Of a stretch of DNA of 64,000 nt, positions 1-64,000 are shown piece after piece. Both the position numbers and the translations under genes were made by a program. The stretch is taken from contig CH672415.1 of assembly GCA_000153145.1 (NCBI GenBank), forward strand, positions 1,364,750-1,428,749, in the 5' to 3' direction. This DNA comes from a marine actinobacterium PHSC20C1 (GTDB taxonomy: Bacteria > Actinomycetota > Actinomycetes > Actinomycetales > Microbacteriaceae). The notes beneath the pieces were generated by a model, which worked only from the letters and a program-made list of their open reading frames with translations, searched no databases and was not told the DNA's origin. Within the stretch, counting starts at the first letter, position 1; every line of letters starts with the position of its first letter.

Positions 1-585
1 GCCATCGAGGTGCTTGACGAGGGCGCGCAGGGAGTTGCCATGCGCGGTCACGAGCACCGTCTTGCCCGCAGCGAGATCCTTGGTGATGTCGGATTCCCAG
101 TACGGCAACATGCGGTCGATGACGAGCTTGAGGCTTTCGGTGCGAGGAATCTCGCCGTCGATGCCCACATAGCGAGGTTCATGGACCTGGCTGTATTCAG
201 CGTCATCGTCCAGTGCGGGTGGCGGCACGTCGAAGCTGCGACGCCACGTCATGAACTTCTCTTCGCCAAACTCTTCGAGAGTCTGCGCTTTGTCTTTGCC
301 CTGCAGCGCACCGTAGTGACGCTCGTTGAGTCTCCAGGAGCGCTTCACCGGCAACCAGTCGAGGTCGGCAACCTGCAGCGCAATGTTTGCCGTGTGGATC
401 GCCCGCTTGAGCAGCGAGGTGTACTGCACGTCTGGCTGCTTCTCAAAAGCTGCGATCAGTTCGCCGGCGCGTGTTGCTTCTGTGCGACCTTGATCGGTGA
501 GTCCTACATCCACCCATCCGGTGAAAAGGTTCTTCTGGTTCCATTCGGAGTTGCCGTGGCGCAACAAAATCAGGGTGTGAGTCAT
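1..585 (-). CDS. gpmA: 2,3-bisphosphoglycerate-dependent phosphoglycerate mutase (3' end cut by window edge)
   Basis: Cytoplasmic glycolytic enzyme interconverting 3- and 2-phosphoglycerate. The minus strand reads from an ATG at 585 to the window edge without a stop. The N-terminus [19 protein letters not shown] carries the RHG phosphohistidine motif, followed by [13 protein letters not shown], typical of dPGM. Near the edge, [17 protein letters not shown] holds the second catalytic histidine. About 195 codons are visible of a usual ~245-250, so the C-terminal ~50 residues lie left of the window. It reads in the same direction as ygfZ, 35 bp downstream of it. Identity is clear from the motifs; only the end is unknown. 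Confidence 0.95.
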
Positions 586-620
586 ACCTAAAGAGTACCG
601 AGAATGAGTGGATGCTGCTG

Positions 621-1688
621 CTAGCGCTTGACTGCTCCGAGTCGAGGCAGTCGAGGCACGTTTGCTTCGGCTCCTGCATCTGTCGGCACGATGACTTCTT
701 GTGCGGCGGCAATAGCCCCGACGTCGGAGGCAACAGCGAGAGTCTCTGCGGCATCCACCCCACGTTTGATCATGGCCAATGCAATGGGGCCGAGTTCGAA
801 GTGACGAGCCGTTGCCGTAACGGTGCCGACAACCTTCTCGCCGAGCGAGACTTCTGCGCCAGCTTCGGGCAGCGCGCCTTCTGAACCGTCGAGGTGAAGC
901 AATACGAGTCGGCGGGGTGGATGCCCGAGATTGTGCACTTTCGCGACGGTCTCTTGGCCCCGGTAGCAGCCCTTACTGAGGTGAACGGCTGAGCGCATCC
1001 AGTCGAGTTCGTGCGGGATGCTGCGATCGTCAACTTCGGTACTGAACCATGGGCGCCAAGCCGCGATGCGGAGTGCTTCGAATGCGAGAGAACCGGATGC
1101 CGCAAAGTCGCTGAGGTCGGAGTCGACAGCGACGAGCGACTCCCGGTAGTTCCATGTGGCGCCGGGATGTTGTTCGGCACGGGAGTACTGGTGGCCGCCC
1201 CTCGCGACGGCCGCCCACGAGTCGTTCCACACGAGAGGGATTTCGTGCGAAACAGCGACGGGAAGGCCGAGGTCGCCAAAGCTGCCGATCGTAACAAAGT
1301 CGTCACTGCGATCGGCTATCTCGACGCGAAGCGTAAAGCGCATACGATCCAACCACTTGGCGAGTGCTTCGCGTGCTGAACCATCGATGAGCAACCAGAG
1401 AGTTTCGGAGTCATCAACGACACGCATGGCGTGTTCGATTCGCCCGTTCGGATTCAAAAGAAGTGTCTCTGCGCTATCGCCAGCTCCAAGCCCCGTCAGC
1501 GCCTGAGTCGTAAGCGAGTCGAGCCATGTGAGGCGATCCGGCCCAGTGATTGTGAGAACGGCCCGGTCAGCCAGTTCAACAACCGATTGCCCAGCGGCCA
1601 AAGCGCGCTGCTCGCCGAAGGGGTTACCGTAGTGCTCTGGTGGAGTACCCACAGCACCGGGGCGGGAAGAAAAAGTACTATTCGACAC
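621..1688 (-). CDS. ygfZ: YgfZ/GcvT-type folate-binding protein
   Basis: A 355-residue tetrahydrofolate-dependent protein of the YgfZ family, known for helping Fe-S cluster enzyme assembly or repair in the cytoplasm. The signature [12 protein letters not shown] is present about two thirds along, with a GcvT-like aminomethyltransferase fold before it. I place the start at the GTG at 1688, read as [11 protein letters not shown], with AGGA about 11 nt upstream. This overlaps the stop of the nitrobindin-like gene by 11 bp. An ATG 26 codons further upstream would run deeper into that neighbour and is less likely. Actinobacterial YgfZ genes are often next to this nitrobindin-like gene, which supports the call. 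Confidence 0.9.
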
Positions 1689-2274
1689 GAGCGAGCCGTC
1701 CTGACGCGTGATTGCGAAGGTCTTGGCCGAGGGCGGCGATATCCCACGCCCACAGCAGGTGAGCATCCACGAGTCCGTAGAGGCGGGTTGCCGCAGTGTA
1801 TTCCTTGGCGCTTTCGGAGCGCATCACAGCGTCGGTAGCGAGATCGATACGTGGCCCGGTTACTTCGCCAATATAGAACTCGTTGATTCCGCCCGGATGC
1901 ACCATCGAGACTTCAATCTCAAAGCCGCCGTTTGGCGTGCGCAAGGTTTCGACCTGCTCTGCGGAGGTGAATGGTCGCTGCCCAACAGCTGGCAATAGCC
2001 CGGGGCCTGGATCTCCCCCACTCGCCGGGCGACGCAATCGCCAGTAGCCGGTCTCAGTTACGTGCGGGGTTTGATTCTCATCGAGCAACCACGTGTACGA
2101 GCTGTAGTTGAGGTGAGGCAGTCCATCGTGCGTGAAGCTGATGCGCTGGCCAAACTCAAGGCTGCGCGTTTCATCGCCGTACACATAGTCGACGACACCA
2201 CTGCCCTCCCATAGGCCAATAAGCCAAGAAAGCGGGGCTAGTTCGGCGGGGCCGGAGGTGTCTAACTCGATCAC
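1678..2274 (-). CDS. Nitrobindin-like heme-binding beta-barrel protein (FABP-like)
   Basis: A 198-residue protein of the THAP4/nitrobindin family, which forms a ten-stranded barrel that binds ferric heme; actinobacterial members have been linked to peroxynitrite isomerisation. The family motif appears as GLWEGSGVVDY at residues ~20-30. Near the C-terminus, RLYGLVDAHLLWAWD contains the region of the proximal histidine and the expected Trp/Asp. Length is usual for the actinobacterial branch. It starts with ATG (MIELDTSGPAEL) and its stop overlaps the ygfZ start, suggesting translational coupling. Function is from family knowledge; heme binding is inferred. Confidence 0.85.
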   Translation of the reverse strand: MIELDTSGPAELAPLSWLIGLWEGSGVVDYVYGDETRSLEFGQRISFTHDGLPHLNYSSYTWLLDENQTPHVTETGYWRLRRPASGGDPGPGLLPAVGQRPFTSAEQVETLRTPNGGFEIEVSMVHPGGINEFYIGEVTGPRIDLATDAVMRSESAKEYTAATRLYGLVDAHLLWAWDIAALGQDLRNHASGRLARVE

Positions 2275-2286
2275 AATTCGGCGCGG

Positions 2287-2397
2287 TTAGCGCTGGCCGC
2301 GAAACAGGTTAAAGACCACGACAACCGACACGTAGCCGATTGACAGCGTCGCCAGACCGAGAAGGCCAACGAAGAAGAGCTCAAGTGCGAGAAGCAT
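2287..2397 (-). CDS. Tiny single-span membrane protein (36 aa)
   Basis: A short reading frame encoding a 36-residue peptide: start MLLALELFFVGLLGLATLSI, then a second half of the hydrophobic stretch ending NLFRGQR. It would be one long transmembrane helix with a positively charged C-terminal end. It lies 12 bp upstream of the nitrobindin-like gene on the same strand, so it could be the first cistron. I do not recognise a function. The strong hydrophobic pattern and the position in a tight operon support coding; its shortness keeps confidence moderate. Confidence 0.5.
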   Translation of the reverse strand: MLLALELFFVGLLGLATLSIGYVSVVVVFNLFRGQR

Positions 2398-2430
2398 GTA
2401 CTAATCCTATCGGTGCCGAGCGCGAGCGCC

Positions 2431-2685
2431 CTAAATGATGGCAAAAATTGCTGTCGCTGCAGCAACCACGGCGAGCGAGCCAACCATGCTTGCTGTTGCC
2501 CGCGCCACGAAGCCCTCTTTGCGCTGAATGGCGAGCTGGATTATGAAAGTCAAGACAACAGCGCCGGCAAGAGTAATTGCGAGCCACGTGACGCGCATGT
2601 CCGGGCTTGAGACCGCGCCGATGACAATTGCGCCAATAAGGCTCAATAGCCACACGGGAACAACGCTCCACTTTTGCCAAGTCAT
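2431..2685 (-). CDS. Small hypothetical membrane protein (84 aa)
   Basis: An 84-residue protein with three predicted membrane helices: roughly residues 9-28 ([18 protein letters not shown]), 33-53 and 64-84, ending in [11 protein letters not shown] short basic loop [10 protein letters not shown] separates the second and third helices. No family recognised. It starts with ATG and is divergent from glnR, whose coding sequence begins about 90 bp away, so this gap probably holds both promoters. It lies 33 bp upstream of the 36-residue gene on the same strand and may share its transcript. Confidence 0.65.
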
Positions 2686-2747
2686 ACCCCCATCGTACCG
2701 AGAACGGCCTCAACTAGCGTTGTACAAACGGCACTCGACTCGGCGGG

Positions 2748-2753
2748 TAGAAT
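2748..2753 (+). promoter_or_regulatory. Possible -10 element of glnR
   Basis: TAGAAT lies about 25 bp before the glnR ATG and resembles a housekeeping -10 hexamer. No convincing -35 sits at 16-18 bp from it, so this is a weak call made from base pattern and position only. Confidence 0.3.
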
Positions 2754-2778
2754 ACCTCTCACGCAGTGGGGAGGCCAT

Positions 2779-3519
2779 ATGGCACACATCTTGATGCTTA
2801 GCTCTGCGCCCGATGCTGAACCATTACCCGCCCTGGGTTTGCTCAGTCATACGGTCGATGTGGTCGTCGCAGCGCCCGCAACTCTCGTCGCCGCGCCGAC
2901 AACCGACCTGATCATTGTTGACGCGACCACCAACCTCGCCGCGGCCAAAGGCCTCTGCAATGTACTGAACTCCAGCGGAATCTCATGCCCGCTCTTCGTC
3001 GTCGTCACCGATGGTGGCCTCGCCGCCGTCAATCACCAGTGGCACATCGACGATCTTTTCGTCACCGGTGCCGGACCAGCAGAAGTGGATGCCCGCATCC
3101 GTCTCGCGCTTGCCCGCCGAGAAGGTGACAGCTCGGCATCCAAGATTCGGGCATCCGGAATCGTCATCGATGAAGCGAGCTATTCGGCCAAAGCGAAAGA
3201 CCGTTCACTCGACCTCACGTTTAAAGAGTTTGAGTTGCTTCGCTTTCTCGCCTCGCACCCCTCGCACGTGTTCACTCGCGAACAATTATTGAGCGAGGTC
3301 TGGGGTTACGACTACTTCGGCGGTACTCGCACCGTTGACGTGCACGTGCGTCGGTTACGAGCCAAGCTCGGCGATCTAGAGTCACTCATCGGTACGGTTC
3401 GCAACGTCGGCTACTGCTTCAACATCGCGGAGGAAGCAGAAAAGGCCGCCGTCGTTCCAGCACCTGAAGTCACCACAAGCGAGCCTGCGACCACCGAGCC
3501 CGAGAGCATCGCCGTCTAA
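2779..3519 (+). CDS. glnR: GlnR-type orphan winged-helix response regulator
   Basis: A 246-residue transcription factor of the OmpR/PhoB class. The receiver domain (1-~115) has the GlnR look: [10 protein letters not shown]-like start, then [15 protein letters not shown] and [21 protein letters not shown]. Asp48 (LIIVD) occupies the usual phospho-acceptor strand, but GlnR proteins act as phosphorylation-independent homodimers. The DNA-binding domain contains [43 protein letters not shown] and [11 protein letters not shown]. In actinobacteria GlnR controls nitrogen assimilation genes such as glnA and amtB. The ATG at 2779 is chosen because GGGGAGG sits 5 nt upstream. A Glu/Pro/Thr-rich tail of ~30 residues follows the wing. 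Its place beside ppk and pst suggests a link between nitrogen and phosphate control. Confidence 0.9.
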
Positions 3520-3583
3520 ATCACTTTCACCGTAATTCGGTGGAGTTAATCAGTTGTTCATCGCGCAATGGCAGGATGATCTA

Positions 3584-5764
3584 ATGGAAAACGACAGTGC
3601 GATAGCCGACCCCAGCTCTGCTACCGATTCGCTCGACGAATACGACATCGATGAGTCATCGAGCGTGGACGACGGCACACTGGTTCCCGACCGTTATCTT
3701 GATCGCGAACTGAGCTGGCTCGCGTTCAACCAGCGCGTGCTCGAGCTTGCAGAAGACACATCGTTGCCGCTACTTGAGCGCGCCAACTTCCTGGCCATTT
3801 TTGCCAGCAACCTCGACGAATTTTTCATGGTGCGCGTTGCCGGACTCAAACGCCGCATCGACACTGGGCTGGCCGTACCGACCAATACTGGTCGTGCGCC
3901 AGCGGAAGTACTCGAAGAGTTGAGTACCGCCGCTCACGCGTTGCAGGAGCGGCACGCCGCCGAATTTAGTAACAGCGTGAAGCCAGCACTCGATAACGCC
4001 GGCATCCACATCGAGACGTGGGCAGATCTCGGCCCAGAAGACCGTGATCGCGTTCACGAGATCTTCTCCAACCAGATCTTTCCCGTGCTTATGCCACTGG
4101 CTGTTGATCCCGCGCATCCATTCCCGTACATTTCGGGGCTCTCACTCAACCTGTCAATTCGGGTGCGCAACCCCAAGACACAGAAAGAGGAGTTCGCGCG
4201 GCTGAAGGTACCGAGCGTTCTTCCCCGCTTTATCCAGCTGCCAGATGACGGCAGCGACCAACTGCGCTACATCCCTCTTGAAGATTTGATCTCAAATCAC
4301 CTGGGGGCGCTCTTTCCTGGAATGGAAATTCTGGCGCACCACGAGTTTCGAGTTACCCGCAACGAAGATGTCAACGTTGACGAAGATGAGTCTGAGAACC
4401 TCATCAAGTCACTCGAGAAGCAAATTCTGAACCGTCGCTTTGGCCCGCCTATCCGTCTCGAAATCACTGATGACATGGATGACGTGACGCTCGGCCTTCT
4501 CGTGCGCGAACTCAAGATCACCGAGCAAGAGGTTTATCGGCTACCTGCCCCCCTCAACTTGGCCGGACTATTTCAGCTCACACGAATAGACCGACCGGCA
4601 CTCAAATACCCCCGTCACGTGCCGATCACGAGCCCAAGCCTCATGCCTACCGAAGGCAACGAGAGCGCCGATATCTTCCGTGCGATTGCGCGCAAAGACA
4701 TCCTGCTACATCACCCATACGAGTCGTTCTCAACGAGCGTTCAGTCGTTCCTGGAACAAGCAGCGGCCGACCCTGACGTATTGGCCATCAAGCAGACGTT
4801 GTACCGCACGAGTGGTGACAGCCCGATCGTTGAAGCGCTCATTGATGCTGCCGAGGCGGGAAAAGCTGTGCTCGCGCTCGTCGAGATCAAAGCTCGGTTT
4901 GATGAGACGGCGAACATCTCATGGGCGCGCAAACTGGAGAAAGCTGGAGTGCACGTCGTCTATGGCCTTGTCGGCCTCAAGACGCACTGCAAGCTCGCGC
5001 TCGTTGTGCGCCAAGAAGAAGGCAAGCTGCGCCACTACGCCCACATCGGCACGGGAAACTACAACCCCAAGACGAGCCGTCTCTATGAAGATCTGGGCCT
5101 GCTCACGGCAGACGATCAGGTCGGCAAAGACCTCACTCGATTGTTCAATGAGCTCTCCGGTTACGCAATCGAGAAGAAGTTTAAGCGACTACTGGTTGCT
5201 CCGCGCCACCTGCGCAAGGGACTCATCAAGCACATCGAGGCAGAGATCTCGAACGCCCGCGCTGGGCTGCCATCCGGCATCCGTCTGAAGCTGAATTCCA
5301 TGGTGGATGAAGCAATCATCGATGGTCTCTACCGAGCGAGCAATGCTGGCGTTCCCATCGATATCGTCGTGCGTGGAATTTGCTCGTTGCGTGCCGGAGT
5401 GCCGGGGCTCAGCGAGAACATTCGCGTGCGCTCCGTTCTGGGGCGCTACCTCGAACACTCGAGAGTGTTCGCCTTTCACAACAATGGCGACCCGCAAGTG
5501 TTTATCGGCAGTTCAGACATGATGCACCGCAACCTCGACCGTCGGGTCGAGGCGCTCGTGCGCATCGTTGAGCCAGAGCACATCGAAGAGCTCGACTACA
5601 TCTTCGACCTTGCCGTTGATGAGAGCACCGCATCGTGGTGGCTCGATTCTGAGGGCAATTGGGTGCGCCACGGCCGGTCAGAGAACAACGAACCCCTCAA
5701 TGACCTACAGAATGTTCTTATGAAGCGAATCACACAGCGCAAACGAGGCGGAGCTCGCCGGTGA
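3584..5764 (+). CDS. ppk: Polyphosphate kinase 1
   Basis: A 726-residue enzyme that reversibly polymerises the gamma-phosphate of ATP into polyphosphate. The N-terminal domain shows [19 protein letters not shown] and [20 protein letters not shown]. The catalytic histidine lies in [20 protein letters not shown] (His at about residue 487). The second phospholipase D-like half has [20 protein letters not shown] and [13 protein letters not shown]. The ATG at 3584 is preferred because GGCAGGA precedes it; a TTG ten codons upstream is possible. The first ~45 residues are acidic and variable. It overlaps the next gene by 4 nt, so the two are translationally coupled, and both lead into the pst genes: a storage and uptake cluster for phosphate. 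Confidence 0.95.
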
Positions 5765-6699
5765 CCGCGGCAAGCACGCCGGTACTTGCCGCAGGAATTG
5801 TTTGTTGGCGCGTAGTCGATGGCAAGCCACGAGTACTGCTTGTGCACCGGACCGTGCACAAAGACGTTTCATTGCCCAAGGGCAAGCTAGACCCGGGTGA
5901 AACGCTGCCCGAGACAGCCGTTCGCGAAATCTATGAGGAGACTGGCCTGGCCGTCGAACTCGGTGCGCCGCTCGGAAACGTTCACTACACACTTGCGAAC
6001 GGCCGCGACAAGTACGTGCACTATTGGTCGGCCGAAGTTAACGACCACGACCTAGAGCGAGCCAGATTCACCGCCAACGACGAAATTTCGTCCCTTGAGT
6101 GGTTGTCGCTCGCCAAAGCACGCAAGAAAGTCAGTTACACCCACGACATGGATGTGCTCGATCGATTCGGGAGACTTTACGACGCTGGCAATGCCCGCAC
6201 CTTTGCTGTAATCGCCGTTCGCCACGGAAAAGCGGTTCCCGGCGAGACGTGGGATGGCCCCGATGCCACGAGGCCACTTATGCACCGGGGAACGGATCAG
6301 GCAGCGACCATTGCTGGGGGAATCGCAGCGTTCGCCCCCGAGCGCATCCTAAGCAGCACTGCAGCTCGCTGCCTGGCCACGATTACGCCGCTGGCTGAAC
6401 GCACAGCACTTGAGATCAAGTCAACCGAAGACCTCAGCCAAGATGCCTACGCTGGCAACGGCAAGGCCGTGACAGCGCTCGTCGCGAAACGGCTCAAGAA
6501 GCAGCAAACAACGGTGATGTGCAGTCACGGACCCGTACTGCCGCAAATTGTCAGTGCGCTAGCTGAAGCATCCAATACCCAGCCGGATGCCCGACTTCGC
6601 GCCGCAGCAATGCTCAGCACTGGCGACTTCTCGGTACTGCACTTCGCCCGCGACACCAAAAAGCTTCGACTCGTGGCGGTAGAGACCCACCAGCCGTGA
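5761..6699 (+). CDS. mutT1: Nudix hydrolase with C-terminal histidine-phosphatase domain (MutT1-like)
   Basis: A 312-residue two-domain protein. The N-terminal Nudix domain has a full box starting at GKLDPGE, continuing to REIYEETGL. The C-terminal domain is of the histidine phosphatase (RHG) type: AVRHGKAV starts it and [10 protein letters not shown] supplies the second histidine. This architecture matches mycobacterial MutT1, which hydrolyses 8-oxo-(d)GTP and diadenosine polyphosphates; the same ppk-mutT1 neighbourhood is known in mycobacteria. The GTG start is in a GTGA overlap with the ppk stop. The exact substrate here is inferred from the family. Confidence 0.85.
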
Positions 6700-6788
6700 A
6701 CATTGTGAAGCGCTGAGGTTAGTCGACGGTGAATTCTCAACGAATTCGCGAGAGAATGGCGTGCACGTCAGTTTCTCGAAAGGACACA

Positions 6789-7868
6789 GTGAAGTTCACC
6801 CGCCTCGGTACCGTCAGCATTATCGCGATGACCAGCGCCCTCACGCTTGCTGCGTGCGTTCCTGCCCCCGTTGGTGACGGAACGGGTCTGTCGGGCACAA
6901 TCATCGGTGCTGGCGCTTCATCGCAACAGTCTGCGCAAGAGTCCTGGGTTCGTGGCTTCCAACTGGCGAACGTCGCAGCAACGGTCGAATATGACCCCAT
7001 CGGGTCCGGTGGTGGCCGCGACACGTTTGTCGGCGGTGGCGCCGTTTTCGCGGCCTCTGACCGTGCCTTCACTATCGAAGAGATCGCTGAAGAAGAGTTC
7101 GTCTCGTGCGTTCCCGGCACGGGCATCCTCGAGATCCCTGCCTACATTTCGCCGATCGCGATCATCTTCAACCTCGACGGTGTTGACTCACTCAACCTCG
7201 ACGCGGCCACTATTGCTGGCATCTTCACGCGCGAAATTAGCCGCTGGGACGACCCAGCAATTGCCGACCAAAACCCGACGGCTGAGCTGCCGAGTCAGCG
7301 AATTACTGCCGTGCATCGCGCCGACGACTCCGGAACCACCGCGAACTTCACAAGCTATCTAGCCGAAGCCGCCCCAGACGCCTGGTCGGTCGGATCCATC
7401 GAGAAGTGGCCACTCGAGTTTGGCGGAGAAGCTGCCCCGCAAACATCCGGTGTAGTCGATGCTGTCACTAACGGAACAGGCACCATCGGTTACGCCGACG
7501 CCTCACGTGCTGGCGACCTCGGAACCGTTGCCGTCAAGGTCGGTGAAGAGTACGTCTCGTACTCCCCCGAAGCTGCAGCAGCAATCGTTGACGTCTCACC
7601 GTTCGGTGAAGGCCGAGGCCCTACCGACTTCGCTGTCGAAATTGATCGCGCATCCACCGCTGCCGGCGTGTACCCCGTAGTGCTCATCAGCTACCTGATC
7701 GCCTGCAACGAGTACTTGGACAACGACCGTGTGGATGTCATCAGGGGCTATTTGGATTACGTCATCAGTCCCGAGGGTCAGCAGGCTGCAGCCGCGGGTG
7801 CAGGTTCCGCTCCCATCTCGCAAAGACTCTTCGAGAAGGCGAACGCCGCAGTCGCGGCAATCAAGTAA
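6789..7868 (+). CDS. pstS: Phosphate ABC transporter substrate-binding lipoprotein PstS, copy 1
   Basis: A 359-residue extracytoplasmic phosphate-binding protein. The signal peptide MKFTRLGTVSIIAMTSALT ends in the lipobox LAAC, so it would be lipid-anchored. The mature part has the phosphate-binding loops GAGASSQQSAQ, YDPIGSGGGRDTF, SDRAF and RADDSGTTANFT. The GTG at 6789 is preferred since GAAAGGA sits just upstream; a GTG twenty codons earlier would hide the signal peptide. It is very similar to the next gene in the mature region (roughly three quarters identical by eye), with divergent N-termini: a tandem duplication. It may be specialised by expression or affinity. Confidence 0.93.
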   Translation: MKFTRLGTVSIIAMTSALTLAACVPAPVGDGTGLSGTIIGAGASSQQSAQESWVRGFQLANVAATVEYDPIGSGGGRDTFVGGGAVFAASDRAFTIEEIAEEEFVSCVPGTGILEIPAYISPIAIIFNLDGVDSLNLDAATIAGIFTREISRWDDPAIADQNPTAELPSQRITAVHRADDSGTTANFTSYLAEAAPDAWSVGSIEKWPLEFGGEAAPQTSGVVDAVTNGTGTIGYADASRAGDLGTVAVKVGEEYVSYSPEAAAAIVDVSPFGEGRGPTDFAVEIDRASTAAGVYPVVLISYLIACNEYLDNDRVDVIRGYLDYVISPEGQQAAAAGAGSAPISQRLFEKANAAVAAIK

Positions 7869-7901
7869 CTCCCCAGTACTCCCTTTTCATGTTGGGACGG
7901 C

Positions 7902-7923
7902 GTTTACCTGCCGTTTACCTCGC
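7902..7923 (+). promoter_or_regulatory. Candidate PHO box (PhoP-binding direct repeat)
   Basis: Two 11-nt units stand in direct repeat without a gap: GTTTACCTGCC at 7902-7912 and GTTTACCTCGC at 7913-7923. The 11-nt period and the GTTyACC core are those of actinobacterial PhoP (PhoR-PhoP) boxes. It lies ~90 bp before the second pstS start, in the only sizeable gap inside the pst cluster. A TAGGTT at 7951-7956 could be the -10 of the promoter it controls. Confidence 0.6.
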
Positions 7924-8012
7924 GGGGCAATTATGGCTACCTGCGCTGCCTAGGTTTTCTATTTGGGTCGCACCGGCCCACAACCTGTAATCAACATTCC
8001 GAAGGGAAAACT

Positions 8013-9107
8013 GTGAACTTCAAGCGTCTTGGCACCATCGGTGCCATTGCTATCGCAGGCACCATCCTCCTCTCCTCGTGCGCAGCAGCAACAGGAAGCA
8101 CAGACGGCGAAGGCACCGGCTCAACCCTCACCGGCACTCTCGTCGGCGCCGGCGCATCGTCACAGCAGTCAGCCCAAGAGGCCTGGGTTGCTGGCTTCCA
8201 GACCGCGAACGAGAACGTCACGGTTGAGTACGACCCCATCGGCTCCGGTGGTGGCCGCGACACGTTCATCGGTGGCGGAAGCCAGTTCGCTGGTTCCGAC
8301 CGCGCATTCAAAGACGAGGAAATCGCCGAAGACAACTTCGCTTCCTGCGTTCCCGGCACCGGCATCCTCGAGATCCCTGCCTACATCTCGCCAATCGCGA
8401 TCATCTTCAACCTCGACGGTGTTGACTCGCTCAACCTCGACGCGGCCACAATCGCTGGCATCTTCAATGGCTCGATCACCAACTGGAACGATGCAGCAAT
8501 CGTTTCGCAGAACGATGGCGTAGAGCTGCCAGACCTCGGCATCACCGCCGTTCACCGCGCAGATGACTCGGGAACCACAGCGAACTTCACCGACTACCTG
8601 TCGGCTGCTGCTCCCTCGGTCTGGACCGTCGGCTCAATCGAAACCTGGCCAACCGAGTTCGGTGGCGAGGGTGCTCCTCAGACTTCAGGTCTCGTTGACG
8701 CTGTTACTAACGGAACCGGAACCATCGGATACGCCGACGCCTCACGCGCCGGTGACCTCGGAACCGTTGCCGTCAAGGTCGGCGATGAGTACGTTCCGTA
8801 CTCCCCCGAAGCTGCGGCAGCAATCGTTGACGCATCACCATTCGCTGAGGGCCGTGGCGAGACTGACTTCGCCGTCAACCTCGACCGCGCCACAGACGCT
8901 TCCGGCGTCTACCCTGTCGTCCTCATCAGCTACCTGATCGCCTGCAACGAGTACGCATCCAGCGACAGCGTTGATCTGGTCAAGGGTTACCTGTCCTACA
9001 TCATCAGCCCAGAGGGCCAGAGCACCGCAGCAGACGCTGCCGGTTCAGCTCCGATCTCCTCGACCTTGTTCGACAAGGCACAGGCTGCAGTAGACGCAAT
9101 CAAGTAG
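8013..9107 (+). CDS. pstS: Phosphate ABC transporter substrate-binding lipoprotein PstS, copy 2
   Basis: A 364-residue phosphate-binding lipoprotein. The signal peptide MNFKRLGTIGAIAIAGTILL leads into lipobox SSC, followed by a short linker rich in Gly, Ser and Thr. It shares with copy 1 the binding loops GAGASSQQSAQ, YDPIGSGGGRDTF and RADDSGTTANFT, and long identical stretches such as VPGTGILEIPAYISPIAII. The start is GTG with GAAGGGA upstream. It has its own putative PHO box upstream and a strong hairpin directly after it, so it is likely the most abundant transcript of the operon, as usual for binding proteins. Confidence 0.95.
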   Translation: MNFKRLGTIGAIAIAGTILLSSCAAATGSTDGEGTGSTLTGTLVGAGASSQQSAQEAWVAGFQTANENVTVEYDPIGSGGGRDTFIGGGSQFAGSDRAFKDEEIAEDNFASCVPGTGILEIPAYISPIAIIFNLDGVDSLNLDAATIAGIFNGSITNWNDAAIVSQNDGVELPDLGITAVHRADDSGTTANFTDYLSAAAPSVWTVGSIETWPTEFGGEGAPQTSGLVDAVTNGTGTIGYADASRAGDLGTVAVKVGDEYVPYSPEAAAAIVDASPFAEGRGETDFAVNLDRATDASGVYPVVLISYLIACNEYASSDSVDLVKGYLSYIISPEGQSTAADAAGSAPISSTLFDKAQAAVDAIK

Positions 9108-9114
9108 CACTCTG

Positions 9115-9160
9115 AGTCTGCTTCGACCCCGTTGCTCCACGCAGCGGGGTCGGGCAGACT
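9115..9160 (+). terminator. Hairpin between pstS and pstC
   Basis: A two-part stem: AGTCTGC (9115-9121) pairs with GCAGACT (9154-9160) and, inside, CGACCCCG (9124-9131) pairs with CGGGGTCG (9145-9152). The T content after it is modest (TTTGCTTTG), so it may terminate only partly or protect the pstS mRNA end, giving more binding protein than permease. Confidence 0.65.
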
Positions 9161-9253
9161 TTGCTTTGGGTTAGGCTGCTGGACGCCACCCGGAACCACG
9201 ATCAATCAGCCACACCGCACCAAGCTAAGCCAGGGATAAGGGATACTCGAAAC

Positions 9254-10198
9254 ATGACCTCGACTGCGGCCCCCCGTATGCGCGCGAAGCAGCGACCCGG
9301 AGACCGCCTCTTCTCAGGCACCGCCCTTGCTGCTGGCGCGCTCATCCTCGCAATCCTCGCGGCCGTCGCGGCGTTCCTTGTTATTCAGGGCGTACCCGGC
9401 ATCACAGCCGATCCCGAAGAAACCACTCTTCTTGAAGGCACCGACTTCTGGACCTACGTTGGTCCCCTCGTCTTCGGAACGATCTGGTCTGCAGCAATTG
9501 CCCTCATCATGGCCGTGCCCATTGCAATCGGCATCGCACTCTTTATCTCGCACTACGCACCACGCCCTCTCGCGGCAACTCTCGGCTACATCGTCGACTT
9601 GCTAGCCGCCGTTCCCTCAGTGGTATTCGGCCTCTGGGGCGGCAACGTTCTTGCCGTCGGAGTCCAGCCGTTCTACGCCTGGCTCGCCGAAAACTTCAGC
9701 TGGATCCCACTCTTCGCTGGGCCAGCCTCAGGTACCGGACGCACCGTCCTTACCGCGTCGATCGTGCTCGCCGTCATGGTGTTGCCGATCATCACCGCAA
9801 TCTGCCGTGAAGTCTTTCTCCAGACACCAGTACTGCACGAAGAAGCAGCGCTCGCCCTCGGCGCCACTCGCTGGGAAATGATCAAAGTAGCCGTGCTCCC
9901 CTTCGGCCGCGCCGGCATCGTCTCCGGCGCCATGCTCGGCCTCGGCCGTGCCCTCGGAGAGACCATGGCAGTCGCAATGGTGCTTTCTGCATCGAATGTG
10001 ATCACGTTCGACATCATTAGCTCGATCAACCCGTCGACAATTGCGGCCAATATCGCGCTGAGCTTCCCCGAGGCATATGGGCTTAACGTCAACGTACTGA
10101 TCGCAACAGGCCTCATCCTCTTTGCAATCACACTGATCGTCAACACGATCGCGCGCTACATCGTCAACCGCCGCAAGGAATTCTCGGGAGCGAACTGA
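9254..10198 (+). CDS. pstC: Phosphate ABC transporter permease PstC
   Basis: A 314-residue inner-membrane permease with about six helices, starting after a basic N-terminus (MTSTAAPRMRAKQRPGDRLF). The cytoplasmic coupling loop reads EEAALALGATRWEMIKVAVLPFGRAGI, the EAA motif of binding-protein-dependent transporters, and GLGRALGETMAVAMVL follows, typical of PstC. The ATG at 9254 is chosen because the longer frame would start inside the terminator hairpin; AAGGGA lies upstream. Its stop overlaps the pstA start by one base (TGATG). Confidence 0.93.
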   Translation: MTSTAAPRMRAKQRPGDRLFSGTALAAGALILAILAAVAAFLVIQGVPGITADPEETTLLEGTDFWTYVGPLVFGTIWSAAIALIMAVPIAIGIALFISHYAPRPLAATLGYIVDLLAAVPSVVFGLWGGNVLAVGVQPFYAWLAENFSWIPLFAGPASGTGRTVLTASIVLAVMVLPIITAICREVFLQTPVLHEEAALALGATRWEMIKVAVLPFGRAGIVSGAMLGLGRALGETMAVAMVLSASNVITFDIISSINPSTIAANIALSFPEAYGLNVNVLIATGLILFAITLIVNTIARYIVNRRKEFSGAN

Positions 10199-11280
10199 TG
10201 ACTACTACAACACCAGCGCGCCCCATTGAGAATGCTTACTCGGCCGGACAACTCCCCCGCTGGGCGCCGCTAACGATCCTGATCGGCAGCTTGGCGATCG
10301 TCGTGATCATTTTTATGTTCGTGCAGGCCGGTCAGCCCGCAGGCGAATTTAACATCGTCGGCGCTTTGCTCTCCGGAGTCGTGCTCTTCGCAATTGTGCT
10401 GACGACGGTCTCTCGACTCGTTGAGGGCCACCGTCGCGCCACCGACCGCTTGGTTACCACTCTGGTCACCCTCGCATTCCTCATCGCGCTAGTGCCGCTC
10501 ATCTCGCTGCTCTATACGGTATTGATCAACGGCGCCGCCCGGTTTGACCTCGACTTCTTTACCCTTTCGCTCCGCAACGTTGTCGGCGAAGGTGGCGGTG
10601 CAGCCCACGCCATCATTGGAACTCTCCAGATGACACTGGCCGCGGCGATCATTTCGGTGCCCATCGGGCTCATGACGTCGATCTACCTCGTCGAATACGG
10701 TCGCGGTCGCCTCGCCCAGGCAATTACATTCTTCGTCGATGTCATGACAGGAATTCCCTCGATCGTCGCTGGCCTCTTCGCCTACTCCCTCATCGTGATC
10801 TTCTTCGGCCCAGGAGTGCGGCTCGGCATCGCCGGCGCCGTTGCACTCTCCGTGCTCATGATCCCCGTCGTTGTTCGCTCGAGCGAAGAAATGCTGCGAC
10901 TCGTGCCCAACGAACTGCGCGAGGCGTCGTTTGCACTCGGCGTGCCCAAGTGGCTCACAATCCTAAAGATTGTGCTGCCGACATCCATCGCCGGAATCAC
11001 GACCGGTGTGATGCTCGCTATCGCCCGCGTGATCGGCGAGACCGCACCGCTCTTAGTCGCAGCCGGATTCACCAACAACTTCAACTACTCGCTCTTCAGC
11101 GATCGCATGCAGAGTCTGCCCGTTTATGTGTACAGCTCGTACATCTCCCAGGGCACCGACGCACAGTCCTACATCGATCGTGCGTGGGCCGGAGCGCTCA
11201 CTCTCATCCTGATCGTGATGGCCCTCAACCTCCTGGCGCGCATCATCGCCAAGATCTTCGCCCCCAAGACCGGTCGATAA
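10198..11280 (+). CDS. pstA: Phosphate ABC transporter permease PstA
   Basis: A 360-residue permease forming the channel with PstC. It has two extra N-terminal helices (around residues 25-45 and 55-75) before the usual six-helix PstA core. The coupling loop is LREASFALGVPKWLTILKIV, followed by GVMLAIARVIGETAPLLVAA, a PstA hallmark. The ATG overlaps the pstC stop. The next gene, pstB, begins 19 bp downstream, so pstC-pstA-pstB form one tight operon. Confidence 0.93.
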   Translation: MTTTTPARPIENAYSAGQLPRWAPLTILIGSLAIVVIIFMFVQAGQPAGEFNIVGALLSGVVLFAIVLTTVSRLVEGHRRATDRLVTTLVTLAFLIALVPLISLLYTVLINGAARFDLDFFTLSLRNVVGEGGGAAHAIIGTLQMTLAAAIISVPIGLMTSIYLVEYGRGRLAQAITFFVDVMTGIPSIVAGLFAYSLIVIFFGPGVRLGIAGAVALSVLMIPVVVRSSEEMLRLVPNELREASFALGVPKWLTILKIVLPTSIAGITTGVMLAIARVIGETAPLLVAAGFTNNFNYSLFSDRMQSLPVYVYSSYISQGTDAQSYIDRAWAGALTLILIVMALNLLARIIAKIFAPKTGR

Positions 11281-11299
11281 CCGAAGGAAACCCTAATTC

Positions 11300-12079
11300 G
11301 TGTCTAAGCGCATCGAAGTCAATGATCTCAACGTCTACTACAGCAAGTTTCGCGCTGTAGAAGGTGTATCGCTCACGATTGAGCCCCGCACTGTTACCGC
11401 CTTTATCGGTCCGTCCGGTTGTGGCAAGTCGACGTTCCTCCGCACGCTCAACCGCATGCACGAAGTTATTCCCGGCGCCTACGTTGAGGGTGAAGTGCTC
11501 ATCGACGGTAACAACCTTTACGCTCCCGGCGTTGATCCGGTGAGCGTTCGCCGCCAGGTGGGCATGGTGTTCCAGCGCCCCAACCCGTTCCCCACAATGT
11601 CGATCCGCGACAACGTTATCGCCGGTGTGAAACTCAACAACTCGCGCATCAGCAAGAGCGATGCAGACGACCTCGTCGAGCAATCCCTCATCGGCGCGAA
11701 CCTCTGGCAAGAAGTCAAGGAACGCCTCGACAAGCCAGGCTCTGGCCTCTCTGGTGGACAACAGCAACGACTCTGCATCGCGCGCGCCATCGCCGTGAAG
11801 CCTGACGTGGTGCTGATGGATGAGCCGTGTTCGGCCCTCGACCCCATCTCAACCCTCGCCATTGAAGACCTCATTGAGGAACTCAAGCAGGACTACACGA
11901 TTGTTATCGTGACCCACAACATGCAGCAAGCTGCACGCGTTTCTGACCGCACCGCATTCTTCAACATTGCAGGGACCGGCCATCCAGGCAAGCTCATCGA
12001 GTACGACGACACCAACACCATTTTCTCGAACCCCAGCGTTCAAGCAACAGAAGACTACGTTTCGGGCAAATTCGGATAA
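11300..12079 (+). CDS. pstB: Phosphate ABC transporter ATP-binding protein PstB
   Basis: A 259-residue ATPase powering phosphate import. Walker A is GPSGCGKST (residues ~37-45), the signature [14 protein letters not shown], Walker [14 protein letters not shown], and the H-loop [13 protein letters not shown]. Length and the insertion [19 protein letters not shown] are typical for PstB. The start is GTG ([14 protein letters not shown]) with CGAAGGAAA upstream. It ends the operon; phoU is not in the visible sequence downstream, where a terminator follows. Confidence 0.95.
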
Positions 12080-12100
12080 CGAGCGAGCCAGCTCAATAGG

Positions 12101-12131
12101 AAAGCCCCCGCGCCATCCGGCCGGGGGCTTT
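12101..12131. terminator. Terminator after pstB, also facing rskA
   Basis: AAAGCCCCCG (12101-12110) pairs with CGGGGGCTTT (12122-12131), followed by TTC. A-rich on one side and T-rich on the other, so it can stop both the pst operon and the convergent sigK-rskA transcript. Confidence 0.85.
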
Positions 12132-12152
12132 TCTATTGGAGCAAGGGGAAAG

Positions 12153-12950
12153 CTAGGCGCTTTCGAAAACAACGATGGGAGCGGTAGTCGGAGCATCCGA
12201 TCCACCCTTGGGCTCGATCGTGACACCGACGACGTCACCCGCAGCCATTTTGCCGTCGAGTACTCGCCACGTCGTTCCATCCGTGGACGCATCCATAAGG
12301 CCGGCCGGCCGGGCGCCAGCACTATCGATGTACCAGAGCTCGTAGACCTGATTATCGGGAAGCGGCTCTAATCCATCAACAATGACTGCAGACGAGGCCA
12401 ACTCGACGGACCATACAAACGTGGCTGTAGCGCCCCCGGTGACCGTTGAGACGAGCCTCTGCGAATCGCTAGCACCATTGATCGCGGCCAACTGGTCAGC
12501 CTGCTGTGCAGCAAAGCTGGTCTCCTGGAGCGATGTGCGACCGATCGAGTCAGCGACAACACCACCGGCCACGATCAGCGCAACCGCCGCAGCAACCGCT
12601 GCGAGCGCCGTTGCTGGGCGAGTGAACCAGCGACCCTGAGCTTTTTTTTCGGCAGGTGTCGCCGCTGGTTGGACTACCTTGGCTGCGTCATCCACAACCT
12701 CAACCTCTCGCGGCAATTGCGGTGTCTGCGCAATCATCGCCATGAGGTTGGCCTTGAGCGCTGGCGGCGGCGTGACCGGGTCAACGGCCATACCGAGCGC
12801 TACCGCCGTGTCAGAAAGTTCAGTGGTTTCAGTGCGGGTTTCAGCGGAAGCAGTCAGGTGCTTCTCGAATGCCTCGCGTTCTTCTGGGCTCAACGCGTTG
12901 AGGGCGTAGGCGCCGGACTGGGCGGCGAGGTCATCGTTGCGCTCGGTCAT
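12153..12950 (-). CDS. rskA: Anti-sigma-K factor, RskA family
   Basis: A 265-residue membrane protein that holds its cognate ECF sigma factor at the membrane. The N-terminal anti-sigma domain has SGAYALNALSPEEREAFEKHL but no Cys of the usual zinc-binding HxxxCxxC motif. One membrane helix is at about 111-131 (ALAAVAAAVALIVAGGVVAD). The extracellular RskA domain follows with DNQVYELWYIDSAGARPAGLM. The start ATG overlaps the sigK stop by 4 nt, so the pair is coupled. In known systems regulated proteolysis of RskA releases SigK; this is inferred here. Confidence 0.88.
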   Translation of the reverse strand: MTERNDDLAAQSGAYALNALSPEEREAFEKHLTASAETRTETTELSDTAVALGMAVDPVTPPPALKANLMAMIAQTPQLPREVEVVDDAAKVVQPAATPAEKKAQGRWFTRPATALAAVAAAVALIVAGGVVADSIGRTSLQETSFAAQQADQLAAINGASDSQRLVSTVTGGATATFVWSVELASSAVIVDGLEPLPDNQVYELWYIDSAGARPAGLMDASTDGTTWRVLDGKMAAGDVVGVTIEPKGGSDAPTTAPIVVFESA

Positions 12951-13555
12951 GATGCCACCCCCAATTCGTCGCGGAGGCGAATCATTCCGTCGCGTAGTCG
13001 GGTTTTGACAGTGCCGACAGGAACACTGAGCATGGTCGCGACCTCACTGTGGCTATAGCCGCCGTAGTACGCAAGGGATACAGCTTGGCGCTGGAGTTCT
13101 GTCAATCGGGACATGGCCTTCTCTACCCTTTCGTGTTCGAGTCGGACTTCTATGGTTTCTGAAACGTGATCGTAGTCCGGGTTGTGATCACGGATGCCGA
13201 TGCGAACGTCGCGGTCGCGAGACGACTGCGATGAACGCACACGGTCAACAGTTCGGCGGTGAGCCATGGTGAGAATCCAGCTCACCGCTGCACCCTTGTT
13301 GGCATCGAATCGGGTTGCGGTTTGCCAAATTTCAAGAAAGATCTCTTGCGTTACTTCTTCAGACTGCGAGTGATCGCGAAGGAGCCTCTTGACGAGTCCG
13401 AAGACTCGTGGGGCGAGCTGGTCGTAGAGCGCGCTAAATGCGGCTTGGTCACCAGTGGCGACACGCTCGAGCAGGTCTTGCGGGCTCGCGACAGGCGCTC
13501 CCGGTTCTTCAGGAAACGCGCTGACATCAGCTTCACGAGACATAACTACCAGCAT
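12947..13555 (-). CDS. sigK: ECF RNA polymerase sigma factor, SigK-like
   Basis: A 202-residue sigma-70 family factor of the extracytoplasmic type. Region 2 is seen as FSALYDQLAPRVFGLVKRLL and EEVTQEIFLEIWQTATRFD; region 4 as LQRQAVSLAYYGGYSHSEVA followed by VPVGTVKTRLRDGMIRLRDEL. The start ATG at 13555 has AGGAACC seven bases upstream; an ATG four codons later (MSREADVSAF) is also possible. It is the first gene of a two-gene operon with its anti-sigma factor. Its own promoter should lie in the long gap upstream; I cannot pick it with confidence. Confidence 0.9.
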   Translation of the reverse strand: MLVVMSREADVSAFPEEPGAPVASPQDLLERVATGDQAAFSALYDQLAPRVFGLVKRLLRDHSQSEEVTQEIFLEIWQTATRFDANKGAAVSWILTMAHRRTVDRVRSSQSSRDRDVRIGIRDHNPDYDHVSETIEVRLEHERVEKAMSRLTELQRQAVSLAYYGGYSHSEVATMLSVPVGTVKTRLRDGMIRLRDELGVAS

Positions 13556-13808
13556 GACAGGTTCCTATGCTCCTTCATCGCAGTTTGTTAGGTTCAGCGG
13601 CGAAATTTCAGACAATGGTGCGAGCTAGCGATGGATTTCGATAGTTGCTTTCATTGCTGGGTAATTCGGCGCCCTCGTCAGGAGGGTTTGGTCAGCGCGC
13701 AGAAATGGTTCGCAAAAGTCGTTTGCAGAAGTAGTTCGCTGGGCGACGAGCGGACGCAATGTCGGAGTTCAGCGTTGAAGCCGCGGACGCCGTCGTGGCG
13801 AGAAAATA

Positions 13809-13885
13809 CCGGGCCACAGAAACGCCTCTCGGCGCGAGGCCGCTCGAAGCGGCTAATATTGGAGCCCGGGGTTACTGTGGCCCGG
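13809..13885. repeat. Long inverted repeat enclosing smaller hairpins (possible structured RNA or small IR element)
   Basis: CCGGGCCACAG (13809-13819) and CTGTGGCCCGG (13875-13885) are perfect 11-bp inverted repeats 55 nt apart. Inside, GCCGC-TCGAA-GCGGC (13839-13853) forms a tight hairpin and CCTC/GAGG (13825-13839) another short one. Read on the minus strand the outer stem is followed by TATTTTC. It may be a folded leader or small RNA, or a remnant with inverted ends; the sequence alone does not decide. Confidence 0.5.
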
Positions 13886-14089
13886 CTTCGAAAAGTTTAG
13901 CAAAGAGCATCCTGTGTGCGCTCTCAGACCGCGTGAGTCTTCACCTCTCCGCGGCACCGCAACAGCTCTCACCGCTGAGCACGCCTTCTGCCTACTTTCG
14001 TGGTGCCGGCTCCTACCGACCAATTTGCCGTTTCGCGCGGTTGCAGGGCCGGTATTGTTTCCAAATTGTGCGGATTCCGTGACAAACAG

Positions 14090-14123
14090 GTTGCAATAGC
14101 AACGTTTTCAGCACTTTTAAGTG
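14090..14123 (+). promoter_or_regulatory. Two phased dyads upstream of potD
   Basis: GTTGC-AATA-GCAAC (14090-14103) and CACTT-TT-AAGTG (14112-14123) are perfect inverted repeats with centres 21 bp apart, two helical turns. They lie ~100 bp before the start of the transporter operon in AT-rich DNA, a place where a repressor or activator would bind. The regulator is unknown. Confidence 0.4.
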
Positions 14124-14213
14124 ATTTTACGGCTCATTTGTGCAATTATCGGTGTGTCCCGCAGTGCTGCGGAACCGACCGCGTGAGTGTCACGAATGCT
14201 AGGAGAACCTCTG

Positions 14214-15428
14214 ATGAATTCCAAGCCGCTACCCACTGATCCCATGATTCGCGAGCTGATCCGCCATGCGCAGAAAGCTCAGCTGAATCGACGCACGCTG
14301 CTCACTGGAGCCGCTGCCGGTGCAACCGGGCTCGCGCTCGCAGCTTGCTCAACAGGGCCGGGCGAGCTGTCCGCCGCTCCTGACGAGAGTGACACCAACA
14401 AGAAGGTTCGCTGGGACAACTGGGCACTGTATGTCGACGTGGATGACGCCGGCAACTATCCCACCATTGACGCATTCGAGGCCCAGACCGGCATCAAGGT
14501 CGAGTACACCGAAGCAGTGGATGACAACAACACTTACTACGGCAAGGTGAAAGACCAGCTATCGCTTGGTAGAGACATCGGGGCAGACGCTGTCTGCCTT
14601 ACCGACTGGATGGTCGCGCGCTTGATTCGTTTCGGCTACACCCAGAAGCTCGACTACGCCAACATGCCCAACGTGGCCAACAACCTGTTGCCATCGCTGC
14701 AGGACGTCGACTTCGATCCCGGCCGCGAGATGAGCGTTCCTTGGCAGGGCGGATTCGCTGGTATCGCCTGGAATAAGGAACAAGTGCCCAACGGCATCAA
14801 ATCCGTCCAGGACCTGTGGAAGCCCGAGCTCAAGGGCCGAGTTGGAGCGCTGTCGGAGATGCGCGACACGATGGGCCTGATCATGCTCGATCAGGGTGTT
14901 GACATTTCTGGCAAGTGGGGCGATGACGAGTTCAACGCCGCGATTGACGAGTTCTCGAAGCAGGTCGCTGACGGCCAAATTCGTAACATCAAGGGAAACT
15001 CGTACAAGGAAGACCTTGTCAACGAGGACACCCTCGCCGCGATCGTCTGGTCGGGCGACATCGTTCAGCTGAATGCCGAGAACGGTGACAAGTGGGACTT
15101 CGTTGTTCCCGACGCTGGCGGAACCCTGTGGAACGACAACTTCATGGTGCCGATCGGTAGCCCGGCGAAGTCGAACGTCGAAGAAATGATCAACTACTAC
15201 TACGACCCTGCTGTCGCTGCCGAGGTCGCCGCCTATGTGAACTACATCACCCCGGTTGCCGGAGCCAAAGAAGCCGCGGCGGCAATTGACCCCGAACTCG
15301 CAAACAATAAGCTCATCTTCCCCGACGATGACACGCTCTCCAAGGCTTTCGTATTCCGCGGCCTAGACAACTCAGAGGAGCAGAAGTACAACGCTGCATT
15401 CCAGAGCGTTCTGTTGGGTGCGGCGTAA
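14214..15428 (+). CDS. potD: Spermidine/putrescine-type ABC transporter substrate-binding protein
   Basis: A 404-residue binding protein of the PotD/PotF type. The N-terminus has a twin-arginine motif (LNRRTLLTGAAAG) followed by a lipobox ALAAC, so it may be exported folded and lipid-anchored. The mature part begins KKVRWDNWALYVDVDD and includes VEYTEAVDDNNTYYGKV and ADAVCLTDWMVARLIRFGY, typical of polyamine-binding proteins. The ATG at 14214 is chosen because AGGAG lies 8 nt upstream. It heads a four-gene operon. Polyamine specificity is from family similarity; other organic cations are possible. Confidence 0.85.
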   Translation: MNSKPLPTDPMIRELIRHAQKAQLNRRTLLTGAAAGATGLALAACSTGPGELSAAPDESDTNKKVRWDNWALYVDVDDAGNYPTIDAFEAQTGIKVEYTEAVDDNNTYYGKVKDQLSLGRDIGADAVCLTDWMVARLIRFGYTQKLDYANMPNVANNLLPSLQDVDFDPGREMSVPWQGGFAGIAWNKEQVPNGIKSVQDLWKPELKGRVGALSEMRDTMGLIMLDQGVDISGKWGDDEFNAAIDEFSKQVADGQIRNIKGNSYKEDLVNEDTLAAIVWSGDIVQLNAENGDKWDFVVPDAGGTLWNDNFMVPIGSPAKSNVEEMINYYYDPAVAAEVAAYVNYITPVAGAKEAAAAIDPELANNKLIFPDDDTLSKAFVFRGLDNSEEQKYNAAFQSVLLGAA

Positions 15429-16609
15429 TGGCAACAGGCACCTTCGCCGAGAGTGGAGCCGACCTTGAACTGGTCGGGATTCATAAACGTTTTCCTGGAT
15501 TCACCGCCATAGAAGAGCTCAACCTCATCGTGCCGGCAGGTTCGTTCTTTGCCCTGCTCGGACCTTCTGGTTGCGGCAAGACAACCACATTGCGTCTCGT
15601 TGCCGGTCTCGAGGCTCCTACGGCTGGTCGCATCCTGCTTGGTGGCAAAGATGTGACCAACCAGAAGTCTTTCCAACGCCCGGTCAACACTGTGTTTCAG
15701 AGCTACGCCCTGTTCCCCCACATGACTGTGTTGGAGAACGTCGCTTTCGGGCTGCGCCGCCGCAAGATGGCCGACCCGGTAGAGAAGGCACACGAAGTTC
15801 TGCGCCTCGTCGAATTGGACCACCTTGCGAGCCGCCGACCGCAGCAACTCTCGGGTGGGCAACAGCAGCGGGTTGCGCTGGCTCGCGCCATAGTGAACCG
15901 CCCGGCCTTGCTTCTCCTTGATGAACCTCTCGGCGCGCTCGACCTTAAACTGCGTCGCCAGATGCAGCTCGAGCTCAAAACGATCCAAGAGGATGTCGGT
16001 CTCACGTTCTTGCATGTGACCCACGATCAGGAGGAAGCCATGACTATGGCCGACACCATCGCGGTCATGAACAAGGGTCGGATCGAGCAGATGGGTGCGC
16101 CACAAGAACTCTATGAACTGCCACGAACGTCGTTTGTCGCGAACTTTCTTGGCCAGTCAAACTTGTTCACCGGGCCCGTCGTGGGCACGACGAGCGCAGG
16201 CATCTCTGTTGACGTTGCTGGCCAGAAGATCACCGTGCCCGTCGACCGAGCGCATCGCACTACGGGCGACATCACGATTGGTGTTCGCCCCGAAAAGCTG
16301 ACGTTGCACAGAAGCAAGCCATCTCACGACCCTCGTGCAAACGTGATGGGCCCTGGTCGGGTAATCGACGTCTCGTTTAGCGGTGTGAGCACGCAGTATT
16401 TGGTCGAGGTCCCTGGCGTCGGCAAGCTCATTGTTTTCGCGCAGAACATGACGTTCGGTTCAGAGATTCGGGAAGGCGACGAAGTGTGGCTCAGCTGGGC
16501 CATCGATCACGGTTTCGGTCTTGAGGATGATCCCGCGAATGCACCACGGTTCTCCCCTGACCTGGACACTCGCACAATTGCCGCGCAACACCTATTAGAG
16601 GAAGCGTAG
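15428..16609 (+). CDS. potA: Polyamine-type ABC transporter ATP-binding protein
   Basis: A 393-residue ATPase. Walker A is GPSGCGKTT, signature [14 protein letters not shown], Walker B LLLLDEPLGALDLKLR, H-loop FLHVTHDQEEAMTMAD. The C-terminal ~140 residues form the TOBE regulatory domain (IGVRPEKLTLHRS). The start overlaps the stop of the binding-protein gene (TAATG). Length and order match PotA. It would energise PotB/PotC at the membrane. Confidence 0.9.
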   Translation: MATGTFAESGADLELVGIHKRFPGFTAIEELNLIVPAGSFFALLGPSGCGKTTTLRLVAGLEAPTAGRILLGGKDVTNQKSFQRPVNTVFQSYALFPHMTVLENVAFGLRRRKMADPVEKAHEVLRLVELDHLASRRPQQLSGGQQQRVALARAIVNRPALLLLDEPLGALDLKLRRQMQLELKTIQEDVGLTFLHVTHDQEEAMTMADTIAVMNKGRIEQMGAPQELYELPRTSFVANFLGQSNLFTGPVVGTTSAGISVDVAGQKITVPVDRAHRTTGDITIGVRPEKLTLHRSKPSHDPRANVMGPGRVIDVSFSGVSTQYLVEVPGVGKLIVFAQNMTFGSEIREGDEVWLSWAIDHGFGLEDDPANAPRFSPDLDTRTIAAQHLLEEA

Positions 16610-16611
16610 CG

Positions 16612-17529
16612 ATGGCCCTTGCCGCCTTATCAACGTCGACTGCGCAAGCTCCGGCAGACACTTCCAGAAAGTCGAGTCCGGTAGCACTCTTTTTGCTGCT
16701 CCCCGGAATCCTCTATCTGGTTCTCTTCTTTCTCACTCCCCTTGTCTCGCTGCTCCTGACATCATTCAAAGCGCCGACTGAGTTCGGTGATTTTGGTCAA
16801 TTCAGCTACGCGTTCCGCTGGGAGAATTACGCAGACGTCATCGCAACCTACTGGCCGCACATTATTCGTTCATTCGGCTACGCGCTTGCTGCGACGTTCT
16901 TCGCTCTCATCATCAGTTATCCGTTGGCATACTTCATCGGAGTCAAAGCTAGACGCTGGCCGTTGTTGCAGAGCCTCGCACTGGTTATGGTGATTGCTCC
17001 GTTCTTTATCAGTTTTCTGCTCCGCACTTTGGCGTGGAAGCAAATCTTCTCCGACGAATCGTTCCTCGTAACTTCGCTCAAAGCGATGTCACTGCTCGCC
17101 CCAGACGCGCACGTCACGGGAACCGCATTCTCAGTGATTTTCGGTCTCACCTACAACTTCATTCCGTTTATGACACTGCCGCTGTACACGACCCTCGAAC
17201 GGCTCGATGTGCGCTACCTCGAAGCCGGCAGCGATCTCTACGCGAGCCCGTTCCACGTATTCCGCAAGGTTACGATTCCGCTCTCAATGCCTGGAATTGT
17301 GGCGGGGACCCTGCTGACGTTTATTCCGGCTGCCGGTGACTACATCAATGCGAGCCGCGAGTTTCTCGGCGGTACCGGTACCCAGATGATCGGAAATGTC
17401 ATTGAGGCGAACTTCCTGGTGCTCCAGAATTTTCCCGCTGGCGCAGCTCTCTCGATCATCCTGATGTCAGTGATCCTCGTATTCGTCAGTATCTATGTGA
17501 AGAAATCCGGAACTGAGGAACTTCTGTGA
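16612..17529 (+). CDS. potB: Polyamine-type ABC transporter permease 1
   Basis: A 305-residue permease with about six helices (first at ~25-47, ALFLLLPGILYLVLFFLTPL). The coupling loop is YLEAGSDLYASPFHVFRKVTIPLSMPGI. The conserved GDYINASREFLGG-like segment after it is typical of PotB. It starts two bases after the potA stop and overlaps potC by 4 nt (GTGA). Confidence 0.9.
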   Translation: MALAALSTSTAQAPADTSRKSSPVALFLLLPGILYLVLFFLTPLVSLLLTSFKAPTEFGDFGQFSYAFRWENYADVIATYWPHIIRSFGYALAATFFALIISYPLAYFIGVKARRWPLLQSLALVMVIAPFFISFLLRTLAWKQIFSDESFLVTSLKAMSLLAPDAHVTGTAFSVIFGLTYNFIPFMTLPLYTTLERLDVRYLEAGSDLYASPFHVFRKVTIPLSMPGIVAGTLLTFIPAAGDYINASREFLGGTGTQMIGNVIEANFLVLQNFPAGAALSIILMSVILVFVSIYVKKSGTEELL

Positions 17530-18332
17530 AACACTCAATCGGCAAATGGGTCCTGCCCGCCTATAGCGCGCTTGCCCTACTTATCCTGATGATCCCGATC
17601 GGCTACACGTTCGTTTACAGCTTCAACGACTCGCTCAAATCAAACATCGTGTGGCGCGGTTTCACCTTCGACAAATGGCTCAATGTCTGCAACGTGCAGA
17701 ACGGTGCTGTGTGCGAGGCCTTCGGTAACAGCATCTTCATCGCAGTGGTGTCGACGGTGGCGGCGACAACGCTCGGCACCATGATCGCGATCGCGATGGT
17801 GCGCTACCGGTTCAAGTTCCGCTCGCAATTGAGCCTGTTCCTCTTTCTTCCGATGGCAACTCCAGAAGTCGTTCTCGGGGCCGGGCTCGCTGCACAGTTC
17901 CTGTCGATCGGCGTTCCCAAGGACATGACGACGATCATCCTGGCCCACACGATGTTTAGCATCAGCTTTGTGGTGGTTGCGGTAAAGGCCCGCGTGGCAA
18001 CTTTGGATCCTGCCCTTGAGGAGGCAGGTAGAGACCTCTACGGGTCGGCGCTTCAAGTATTTTTGCGGATCACATTCCCGCTGTTGCTTCCCGGAATTCT
18101 CGCTGCAGCGCTGCTGTCATTCGCGTTGTCGTTCGATGACTTCATCATCACAAACTTCAACTCAGGCAATGTGACAACGTTCCCGAAGTACATCTGGGTC
18201 TCAGCGGCTCGAGGAATTCCCGCCGAGGCGAACGTGATTGCTTCAGCGGTGTTCATTCTGGCGCTGATCATTGTCGTGAGCGTGCAGGTGTCTGGCGCTG
18301 CCCGCGCCAAGCGTCTCGCCAAAATGAACTAG
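17526..18332 (+). CDS. potC: Polyamine-type ABC transporter permease 2
   Basis: A 268-residue permease with six helices and the coupling loop LEEAGRDLYGSALQVFLRITFPLLLPGI, followed by SFDDFIITNFNSG, a PotC hallmark. The GTG start overlaps the potB stop. It ends the operon, ten bases before the convergent hypothetical gene; no hairpin terminator is evident in the tiny gap. Confidence 0.9.
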   Translation: MKHSIGKWVLPAYSALALLILMIPIGYTFVYSFNDSLKSNIVWRGFTFDKWLNVCNVQNGAVCEAFGNSIFIAVVSTVAATTLGTMIAIAMVRYRFKFRSQLSLFLFLPMATPEVVLGAGLAAQFLSIGVPKDMTTIILAHTMFSISFVVVAVKARVATLDPALEEAGRDLYGSALQVFLRITFPLLLPGILAAALLSFALSFDDFIITNFNSGNVTTFPKYIWVSAARGIPAEANVIASAVFILALIIVVSVQVSGAARAKRLAKMN

Positions 18333-18342
18333 ATCTCGCAAA

Positions 18343-18972
18343 CTAGTCGAGGGTTCCTGCCCGGAACAGTTTGGCGCACGTCGCGAACTCCTCCGCTGTG
18401 ACCGAGTAACGGTGAGCACGAGTCGTGAGTTCGCTTGCGCGTTCAGGGTTCAACAATTCTTGGTCATCCGCGATGCTGCCGGCTCCGGATGCCACAATGC
18501 GGCTGAAGGATGCAGCCCGATCGAGAGCTACACCAAAATCTCCACGAAAAACTCCGCGCAAGATCTGGTCGGCCAAGTCCTTAATTTCCTTCGGCCCTGT
18601 GGGGTTTACAGCACCCGTAACGGCGGCATCAATCGTCGTGAGGGTCTCTATACCTCGCTGGAACAGGAGGCTTGTGCCCACAGCATCCTGCTGGATGACG
18701 GCCCGCAGTAGGTAGATGCGCCAGAGCGCGCCGGGGAGACTGCTTGGGCTCGATCGTGACCACAATTCGGCGAGCGCATCGATTCCATTTTTGTCGGTAA
18801 ATGCGACGATGCGATCAAGGACGGCAGGATCATCCGTGTCGCGTGCACCATCAACAAGCGCATGGGCTGTATCGTGGGCTGCGCGCATTATTTGGGCTGG
18901 ATCTTGTCCTCCCTCAAATGTGTCAAACTTATCTGTCGAGTACTGCGTGGGCTTATGGAAATTTTCGGCCAT
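18343..18972 (-). CDS. Conserved actinobacterial protein of unknown function (209 aa)
   Basis: A 209-residue soluble, mostly helical protein without signal peptide or membrane helix. It begins MAENFHKPTQYSTDKFDTF and contains GALWRIYLLRAVIQQDAVG and ELTTRAHRYSVTAEEFATCA. I recall such proteins as conserved next to tRNA genes in Microbacteriaceae and Micrococcaceae, sometimes with misleading database names; I do not assign a function. It is convergent with potC and divergent from tRNA-Lys. Confidence 0.75.
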   Translation of the reverse strand: MAENFHKPTQYSTDKFDTFEGGQDPAQIMRAAHDTAHALVDGARDTDDPAVLDRIVAFTDKNGIDALAELWSRSSPSSLPGALWRIYLLRAVIQQDAVGTSLLFQRGIETLTTIDAAVTGAVNPTGPKEIKDLADQILRGVFRGDFGVALDRAASFSRIVASGAGSIADDQELLNPERASELTTRAHRYSVTAEEFATCAKLFRAGTLD

Positions 18973-18997
18973 AACCTCACGGTACGCTTAACATGTA

Positions 18998-19070
18998 GGG
19001 CCTGTAGCTCAGTTGGTAGAGCATCGGACTTTTAATCCGCGGGTCCCGGGTTCGAGTCCCGGCGGGCCCA
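18998..19070 (+). tRNA. tRNA-Lys (anticodon TTT)
   Basis: A 73-base cloverleaf. The acceptor stem GGGCCTG pairs with CGGGCCC before discriminator A. The D arm contains GCTCAGTTGGTAGAGC, the anticodon loop CTTTTAA gives TTT (Lys), and the T arm is CCCGGGTTCGAGTCCCGG. The CCA end is not encoded. The 167 bp that follow, up to the next gene, hold no recognisable feature. Confidence 0.97.
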
Positions 19071-19237
19071 CATTTTTCTCTGCACGTCAGCTGCCTTGTG
19101 CGGCGTCGGTGCTGTGCGGCTAGCTGCGAGTAAATCTCTGTACTGACCTCGCGTGCGTCTTCGCTGCGCCTGGCGCAGCTAGCATTGCTCGGGCCACCTA
19201 GACGGATTCAGTCTCGCGCCAAGCACAGGAGCCCACC

Positions 19238-20092
19238 ATGACATCCATTCCCCTTCGTATCGCCGTAACGGGCGGAAACGGCAAGCTCGGCCGCGCCACC
19301 GTTGCCGGTCTGCGTGCTGCCGGTCACACCGTGATCGTGCTCGACATGGCTGGCCCCGATCGCAACCAGTTCACTCATGTTGATCTCACCGACTATGGCC
19401 AAGTGGTGGATGCTCTTGCCGGCGTCAATGACCGCCACGAAGGTCTGGATGCTGTTGCCCACCTGGGCGCGATTCCTGCGCCAGGTTTGTGGTCGGATGT
19501 GGCAACTTTCCACAACAATATGAGCGCCACCTTCAACGTATTTCAGGCGTGCAAGCGTCTGGGCATCCGCACTATTGCGTACGCCTCGAGCGAGACCGTG
19601 CTTGGGCTACCGTTCGAGACTCCCCCGCCCTACATTCCGCTCGACGAAGAGTACGAGACGCGTCCGGAGTCGACCTATTCGATGGTGAAACACCTTGAGG
19701 AGGAGATGGCGCAAAAGTTTGTGCGCTGGGATCCCGAACTCAGCATCACAGCGCTGCGCTTCTCGAACGTGATGGACCCTGCCGACTACACCGAATTCCC
19801 GAGCTTCGATGCGGATGCCCGACAGCGGTCCTGGAACCTCTGGGGTTACATCGATGCTCGCGACGGCGCCAACGCCATTCGCTTGGCACTGGAAACCTCC
19901 CGCCCCGGTTATGACGTCTTCAACATCTTCGCCGCCGACACCGTCATGTCGCGCCCGAACTCAGAACTCGTGGCTGAGGTGTTCCCCGATGTCGAGATTC
20001 GTGGCGAGGGGGGTGTGAACACGTCGTTGACCTCGATTGCCAAGGCCGAGCGGCTGCTCGGGTGGGTGCCACAACACAGCTGGCGGGACTGA
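19238..20092 (+). CDS. NAD(P)-dependent epimerase/dehydratase (extended SDR)
   Basis: A 284-residue Rossmann-fold sugar-nucleotide or sugar-acid oxidoreductase. The dinucleotide motif is TGGNGKLG (residues ~9-16), the adenine-pocket Asp is in VLDMAGPD, and the catalytic pair is in YSMVK with an upstream Ser (YASSE). The later part ALRFSNVMDP and ARDGANAIRLAL fits uronate dehydrogenase/UDP-glucose-4-epimerase relatives. The exact substrate cannot be told. It stands alone after the tRNA. Confidence 0.85.
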   Translation: MTSIPLRIAVTGGNGKLGRATVAGLRAAGHTVIVLDMAGPDRNQFTHVDLTDYGQVVDALAGVNDRHEGLDAVAHLGAIPAPGLWSDVATFHNNMSATFNVFQACKRLGIRTIAYASSETVLGLPFETPPPYIPLDEEYETRPESTYSMVKHLEEEMAQKFVRWDPELSITALRFSNVMDPADYTEFPSFDADARQRSWNLWGYIDARDGANAIRLALETSRPGYDVFNIFAADTVMSRPNSELVAEVFPDVEIRGEGGVNTSLTSIAKAERLLGWVPQHSWRD

Positions 20093-20127
20093 GCTCGGTT
20101 CGAGGTGTTGGCCGCGCAACCTGAGCA

Positions 20128-20148
20128 GCACTTCTAAGGAAGAAGTGC
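20128..20148. terminator. Hairpin between convergent genes
   Basis: GCACTTCT (20128-20135) pairs perfectly with AGAAGTGC (20141-20148) over a 5-nt loop. It lies between the SDR gene and the convergent NERD gene and covers the latter's stop codon. There is no clear T-run. Confidence 0.45.
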
Positions 20149-20979
20149 GCTGAGGAGCATCGACGTCATCGCTGGAAGCAGCACAGTCACCACGAGAGTA
20201 GTGGCGCCGATCGCAAACGTCGCCGCCCACAGCATCCGAAGTCGCCGCGCACGAACGACCACAGTATCGAGATCGCGAAAGCGCTCAAGATACGTGGAAT
20301 CGATAGTGAGGTCAGCTGACGGATGCCAAGTCTTTGCGTCCGTCGCTGCTAGCGCAATGCTCCGCACTGACTCGGCGGAGAGCACCGGCTCACGGCGCTT
20401 GAGCCATCGGGGCAGAGCTCGAGCATTCATAATGTCGACATCTTTCGGCCGTTGCTTGAATGTGAATCCGGCGGGGTCCACAATCGCGAGAATGGGGTGG
20501 GCGGTGACAGGGGTGCCTGTCGCCGCGGTCAGTAACTTGCCTGCCCGCTTTGCTTCATGCCGGGAATTACGCAAGTGATCGGTCTTCTGCCCCGAAACCA
20601 ACAGCCTTCCTTGGCCGACCCAGACTTTCTTTCCGTTGTGACGTTTCGTGTTGATCGTGAAAACGCCCGCGGGCCCCACGAGTACATGGTCAATATCGCT
20701 GTCGCCCGTTCCGACGGGCACAGCGTGCAACACAGTCCACTCGTCGCCAAGCTTGGAGAGCAGCGCCCCAACTTTCAGTTCACCATGCGCTCCGGAGAAC
20801 CAACTTTCAGCATCCACGTGCAGCGGACTCACGCCCAGAATCCGACGGAATGCTCCACGCGGCTCAACATCATCCTGCACGCGGAGCAGCTCAGAAATTA
20901 CTGAATAAGCAACCGGTCGATCCGCGAGAGAAAACTCGTTGGCTGCGGCCGTGAGTGCCGCGTCAATACCGTCAATCAT
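20134..20979 (-). CDS. NERD-domain protein with C-terminal membrane segment
   Basis: A 281-residue protein. The NERD (nuclease-related) domain spans about 65-175: HGELKVGALLSKLGDEWTVL, then DSDIDHVLVGPAGVFTINTK and the tail GKKVWVGQGRLLVSG. The Asp and the NTK lysine sit where PD-(D/E)XK-like nucleases have catalytic residues. The C-terminus (residues ~245-280) is hydrophobic, LWAATFAIGATTLVVTVLLP, so it is probably membrane-tethered. NERD proteins are suspected to act on DNA, but the role is unknown. Confidence 0.8.
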   Translation of the reverse strand: MIDGIDAALTAAANEFSLADRPVAYSVISELLRVQDDVEPRGAFRRILGVSPLHVDAESWFSGAHGELKVGALLSKLGDEWTVLHAVPVGTGDSDIDHVLVGPAGVFTINTKRHNGKKVWVGQGRLLVSGQKTDHLRNSRHEAKRAGKLLTAATGTPVTAHPILAIVDPAGFTFKQRPKDVDIMNARALPRWLKRREPVLSAESVRSIALAATDAKTWHPSADLTIDSTYLERFRDLDTVVVRARRLRMLWAATFAIGATTLVVTVLLPAMTSMLLSALLP

Positions 20980-21180
20980 CGATCCCCCAATGCACTCCCC
21001 CGAGCGCCATATACCTGACAGACTATCGACTTTTGCGCGCAGTCGGCGGCCCCCAATTGGGCACTAGCGTTGCCAATTCGTGACCAGTTTTGGTGGCCAA
21101 ACCCCCAAAACGAGCGACCACCGCGCAACTTGCCGCAGTATGTTCACCGCGCATCCATCTAGAAGTGCTGGACTAGGCCT

Positions 21181-22098
21181 ATGACCGGCTACGCGTCGCA
21201 ATATCCACGACCCGACCACTTTGTATTGCATCTCAGTGACACCCACTTTCTGGCGGGTAGCGGGCGGCTTTACGACACGCTCGACAGCGAAGCCAAGCTA
21301 CGGCAACTCTTTGCCGAACTTGAAGCATCCGGATCCCGCCCTGAAGCAATCGTGTTCACTGGAGACCTCGCCGACAAGGGTGACGAGGTCGCCTACCGCG
21401 AGATTCGAGCGATTGTTGAGCCAGCAGCTGAACGCCTCGGCGCGCACATTGTGTGGGTAATGGGCAACCATGATGATCGCCGCAACTTTGCTACGACGCT
21501 CCTCGACGAGCCAGCCTCAGAGCAACCCATTGACCGCGTCACAGATATCAACGGGTTGCGCATCATCTCCCTTGACTCCACAGTGCCCGGCCAGCACCAC
21601 GGCCACGTGACGGATGCCCAGCTGTTGTGGTTGCACAATGTGCTCGCCACTCCGGCACCGCACGGCACCATCCTCGCCATGCACCACCCGCCGGTTCCCT
21701 CGGTTCTCGACCTTGCCGTAACCGTCGAATTGCGCTCACAAAAGGAACTCGCCGCAGTGATTCGCGGCAGCGACATCCGCAGCATCATCGCCGGACACTT
21801 GCACTACTCGACAACCGCAACGTTCGCCGGCATCCCCGTCTCGGTCGCTTCAGCGACGTGCTACACGCAGAACCTCAACGTGCCTGTTGGCGGCACCCGC
21901 AGCCAAGACGGCGCCCAATCCTTCAACCTGATTCACGTCTACGACGACACCGTGCTGCACTCGGTAGTGCCGTTAGGAAACTACGGCAGCCTCGCGTACG
22001 TGACTGCCGAGGAAACAGCCTCAATACTGGCGAGCGAAGGCATAACCATCGCACCAGCGACGAACCCACACATCACGCCGAGCACCATCCCTGCGTAG
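21181..22098 (+). CDS. cpdA: Metallophosphoesterase, CpdA-like 3',5'-cyclic nucleotide phosphodiesterase
   Basis: A 305-residue calcineurin-like enzyme. All metal-binding blocks are present: [36 protein letters not shown] and [10 protein letters not shown]. This set and the length match class III cyclic nucleotide phosphodiesterases such as mycobacterial Rv0805. No signal peptide is seen, so it acts in the cytoplasm, perhaps lowering cAMP. The C-terminal ~40 residues after the last motif are variable. It stands alone, convergent with the Stealth gene. Confidence 0.85.
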
Positions 22099-22170
22099 CG
22101 ATTCAGAGCAGACAGGCGTGCCGTTACAGCGGCGCCTTGGTCTCGTTTCCGACAGTCTCAGACAGAGCTG

Positions 22171-23730
22171 CTATTCGACCTCGGGCAGCTCCCACGGTGC
22201 TGCAATCGGGTAGTACTCATCCAGGAACGACCGAACGGCTGCTGCACGATCTTCCGCCGACAATTCGGGGAAGCTGCCATCGTTCAGGCAGAAGAAGTCA
22301 CTCGAGCGCTTACGCAGCAGCGACCGCATCTTGCGTAACCCCTCAAGCGACGTCGTGTCGACGTACTTGACCTTGGCATCCGCCTGCACCATCGCTTTAC
22401 CGCTCAGCAGAGCGTAGTAGTGATACAGCGAATTCGTGACCGAGATATCGGTGGCCTGACGAAAAGCACTTGCGCTTGTGCGCGCAAAGTCTTCGGGAAA
22501 TTCCTGCTCAAGTTCCTTCATCACCGAGACGCGCAGCGGTGTTGCCGCGTGCTCGAGGTGGCGAGTGATCGTCGCGCCAAACTTTTGCTGCAGCAGTCGA
22601 CGGTTCACCCGGGCAGCGTTTTCAAAGCCAGAGCGTTCGATGCTGCTCTCGCCCAAGCCGATGCGGGTGCGCGCCTCGATAAACTTCGAAACTCCGCCAG
22701 GCGTGAAGAAGGCGGCGGGGCTCACCGAACGGCCAAAGAACATGTCGTCGTTGGAATACAGGAAGTGCTCGCTCAACCCGGGGATGTTGTGCAGCTGGCT
22801 TTCCACCGCATGCGAGTTGTGGGTTGGCAGGTCGTCGTGGTTAGCAAAGAAGTCTTCGCTGCGCATCAACGTGACTCGCGGATGCTCGGCTAGCCATGCG
22901 GGGCGGGGCGAGTCAGTCGCAATGTAGATATTGCGAATCCAGGGCGCGAACAAGTGCACCGAACGCAGGGCGTACTTCAGCTCATCCAACTGCCTAAAAC
23001 GGGCCTCGGAGTCGTCACCCTCGCCAACAACAAAGTTCGCCATGCGGGCGGCGCGGGCTTTCTGCCACTCAATCTCAGCGCCGTCAACCCACGAGAACAC
23101 GATGTCAATATCGAAATTGATATCGCCAGCAAGCGGCTCAAACATGCCACGCAGCGTCGGCCAGGACTGACCATAAAACTCGACAGTATCGGCGATTGCT
23201 TCCGCGCGGGGCACCCAGCGACGCATCAGCGCATTCGGGTTGGGCGCAACAACTTCATCGCGCACGTACTCCCACAACTCAAGCCGCACGCCGAAGGGCG
23301 CATCGAATCGAAGGCGGCCAGCAGGCTCAACTCGCGGCCGAAACAACATCATCGCTTTCGCTTTGATTGCTGAGGTCAAGACACCATCGGCGACGAGTAC
23401 GGGGCTATCGCGATCATCCGAAGCATTCGGCTTACCGTTCTCTTTGATGCGCGCAGGCTTCACATAGAAGGGCTCATTCTGGCAGGCAGAAACCAACGCA
23501 AAGCCCAGCGCCTTGCGATCTTTGGCATCGACAGCCAACACCGGAGTTTCACCGTCGCCACGAACCAGCAGAAATTGGATGCCCGCATCATCAAGCACAC
23601 CGCGAAGAAAGAGTAGGTCTTCGCGCACAGCTTCGCGCGGCGTCAAAGTGTCATTGCTGAGCGCGAGTAGTCCGTCGTGCAAGACAACATCGTCGCGGTT
23701 CACAACCGCAGGAGAATCATGGTCAATCAT
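22171..23730 (-). CDS. Stealth-family sugar-phosphate transferase
   Basis: A 519-residue protein of the Stealth family (hexose-1-phosphoryltransferases of cell-surface polysaccharides, related to GlcNAc-phosphotransferase). The CR2 block is visible as DIDIVFSWVDGAEIEWQKAR, followed by DELKYALRSVHLFAPWIRNI. The next block has NSHAVESQLHNIPGLSEHFL and SNDDMFFGRSVSPAAFFTPG. A CR1-like stretch precedes it, and a C-terminal part holds FCLNDGSFPEL. No signal peptide. Actinobacterial members make phosphodiester-linked glycans. No capsule genes surround it here. Confidence 0.85.
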   Translation of the reverse strand: MIDHDSPAVVNRDDVVLHDGLLALSNDTLTPREAVREDLLFLRGVLDDAGIQFLLVRGDGETPVLAVDAKDRKALGFALVSACQNEPFYVKPARIKENGKPNASDDRDSPVLVADGVLTSAIKAKAMMLFRPRVEPAGRLRFDAPFGVRLELWEYVRDEVVAPNPNALMRRWVPRAEAIADTVEFYGQSWPTLRGMFEPLAGDINFDIDIVFSWVDGAEIEWQKARAARMANFVVGEGDDSEARFRQLDELKYALRSVHLFAPWIRNIYIATDSPRPAWLAEHPRVTLMRSEDFFANHDDLPTHNSHAVESQLHNIPGLSEHFLYSNDDMFFGRSVSPAAFFTPGGVSKFIEARTRIGLGESSIERSGFENAARVNRRLLQQKFGATITRHLEHAATPLRVSVMKELEQEFPEDFARTSASAFRQATDISVTNSLYHYYALLSGKAMVQADAKVKYVDTTSLEGLRKMRSLLRKRSSDFFCLNDGSFPELSAEDRAAAVRSFLDEYYPIAAPWELPEVE

Positions 23731-23845
23731 GGGGGCCCCGTCGTTAAAGCCTGGCTGAGGTGCCCAGCGACCGAAGTGCTGTTAGCTTCTTCCAGAATAG
23801 CGTGAACCACTGAAAGCCAGCCGGATAGCGCCCAACTGCCGCGCC

Positions 23846-24136
23846 TTACATGCTTCCGAGTTCGTATACGACAACGCTCGTAATCATAGGATTCGTCTTT
23901 GCCAGCGCGAGCGCCGCATCAATGTTTTCGGCGGTGATCACCGAATAGCCGGTGAGCGCGTCGAGACCGAAACCGAGCGCGGTCGCCCCATCGCGAGTTA
24001 CCTCGATACCTGCGCTGAGTGGGCTGCCGGGATCGACCATCGCTTCTCCGACGTCACCAAACCATTTCATCCACGCAGCCCCGATCTCGGGAGTTGGCTG
24101 CTCAAAACCTTTGTAGAGGAACAGAAATTTCTTCAC
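23846..24136 (-). CDS. YCII-related domain protein
   Basis: A 96-residue single-domain protein with the YCII fold (ferredoxin-like, dimeric). It begins VKKFLFLYKGFEQPTPE and contains DGATALGFGLDALTGYSVIT and AENIDAALALAKTNPMI. The GTG at 24136 is preferred: the longer frame adds 17 basic residues that do not fit the family, and AGAGAG lies upstream. Role unknown; family members are small enzymes or sensors often linked to ECF sigma factors. It stands 115 bp upstream of the Stealth gene. Confidence 0.75.
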   Translation of the reverse strand: MKKFLFLYKGFEQPTPEIGAAWMKWFGDVGEAMVDPGSPLSAGIEVTRDGATALGFGLDALTGYSVITAENIDAALALAKTNPMITSVVVYELGSM

Positions 24137-24277
24137 GAGTTGCTCTCTGCGCCTGGCGACGGCATCGGCGTCGTCGCGCACCCTCACGGTGGCTAGCGTG
24201 TGCCAACCCTACGCCGATCACCGCGTTGATGATTGAGTGATGCTCGATAGGATGAGGGCACTCACTTGGAGGCTCAG

Positions 24278-24490
24278 ATGTTCGGAAAGTCAGGCATTGA
24301 GATCGTGCCCATTCTCGGCGCCGTTGCTATCGTCGCGTACTTCGCGCTAATAATTACTGCGCTCGCGCAGGTGTTCCGTTCCACAATGCCGACTAACACG
24401 AAGTTGCTCTGGCTGATCGTCATTCTGATCGCGCCATTCATCGGCTCACTCATCTGGTTTGCCGTCGGCAGGAATTCGGCGCTGCTCTAG
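24278..24490 (+). CDS. Small membrane protein with PLDc_N-type domain
   Basis: A 70-residue protein with two membrane helices: about 11-32 and 41-62. The second ends LIAPFIGSLIWFAVGRNSAL, typical of the N-terminal domain of cardiolipin synthases (PLDc_N) that also occurs as a stand-alone protein. The ATG at 24278 is chosen because GGAGG stands 6 nt upstream. The stop overlaps that of the convergent isochorismatase gene (CTAG shared). Confidence 0.8.
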   Translation: MFGKSGIEIVPILGAVAIVAYFALIITALAQVFRSTMPTNTKLLWLIVILIAPFIGSLIWFAVGRNSALL

Positions 24491-25053
24491 AGAACGACGC
24501 CGCCGAAACCTACTCCGACTAGGTCACGGGTCGCCACGACCTGCGCAAACTCGTCATGAAGATTGACACCGGTGATGCGGGAGAGCATGTCGGCACTCAC
24601 TTCGTCGCCATACGGCCCAATGCGGTCGAACGTGTGAGTCGCATCCAACACAAATCTCACGTCGTAGCCGAGATTGCCGCCGACCCGCGCGGTCGTCTCG
24701 CAGCAATGGTTGGTGGTGATTCCGCACACTACAATCGACGTGATCTCGGATGCCCGCAGCCAGGCATCGAGGTCGGGACTGCCATGAAAACTCGAGTTCA
24801 CGCTCTTGGTCACGAGTAGCTCTGGCGTGCCCGAGAGTACATCTTTGAATGCGTTGCCTGGTGCGCTCGGATGAAGCGGTGATGCGGCATCCGCAGAGTC
24901 GTGTCGCACGTAGACGATGGGCCAGCCCTCGCGACGCCAGTGGCCGATTAGCATCCCAATGTTCGACTCACAATCGGGATTGTTGCGTGGCCCCCAATAG
25001 TCGGCGTTGTCGAATGCCTGTTGTACGTCTACGACGATGAGCGCTGCAGTCAT
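24487..25053 (-). CDS. Cysteine hydrolase of the isochorismatase family
   Basis: A 188-residue single-domain hydrolase. The catalytic triad is visible: Asp9 in LIVVDVQQAF, Lys83 in VTKSVNSSF and Cys117 in CGITTNHCCETTAR. The family acts on amides or vinyl ethers (nicotinamidase, isochorismatase, others). The substrate is not evident. It follows the iron-transport-like fusion gene on the same strand with a gap of 15 bp, so the two may be co-transcribed. Confidence 0.88.
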   Translation of the reverse strand: MTAALIVVDVQQAFDNADYWGPRNNPDCESNIGMLIGHWRREGWPIVYVRHDSADAASPLHPSAPGNAFKDVLSGTPELLVTKSVNSSFHGSPDLDAWLRASEITSIVVCGITTNHCCETTARVGGNLGYDVRFVLDATHTFDRIGPYGDEVSADMLSRITGVNLHDEFAQVVATRDLVGVGFGGVVL

Positions 25054-25068
25054 GACGACCTCCGAGGT

Positions 25069-26127
25069 TTAGCCGACGCTTACCCCAAATAGTAGTCCTA
25101 GGAGGTAGGTGGCAGCGGCGGCGCCGTAGCCAATCACGAGTTGTCGGATCGCACGCTTGAGAGGAGACGCACCCGAGAGCAGCCCAACTACAGATCCGGT
25201 GGCGAGTAGCGCGATGCCCACGAGCCCGGCAGCGATGAGCACGGCGGTAGTCCCTTCTGCACCGAACAGGTAGGGCAGAACGGGGATCACTGCGCCGGAG
25301 GCGAAGAACGCGAAACTGGATGCGGATGCTCCGAGCGCCGACCCAATCGGATTGTGCGGGGCAGTAGCTGGCTGCGGTTGGGCATCCCGTCCTGACAGCA
25401 CTTCGGCGGCCTGAAGTTCGGCATCCTCGCTACTCAAACCGCGAGCGCGATACACGAGTGCCAACTCGTTCTCATTGACGTCAAGTTTCGTCACGGAGTC
25501 GGTGGCTATGGGGCCGTGAGCTGCAGCATTCTCGAGCTCAAGTTGGGAACGCACGGAAACATACTCTCCCGCTGCCATCGAGAGGGCACCGGCCAGTAGA
25601 CCGGCGACACCCGAGAGGAGTACAACGGCGGTAGGCAATCCGGCCGCGCTCATTCCGAGCACTAGGGCAAGGTTGGAGACGAGACCGTCGTTTGCGCCGA
25701 ACACGGCGGCGCGGAATGTTCCTGAGAGCCGCTGACGGCCACGAGTGGCGAGCGCACGCACGACTTCTTCGTGCACAGCCTCATCGGCCGCCATGGTGTC
25801 GGTGGCGTCGGCATCATCCAGGTAGGGCGAACGCGATTCGGCACGTTGCGCCAGCGCGAGCACAAAGACTGAACCAAAGCGTCGAGCAAGGAATCCGAGC
25901 ATCCGTGTCCGGGGGTCAGTCAACAGTGGACGACCGGCGTGCTCCCCCAGCAGGGACATCCAGTGGTTCTCGTGGCGTTTCTCTGCCGCAGCGAGGGCTA
26001 AAAGGATCTCGCGCTCTTCGCCTGTGCGGCGGGATGCGAGGTCACGATAAACAGCAGCTTCGGCTCGTTCGGCGGCGAGATAGCGTCGCCACCGTCGAAC
26101 CTCTCGGGCGTCGGGTGTGTGCGTCAT
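25069..26127 (-). CDS. Ferritin-like/VIT1 (CCC1) family fusion membrane protein
   Basis: A 352-residue protein with two parts. Residues ~10-130 are a ferritin-like diiron domain: YLAAERAEAAVYRDLASR, AAAEKRHENHW and ADEAVHEEVV give the Glu and ExxH ligands. Residues ~135-352 are a VIT1/CCC1 transporter: FGANDGLVSNLALVLGM, then AGALSMAAGEYVSVRSQLE, and about five helices. Such fusions (MbfA type) export iron or manganese from the cytoplasm. The start overlaps the stop of the aldose epimerase gene by 4 nt. Confidence 0.88.
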   Translation of the reverse strand: MTHTPDAREVRRWRRYLAAERAEAAVYRDLASRRTGEEREILLALAAAEKRHENHWMSLLGEHAGRPLLTDPRTRMLGFLARRFGSVFVLALAQRAESRSPYLDDADATDTMAADEAVHEEVVRALATRGRQRLSGTFRAAVFGANDGLVSNLALVLGMSAAGLPTAVVLLSGVAGLLAGALSMAAGEYVSVRSQLELENAAAHGPIATDSVTKLDVNENELALVYRARGLSSEDAELQAAEVLSGRDAQPQPATAPHNPIGSALGASASSFAFFASGAVIPVLPYLFGAEGTTAVLIAAGLVGIALLATGSVVGLLSGASPLKRAIRQLVIGYGAAAATYLLGLLFGVSVG

Positions 26128-27044
26128 GCGGAGAACTCCACTCCCCAGGATGCAGAGAATTCGACACCCGGCTCAAGCCACCGCAGACCTCGACCGGTGT
26201 TGAAGGCGTTCGGTGCTGCCGTCATCGGTTCGATGGCGACAGCCTGGCCTACCCCAGCGAGGGTCGGAAAGTTGCGCGGCGTGAACAACTGAACGAAGTC
26301 GAAGTTCTCGTCAACAGTGAGCCGAAGCTCGCGGCCGTCTGGCCCGGATAGGCGCACGGCGACTCCATCAACGGCCTCAACCCCAGCAAAGGCGGTATCG
26401 AGATCGAGCTCGCCGACAAGGCGGCCACCGCTGAGGTCGAATTCGGTGCCCGCGACCGCAACTTCGCCGGTGGGGATGAGGCGTTCATCCGACTCGAACC
26501 GAGTGGCGGCAGCCATCGTAAGGGTGAGCTCTTCGATAGGAATGTCGCCGATCTTGAAGAAGGGGTGGGTTCCAAGCGCAAAGGGGGCTGCGGTATCCGA
26601 GAGGTTGGTGGCGGTGTGGGTGACCTTCAAACCAGTCTCGACTAACTCGTAGCGCACGGTTGTGTTCACTTGGAATGAGTACCCGTGTTGCGGGAAAATT
26701 GTGGCGCCGAGTGTCACGGACTCTGGTGTTTGCTCAACCAATCGGTATCCGGTGTTGCGCAGCAGACCATGGATGGCGTTATTGCGGTCACCCTCGGTGA
26801 TATCGAGCTGCTGCACCATGCCGTCGAGCGTCCATCGCCCGCCGTCAATGCGGTTCGGCCACGGAGCCAACACGATGCCATCCGCGAAGGGAGGCATGTC
26901 AGTTTCGGCGTACGATTCCACCAGTTCGATTTCGCCAATGCTGAATTCCCGCAGAGATGCAGCGAGCTCAGTGATGGTAGCTCGCGCCTCTCCCTGGTCA
27001 GTGGCTCGAGTAATGATGTACTGGGTTCCGGTAGGCGCGCTCAC
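26124..27044 (-). CDS. Aldose 1-epimerase family protein
   Basis: A 306-residue beta-sandwich mutarotase-like enzyme. Catalytic residues are visible in NNAIHGLLRNTGYRL (His), ALGTHPFFKIG (second His) and AIEPMTAAPNAFNTG (Glu). Also ADGIVLAPWPNRIDGG, typical of the family. It would interconvert alpha and beta anomers of a hexose in the cytoplasm. It is divergent from the galactokinase-like gene, 43 bp apart, which suggests a hexose-related pair with a shared promoter region. Confidence 0.88.
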   Translation of the reverse strand: MSAPTGTQYIITRATDQGEARATITELAASLREFSIGEIELVESYAETDMPPFADGIVLAPWPNRIDGGRWTLDGMVQQLDITEGDRNNAIHGLLRNTGYRLVEQTPESVTLGATIFPQHGYSFQVNTTVRYELVETGLKVTHTATNLSDTAAPFALGTHPFFKIGDIPIEELTLTMAAATRFESDERLIPTGEVAVAGTEFDLSGGRLVGELDLDTAFAGVEAVDGVAVRLSGPDGRELRLTVDENFDFVQLFTPRNFPTLAGVGQAVAIEPMTAAPNAFNTGRGLRWLEPGVEFSASWGVEFSA

Positions 27045-27087
27045 CGCATTAGCCTACCGGCGCACCACCCTCAACAAGGAAGCACCC

Positions 27088-36086: not shown

Positions 36087-36860
36087 CTAGTGCAATCTCT
36101 CCCAATCAAGCCGGTTGTCCCAGGAGTAGCGGTAATAGTCAGCAAACTTCAGCTCGGATGCTGCAGCCTCATCCACAATCACCGTGACCGTTGAGTGCAA
36201 CTGAACTGCTGATCCCGGCAAGCTCGCCGTCACCGGCCCCTCGACAGCACCCGCGAGCGCCGCCGCTTTGGCCTCACCAAACGCAAGAAGCACCAAATGT
36301 TTTGCCCGCTGAATCGTACCGAGCCCCTGAGTGACACAGTGTGTAGGCACGTCGTCAAGAGAATTGAAGAAACGCGCGTTATCGAGACGAGTCTGTTTCG
36401 TCAGCGTCTTCACGCGAGTAAGCGACGCAAAAGATGACCCCGGCTCGTTGAACCCGATGTGCCCTGTTGAGCCGATGCCTAAGATCTGCAAGTCGATTCC
36501 CCCTGCGGCAATAATTGCACTCTCATAGTCGTCACCCGCGGTCTCGATCGGCCCACTCTCAGCCGGTACTTGCACGAGCGCCGGCGTCAACCCGAGCGGC
36601 TCAACCACTTCGCGCGTGATCACCGAGCGGTAGCTTTCGGGATGCCCAGCAGGCAATCCGACATACTCATCGAGAGCGAACCCCCGCACAGCACTCAGGT
36701 CGAGGCCGCGAGCCGCGAGTGCAGACCACGTTGTTAGCGGTGTCGACCCGGTTGCTAAACCCAGTACGGCATCCGGAGTTCTTCGAATGAGTGCCTCGAT
36801 CAGGTCGGCAGCAACCTCGCCTGCCGCCTGCTTCGATTCAACTATTACTACCTCTGCCAT
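36087..36860 (-). CDS. nagB: Glucosamine-6-phosphate deaminase
   Basis: A 257-residue enzyme converting GlcN-6-P to fructose-6-P and ammonia. Motifs: VLGLATGSTPLTTWSALA (phosphate loop), FALDEYVGLPAGHPESYRSV (catalytic Asp) and LGIGSTGHIGFNEPGSSFAS (His and Glu of the active-site lid). Full length. It lies 31 bp after the ROK kinase gene in the amino-sugar operon and links the pathway to glycolysis. Confidence 0.95.
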   Translation of the reverse strand: MAEVVIVESKQAAGEVAADLIEALIRRTPDAVLGLATGSTPLTTWSALAARGLDLSAVRGFALDEYVGLPAGHPESYRSVITREVVEPLGLTPALVQVPAESGPIETAGDDYESAIIAAGGIDLQILGIGSTGHIGFNEPGSSFASLTRVKTLTKQTRLDNARFFNSLDDVPTHCVTQGLGTIQRAKHLVLLAFGEAKAAALAGAVEGPVTASLPGSAVQLHSTVTVIVDEAAASELKFADYYRYSWDNRLDWERLH

Positions 36861-36891
36861 GTCACTGCCCTCTCACGCCTGTCCTCGGCGT

Positions 36892-37806
36892 TCATTTGTT
36901 CTCTTCGATGCTCACCATCGCGGCACCAACAGCTGCAGCAGGGAACCCTGCCGGCAAGCCGTGCACGCGTCCACTCAACCCGATCGAGGCGAGGAATGCT
37001 GAACTGGTCTCCCAGCGTGCAAGTGTCGCGCGTACATCCTCAAGCAAATCGTCAAGAGTACTGACACCACCGCCCAACACCACAGAATCTACATCGATAG
37101 TGAGAACGAGCAAGCGCACCGCCGACGCTACATTCTCAACAAGTTGCGAACGTACCTCAATCGCGACACGGTCGCCCGAGGCCGCCGCCGCAAAGAGATC
37201 CGTCGTCGGCTGATCAGAGCCTGTTGGCCACATGCGCGCAACCCCTGACCCTGAAGCAACCGTTTCGAGACAGCCGCGCTGACCGCATGGGCACTCAATG
37301 CCGTTCGGATCGATGGGCACATGACCAATCTCGCCCGCAGCGCCCCGAGCACCGCGCCATAATTTTCCGCCAAGCACAAGACCAGCGGCGAGACCGGTAC
37401 CCAAGTTGAGGAACGCCATTGAGTGACTCGAATCAGTCTCCAAGAGATGAAATGCTCCGAGCGCTGCCGCGTTGACATCGTTGTCGATACTTACGCTGCG
37501 TCCGAGTCGCGCATCAAGCTCGGCACCAAGGTCGAGGCCATCAATCGCAAGATTCACCGCGTGCGAGACACGACCATCCACCACTGTTCCCGGAATCCCG
37601 ATGCCAATGCTCGTGAAATCGATCAGGCTCACACCAACACGATCGGCCAACTCCTCGAGCGCCTGAACAGTCGACGACACAAGGGCGACGGGACCGATGC
37701 CGGAACGAACCCGAACCTGCCCAGCAATCGCTCCCTGCTCGTCGATGGCAACGGCATCCGTTTTAGTCCCGCCGATATCGACACCGACCTTATAGAGCGG
37801 AGTCAC
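36892..37806 (-). CDS. ROK-family sugar kinase (probable N-acetylglucosamine kinase)
   Basis: A 304-residue ASKHA kinase. Phosphate motif 1 is GVDIGGTKTDAVAIDEQG; the catalytic Asp lies in SVSIDNDVNAAALGAFHLL; the zinc/ROK signature is GEIGHVPIDPNGIECPCGQR then GCLETVASG. No helix-turn-helix is present, so it is an enzyme. The position between sugar permeases and nagB suggests it phosphorylates imported GlcNAc to GlcNAc-6-P for NagA. Glucokinase activity is an alternative. The GTG start overlaps the permease stop by 4 nt. Confidence 0.85.
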   Translation of the reverse strand: MTPLYKVGVDIGGTKTDAVAIDEQGAIAGQVRVRSGIGPVALVSSTVQALEELADRVGVSLIDFTSIGIGIPGTVVDGRVSHAVNLAIDGLDLGAELDARLGRSVSIDNDVNAAALGAFHLLETDSSHSMAFLNLGTGLAAGLVLGGKLWRGARGAAGEIGHVPIDPNGIECPCGQRGCLETVASGSGVARMWPTGSDQPTTDLFAAAASGDRVAIEVRSQLVENVASAVRLLVLTIDVDSVVLGGGVSTLDDLLEDVRATLARWETSSAFLASIGLSGRVHGLPAGFPAAAVGAAMVSIEENK

Positions 37807-38717
37807 CCCTTCACCGCCCCCGAAACGAGACCGCTGGTCATCCGGCCCTGAACGATCAAGAAGAAGACGATTACGGGGATCGCCATCAAGGTTGAGCCGG
37901 CCATAATTGCGGCCCAGTTAGTGGTGCCGTTCGCAATCTGGAACGTGCGCAACCACACCGGTAGCGTCATCATCTCTGGCCGAGAGTTCACGACAAGAGC
38001 GAGCAAGAACTCGTTCCAGGCCTGAATAAAGCCGAAGACGCCAGTGGCAACGAGGCCCGGTGCCAGCAGAGGCAGGGTGATCCTCCAAAAGGCACCAGAA
38101 CGCGACAGCCCATCGATCATCGCCGCCTCTTCAAGTTCGACGGGAACACCGTTCACAAAACCGCGAAGAGTCCAGATCGTGAAGGGCAACACCGTCGCAA
38201 CATACACAATCGTGAGACCCATAATCGTGTTGAGCAGAGACCAGCTATCGAGTACCCGATAGGTCGACACGATCATGGCTTCCGCCGGAATCATCTGCAC
38301 AATCAGGATCGTCAGGATGAATCCCTTACGACTTTTGAATCGAAAACGAGTGACCGCAAGCGACGCCAAAAAGGCGAAGACTAGAGCGATCACAACGGTC
38401 GACACCGTGACCACCACCGAATTGCCGAGCGCTGGCATGAACTGCGAGCGCGTCGTATCGAACAGCACAGTTTCGTAGTTGCGCAGCGTGAAGTTCTGCG
38501 GCCAGAAATTAACCTCTGACCCGATTATTTCGTTATTGGGCTGAAACGAGGTCTGCACCATCCAGTAGACGGGGAAGATCGAGAACGCCGTGACCACTGC
38601 CGCGAGCGCGCTCAAGACGACCTTGGTGACTCGGCGTGACACTGAACCCGGGCGAGGCGGGGCTTTCGCCCGAGACCTGGCTGCTGACGTCACTCGCGAC
38701 GCTGTTGAAACACTCAC
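37803..38717 (-). CDS. Sugar ABC transporter permease, MalG-type
   Basis: A 304-residue permease. The coupling loop is ELEEAAMIDGLSRSGAFWRI, followed by TLPLLAPGLVATGVFGFIQA and WNEFLLALVVN, typical of carbohydrate permeases of the CUT1 family. The GTG at 38717 is chosen because AAGGAGG lies 6-7 nt upstream and GTGA overlaps the stop of the partner permease; the longer frame would run 70 codons into that gene. A basic leader of ~30 residues precedes the first helix. Confidence 0.9.
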   Translation of the reverse strand: MSVSTASRVTSAARSRAKAPPRPGSVSRRVTKVVLSALAAVVTAFSIFPVYWMVQTSFQPNNEIIGSEVNFWPQNFTLRNYETVLFDTTRSQFMPALGNSVVVTVSTVVIALVFAFLASLAVTRFRFKSRKGFILTILIVQMIPAEAMIVSTYRVLDSWSLLNTIMGLTIVYVATVLPFTIWTLRGFVNGVPVELEEAAMIDGLSRSGAFWRITLPLLAPGLVATGVFGFIQAWNEFLLALVVNSRPEMMTLPVWLRTFQIANGTTNWAAIMAGSTLMAIPVIVFFLIVQGRMTSGLVSGAVKG

Positions 38718-39700
38718 AGCTCTTCCTCCTTGATGCTTTGACGAACGTAGTAGAACGAGATCGCGGTAATCACGATCACGGTGATGACCGCAATCGCACC
38801 ACCGGTGCCGTACTCCCCTGTTCCTAGCGAGTTTTGATAGATGTAGACGCCCAAAGTCGAGGTCTGTTCCTTGATGCCCCCGATTCCCTGCAGAGCAAAA
38901 ATCTGAGTGAAGACGCGAAGATCCCAAATGATTTGCAGGATGAAGACCACGAGGAAGATGGAACGCAAGTACGGGAAAATGATGAGCCTGAAGCGCTGCA
39001 CCGGTCCCGCACCATCCAATTGCGAAGCCTCAAGCACTTCATCGGGCACCTGAGTTAGCCCGGCGTACACCGTGAACACAACGAACGGGATTGCTCCCCA
39101 GATCACAATCAAAGCGGCAACAAAGAAGAAGCTGAGCGGCTCGATGAGCCACGAATGACCGATGTAATCGAGACCAAACCAGCGAGTGAGGACGTAATTC
39201 ACCACGCCGTAACCGGTGTCGAACATCCACCCCCACACGATCGTGGCCGTCAATGCTGGCATTGCCCAAGCCAACAAGAGCCCGATCGAAAGTACGAGCC
39301 GCATAACTTTACCGAGGGCATTCATCAGTAGGGCGATCAACGTGCCCATCACCATAGTGCTGACGACGCACACCGCAGCAAACGCAAAACTACGGAACAT
39401 GACCAGCCAAAAGGCCTGATCGGTCAGGACCTCGACATAGTTGTCGAAGCCGATGAACGGAGACGGTGCGCCAAAAACTTGAGCGCGACCGAACTCCTGA
39501 AACGACATGATCACGAGTTGGATGAGCGGCCAGCCAACAACCGCGGCCAGCACTGCGGTCGCAGGAACAAGCAAAGAATAGGGTGTGAACTGCGCGCGTG
39601 GCTTCTTTACCGCACGCTGACTGCCCCGCTGCGATGGTGCAACAAGGCGGTCACCGTCGACATCGCCTGGTGCGACATCGAGTGAAGTGTTCGGTGACAT
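38714..39700 (-). CDS. Sugar ABC transporter permease, MalF-type
   Basis: A 328-residue CUT1 permease with six helices after a ~40-residue hydrophilic leader. The first helix is YSLLVPATAVLAAVVGWPLI. The coupling loop is EVLEASQLDGAGPVQRFRLI followed by IFPYLRSIFLVVFILQIIWD. The ATG at 39700 has CGGGAG upstream. It pairs with the MalG-type permease, while the ATPase is not in the cluster; a shared MsiK-like ATPase encoded elsewhere is the usual solution in actinobacteria. Confidence 0.9.
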   Translation of the reverse strand: MSPNTSLDVAPGDVDGDRLVAPSQRGSQRAVKKPRAQFTPYSLLVPATAVLAAVVGWPLIQLVIMSFQEFGRAQVFGAPSPFIGFDNYVEVLTDQAFWLVMFRSFAFAAVCVVSTMVMGTLIALLMNALGKVMRLVLSIGLLLAWAMPALTATIVWGWMFDTGYGVVNYVLTRWFGLDYIGHSWLIEPLSFFFVAALIVIWGAIPFVVFTVYAGLTQVPDEVLEASQLDGAGPVQRFRLIIFPYLRSIFLVVFILQIIWDLRVFTQIFALQGIGGIKEQTSTLGVYIYQNSLGTGEYGTGGAIAVITVIVITAISFYYVRQSIKEEEL

Positions 39701-39738
39701 GAGAGCTCCCGGATAATATTGGACTGTGCCTCGAACCT

Positions 39739-39754
39739 TTTCCTAGGGCGATGG
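39739..39754. repeat. 16-bp repeat, copy A
   Basis: TTTCCTAGGGCGATGG is identical to the copy at 41115-41130. It lies in the gap upstream of the MalF-type permease gene. It contains the palindrome CCTAGG. Could be a regulatory or duplication trace. Confidence 0.5.
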
Positions 39755-39763
39755 CAACGAAAT

Positions 39764-39803
39764 GGGTGCTCGACCCGGTCATGCGCGACCGAGCCGAGCA
39801 CCC
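39764..39803. terminator. Hairpin between binding-protein and permease genes
   Basis: GGGTGCTCG (39764-39772) pairs with CGAGCACCC (39795-39803), with GGTC/GACC continuing inside. TTTT follows on the plus strand; on the operon (minus) strand ATTTCG follows. In the gap after the binding-protein gene, it likely stabilises or partly terminates its transcript. Confidence 0.6.
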
Positions 39804-39839
39804 TTTTGCTAGAGCCTGTGCCGTTTCCGGCCGAGCTGG

Positions 39840-41105
39840 CTAACCGTTGAGAATGCTGTCAATCTTCGCGTCGAGATCCTTTGCGAGCGAGGCGACATCG
39901 CCACCCTGAGCGATCTGCACGAAGAAGTCGGTGAGTGCACCCGAAGCTTCAACGTCAGCCCACTTGGGGGATGGTGGGGTCAGTCGTGCTGCACCGGCAG
40001 CTTCAGAGATTGCCGCGGCAACCTCATCCGTTCCCAGGGTGTCAGCGAGTGACAGCTTGGCCGGCACGAGGCCATTGGCCCCATAGATTTCTTGGAAGCC
40101 ATCACTCAGGATGATCGCCAAAGCCTTCTTGGCGAGTTCGGGGTGAGCCGACTTTGCCGAGACGGCAATGTTCGATCCACCAGCGAAGACCTGAGCTGCG
40201 CCACCATCTTTACCTGGCATGGCGTAGACGCCGAGGTTTGCTTCCTCATCGGGGCAACCAGGGGTTTCTGCGTCAAGTGGAGCAAGAATCGACCACTTCA
40301 CCCAGCTCGGAGCCGACAACTGAAGGGTGGTTCCCTCACAGTAGCCAACCTGGGGGTTGGTTTCATTGGCATCCTTCGGAGCGCGCGAGGCGTTCGTCAT
40401 GACGTCTTGGACCTGCTTGAGCCCGGCAATCGACCCAGGTGACGAGAACTGTGACTTCCAGCCGCTGCTTTCGAACGTGGCAACTTCGCCACCGTTTTCC
40501 CAGATGAAGGGAAGGGCGTTGTACCAGTCTTGGCCAGGCCACCAGATTCCCGATGCGCCCGGGTTAGCTTCTGCCAGTGCTTCACCGTTACTGACGTACT
40601 CATCGAGCGTGGTCGGAACACTCAGTCCTGCTGCTGCGAGCGCGTCCTTCTTGTAGAACACGAGGCGCGAGCCCGAGTAGAGCGGTGCCGCGTAGAACTT
40701 ACCGTCGTACGATCCAGCCTCAACGAAACCGGGAAGTAGGTCGTCGCCACCGAGAGCGTCGTAGTCAGCAGTCAAGTCGAGGAATGCGCCCGCCGAAGTG
40801 AATGCTGCTGCTTGAGTGTTACCGACCTCAACGAGGTCGGGGCTGTCGCTACCGGAGAGGTTTGTCGTGAGCAGGTCGACGAGACCGCCCCACGCCTGCT
40901 CTTCGATCGTGAGTGTCGAACCGGGATTTTCTGACTCAAAAGTGTCGATCAGGTAGTCACGGGCCTCTTGAGGCGTATCCGTTCCGACCAGCCACACGCG
41001 CAAATCACCAGTTGCTGATTCGCCGCTGCCGCCGTCACCCGCTGAACAACTCGCGAGAGCCAACGCTGCCACGACGCCAAGCGCCGCGATGCTGAGTTTC
41101 CTCAA
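39840..41105 (-). CDS. Sugar ABC transporter substrate-binding lipoprotein
   Basis: A 421-residue family 1 solute-binding protein. The signal peptide LRKLSIAALGVVAALAL ends with lipobox ASC. The mature protein has GDLRVWLVGTDTPQEARDYL, then PDLVEVGNTQAAAFTSAGAF and GIWWPGQDWYNALPFIWENG. It resembles binding proteins for N,N'-diacetylchitobiose and GlcNAc (NgcE/DasA type); this specificity is supported by the nag genes around it. The start is TTG with AGGAAAGG upstream. Confidence 0.88.
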   Translation of the reverse strand: MRKLSIAALGVVAALALASCSAGDGGSGESATGDLRVWLVGTDTPQEARDYLIDTFESENPGSTLTIEEQAWGGLVDLLTTNLSGSDSPDLVEVGNTQAAAFTSAGAFLDLTADYDALGGDDLLPGFVEAGSYDGKFYAAPLYSGSRLVFYKKDALAAAGLSVPTTLDEYVSNGEALAEANPGASGIWWPGQDWYNALPFIWENGGEVATFESSGWKSQFSSPGSIAGLKQVQDVMTNASRAPKDANETNPQVGYCEGTTLQLSAPSWVKWSILAPLDAETPGCPDEEANLGVYAMPGKDGGAAQVFAGGSNIAVSAKSAHPELAKKALAIILSDGFQEIYGANGLVPAKLSLADTLGTDEVAAAISEAAGAARLTPPSPKWADVEASGALTDFFVQIAQGGDVASLAKDLDAKIDSILNG

Positions 41106-41114
41106 TGTGTTTCC

Positions 41115-41130
41115 TTTCCTAGGGCGATGG
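41115..41130. repeat. 16-bp repeat, copy B
   Basis: Identical to 39739-39754. It stands directly upstream of the ribosome-binding site of the binding-protein gene, so on the minus strand it reads CCATCGCCCTAGGAAA before the coding region. Confidence 0.5.
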
Positions 41131-41172
41131 TGCCAGCGGAAGACTGGACACCTCGTGGTGCATGGAGCCCGA

Positions 41173-42312
41173 CTATGAGACTCCGAGTTGCCCAGAGAGC
41201 ACCATCACGGCTGCGCCGCGCATGACAATGTCCTCTCCGAGCGCTGTCATCCGCACGCTTAGATCGCCATGGAATTTGGCCATCGTTCGCGCGCGGAGCG
41301 TCTCGACGGTGGCAGCTTTAAGCCCACCCTCAAGAAGTTGGGTCGGACCGCTCAATACGATCTCCGAGAGATTGAGGGCACCGACGACGGGGGCAAGCGC
41401 AATACCGAGGCGTTGCCCTGCCTCTGCTAAGACTGTGTTTCGTCCGTGATCGTCGGATGCGGCGGCTAGGGCTGCATCCAATCGGGGTGCCGCGAGCCAC
41501 GTCTCCAAGCACCCGATCTTGCCGCAGGCGCACTCCATGCCGCCATCCGTTCCGACGACAACGTGGCCGATTTCTCCGGCCGCAAAAGTACTACCGAAGA
41601 GAGGGATGCCCCCAAGCAAGAGTCCGGCACCCACACCGTGACCGACCTTGACAAGCATCATGTCGCTCGCCGCACCACCAAAGCTGTGTTCGGCGAGCGC
41701 CGCAACGTTGGCGTCGTTGGCGACGACAACGGGAAGTTCAAACTGTTCGGTGAGCATGCGCTGGAGCGGAAGGTCAGTCCAGCCAAGGTTGGGAGCACTC
41801 AGTACGACTCCTGCGAGATCGACGACTCCAGGCGATCCGATACCGATACCGAGCACGGGTCGCGTAACGCACGCGAGGAGCGCTTCCACGAGCGCGATGA
41901 CTTTGGCGGTTGCTTCGGCACCGGTGCTGTCGGCCAACGGAATCTCTCGACGGTGGCGGATGCCTCCGTGCAAGTCCATGACCGCACCGCGGAACGTGCC
42001 GTAGTCGCTGAGGTCGACTCCCACGATGTCGAATGCTTCTGAGTTGAGTTTGAGCATGGTGGCCGGCTTACCTGGGCGACTACCTTCGCGCTGTCCTGTT
42101 TCGATGACAAGACCGTCGACGATGAGTTCGGCGACAAGGTCGGAAATGGTGACCCTGGTCAGCCCGGTTTCGCGGGCGATGTCGGCACGGCTGAGTTCGC
42201 CTTGACGGTAGAGGGTTTGCAGCACGAGTGAGCGATTGTGGTTTCGTGCGTGCTCCGGAAGCACTTTTGCCGTAGGCCGTAGTGCTTTTCCGTTCGTGAA
42301 CCCCATTGTCAT
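41173..42312 (-). CDS. ROK-family transcriptional regulator (NagC/XylR-like)
   Basis: A 379-residue regulator. An N-terminal winged helix-turn-helix (residues ~25-85: LSRADIARETGLTRVTISDL) precedes a ROK domain with the zinc-type signature GEIGHVVVGTDGGMECACGK then IGCLETWLA. It heads the amino-sugar transport operon, 67 bp before the binding-protein gene. It probably represses transport and catabolic genes until an amino sugar or its phosphate binds. A likely operator is directly upstream of its own start. Confidence 0.88.
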   Translation of the reverse strand: MTMGFTNGKALRPTAKVLPEHARNHNRSLVLQTLYRQGELSRADIARETGLTRVTISDLVAELIVDGLVIETGQREGSRPGKPATMLKLNSEAFDIVGVDLSDYGTFRGAVMDLHGGIRHRREIPLADSTGAEATAKVIALVEALLACVTRPVLGIGIGSPGVVDLAGVVLSAPNLGWTDLPLQRMLTEQFELPVVVANDANVAALAEHSFGGAASDMMLVKVGHGVGAGLLLGGIPLFGSTFAAGEIGHVVVGTDGGMECACGKIGCLETWLAAPRLDAALAAASDDHGRNTVLAEAGQRLGIALAPVVGALNLSEIVLSGPTQLLEGGLKAATVETLRARTMAKFHGDLSVRMTALGEDIVMRGAAVMVLSGQLGVS

Positions 42313-42317
42313 GTTTG

Positions 42318-42338
42318 TTAGTAAACTTTACGAACTAA
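42318..42338. promoter_or_regulatory. Candidate ROK operator upstream of the regulator gene
   Basis: TTAGTAAACTTTACGAACTAA (21 bp; arms TTAGT/ACTAA) starts 6 bp upstream of the ROK regulator gene. Inverted TTAGT..ACTAA arms with A/T-rich inner bases resemble XylR-type ROK operators. It would allow autoregulation. The site also faces the FMN-binding lipoprotein gene, whose start is ~130 bp to the right. Confidence 0.5.
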
Positions 42339-42470
42339 AGATTTGCAACCCTTACGGCGAAATTGTTACCAAGCGATGAGGTCGCTTTTGTCGCCATTCT
42401 CAGAAGAACTCCAGCCTCCCGTCAGGCTTACTCGGGCATACTGAACACTCGCCACCTGACTTGGAGCTAC

Positions 42471-42911
42471 ATGCGCAGCCTTAACGAAAACAAGACCGCC
42501 GTTGCCCTCTTCGCTGGCGTCACCCTCGTGGGCGCACTCTCCGCGTGCTCCTCCCCCAGCACAGGCGCCGACGTCTCGGCTGCTGACGCCGGTGCCCCAA
42601 CCACCAACGGCGACTACACCGACGGCACGTACACCGAGACGGGTAACTACCAATCGCCCAACGGCACCGAGCAAGTGGATGTCACCCTCACCCTCGAGAG
42701 CAACATCATCACCGAAGTGAACGTCGTCGGATTCGGCGAAAGCCCCAACTCGATGCAATTTCAGGGCGAATTCATCGACGGAATCGCGGCCGAAGTCGTG
42801 GGCAAAAATATCGATGAGCTCTCTGTCGACAAAGTTGCCGGCTCATCCCTGACAAGCGGCGGATTCAACAAGGCCGTCGAAGCGATTAAGGCAGACGCCC
42901 TCGCCGAGTAA
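42471..42911 (+). CDS. FMN-binding domain lipoprotein
   Basis: A 146-residue exported protein. The signal peptide ends in lipobox LSAC (Cys26). A Ser/Ala/Thr linker leads to one FMN_bind domain (~48-146): YTDGTYTETGNYQSPNGTEQ then TEVNVVGFGESPNSMQFQGE. The segment VAGSSLTSGG (122-131) aligns with the flavinylation site SGATLTS of NqrC/RnfG-like proteins, making Ser126 the likely FMN-ester residue. The ATG at 42471 has GGAG 5 nt upstream; the longer frame lacks a signal peptide. It is followed at once by the ApbE frame and the NqrB-like gene, forming an electron-transfer module outside the membrane. Confidence 0.88.
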   Translation: MRSLNENKTAVALFAGVTLVGALSACSSPSTGADVSAADAGAPTTNGDYTDGTYTETGNYQSPNGTEQVDVTLTLESNIITEVNVVGFGESPNSMQFQGEFIDGIAAEVVGKNIDELSVDKVAGSSLTSGGFNKAVEAIKADALAE

Positions 42912-43755
42912 ACAGTTTGAAGCTATAGGCGCGCCCTGGCAGATAGATACGACACAGCCGCTCAGCGCTGAAGCCGCGGGCGCGATAGCGGACCGTATCG
43001 AAACTTTCGACCGCACCTATTCGCGATTTCGCGAGGATTCCCTCGTCGCGACGATCGCCCGCACACCGGGAACATACCGTTTTCCCCCGGATGCTCCGCC
43101 GATGTTTGAGCTCTACCAACGGCTCTACGACGCCACCGCCGGGGCACTGAGCCCGCTCGTAGGTCGCGCGCTCGAAGAACTTGGCTATGACCGCACCTAT
43201 TCCCTGCAACCAAACAGCAACCGCACTCGAGTGCCGGAATGGCGCGAAGCCATCAGTTGGAACGGCACAGAACTCACAACCTTTACCCCTGCAATCCTCG
43301 ACGTTGGGGCCGCCGGAAAGGGTTACCTCGTTGATCTCGTAGCCGAGGTGCTCGCCGAATACGGCGTCGACGTCGCAACAATTGACGCGAGTGGAGACAT
43401 CTTGCACCTCGGCGAAGACGAACTGCGGGTTGCTTTAGAGCATCCACTCGACACGAGCAAAGCCATAGGCGTGGTGTCAGTGCGCAATCAGGCGATTTGC
43501 GCCTCGGCACCTAACCGGCGCGCATGGGCGGGACTTCACCACATTCTGGATGCCCGCACCGGACTCCCCACAGACCGCATCATCGCCACGTGGGCGATCG
43601 CACCGACTGCACTCGAAGCTGATGGGCTTGCGACCGCCCTCTTCTTCGCCGAACCGGCCGCTCTGGCCACCGAATTCGAGTTCGAGTGGGTGCGCATGTT
43701 TTCGACAGGCCGAGTAGAGTACTCGCCAGATATCAACGGAGAGCTGTTCCTATGA
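42910..43755 (+). CDS. apbE: ApbE-like FAD:protein FMN transferase, start codon missing at the conserved N-terminus
   Basis: The frame is open from 42853 to 43755. Homology starts right after the upstream stop: KQFEAIGAPWQIDT, then IETFDRTYSRFREDSL, AILDVGAAGKGYLVDLVAEV, IDASGDILHLG and HHILDARTGLPTDR, then APTALEADGLATALFFAEP. These are the ApbE blocks that bind FAD and magnesium. The first ATG in frame is 43102, which would remove ~64 conserved residues; no ATG, GTG, TTG or CTG lies before it. The bases GAGTAAACAG would become GAGTGAAACAG, a normal GTGA overlap, with one more G. So it may be a recent deletion, a sequencing error, a rare start, or a frameshift fusion. No signal peptide is seen. 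Confidence 0.75.
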   Translation, partial: KQFEAIGAPWQIDTTQPLSAEAAGAIADRIETFDRTYSRFREDSLVATIARTPGTYRFPPDAPPMFELYQRLYDATAGALSPLVGRALEELGYDRTYSLQPNSNRTRVPEWREAISWNGTELTTFTPAILDVGAAGKGYLVDLVAEVLAEYGVDVATIDASGDILHLGEDELRVALEHPLDTSKAIGVVSVRNQAICASAPNRRAWAGLHHILDARTGLPTDRIIATWAIAPTALEADGLATALFFAEPAALATEFEFEWVRMFSTGRVEYSPDINGELFL

Positions 43756-45260
43756 AGCGTTGGCTAGATCGCACTCTTGGCGCGATCGCAATGTACAAGC
43801 TGGTGTGGATCTCCCTGATGATTGTGGCGGTCGCGGCAATCGCACTCTCATTCTTCGATCTCGTTTCGCCTGATCCCTTTGCGCTCCTCGCGAGCCTTCC
43901 TGTTGCGGTTGGCTTCAGCTACCTAGCAAGCATGATTGGTGCCCGGATCGTTCGGCAGCGCGCCCACCTTGAGTCCTCACTCATCACCGGGTTGCTCGTG
44001 TTTTTCATCATGGCCCCCAGCCTTGAACTCATGGGGCTGCTGGGTATCGCACTCGCTTCAACGATCGCTGGGGCATCCAAGTTTCTGATCGCATTCCGCG
44101 GCCGACATATCTTCAACCCTGCGGCACTCGGCGCCTACGTTTTCATCTTCGCCCCCCTAGGATTCCCGACCTGGTGGGTCGGAACTCCGCTGCTGCAGCC
44201 GCTCATCGTTATCGCCGCATTTCTGATCCTCTACCGCACCCGCAGACTCGACCTCGGACTCGTCTTCATCGTCGTCGCCTCGAGCATCCGAATCGCTCTA
44301 TCGCTGGCCAGCGGCGGCACATTCACTGATGCCCTGAGCTTCACTTTCGCGTCATCACAACTGATCTTTTTCGTCGGTTTTATGCTGAGCGAACCTCTCA
44401 CGTTGCCACCCCGCCGCTGGCAACGGCTCAGCATCGCCGCCGTTGTTGCCGTGCTGTTTGCTGTCCCCTTCTCGATAGGCCCCCTCTACAGCGACCCGTT
44501 GCTCGCCCTTCTCATCGGCAACCTTGTAGCGTTTTTCTTCACCCAAAGACGAACCATTCGGATGTCATTGGTCGAGAAAACGGAACTCGCTCCCGGAACT
44601 TGGGAACTCACTTTTGCCCCGCACCGCTCCATCTCATTCCGTGCGGGTCAATACACCGAGCTTTCCATCCCGCACGCCAAAGCGGACTTCCGCGGTGCTC
44701 GCCGCTACTTCACTATTTCTTCAGCGCCGGATGCTGGCGGCATGATCGCGATTACCTTCACCGAGGCCGCGAGGTCGAGCAGCTTCAAATCAGCGCTACT
44801 GGCGCTGCCCCGTGGTTCGCAAGTGAACGCCACCGGAATTTGGGGCGACTTTGTGTTGCCCCGAGACACCTCCGCACCACTGCTCTTGGTCGCAGGGGGC
44901 ATTGGCGTTACTCCGTTCGCTAGCCAGATTGCGCACGCACACCGCGAGGCAGAGGGTCGTGACATCGTGGTGGTGTACGCGTCTTCTCAGATTGGACAAC
45001 TGCCATTCGCCGACTTGCTTGCACAGGCCGGGGTTCGCGTGGTTGTCTTCGGGCCACAGTCGAGCACCCCACTCCCCGCGGGCTGGGAGCATGGCAGCGA
45101 GGGCCGCGTAACGGGGGCAACGCTCTCCAGACACATCCCCGATCTGAGCGACCGCCGTGTCTACCTTTCGGGCCCGCCAGCACTCGTCAACGACCTCAAG
45201 TCGGCGCTGCGCAAGTACGGTGCTCGGCGCATCCACACCGATTATTTTTCGGGTTACTAG
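43752..45260 (+). CDS. NqrB/RnfD-like membrane domain fused to ferredoxin-NADP reductase-like domain
   Basis: A 502-residue fusion. Residues ~1-265 hold 7-9 helices with the family marks RGRHIFNPAALGAYVF and FMLSEPLTLPPRR, as in NqrB/RnfD. Residues ~270-502 are an FNR module: FRAGQYTELSIPH and RRYFTISSAPDAGG (FAD site), VAGGIGVTPFASQ (NAD(P) site) and a C-terminal YFSGY. No 2Fe-2S domain. It would take electrons from cytoplasmic NAD(P)H through FAD and pass them across the membrane to the FMN lipoprotein. The ATG overlaps the apbE stop (ATGA), so the three genes form one operon. Confidence 0.9.
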   Translation: MKRWLDRTLGAIAMYKLVWISLMIVAVAAIALSFFDLVSPDPFALLASLPVAVGFSYLASMIGARIVRQRAHLESSLITGLLVFFIMAPSLELMGLLGIALASTIAGASKFLIAFRGRHIFNPAALGAYVFIFAPLGFPTWWVGTPLLQPLIVIAAFLILYRTRRLDLGLVFIVVASSIRIALSLASGGTFTDALSFTFASSQLIFFVGFMLSEPLTLPPRRWQRLSIAAVVAVLFAVPFSIGPLYSDPLLALLIGNLVAFFFTQRRTIRMSLVEKTELAPGTWELTFAPHRSISFRAGQYTELSIPHAKADFRGARRYFTISSAPDAGGMIAITFTEAARSSSFKSALLALPRGSQVNATGIWGDFVLPRDTSAPLLLVAGGIGVTPFASQIAHAHREAEGRDIVVVYASSQIGQLPFADLLAQAGVRVVVFGPQSSTPLPAGWEHGSEGRVTGATLSRHIPDLSDRRVYLSGPPALVNDLKSALRKYGARRIHTDYFSGY

Positions 45261-45310
45261 CGAACCTTGCGGCCAAGGCTCTGCGCCGCAGCGACCAGAG
45301 TAGTCATGCT

Positions 45311-45727
45311 CTAGTCGTCTTCGTCTTCTTTGTCCTTCTTGCCCTTTTCGTCGTCCTTGCCCTTGCCTTTTTCGTCTTTCTCTTCCGACGTGGGGGTTGG
45401 CGATGGCGCGGGCAGTGCGGCAGTGAGATCGGCACGCACGAGGTCGATCGCCGCCTGAATTTGGGCACTCCGCTCGGCGCTAATAGCGCCGGATTCTGTG
45501 TCTAGTTTGAGTTGCGCTTCGAGGGCGTCGAGAGCGGTGAGGGCACCTTCGGGGTCTCCCACCGCCGCTGCTTGTGTCACGGCAGAGACAGATGCCTGCA
45601 TTCTCGACGCTGCGTCAGAGTCGATTTCGGGTGCTGCTTGTGAACACCCGGTGAGTGCTGCAGTGACTAACGCGACCGCACTCGCGGCAGCAATGACCCG
45701 GCCAACATCAAATTTCCAAACACTCAT
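45311..45727 (-). CDS. Small lipoprotein with charged Lys/Asp/Glu tail
   Basis: A 138-residue protein. The signal peptide ends with LTGC (lipobox). The middle (about 40-100) is helical, SVSAVTQAAAVGDPEGALTA and LDALEAQLKLDTESGA; after a Pro/Thr/Ser linker the last ~28 residues are almost only Lys, Asp, Glu and Gly. The start overlaps the stop of the Ser/Thr kinase gene (ATGA). No family recognised. Similar small lipoproteins follow kinase genes in related bacteria; the exposed tail suggests binding of metal ions or cell-wall polymers, an inference only. Confidence 0.75.
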   Translation of the reverse strand: MSVWKFDVGRVIAAASAVALVTAALTGCSQAAPEIDSDAASRMQASVSAVTQAAAVGDPEGALTALDALEAQLKLDTESGAISAERSAQIQAAIDLVRADLTAALPAPSPTPTSEEKDEKGKGKDDEKGKKDKEDEDD

Positions 45728-47022
45728 GGCATCACGCTTTCCTGAAGCTCTTTGAGGTGTGTTCCAAGCGTGCCGGAGACCGCTGGATACGTCGGCCCGG
45801 TGGGGTCAGCCGGGCTTGGGAGGTTTGACCAAATGACCGCGCCAACTGTCGCCGCGATAACGAGCACGGCAGCGATAGTGAATCCTCTGATGTTCCGACG
45901 ATTCGCCGCGAACGTCGGCTTCGGGCGCGCCGGGGTCGTGACCTTCGGTTGCGGGCGTGCGGCCGGAGAAGTTTCGACCCGAGTCGACACTCGGGGCGCT
46001 GCTTCGTGCCGGTTGATCACCTCTGTAGCTTGAGTCACCACCGCGGTGTACTTCTTAGTTGCTTGAAGCGAGGTCCCCTCGTCACCGTCATCGTCGCTCT
46101 CGGCCGAGTTGACGGCATCGAGCGGGGCGACGACGATCGGATCAGCGTCTTCGTGTGAGTTTGCAAGCCTTCGCAGGGCGACGGCAACCTCCATCGGCAG
46201 CGGGCGATCCTCAGCATCGAGCGCAGTCATGCTCACTAAGAGATCAGCCCACACTCCGCCGAGAGTTTCCGGAACATTCGGTGTGTGGTTCAGTCGAACG
46301 CCGATCGTTTCGATGGCATTCCCCGGGAAAGCATCCTCGCCAGTGAGAGCTTCCAGCAACACGAGACCGAGCGAGTACACATCGGATGCTCCTGCCGTCT
46401 CGGTACCTCGTGCCTGTTCTGGACTCAAATAGCTCGCGCTGCCAATGATGAGGCCTGTCGAGGTTAGCCTGCTGCCGTCGACCAAACGGGCGATTCCGAA
46501 GTCGGCGAGTTTCGCATGGAATTGCCGATCGGGAAGTTCCGAGTGGGCCAGAAGGATGTTGGCCGGCTTGACGTCGCGATGCACGATTCCCCGGCCGTGC
46601 ATGTAGTGCAGCGCTTCCGCGATATCGGCACCGAGGTGCGCAACCATCTTCGGCGGAAGCGGCACTGTCATTGCCTCGCGCAGGTTTGGTCCGTCAACGA
46701 ATTCCATGACGAGAAATACGCGATCTACAGTCTGTGTCGTCTCAGTACCCGCGTCGAAAAGGGTCACCAGGGCATGGTGGTTGAGCGCTGCGAGGGTGTC
46801 GATCTCATTGTGTTGCCGGCGAATTTCGTCGGGATCCGCCATCCCCGGCAGCATCAGTTTGACTGCGACCTCACGCGGCAACGACTGGTCGAGGGCGCGG
46901 TATACGGAAGCCATTCCTCCACGGCCAATGAGACTGGTCACACGGTAGCGGCCACCGATGACGGTGTCGATGAGCCCGTCATCCGAGTTCGAAGATGGTC
47001 GAGCTAGTTTGCCAACTGGCAC
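45724..47022 (-). CDS. Membrane Ser/Thr protein kinase, PknB-like
   Basis: A 432-residue Hanks-type kinase. The Gly-rich loop is IGRGGMASVYRALD, the ATP Lys in EVAVKLMLP, the catalytic loop GIVHRDVKPANILL and the DFG motif LADFGIARLVDGS. A Pro/Lys/Thr-rich linker (~300-375) precedes one helix at about 382-402 (GFTIAAVLVIAATVGAVIWS). The extracellular part is only ~30 residues, with no PASTA repeats, so sensing may need partners such as the overlapping lipoprotein. GTG start with AAGGAGG 6 nt upstream. Confidence 0.93.
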   Translation of the reverse strand: MPVGKLARPSSNSDDGLIDTVIGGRYRVTSLIGRGGMASVYRALDQSLPREVAVKLMLPGMADPDEIRRQHNEIDTLAALNHHALVTLFDAGTETTQTVDRVFLVMEFVDGPNLREAMTVPLPPKMVAHLGADIAEALHYMHGRGIVHRDVKPANILLAHSELPDRQFHAKLADFGIARLVDGSRLTSTGLIIGSASYLSPEQARGTETAGASDVYSLGLVLLEALTGEDAFPGNAIETIGVRLNHTPNVPETLGGVWADLLVSMTALDAEDRPLPMEVAVALRRLANSHEDADPIVVAPLDAVNSAESDDDGDEGTSLQATKKYTAVVTQATEVINRHEAAPRVSTRVETSPAARPQPKVTTPARPKPTFAANRRNIRGFTIAAVLVIAATVGAVIWSNLPSPADPTGPTYPAVSGTLGTHLKELQESVMP

Positions 47023-47129
47023 GCGAACCTCCTTAGTCCTGCGCGGATTAGTGTAGACGAGTTGGCTGGGTCGGGTAAACGATAGAGCGCCGAGTGGCCA
47101 CCAGAGTGTCCTTCGCTAGGCTCGAAGCC

Positions 47130-47885
47130 ATGACTCAACGGCGCTGGCAACAGATTATGGACATTCCCCTCACGATCGCGGCCGCCGTGTTCTTGATTGC
47201 CTACGCCTGGGAAGTGATCGCCAATCTCGGCGGAAGCGCGATGCTTTTCGCCGAGGTTGTGATTGCGGTGACGTGGGTCGTATTCGTCGTCGATTACGTC
47301 GTGAACCTTGCATTAGCAAAGCACCGCTGGCACTGGTTCACCCGACACCTCTTCGACCTTCTCGTGGTGGTTCTTCCCATGTTGCGACCGCTGCGCCTCC
47401 TGCGACTCGTCACATTGTTGAATGTGCTGCAGCGTCGGGCGGGAACGGCGGTTCGCGGCAGCGTGCTCACGTACGCTGTTGGCTCGTCAGTGCTACTGGT
47501 CTTTGTTGCCGGACTCGCAATCCTCGACACAGAACGAACGGCAGCGAATACCCAGATTTCTAACCTCGGCGATGGCATTTGGTGGGCGTTCGTGACGATT
47601 ACCACCGTGGGCTACGGCGACATTTACCCCACAACGCAACTCGGTAGGGTCATCGCTGCCGGAGTCATGGTCGCCGGGATCGCCCTGCTCGGCGTCGTTA
47701 CGGCGACTCTCGCCTCGTGGATCGTCGAACGAGTCGCCACTCAAGATGAGCTCTCGCACGTTGCTACTCGCCGCGAGGTAACGGAACTCACCGAACAAGT
47801 TACCGAGCTCAAGCAGGTACTCGTTGCTCATGCAGCGGAGATGGCCGAGGTCTCCGGAAACAGCAGAAAGGGCCCGGAAGCCTAA
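47130..47885 (+). CDS. Potassium channel protein (voltage-gated-like, KvAP type)
   Basis: A 251-residue ion channel with about six helices. The selectivity filter TVGYGD lies in FVTITTVGYGDIYPTTQLGR. Before it, helix 4 has regularly spaced arginines (LRPLRLLRLVTLLNVLQRR), the sign of a voltage sensor. The C-terminus is a short coiled coil (EVTELTEQVTELKQVLVAHA). The ATG at 47130 is preferred to a GTG 12 codons upstream. It is divergent from the kinase gene. Confidence 0.92.
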   Translation: MTQRRWQQIMDIPLTIAAAVFLIAYAWEVIANLGGSAMLFAEVVIAVTWVVFVVDYVVNLALAKHRWHWFTRHLFDLLVVVLPMLRPLRLLRLVTLLNVLQRRAGTAVRGSVLTYAVGSSVLLVFVAGLAILDTERTAANTQISNLGDGIWWAFVTITTVGYGDIYPTTQLGRVIAAGVMVAGIALLGVVTATLASWIVERVATQDELSHVATRREVTELTEQVTELKQVLVAHAAEMAEVSGNSRKGPEA

Positions 47886-47899
47886 GCTTCCGAGCCCTT
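47868..47899. terminator. Hairpin at the end of the potassium-channel gene
   Basis: AAGGGC (47868-47873) pairs with GCCCTT (47894-47899), and inside GGAAGC (47876-47881) pairs with GCTTCC (47886-47891). The channel's stop codon lies in the loop. It is between convergent genes and probably serves both. Confidence 0.7.
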
Positions 47900-47928
47900 C
47901 ACGTACTAGCCGGCGCTACGCCAAGCCC

Positions 47929-49143
47929 TTAGGCCAGACGCGCTGCGAGGTTCTTGTCGAGCGTGTCGAGGAACTCTTCGGTGGTTTCCCACTTCTGATC
48001 CGGTCCGACGAGGAGCGCGAGGTCCTTCGTCATGTGACCGGCCTCAACCGACTTGATGACGACATCTTCCAGGGTCGATGCGAAGTCGATGAGTTCCTGG
48101 TTGTTGTCGAGCACGCCACGGTGAGCCAGTCCACGGGTCCACGCGTAGATCGACGCGATCGGGTTCGTGGAGGTGGGCTTGCCCTGCTGGTGCTGACGGT
48201 AGTGACGAGTCACGGTGCCGTGAGCTGCCTCCGCTTCAACAACCTTTCCGTCTGGAGTTGCCAGAACGGACGTCATGAGGCCGAGCGAGCCGAAGCCCTG
48301 CGCCACGGTGTCTGACTGCACGTCGCCGTCGTAGTTCTTGCAGGCCCAAACGTAGCCGCCCTCCCACTTCATGGCTGATGCAACCATGTCGTCGATGAGG
48401 CGGTGCTCGTAAGTGAGTCCTGCTGCTTCGAACTTGTCCTTGAACTCGGTCTGGAAGATCTCTTCAAAGATGTCCTTGAAGCGACCGTCATAGGCTTTGA
48501 GGATCGTGTTCTTCGTCGAAAGGTATACCGGGTAGTTGCGTGTGAGCCCGTAGTTGAGGCTGGCACGAGCGAAGTCAACGATCGAGTCGTCGAGGTTGTA
48601 CTGAACCTGAGCGATACCGTCGCCTGGGGAGTCGTAAACCTCAAACTTCATTGGCTCTGAGCCATCTTCGGGAGCGAACTCTACGGTCAGCTTTCCCTTG
48701 CCCTTGAACCGGAAGTCGGTTGCGCGGTACTGGTCGCCGAAGGCGTGACGGCCGATGATGATCGGCTTGTTCCAGCCGGGAACCAGTCGCGGGATGTTGG
48801 AGATGATGATGGGTTCTCGGAAAATCACGCCACCCAAAATGTTACGGATCGTTCCGTTGGGGCTGCGCCACATCTTCTTGAGACCGAATTCTTCAACGCG
48901 CGCCTCGTCGGGCGTAATCGTTGCACACTTGACTCCAACACCGTGCTTCTGGATGGCGTGGGCTGCGTCGATAGTGATCTGATCGTCGGTTGCGTCGCGG
49001 CTTTCGATGCCGAGGTCGTAGTACTCGAGGTTGACGTCAACGTAGGGGTGGATCAGGGTTTCCTTGATCCGGTGCCAAATAATGCGCGTCATTTCGTCGC
49101 CGTCGAGTTCGACGACGGTGCCTTCTACCTGAATCTTGGACAA
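47929..49143 (-). CDS. icd: NADP-dependent isocitrate dehydrogenase, homodimeric (IDH2-like)
   Basis: A 404-residue TCA-cycle enzyme, eukaryotic-like class. It begins [20 protein letters not shown], and contains [20 protein letters not shown] (substrate Ser/Asn), [18 protein letters not shown] and [20 protein letters not shown] (NADP site). The start is TTG with AAGGAG 8 nt upstream. Full length. It stands alone; a divergent GNAT gene follows ~105 bp away. Confidence 0.96.
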
Positions 49144-49248
49144 GCTTTGCTCCTTAGTTAGTGGCCTCTCCCAGCTTACTCTTTTTCTTAACTATCTCGA
49201 CATCGAGATACCTTGGCGCATCTGGCAACCGCGGGTTAGCCTGTATGC

Positions 49249-49701
49249 ATGGGTGAGCTAAGACTTGAAGAATTATCGGCAAGTACGATTGTTGCCGCCA
49301 ACAACCTCTCGCTGCGACGCGGTCAAGAGCAGTTCGTTACGCCACCTTCCTATGCAATCGCGGATGCTTTTATTGACCCGCTAACCTCCTGGCCGCGAGT
49401 TGTGCTCGATGGCGACAAGGTCGTCGGCTTCATCCGCGGCAACTTTGATCCCAACGCATCTCAGGAAGAATTCCGCAGCTGCATCTGGCGCGTGAGCGTC
49501 TCCGGTGACGCCCAAGGCATGGGCGTCGGTCGCTTCGCGGTCAAAGCACTTTCTGAAGAAGCGCGCAGTCGAGGCTTCGACCGCATCACCGCGATCTGGG
49601 AAGAGGGAGATGACGGCCCTGAGCAGTTCTTCCTCAAAGTTGGCTTCACTGTCGTCGGCGAAACACAGTACGGCGAGAAGCTCGGCGAGTACACCCTCTA
49701 G
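49249..49701 (+). CDS. GNAT-family N-acetyltransferase
   Basis: A 150-residue single-domain acetyltransferase. The acetyl-CoA loop is DAQGMGVGRFAVKALSEEAR, and IWRVSVSGDAQG gives the preceding strand. The C-terminus, EQFFLKVGFTVVGETQYGEK, resembles small-molecule or spermidine-type GNATs. The substrate is unknown. ATG start. It precedes the alkyltransferase-like gene by 68 bp on the same strand. Confidence 0.85.
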   Translation: MGELRLEELSASTIVAANNLSLRRGQEQFVTPPSYAIADAFIDPLTSWPRVVLDGDKVVGFIRGNFDPNASQEEFRSCIWRVSVSGDAQGMGVGRFAVKALSEEARSRGFDRITAIWEEGDDGPEQFFLKVGFTVVGETQYGEKLGEYTL

Positions 49702-49769
49702 GCCACTCCCTCTTCCGCCGCACTCTCAACGATCCCCGCGCTACAACCGCACGAGCAGGCATCAGTTTC

Positions 49770-50081
49770 GTGACTAATCTCAATGACGACTTCGTGAGCC
49801 GTGTGCTCGCGGTCGTTGACGCGATTCCAGCGGGCCACGTGATGACCTACGGTGAGGTTGCCGCGACAATTGGCTCTCGCGCTGCACGAGCTGTTGGCAC
49901 AGTAATGGCCCGCTACGGATCCGAGGTGGCCTGGTGGCGCGTAGTGCGCTCCGGCGGGCATCCGCCCATCGCTCACGAAGAGCGAGCGCTCATTCGTTAT
50001 GAAGCAGAATCAACGCCTCTGAGCTGGATGCCCGACGGCAGCTACCGCGTGAACTATCGGCTCGCGCGGCACCTGCCCTAA
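49770..50081 (+). CDS. Alkyltransferase-like (ATL) DNA-binding protein, Cys replaced
   Basis: A 103-residue protein of the MGMT DNA-binding domain family. It contains [20 protein letters not shown], the recognition helix [13 protein letters not shown], and [10 protein letters not shown] in place of the active-site P-C-H-R-V. Residue 55 (Trp) takes the Cys position, so it cannot transfer alkyl groups; ATL proteins of this type bind O6-alkylguanine and hand it to nucleotide excision repair. GTG start. The stop overlaps that of the convergent ABC exporter gene. Confidence 0.88.
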
Positions 50082-51883
50082 ACCAACGAGTCCTTCCAGG
50101 CGGCGTGTAGTTGCGCGAACTTTCCACTGCCCGAAATGAGTTCTTGAGGCGTTCCATCTTCGATAACACGCCCGTGTTCCATCACAAGAACCCGATCAGC
50201 AATCGCCACCGTTGACAGTCGGTGCGCGATGATGATGGCCGTGCGATCGGAGAGCAGCGTTTGGAGGCCAGCCTGCACGAGTCGCTCGCTGGGGATATCG
50301 AGCGAAGCGGTTGCCTCGTCCAGTATCAGTACGACGGGGTCGGCAATAAACGCGCGCGCGAAGGACAGCAGTTGCCGTTGCCCGGCACTGACTCGACCGC
50401 CACGCTTGTTCACGTCGGTGTCGTAGCCATTCGGAAGCGCTTCAATGAACTCGTGTGCTCCAACAGCTTTCGCAGCCGCAACAATTTCTTCGCGTGTGGC
50501 GTCAGGCTTACCGAGCGAGATGTTGTCTGCGACGTTTCCCGAGAACAGATACGCCTCTTGCGTGACCATCACAATTGCTCGGCGCAGGTCTTTCGGGTGC
50601 AGCTTGCGCAGATCAACTCCATCGAGAGACACCGTGCCCTGACTCGGGTCGTAGAACCGCGAAATCAGTTTGGCAAGCGTCGACTTTCCAGCACCGGTTG
50701 TTCCCACCATCGCAACGGTCTGACCGGCTGGCAGTTCGAGATCAAACTTGGGCAAAATCACTTTGTCTGAGTTGTAGGCAAACTCGACGCCATCAAACTT
50801 CACTGTGCCGCTGGCTTTGCGCAAGTCGATCGGGGTCGTAGGGTCCACTACGCTCGGCTCTTCCTCAAGCACACCCGAGATCTTTTCTAGGGCAGCAGCA
50901 GCCGATTGGTACGAGTTGTAGAACATCGCCATCTCTTGTGCCGGTGCAAAGAACTGCCGTGCGTACAGCAGCGCACCCAAGAGCGCACCGATCGCCAGAT
51001 CACCGGTTGACACTCGCAGCCCACCCAAGAGCAAAATCATTGCCAGTGCGACGTTGCCAATGAGAACGAGGGCGGGGTCGAAAATTCCGAACAGTCGGAT
51101 GACGCGGGCGTTGGCATCCCGATACTTTTCGACGAGGCCACCGAAGTGTTCACGGTTGCGCTCTTCCTTACGGAACGCTTTTACCGCACGGATGCCGGTC
51201 ATGGTCTCGACGAAATGCACGATCAGTTTGGCTGAGGTGGTGCGCGTTTCACGGAAATGCAATTGCGACCGCAGCTGAAACCACCGGGTCAAGAATGCCA
51301 GCGGAGCGAGCGAAGCGAATAGTACGAGCCCACTCACCCAGTCGAGTGAGAACATCGCGATAGCGATGAACACCATGTACAGCGCACCCTGCACGAGCTG
51401 GTTGATGCCGGAATCGAGCAGCTCGCGGATCGCATCCAAGTCGCTAGTTTGTCGCGCGATGATTCGCCCAGACGTGTAGCTCTCGTGAAACTCGAGGCTC
51501 AAGCGCTGAGTGTGCAAGAACACTCGCTTGCGCAAATCAAACAGGATCGCTTGACTCACTCGCGCGCTCAGCACGGTGTACCAGGCAATCATCGTTGCCC
51601 CGGCGACGCCCGTAATTAGGTAGGCGGCGACTACGAGCACGAGAGGCAGACTGTTGCCATTGATCAGCGCAGGAAGAGCCCTGTCGATGCCGAACGCGAT
51701 CAGTGCTGGCCCTGCAACCTGAGCCGCCGTGCTCACGACGACAACAACCATCGTGAGAATGACGCGGGCGCGCAGCGGTGAGATTAGTGATCCGAGCAGT
51801 CGTAGCGAACGCTGCCGAATCTGGCGACTTTCGTCTTTCGTGTAGTCGTTGCGCTCTTCGCCGGAGGTTCCCATCACGCTCAT
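50078..51883 (-). CDS. ABC exporter half-transporter with canonical Walker B, degenerate signature
   Basis: A 601-residue membrane-ATPase fusion. Six helices (~30-330) precede the ATPase domain: Walker [10 protein letters not shown]-loop [12 protein letters not shown], signature [14 protein letters not shown], Walker [12 protein letters not shown] and the switch His in IIAHRLSTV. The signature differs from the usual LSGGQ. It overlaps the upstream exporter gene by 4 nt and is surely its partner. Substrates of such heterodimers are drugs, lipids or peptides. Confidence 0.93.
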
Positions 51884-53676
51884 GATCTGACCTCCTGTTC
51901 TTCCTCTTCGAGACTGGATATGACGTAGCGGTAGTGGCTGCTCGTTGCTAGCAAGTGAGAGTGCTCCCCGACAGCCGTTACTTTGCCATTTTCGAGAAGG
52001 GCAACGCGGTCGGCAAGCATGACGGTCGACGGACGGTGAGCCACGATGAGACCCGTCGTTGCGCTCAGTACACGCCGGAGCGCGGCTTCGACGAGGGCCT
52101 CCGTGTCGACATCGAGGGCAGACAGGGGGTCATCCAGCACAAGCACGGCAGGCTGCGCAGCGACGGCTCTAGCGAGCGCGAGGCGTTGGCGTTGACCTCC
52201 CGAGAGGCTGAGACCCTCTTCACCAACAAGAGTGTCTAGCCCGGAGGGAAGATCATAAACGAAGTCTGCCTGAGCGATCTCTAGGGCTTCACGCAATTCT
52301 TCTTCCGTCGAATCCGGCCGCCCCATTAGCACGTTCTCACGCACGCTTGAGGAGAAGAGTGTTGCATCTTCAAATGCCATCGCAAGGTGACGGCGCAGCT
52401 CAACAAGAGTGAGGTTGCGGATGTCGACTCCGTCGATGGTGATTGCGCCCTCGGTCACGTCATATAGCCGAGTAGTCAGTGCGGTAATTGTTGACTTTCC
52501 AGAACCGGTTAATCCGACGAGCGCCATCGTCTCCCCTGGTTCGATTCTCAAGTCGATTCCGTTGATGAGGTCGGGAACGTTCGCGGGTGAATCAGGGTAA
52601 CGGAAGTGCACGTTCGTGAACTCGAGAAGACCTTTGCTCTCGGTAATAGTCTGCGGATTCTCGGGGTCAGTGATGGGGTTATCGGAGTCCATCACCTCGA
52701 AGAAACGGTCAGCGGCCGTGCGAGCATCGAAGGTCATCGAAAGCAAGAAGCCAATCGACTCCACCGGAAAACGCAATACGGTTGCCGTCGCAAAGAACGC
52801 CACGAGGTCGCCAGCAGAAATCTGACCCTGAACCACGAGCCACACTCCGCCCAATAGTCCAAGGGCAAACGTGACGTCTGGCACCAGCAACAGCCATAGC
52901 CAGATGCCAGCGATAGCCCGTGCCTTCTCAATTTCAGTACCGCGCAAGTTCTCGGCTCGCACCGAGAAGCCCGTGAGTGCGTGCTTGCCACGACCAAACG
53001 CCTTCAAGACGCGGATGCCGTGAACCGACTCCTCAACTGCGGTTGCGAGGTCACCAGTTTGGTCTTGGCTGCGGCGGGCCACAATCGAGTACCGCTTCTC
53101 AAAAACGTAACCGTAGATCCACAACGGGATTGAGCTGGCGATGAAAATTATGCCGAGCACCCAGGAGATATTGACCAGGAAAATGAGACCAACAATGATC
53201 GTGAGCACATTGACGACGAGCAACACGAGGCCGAAGGAAAACCAACGACGAATCAGGTTGAGGTCGCTGACAGCACGCGACAGCAGTTGCCCACTTGGCC
53301 AACGGTCGTGAAAACTCACGGGCAGGTGTTGCAGCGTCATGTACAAGGTATTGCGCATCCGTGCCTCGACATGGGTACCGGGTGTCAGCACAAAAAAACG
53401 GCGCAGCGCGATCATGATCGCCTCAACAATGCCGAGCCCAAGCACGATGAGAAACGCTGGCCAAATTTGCGAAGAGTCACCAGACTGCAAAGGACCATCG
53501 ACAAGCGAACGCAGCACTTGCGGGATCAGTAACGCCACGATGCCAGCAGCGAGCGCAGCAAGCATCCCTAAGTAGATGTACGGCATCGCCGATTTCACAT
53601 AGGGGTAAAGTCGGCTGATCGCCGTGAAGGTGCCGACCGCTTTGGGGCGCTCGGGCTTGGCAGACTGTTGTGACAC
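51880..53676 (-). CDS. ABC exporter half-transporter with degenerate Walker B (partner)
   Basis: A 598-residue membrane-ATPase fusion. Walker A is GLTGSGKST, signature [14 protein letters not shown], and Walker [13 protein letters not shown], where the catalytic Glu is replaced by Asp. Paired with the other half, whose signature is degenerate, this gives one active and one inactive nucleotide site, as in TM287/288-type heterodimers. The GTG at 53676 is chosen because AAGGAA lies 5-6 nt upstream; the frame goes 9 codons higher. A perfect inverted repeat lies just upstream. Confidence 0.93.
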
Positions 53677-53697
53677 CGTGGTTCCTTGACGAGAAGG

Positions 53698-53717
53698 GAT
53701 CACCGCCTACGGTGATC
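53698..53717. promoter_or_regulatory. Perfect 8-bp inverted repeat upstream of the ABC exporter genes
   Basis: GATCACCG (53698-53705), spacer CCTA, CGGTGATC (53710-53717). It lies 21 bp before the GTG of the exporter operon, a usual place for a repressor operator, but it could also be a leader hairpin. No T-run follows on either strand. No regulator gene lies adjacent. Confidence 0.45.
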
Positions 53718-53859
53718 GTGTTTACTGCGGGCCGCGTCGGTTGCGACCGTGAGCCGCTGCATCTCGTCGAAGGCGACACTGAGCAGACAGCTTTTCAGGA
53801 TATGCCTGCTTCGTGAGATCCACAATCGTTAAGGCACGATTTTATGAAATTGGCTCAAA

Positions 53860-55059
53860 TCAGCGAATGCGTACCGAAAGGCACGTGACACAGCCTTCCA
53901 TCTTCTCGAACTCAGAGACGTCGACCGTGACTACGCGATACCCGAGATCTTCGATGAGTGCCGCAGTCTTGGGCGCTGAGGATGACATGAGCACAGCGTC
54001 ATCCGACAGCACAACAACGGCTGCACCCTCGGCCTCAGGAACGGCCAGGAAGCGGTCATAAAGATCAACGTTGTCGACAAGATCGGCATAACCAATAACG
54101 GTTCCGTCTGGCAGCGCAGTGACACCACTCTTCAAGTGCAGCACCTTCTCAACGGGAACAGCAATAACGGTGTAGCCGAGCGGGCCAACAATGGCACGCA
54201 GCTGGCGAACACCCTCAGCGTTCGTGCGGCCGCCTCGGCCGACATAAACCGTAGAGCCAACTTTGAGAACGTCGCCACCGTCGAGGGTTCCCGGCTGAAC
54301 AATCTCGTGCAGCTCAAGGCCGAGCGTCACAACACTCACGCGTACTGCGTCAACTTCGGCTTGACGGCTTTCGGCACCGGGGCTCGTGAGAACCGCTGCG
54401 TCACCGAAAATAACGACTGTGTCTTCGATGAAAACTGAATCTGCGAGCTCTTCAGCTGCAGGCACCTCAATGGTCTCAAAACCATTTGCGCGCAAGGCTG
54501 CGACGTAGCCCTCCCACTGGGTGTCGGCAAGGTCTGCATCGACAGGCACACGGTCGAGGTGAGTGAGCTCGCCCTCGCCCAAACGAGGAGAAGGCGCTCG
54601 AACCAAAGCGATGAGTCGCGTCGGCTGAGCCGCCCCATCGACAACCGCGTTCCACACTCGGCGGCCAACGGTCATCGCAGCAACGATTGTGGCGACAACA
54701 AAGATGAGGTTTGTGCCGAGCAGAGTGGCCAAAATAAAGGCCATAGCTTCAGCATTCCACGCCGCACCTGTCGCGACGATGCCGAGAGCGGTACCCAACA
54801 CTGCCGAAATTATTCCGAGAACGAGCCCGACAACAGCAGCGGTGTACCAGTAACGGTGGATCTCGAGCGCCGCTGCGAGGGAGTACAGAACGAAAAGCAC
54901 TGCCGCCATCGGCAAGAAGTACTGAGCAATCGCCGGCAGGTTCTCCGCCGCCGCACCATTGGACGTAAAGAACGCCAACCCGGTGGCGAGATACACGGTG
55001 CCTGCGACGGCAATTCCAGAAATAAACGCTGCGCCTAGACGCCGACCAACACTAATCAT
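53860..55059 (-). CDS. Membrane-anchored dimethylargininase (DDAH)-like fusion
   Basis: A 399-residue protein with an unusual design. Residues 1-~135 contain four helices (about 9-29, 46-66, 73-97 and 107-130). Residues ~147-399 are an amidinotransferase-fold domain like DDAH: SVFIEDTVVIFGDAAVLTSP, TLDGGDVLKVGSTVYVGRGG, HLKSGVTALPDG (catalytic His308) and MEGCVTCLSVRIR (Cys393). DDAH hydrolyses methylated arginines to citrulline. The ATG at 55059 begins the first helix cleanly. The DDAH part would face the cytoplasm if the N-terminus does. It follows purH on the same strand with a 55-bp gap. Confidence 0.85.
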   Translation of the reverse strand: MISVGRRLGAAFISGIAVAGTVYLATGLAFFTSNGAAAENLPAIAQYFLPMAAVLFVLYSLAAALEIHRYWYTAAVVGLVLGIISAVLGTALGIVATGAAWNAEAMAFILATLLGTNLIFVVATIVAAMTVGRRVWNAVVDGAAQPTRLIALVRAPSPRLGEGELTHLDRVPVDADLADTQWEGYVAALRANGFETIEVPAAEELADSVFIEDTVVIFGDAAVLTSPGAESRQAEVDAVRVSVVTLGLELHEIVQPGTLDGGDVLKVGSTVYVGRGGRTNAEGVRQLRAIVGPLGYTVIAVPVEKVLHLKSGVTALPDGTVIGYADLVDNVDLYDRFLAVPEAEGAAVVVLSDDAVLMSSSAPKTAALIEDLGYRVVTVDVSEFEKMEGCVTCLSVRIR

Positions 55060-55114
55060 GCCCACAAACCTATCTGTCAAAATATATGCGTTTGCCTTGA
55101 GAACTATTCGACTC

Positions 55115-56716
55115 TTAGTGGAAGAAATGGCGTTCGCCCGTAAAGTACATCGTGACGCCAGCCTCAATCGCGGCGGCGATCACTTCCTCATCACGAATAG
55201 AGCCACCGGGCTGAACGACCGCACGAACTCCGGCGTCAAGCAGCAGTTGCAATCCATCAGCGAAGGGGAAGAACGCGTCGCTGGCCGCGACCGAGCCCTT
55301 GGCGCGATCACCGGCACGCGAGATCGCCAACTGGCAGGAATCAACCCGGTTGACCTGCCCCATACCGACACCGACGGATGCTCCGCCATGGGCTAGCAAA
55401 ATGGCGTTCGACTTCACGGCGCGCACCGCCCGCCACGCAAACTCGAGATCTGCGAGAGTTTCCGCATCGGCAGGGTCACCTGCCGCAAGAGTCCAGGATG
55501 AGACGGGAGCAAAGTGGTTGTCGAGTTCCTGCACAAGCAGGCCCCCAGATAGCTGGCGCAACTCTGTGCCATCTCGCGAATAGTCTTCGGGCAATTGCAG
55601 CAGACGCAGATTCTTCTTTGCCTGCAGAATCTCGAGCGCTTCAGGCTCGAAACCTGGGGCGACAACAACTTCGGTGAAAATCGGGGCGATCGACTCCGCC
55701 GCAGCCTTGGTGATGATTCTGTTGGCCGCAATCACTCCGCCGTAGGCCGAGATTGGATCGCACGCGTGCGCCGCGACGTGAGCTTCTGCAATCGTGGCCG
55801 CGGTGGCAATTCCGCACGGGTTGGCGTGCTTGATGACAGCAACCGCGGGAGACTCGTGGTCGAAAGCAGCACGCAAAGCAGCGTCGGCGTCCACGTAGTT
55901 GTTGTACGACATTTCTTTGCCACCGAGCTGCGTTGCTTGGGCGATTCCGCTCGAGCCTGACACTCCGTAGAGCCCTGCCTGCTGGTGCGAGTTTTCGCCG
56001 TAGCGAAGAACGGCGAGCTGGTCAGCGGCAAGGTCGATGTGGGCGGGAAAGGCGGGGGCGGATGCCGTGGCATCCGTGTCGCCAAGGAGCGCACCGGTCA
56101 GGAACCACTGCGAGACCGCAGTGTCGTAAGCGGCGGTGTGGGCGAACGCTTGCGATGCCAGCGCGTAACGCTGAGCGAAAGTTGTGCCATCTCCTGCAGC
56201 CGCGGCGATGATTTCGTCGTAGCTGTCTGGGCTAGTCACGATCGCGACGTTGGCATGGTTCTTGGCGGACGCGCGCACCATGGCCGGTCCACCGATGTCG
56301 ATTTGTTCGACGATGTCAGCGGGCGCTGCGCCCGACGCGACGGTCTCGACAAACGGGTACAGGTTCACTACGACTAGGTCGAACGCCTTAATGCCAAGTT
56401 CATCAAGTTGAGCTTCGTGCGATTCGAGTCGGAGGTCGGCCAGAATTCCTGCGTGCACGGCGGGATGCAGCGTCTTTACGCGTCCGTCGAGCGACTCGGG
56501 AAAACCAGTGACGCTCGACACTTCGGTAACCGCATAGCCTGCGGCCGCAATAGTCTTTGCTGTCGAACCTGTCGAGACAATTTCGACTCCAGCGGCTGAA
56601 AGAGCGCCGGCGAGTTCGAGCAGTCCGGACTTGTCGCTCACCGAGATGAGAGCACGGCGCAGAGGAACGACATCGCGTTCGCGAAAATCAGCAGGGTTAT
56701 GGCTTGGGCCGCTCAT
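55115..56716 (-). CDS. purH: Bifunctional AICAR formyltransferase/IMP cyclohydrolase
   Basis: A 533-residue enzyme for the last two steps of IMP synthesis. The N-terminal cyclohydrolase has [20 protein letters not shown] and ETALGD-like residues in [20 protein letters not shown]. The C-terminal transformylase shows [40 protein letters not shown] and [20 protein letters not shown]. Full length. It follows purN by five bases, forming a purN-purH unit as usual. Confidence 0.97.
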
Positions 56717-56721
56717 ACGAT

Positions 56722-57306
56722 TCAGAGTTCCTTTAGGTTGATGCGATTGTTAGCAATGTCTTCGATGGTCTGCACGAGCAGCCGGCGTTCGATTGGTTTG
56801 ATTCGTGCGTGCAGGTGCTCTTCGGTATCCCCCGGTTCGATTGCAACGCGCTCTTGCACGATGATCGGACCGCTATCGACACCATTGTCGACTTTGATAA
56901 CACTGGCGCCCGTCTGAGTTGCACCGGCGGTGAGAGCATCCCGAACGGCGTGGGCGCCAGGAAACTCGGGCAGGTAAGCCGGGTGAGTGTTAATAATGTT
57001 GGGAGACAACGCTTCAACAACGCGCGGCGGCAACAGCTTCATGAAGCCACTCAGCACAACGAGGTCGGCGTTCCACAATTGGATTTGCTGCAGCAGCTCG
57101 TCACCCCACTCATCGCGATTCGCGAAGCTCGACATGGGCACAGTGAACGTGGGGATGCCGTAGTGCTCAGCATGATCTAGGCCATCGGCGGCACGGTCGG
57201 CTCCAACTGCAAGCACGCGTGCGGGAAATTCGGCGCTTTCGGCCGCTTCGAGCAGGGCGGCGAGGTTAGACCCGCCCCCTGAGATCAAGACAACGAGTGT
57301 GAGCAC
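56722..57306 (-). CDS. purN: Phosphoribosylglycinamide formyltransferase
   Basis: A 194-residue enzyme adding a formyl group from 10-formyl-THF to GAR. It begins [20 protein letters not shown] (phosphate loop), and has [40 protein letters not shown] (His) and [13 protein letters not shown] (catalytic Asp). GTG start. It lies 9 bp after the DUF6350 gene, in the order found in many actinobacteria. Confidence 0.96.
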
Positions 57307-57315
57307 CCACCCAGC

Positions 57316-58530
57316 CTAGCGCTGCGTGAACCCGTCATTTGCCCGATCGTGTCGGGCTGAAGCCAACAAACCTAAGCCCGCAGCGACAGCGAACTCAACG
57401 AATGCCCACCCGGCTACAACCCACGGATCGGGGCCGACATCGATCAGTCGACCGGGGCCAGCAGAACCGGCAGAGGCCCACGCGAGTAGTCCAATGATTG
57501 CTGCAGCGGTAAAACCAATTCCGCCCGCAACTAGCGCCAGCTCACGTCGACGTAACTCGCCCGCAATTCGCGGTCCCAAGACTGCGCCAACCAAGAATCC
57601 GATCACGACAGGTGCAAGCAGCCCAACGAATCCGAGCGCCAGATCGCCCTCTGGCAGGGCCCCGAGAACTGGAATTGCCGGAATCGGGCCCAGCGATGTC
57701 GCAAGAGGCGACACTGTTGAGCCTGTTCCAATCGCGAAGCCAGGCCCGACAAGCCAGGTCGCCGCCCAGACCACAATGTTCGGCAGGATCGCGAGTTGGC
57801 CGATCGTCACCGCGACTCCGCCCAACACCTCGGTGTGTAGGGCCTCGTACAGTCTGATTATCTCGGCGTATGACGTGACAATTGCCAGAGTTGTGACGAC
57901 CGTGGCAACGAGAATCAGTCCAGCGGCCGCGATCGCACCGCCCCGAAGTGACGTCGCAACGATTGTGCGCACGTGCGTGGGCCAGCGGCTGATCCAACGC
58001 CGAATTGGGCCAAGGACACGGCCCTTCGAACTGACGACCTGGCTGCCAATAATGAGCCCAATTGCGAAGACCACCGTCGGCAAGAGAGTGCCTTGCCACA
58101 GGGAAGGGCGAGCGACGGGATGCAGAGTAGAAAGAGTGACCACAAACGAGGCGGCACCAAAGGTTGCCAACGATGCAAGCGTGCCTAGCAGCGCATGGGA
58201 GGTCTCCGCCACGCGCCGGCCAGCGCGAACGCCCAAAAGCACCGTGAGCAGCGCAAAACCGAGCAGCGCCATCGTGATGGTAACTGGGGTTCCAGCCTCC
58301 ACTAGCCCGACTGCGGTCGAAACTTCGGGAGCCAAGACGACCGTAATGTCTGTGCCGTGACCGACCAACCAGATATCGACGGCGGTGCGCCAGAACACCG
58401 TCCAGTCAATCGCAAGACCATAGTGGATGCCCCACAGCAGCGTGAGCGGAACCAGAGGTATCGCGATACCGATGGCTACAACCAAGAGCGCCTCGAAGGC
58501 GGCAAAGAGGAGGGTGAGCTGGCGATTCAT
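57316..58530 (-). CDS. DUF6350-type integral membrane protein
   Basis: A 404-residue membrane protein with about ten helices, beginning MNRQLTLLFAAFEALLVVAI. The conserved core contains ILPNIVVWAATWLVGPGFAI and GTGSTVSPLATSLGPIPAIP, the usual mark of the DUF6350 family. Its function is unknown. Actinobacterial genomes keep it directly before purN, which is the case here. ATG start. The gap before it (58531-58636) has no recognisable element. Confidence 0.85.
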   Translation of the reverse strand: MNRQLTLLFAAFEALLVVAIGIAIPLVPLTLLWGIHYGLAIDWTVFWRTAVDIWLVGHGTDITVVLAPEVSTAVGLVEAGTPVTITMALLGFALLTVLLGVRAGRRVAETSHALLGTLASLATFGAASFVVTLSTLHPVARPSLWQGTLLPTVVFAIGLIIGSQVVSSKGRVLGPIRRWISRWPTHVRTIVATSLRGGAIAAAGLILVATVVTTLAIVTSYAEIIRLYEALHTEVLGGVAVTIGQLAILPNIVVWAATWLVGPGFAIGTGSTVSPLATSLGPIPAIPVLGALPEGDLALGFVGLLAPVVIGFLVGAVLGPRIAGELRRRELALVAGGIGFTAAAIIGLLAWASAGSAGPGRLIDVGPDPWVVAGWAFVEFAVAAGLGLLASARHDRANDGFTQR

Positions 58531-58636
58531 ATCGAAGCCGACAGTACCCCGCGATGCTCTCGTGAACGCTGCGGCCTACCGAGAATATTCGATCTGCCGT
58601 CAAAGTCTGTTGCCCGTAGTGCCCGCGCAACCGCCC

Positions 58637-59398
58637 TCAGCTCGCGAGTTCGCCGAATCCTTCACGCGTCATCGTCACGAGCATGTCGATCGCCTGCTGT
58701 GCAGCGGCACCGGTCGCCGAGAATGCCACAACGTCATTTTTCTTCGCGCCGAGCGACATGATTCCGATCAGACTGTTGGCTCTAACCGGCCCCTTACCCG
58801 TCGTGACGTCAGCAATCGTGGCCGTCGCATCGATTCCCGCGAGCGCCTGAACAATGGCAGCGGCGGGTCGGGAATGCAGCCCGTCGGGGTTGATAAGCGT
58901 CTCTTCCACGGTGATGGCAGCGGAGGCGACAGAACTAGGGATGACATCCGGGCTGGAGTCCACTGCAGTGTTCTCTGGCACAGATGCGCCATCCTCGCGA
59001 TCCGAGAGTTGGCTTTGCTTCGCGCCCATCGCGGCACGCGCTTCCCGGTCAACGTCGTCGAGTGCGGCCCCGGCATTGGCGAGCACGACAGCAGCAATGA
59101 GCCCTTCGACAAAGGGCGCATCCGTTAGCCGCACTTCGTCGCTCGTGGTCATGAATTCGGTTGCCATCGTGCCGCTGAGCACTGCAGAGCCGAGATCCAT
59201 AAAGACGAGCACTCCATCGCCGCTAGCGACCTCGTCAATGGCCTGTGCGACTTTCACAGCATCGGTTCCGGTAATCCCTTCGCCTGCCCCCGCTGCAATG
59301 GCAATTGCCGGCGGAGTCTCCCCGACCATTTCGAGGGCGAGGTCTACAGCCGCCTGCGCGAGTGCAGGGCTGTGACTCACGACAACAATCCCGATCAT
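58637..59398 (-). CDS. dhaM: Dihydroxyacetone kinase phosphotransfer subunit DhaM with HPr domain
   Basis: A 253-residue two-domain phosphocarrier. The N-terminal EIIA-man-like domain (1-~125) has the active His in GIVVVSHSPALAQAAVDLAL and DGVLVFMDLGSAVLSGTMAT. The C-terminal HPr domain (~165-250) has NPDGLHSRPAAAIVQALAGI (phospho-His) and KGPVRANSLIGIMSLGAKKN (regulatory Ser region). It passes phosphate from PEP and enzyme I to the DhaL-bound nucleotide. Enzyme I is not encoded here and must be elsewhere. It follows dhaL by two bases. Confidence 0.93.
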   Translation of the reverse strand: MIGIVVVSHSPALAQAAVDLALEMVGETPPAIAIAAGAGEGITGTDAVKVAQAIDEVASGDGVLVFMDLGSAVLSGTMATEFMTTSDEVRLTDAPFVEGLIAAVVLANAGAALDDVDREARAAMGAKQSQLSDREDGASVPENTAVDSSPDVIPSSVASAAITVEETLINPDGLHSRPAAAIVQALAGIDATATIADVTTGKGPVRANSLIGIMSLGAKKNDVVAFSATGAAAQQAIDMLVTMTREGFGELAS

Positions 59399-59400
59399 GC

Positions 59401-60042
59401 TCAGCTCGTTACGGTGTCGGCGAGCGCCTGAAACAAGAGTGTGCTCGAAGTGGCGCCGGGGTCGAGGTGTCCTGTGCTGCGCTCTCCGAGATAGCTTGCG
59501 CGGCCCTTGCGAGCAACGAGAGGCTCAGTCGAGTCACGACCCTTCTCGGCAGCGGCGAGAGCTGCGGATGCCGCAGCAGCGATGTCTGCGCCGCCAGCGA
59601 CGGCAGCATCCCAAGCATCTAGCGCAGGGTTGATCGCATCGAACATTGTCTTGTCGCCAGCTTCGGCCTTACCGCGCGCGACAACGCCGTCGAGTCCAGC
59701 TCGGAGCGCAGCGCCAAAGGCTGCACCATCAAGTTCTGCAACGGGGCCTGCGCTAACGCCCATCCTCAAAAAGAGTGTGCCATAGAGGGGTCCGGCTGCG
59801 CCGCCGACAGAAGTCACGAGCGTCATGCCCACTGACTTCAGTAGTTCGTCGGCGGCGGTCGCCGGTGCTGCACCAACTTTCTCGACAACCGCGTTCATGC
59901 CACGAACCATATTCGCGCCATGGTCGGCGTCACCAATGGCCGAATCAAGTTCGGTCAAATAGCTCTGTTGTTCTGTAACGAGCTCACGGAATCGCGCAAG
60001 CCAGGCAACAACGTGGTCGAGAGAGATGGTGCTTGTAGACAT
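59401..60042 (-). CDS. dhaL: Dihydroxyacetone kinase subunit DhaL
   Basis: A 213-residue subunit that carries the nucleotide cofactor. Magnesium/ADP ligands are in ELDSAIGDADHGANMVRGMN, followed by SVGGAAGPLYGTLFLRMG and the C-terminal SYLGERSTGHLDPGATSSTL. The ATG at 60042 (MSTSTISLDHVVAWL) is chosen; the frame extends 17 codons into dhaK without family similarity. It lies five bases after dhaK. Confidence 0.95.
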   Translation of the reverse strand: MSTSTISLDHVVAWLARFRELVTEQQSYLTELDSAIGDADHGANMVRGMNAVVEKVGAAPATAADELLKSVGMTLVTSVGGAAGPLYGTLFLRMGVSAGPVAELDGAAFGAALRAGLDGVVARGKAEAGDKTMFDAINPALDAWDAAVAGGADIAAAASAALAAAEKGRDSTEPLVARKGRASYLGERSTGHLDPGATSSTLLFQALADTVTS

Positions 60043-60047
60043 TGTTC

Positions 60048-61046
60048 TTAGACTCCCCAGCGGAGCCCGGCGGTGTTCACCGGGGCATCCCATAGTTTCA
60101 ACATTTCTTCATCAGCCTTGAGGATGGTGACCGAGCAGCCAGCCATGTCGAGGCTCGTGATGTAATCACCGACGAGGTTGCGCACAACCTGCACTCCGGC
60201 GGCTTCAAGTAGCTTCGCGACCTCGTTGTACATGATGTACAGCTCGATCTGCGGTGTTCCGCCCATTCCGTTCATCATCACAATGGCTGGTGAGCCTGTG
60301 AAGTCCATGTCGGAAAGGATCGGGTCGACCAGTTGCTTCGCGATCGAGGCGGCATCCGCCAGCTTCTCGCGGTGGCGACCGGGTTCTCCGTGGATGCCGA
60401 CGCCGATTTCCATCATGTCGTCTGGCAGATCGAAGGTGGGCTTGCCTGCCGCGGGAACGGTACAGCTGGTTAGTGCCATACCCATGGAGCGACCGGAGTC
60501 GTTGACGCGGTGTGCCAATGCGGTGACTGCGGCGAGGTCTTGCCCCTCTTCAGCTGCTGCGCCGACGATCTTTTCAAGCAATACTGTGAGGCCAACGCCG
60601 CGGCGTCCGGCCGTGAACAGTGAGTCTTGAACGGCCACGTCATCATTGACGACGATCGAGGCAACCTTCACTCCGGTTTCGGCTTCCGCCATTTCGGCAG
60701 CCATTTCGAAGTTCATGACGTCGCCGGTGTAGTTCTTGACGATGTGCAGCACGCCAGCTCCGGAATCAGCAACCTTGGTGGCTTCCTGCATCTGGTCGGG
60801 GGTCGGCGAGGTGAAGACTTCACCAGCACACGCAGCGTCGAGCATCCCGAAGCCTACGAATCCACCGTGAAGCGGTTCGTGGCCTGAGCCGCCACCGGAG
60901 ATGAGAGCGACCTTGCCAGCGCGAGTGGGCTCTGCGCGGTAGATCACGCGATTGACATGGTCGACCTTGAGTTCAGGATGCGCGGCGTCAATTCCGGCGA
61001 GCGCGTCGGCGAGTACCGACTCTGGGGTGTTAATCAGTTTCTTCAT
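60048..61046 (-). CDS. dhaK: Dihydroxyacetone kinase substrate-binding subunit DhaK
   Basis: A 332-residue subunit that binds dihydroxyacetone covalently. The nucleophilic His is in MEIGVGIHGEPGRHREKLAD, and the early loop is ISGGGSGHEPLHGGFVGFGM. Also GMGGTPQIELYIMYNEV. Full length. The start overlaps the stop of the glycerol channel gene by one base, so uptake and phosphorylation are coupled. Confidence 0.96.
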   Translation of the reverse strand: MKKLINTPESVLADALAGIDAAHPELKVDHVNRVIYRAEPTRAGKVALISGGGSGHEPLHGGFVGFGMLDAACAGEVFTSPTPDQMQEATKVADSGAGVLHIVKNYTGDVMNFEMAAEMAEAETGVKVASIVVNDDVAVQDSLFTAGRRGVGLTVLLEKIVGAAAEEGQDLAAVTALAHRVNDSGRSMGMALTSCTVPAAGKPTFDLPDDMMEIGVGIHGEPGRHREKLADAASIAKQLVDPILSDMDFTGSPAIVMMNGMGGTPQIELYIMYNEVAKLLEAAGVQVVRNLVGDYITSLDMAGCSVTILKADEEMLKLWDAPVNTAGLRWGV

Positions 61047-61804
61047 TACTTGGCCTTCTCTTCCGTGAGTGCCTCGGTGAGGGTGGTGTTGTCTGCTGCG
61101 GTCTTCGAGATGAAGCCGAACGCGAGGGCGGCGAGCACGCCGGCGAGAAGCTCAGCAGCGAGGTAAACCCATAGCTGCTCCCACGCGACTTGTCCGCCCA
61201 TGATCTGCTGAACGAGCATCGGGCCGGTGGTGCGAGCAGGGTTGATGGATGCGCCGGTGATCGGGCCAACAGGAATGATGGCGGCGAAGACGACGAAGCC
61301 GATGGCGAGTCCGGCGAAGCCGGGGGCTGCCTTGCGGTGGATAACGCCGAAGACGGTGAACACGAGGATGAACGTTCCGATGAATTCAGCGAAGAATGCC
61401 TGGCCAACGGGGATCGTGTCTGGGTTGAAGGAGGCGACTCCCAAGCCAGCGTCTACTGCGGCTTGGCCGAGAACGCCGACGATCGCGAACGCACCGGCAG
61501 TAGCACCGAGAAGCTGAGCTACGAGGTAGCCGGGAACTTCACGCCACGCAAACTTACCGGCGACGGCGAGACCGATCGTGACAGCCGGGTTGATGTGGTT
61601 GCCCGAGATGTAACCGAACACGTACACCGTTACAACGACGATGAGACCGAACGCGAACGAAATGATTCCGAGGCTGGCCATCGTGAATGGCTCATCACCA
61701 TTGAGGATGAAGGTTGCTGGCACGGAGCCGACACCGACGAATACAAGAAAAGCGGTACCTAGAAACTCTGCAGCCAGCTTCTGCCACTGCTTGTTCTCAT
61801 CCAT
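61046..61804 (-). CDS. glpF: Aquaglyceroporin, glycerol/dihydroxyacetone uptake facilitator
   Basis: A 252-residue MIP-family channel with six helices and both Asn-Pro-Ala loops: SGNHINPAVTIGLAVAG and GASINPARTTGPMLV. The Asp/Arg context of the second loop (NPAR followed by glycerol-type residues) favours a glycerol-like substrate. First gene of the glpF-dhaK-dhaL-dhaM operon, facing iclR. ATG start with AAGGAG upstream. Confidence 0.93.
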   Translation of the reverse strand: MDENKQWQKLAAEFLGTAFLVFVGVGSVPATFILNGDEPFTMASLGIISFAFGLIVVVTVYVFGYISGNHINPAVTIGLAVAGKFAWREVPGYLVAQLLGATAGAFAIVGVLGQAAVDAGLGVASFNPDTIPVGQAFFAEFIGTFILVFTVFGVIHRKAAPGFAGLAIGFVVFAAIIPVGPITGASINPARTTGPMLVQQIMGGQVAWEQLWVYLAAELLAGVLAALAFGFISKTAADNTTLTEALTEEKAK

Positions 61805-61833
61805 TAGTTCTCCTTTGAACTCGATTTATTCGT

Positions 61834-61890
61834 GCGACCGGGTGTCGCCGTATTCCGCAATATCGGAACGTTATTCGATAATGTCGAATA
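61834..61890. promoter_or_regulatory. Three inverted repeats in the glpF-iclR divergent region
   Basis: Perfect dyads: GCGAC-CGGGT-GTCGC (61834-61848), TTCCG-CAATAT-CGGAA (61853-61868) and TATTCGA-TAATG-TCGAATA (61872-61890). The last two have centres about 20 bp apart, two helical turns, and similar sequence (TTCCG/TTCGA). They are likely binding sites of the adjacent IclR-type regulator and control both directions. Confidence 0.6.
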
Positions 61891-61986
61891 TGCTACGTTC
61901 ACTATCATCTTGTCAAGCGCAGAAGCTGCGAAAGTAAACAGTCAGTGCAGACATAATGAAACCCGGCCTAATGACGAGGAACAGCG

Positions 61987-62760
61987 TTGATCCAATCCAT
62001 TGATCGAGCAGCACAGGTGCTGTCGTCTCTTCAAGGAGCGCGCCATCTCGGCATCACTGAACTCGCCGGACTCCTCGGACTTCCGCCATCAACAGTGCAC
62101 GGAATCGTCAAATCACTCCAAGCACACGGTCTTGTCGCCAAAGAACCCAATGGCAACCGCTACATGCTCGGCCCCGCCCTTCTCAAACTGTCTAACGTCT
62201 ACCTCGACACCCTCGACGTTCGAGCGCGAGCAATGCGCTGGACCCAAGAGCTCGCAAAACGAACCGGACTCGCCACTCGTCTCGGAGCCGAACTCTTCGA
62301 CGAGGTCATCGTCATCCACCACAACAACCGACCAGACGGCACTGAGCAAATGCCCGAGACCGGACTGTCGATTCCCGTGCACGCCTCCGCCATGGGCAAA
62401 ATTCTGCTGACCTACAACGCGGATGCCGCGGACCAACTGTTCGAGAAACCGCTACGCAGTCTCACCGGAGACACCATCACTGACCCAGCCAAGCTCATCC
62501 TGCAATTCGCGCAAATCGCCGAGCGGGGAATCGCGACGGAGGAAGACGAAGCCGTCCTTGGTGAGTCGTCAATTGCGGCACCGATCGCTGACCGCAACGG
62601 CAGTGTGATCGCCGCCGTTGCCGTTGTAATGCCCTCGAGTGAATGGCCGCCAGAGGACAACGTGCTCAATGTATTGCGCGAGACAGCGCGCAACATCTCG
62701 CGAGAGCTCGGCTTCGCCGCCTGGCCACCACCTGTCGTGCGGCGCCCGAGCGACGACTAG
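61987..62760 (+). CDS. IclR-family transcriptional regulator
   Basis: A 257-residue regulator. N-terminal winged helix (4-70: ITELAGLLGLPPSTVHGIVK), C-terminal effector domain with PVHASAMGKILLTYNADAAD and a final AVAVVMPSSEWPPEDN. The start is TTG (MIQSIDRAAQVLSSLQ) with GAGGAA 6 nt upstream. Its place opposite glpF-dhaKLM suggests it controls glycerol or dihydroxyacetone use, like GylR. Confidence 0.9.
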   Translation: MIQSIDRAAQVLSSLQGARHLGITELAGLLGLPPSTVHGIVKSLQAHGLVAKEPNGNRYMLGPALLKLSNVYLDTLDVRARAMRWTQELAKRTGLATRLGAELFDEVIVIHHNNRPDGTEQMPETGLSIPVHASAMGKILLTYNADAADQLFEKPLRSLTGDTITDPAKLILQFAQIAERGIATEEDEAVLGESSIAAPIADRNGSVIAAVAVVMPSSEWPPEDNVLNVLRETARNISRELGFAAWPPPVVRRPSDD

Positions 62761-62766
62761 CTCGAC

Positions 62767-62808
62767 CAGCAACGGCCAGCCGCCTGTGGGGACGACTAGC
62801 CGTTGCTG
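62767..62808. terminator. Hairpin between iclR and the convergent secreted-protein gene
   Basis: CAGCAACGGC (62767-62776) pairs perfectly with GCCGTTGCTG (62799-62808) across a 22-nt loop. No T-run follows. It is in the short gap between convergent stops and likely ends both transcripts. Confidence 0.55.
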
Positions 62809-62830
62809 TAGTGCGTGAGGTGGATGCCTT

Positions 62831-64000
62831 CTAGAAGGGGATCCACACCCAATCGTTGCGACTCGTTGAGCCGGTCACGTTGTCGCCGGCGGGAGTGAAC
62901 TCCGCCTTGACCTGATGCGAACCACGGTTGAGTTTCGGCAGTTTCACCGTCACTTTTCCATTGTCAGCTTCTTCGAGCGTGATCGAATCTACTTTTTTAC
63001 CATCGACCATGACCTTGACGGTTCCGGTCGCTGGCTCATCCGCACTCGTCGCTACGCGAATAGTTGCACTTATCATGTTCCAGGAGAACGCAACATGGCG
63101 ACTCACCGACAAGCTCACACTTGAGCTGTACTTGATCAGTACCGCTTCAGAGACGGCCGTTGCGCTCGGTAGGTCGCGCTTGATTGTCGTGACCACTACC
63201 CGGATCGCCTTGCCTTCATTGGCCTTCGTGACCTTGTACTTGCGCTTGTCTGCACCCGGAATATCGGTGCCATCTGCCTGCCACTGGTAGCTGAACTTCA
63301 GGCCATCAACATCCCACTCCCCCGGATTCGCGGTGAGCTTCTTGCCAACGATCGGCTTCCCTGAAATAGAGGGCAGCACGGTGTTTACCGGAGTTCCCGG
63401 CAGAACATCCTCTTGAGTGACGACCTCAATCGCGGTGAACGCACCCGTGTCTCCATAACTAACGAGACCGAGGTAGCTCGAGAAGGGTGCGAGCCCCTCC
63501 CACGATGCCGTGTAACTCACTGGTTCGCCCTGCACTCCCGGGAGCACTTCGGGGTTCAACCCGAGAGGCTCACCGCCACCAGGGACGACCGCGTAGGTGC
63601 GAACATCGAACGCTGTCGAAGGATTCGCCGCGTAGACCGACGCAATTACGAGGTAGCTACCCGGCGTCGGGTCGGTCAGGTTCACGCGCTCATCGGCTGC
63701 ACCGGATGCTGACTGCCACCCGGCAATCGGCGTGCCCGCATCGTTGAGCAGGTAGACGATGAGGTCGAGGTCGGCGGTGTCATCGATCGAGTCGAGATCG
63801 AATCGCGCGTAGCTCGTACCCTCAGGCACAGTGACGTCATACTCGAACTCGTCACCGCTCACACCCGAACCCGAGTGCTCAACCTCAGTTCCCGTGGGAT
63901 CTTCGTGGAAGATTCCCGCGCTGAGGCCGGTCGTCGACAACGGAATGTCACCGTTGCCACCGGGAGTCACCGTCACTTCAACGGCACCGTAAGTTCCCGT
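62831..64000 (-). CDS. C-terminal part of a large modular secreted protein, probably a subtilisin-like peptidase (start beyond right edge)
   Basis: The frame is open to the window end, so at least 390 codons and no start. From the edge: GTYGAVEVTVTPGGNG, then a bacterial pre-peptidase C-terminal (PPC)-like domain, YDVTVPEGTSYARFDLDSID and SADERVNLTDP-like (as GAADERVNLTDPTPGSYLVI). Next an Ig-like repeat, LTANPGEWDVDGLKFSYQWQ and ADGTDIPGADKRKYKV, typical of actinobacterial surface proteins, and a final Ig-like domain ending NDWVWIPF. No sortase motif. The PPC region with the preceding EVTVTPGG suggests an S8 peptidase; the catalytic domain is not visible. Confidence 0.7.
   Translation of the reverse strand, partial: TGTYGAVEVTVTPGGNGDIPLSTTGLSAGIFHEDPTGTEVEHSGSGVSGDEFEYDVTVPEGTSYARFDLDSIDDTADLDLIVYLLNDAGTPIAGWQSASGAADERVNLTDPTPGSYLVIASVYAANPSTAFDVRTYAVVPGGGEPLGLNPEVLPGVQGEPVSYTASWEGLAPFSSYLGLVSYGDTGAFTAIEVVTQEDVLPGTPVNTVLPSISGKPIVGKKLTANPGEWDVDGLKFSYQWQADGTDIPGADKRKYKVTKANEGKAIRVVVTTIKRDLPSATAVSEAVLIKYSSSVSLSVSRHVAFSWNMISATIRVATSADEPATGTVKVMVDGKKVDSITLEEADNGKVTVKLPKLNRGSHQVKAEFTPAGDNVTGSTSRNDWVWIPF

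Follow-up and report, generated by a model that had tools for sequence, protein, structure and literature searches.

Genes and codons at the lipoprotein-apbE junction

In the window, by which we mean the whole 64,000-nucleotide stretch of DNA that was analysed, a gene for an FMN_bind lipoprotein, apbE and a gene for a membrane fusion protein follow each other on the forward strand. The features used below are:

42471..42911, + strand: FMN_bind lipoprotein gene, ATG start, 146 aa
42895..42897, + strand: ACG at the site of the in-frame ATG of relatives, read as GAC GCC in the lipoprotein frame (Asp-Ala of the IKADA tail)
42895..43755, + strand: apbE (FAD:protein FMN transferase), 286 codons counted from the ACG
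42909..42911, + strand: TAA, stop of the lipoprotein gene
43102..43104, + strand: first in-frame ATG of apbE
43752..45260, + strand: fusion of an NqrB/RnfD-like membrane domain and an NAD-binding domain, with an ATGA overlap with apbE

The lipoprotein matches FMN_bind in Pfam (E 1.6e-05, 25.9 bits), has the lipobox LSAC by eye and is presumed to be the flavinylation substrate. The apbE product matches the ApbE profile (PF02424) at E 3.2e-38 and 132 bits against a cut-off of 25.6, covering positions 2–250 of 266, as well as solved ApbE structures (best 4xdt, E 1.5e-12). No other ApbE match at E ≤ 0.001 turned up in the genome, which is a single contig with a completeness rating of 99.99%. The product of the third gene contains NAD_binding_1 (PF00175; E 4.8e-07, above cut-off) and 9 hydrophobic segments in a simple hydropathy scan, and matches NQR2_RnfD_RnfE (PF03116) at E 9.6e-05 and 22.3 bits, below the curated cut-off of 27.7.

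According to the available portion of an eLife 2021 paper (PMC8238504), 127 NQR/RNF-like flavinylation clusters have been described, mainly in Actinobacteria and the candidate phyla radiation. The window operon resembles them in its FMN_bind protein, its ApbE and its apparent NqrB/RnfD-like membrane domain fused to PF00175, with the FMN_bind protein adjoining apbE as it does there, but differs in that PF03116 stays below cut-off. Loss of a start codon, or an overlapping start, is absent from what that portion says on such clusters.

The ApbE frame lies +1 to the lipoprotein frame and is open from 42853 (after TGA at 42850–42852) to TGA at 43753–43755, and the junction at 42906–42915 reads GAGTAAACAG. 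Direct reading found no ATG, GTG, TTG or CTG in this frame between 42853 and 43101, which bears out the original prediction on this point. The Pfam match begins at residue 7 of a translation starting at 42910, and the structure-aligned stretch begins at query residue 36, i.e. before 43102. A start at 43102 would cost 62 residues from a conserved Phe on, including an S-x-F-R-x-D-S stretch, and is unlikely because N-terminal residues that look constrained would be lost.

Several in-frame codons differ from ATG by one base, namely AGG (42871, 42889), AAG (42880), ACG (42895, 42949, 43051), ATA (42925, 42943, 42985) and ATC (42997, 43054). The ATA at 42925 was rejected as a start, since it sits 3' of the conserved Phe; the Phe codon varies synonymously in the clade (TTC/TTT), so initiation should be at or before it. 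Counted from the ACG at 42895, apbE shares 17 bases with the lipoprotein gene and reaches the Phe after just 7 codons, a stretch that looks too short for a signal peptide.

The junction in the genus and the family

ApbE matches were found in all 27 genomes of the genus search. There are 25 orthologues (54–100% identity), whose loci were compared, and G008 and G017 have distant ApbE proteins only (E 2.4e-11 and 1.3e-4). In the ten nearest orthologues (L002–L011; 78–83% identity), the lipoprotein stop lies at the same position as in the window (one codon earlier in L010) and apbE is in the +1 register throughout. Seven of the ten (L002–L005, L007–L009), with a near-identical junction, carry an in-frame ATG aligned to 42895–42897. 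This ATG precedes the conserved Phe by 7 codons and position 42910 by 15 bases and is placed inside the GCN-GAT-GCN of the lipoprotein tail IKADA; from it, apbE would overlap the lipoprotein stop and the five codons before that stop. In the window the overlapping Asp is encoded by GAC and not GAT, which makes the apbE-frame codon ACG, and this C for T is silent in the lipoprotein.

The original prediction held that one base change had removed the start of apbE from a former GTGA stop/start overlap. A one-base difference in the overlap does exist, but it concerns the ATG at 42895–42897 and not a GTG completed by a G at 42910, and a GTGA overlap occurs in none of the clade loci (11 with the window). 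The proposed sequencing error at 42910 fared no better, as the additional G is present in none of the ten close relatives when the junction is aligned. An error of another kind, a miscalled base at 42896 with ATG as the true codon, would agree with the single substitution between the window and its ATG relatives. However, the genome is a single, nearly complete contig, and the same ACG recurs in other assemblies, both in three relatives of the same sub-clade (L006, L010, L011) and in outgroup loci, which makes such an error extremely improbable.

Five codons further upstream there is an ATG in L010 and a CTG in L011; L006 has no common start upstream and a TAG directly before its ACG. The apbE match of L011 (Salinibacterium sp. 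PAMC 21357, also L035) falls into two frames near the C-terminus (query 2–239 and 228–281); either the reading frame is interrupted there or the assembly is wrong.

The family search covered 398 genomes, an even sample of a larger group, and 153 of the 398 matched at E ≤ 1e-40, 10 of them within the genus. From the 143 matches outside the genus, 102 (mostly better-scoring) were taken and joined with the 25 genus loci, giving 127 loci, of which 125 were scored. A relative of the lipoprotein lies upstream of apbE in 124 of these 125, and none was detected for L061. The candidate start in tight-junction loci is mostly about 7 codons before the conserved Phe.

Close junctions were defined by the +1 register, a gap up to 25 and the Asp motif (n = 61). 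In these, the Asp site is GAT, which gives ATG, in 39 loci and GAC, which gives ACG, in 22. At 39 of 61 sites the codon is thus GAT, whereas elsewhere in these genes GAT makes up 101 of 615 Asp codons (Fisher p 1e-14). CTG is the next codon in 13 of 22 loci after ACG against 0 of 39 after ATG (p 8e-8). Both p values overstate the enrichment because related species were counted as independent. Outside the genus alone, GAT makes up 28 of 36 codons at the site and 50 of 345 elsewhere, in a count that includes wider gaps. The Asp site looks like a selected start, with ATG in place or often CTG one codon on. Taken together, the common starts in the overlaps of relatives are ATG at −7 and −12 and CTG at −6, −8 and −12.

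The loci with ACG followed directly by CTG (GAC-GCT-G) are L012–L014, L017, L020, L021, L023, L037, L038 and L040, and likewise L015, L016 and L018 with 5 extra codons, 13 in all; the CTG is probably the working start in them. Among the remaining 1154 Ala codons of the 61 compared genes, only 74 are GCT. Generally, 19 of the 22 close-junction loci with ACG have CTG, GTG, TTG or ATG within 16 codons, so these loci need not use the ACG. In 3 of the 125 loci, namely the window (L001), L006 and L047, the open frame 5' of the Phe contains no common start at all. All three carry ACG at the site, and L047 comes from another genus. In 6 further loci, with wider junctions, a common start is present only beyond 16 codons.

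The codon before Asp ends in A (GCA, GTA or ACA) in the window (42891–42897), L006, L010, L011 and L047, which are five of the six ACG loci in this comparison without an adjoining CTG, the exception being L089 with GCC. Shared ancestry may account for this A, or it may be part of the initiation context; the excess was dropped as evidence, being too confounded by ancestry.

The original prediction also proposed a +1 frameshift at GAG UAA; as a programmed shift it would give an exported lipoprotein-ApbE fusion that carries the signal-less ApbE outside. The register of the two genes fits this, as all 45 junctions with a stop-to-Phe gap of at most 7 bases are in +1 (wider gaps show all three registers), and +1 is kept even where a GTG follows the stop, in L020 and L021 (tight) and L015 (longer gap). 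But the same register is accounted for by overlapping ATG and CTG starts, and L022, L024 and L025, genus loci which also have GTG after the stop, are out of it; with three such loci in +1 and three out, this comparison alone decides nothing on frameshifting. The codon before the stop is not constant in the 11 clade loci (GAG, CAG, AAC, GCC), and RNA folding is ordinary, with z of 0.47 across the junction and −0.37 downstream. The +1 site of RF2, as the available part of PMC5009743 describes it, is a conserved CUU_U (rarely UUU_U) before the stop with an internal SD; at GAG UAA A nothing similar was seen by eye. On these grounds a frameshift fusion is highly improbable. ApbE proteins without a signal peptide exist (PMC12052999, in the part available), and the candidate starts of tight-junction relatives mostly give no room for one either, so how the enzyme meets an exported lipoprotein is a question not special to the window.

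Two long open frames that might have been fusions of ApbE with neighbours were left unused. The extra upstream part of L101 seems to be open by chance. L102 belongs to a genome with a completeness rating of 86%, and by eye its join to the membrane protein appears shifted in frame.

Constraint on the first codons and history of the ACG

In order to compare constraint along apbE, dN/dS was calculated for the first 64 codons from the Phe (62 of them before 43102) and for the rest of the gene. The values for the first part and the rest are 0.10 and 0.14 for the window with L011, 0.11 and 0.10 with L006, 0.13 and 0.09 with L010, and 0.17 and 0.08 with L009, and for L004 the first part gave no value owing to saturated synonymous sites. 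Among four pairs that exclude the window, three also have the higher value in the first part. These low values suggest that the first 64 codons are translated, and as synonymous sites are near saturation, the constraint that followed the loss of the start cannot be dated.

The gene could also be dying, its translation lost or residual after the ATG disappeared and the protein dispensable in this organism. With no common start, and with conserved residues removed by a start at 43102, such decay is conceivable, but the frame is intact over 286 codons at dN/dS of about 0.08–0.17 in the window pairs, the genome has no other ApbE, and L006 and L047 share the start-less state. We regard decay as distinctly unlikely.

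In the apbE gene tree (41 rows; deep forks poorly supported), L004 (ATG) and L011 (ACG) form a group with the window, L006 and L010 (both ACG) are its neighbours, and the six members of the sister group all have ATG. Counted by hand, an ancestral ACG with regain of ATG in L004 takes 2 changes and separate losses take 3, which slightly favours an ACG older than the window species, a matter that a gene tree and a flipping synonymous site cannot settle. The original prediction's recent mutation is accordingly doubtful, given this count and the ACG common to three sub-clade relatives. L047 is placed away from the window, beside L048 and L050 of another genus, and on that placement two or more origins of the start-less state are most likely.

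Candidate initiation at the ACG

Weak, termination-coupled initiation of apbE at the ACG of 42895–42897 is the most likely reading, and we consider it probable. The start codon of apbE would be buried in the last lipoprotein codons, and ribosomes that terminate the lipoprotein a few codons on would initiate apbE by translational coupling. Where many relatives have ATG, initiation in the window would still occur at the ACG, with low efficiency. A low level of ApbE could suffice, because ApbE is a catalyst and would be needed in smaller amounts than its substrate. What was observed is the codon and where it lies, the ATG that relatives align to it, the codon bias in the family and the coding constraint; from these we infer use of the ACG, coupling and a low level.

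For the ACG start we count the lack of a second ApbE match (E ≤ 0.001) in the genome, the ATG at the site in 7 of 10 relatives, and the three start-less loci that all carry ACG, one of them in another genus. Against it we count the first-part dN/dS above that of the rest in two of the four window pairs (L010, L009), and ACG is said to have been a very poor start in E. coli in the 2017 work of Hecht et al.

Initiation might also use another near-cognate codon in the overlap (AGG at 42889 or AAG at 42880, both in frame), or be reinitiation without a defined codon, and the common starts of relatives do lie at several positions of the overlap. However, in L006 the TAG directly before the ACG leaves nothing further upstream usable, and the ACG alone occupies the position of the relatives' ATG, so that such initiation is unlikely.

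Translationally coupled overlapping genes are known with ATGA, GTGA and longer overlaps, in which the start of the second gene precedes the stop of the first. The apbE start at the ACG would be like these in lying before the lipoprotein stop, and unlike the usual cases in its 17 bases, in being embedded in a conserved Asp-Ala and in having ACG at the start position. Bacterial non-AUG initiation includes the AUU of infC and CUG, and ACG is very weak in reporters; the ACG of the window resembles the known non-AUG starts as a near-cognate codon, one base from AUG. We know of no natural bacterial ACG start. None is named in the literature titles and abstract openings that were searched, and ACG finds no mention in the available part of PMC11497404.

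A wider claim is that ACG is a natural and evolutionarily retained start of apbE in at least two lineages of the family, tolerated or favoured since a coupled catalyst needs trace expression only; we hold this tentatively, at slightly less than even chances. A codon normally too weak as a start may be in use at apbE. Since gene-calling programs usually recognise no starts but ATG, GTG and TTG, a working gene of this kind may end up shortened, misplaced or labelled a pseudogene. If the ACG is used, it would be a rare natural case in which the start codon of one gene and a codon within its neighbour compete for the same base, and the relatives show a range at this site, from ATG through ACG with CTG to ACG alone.
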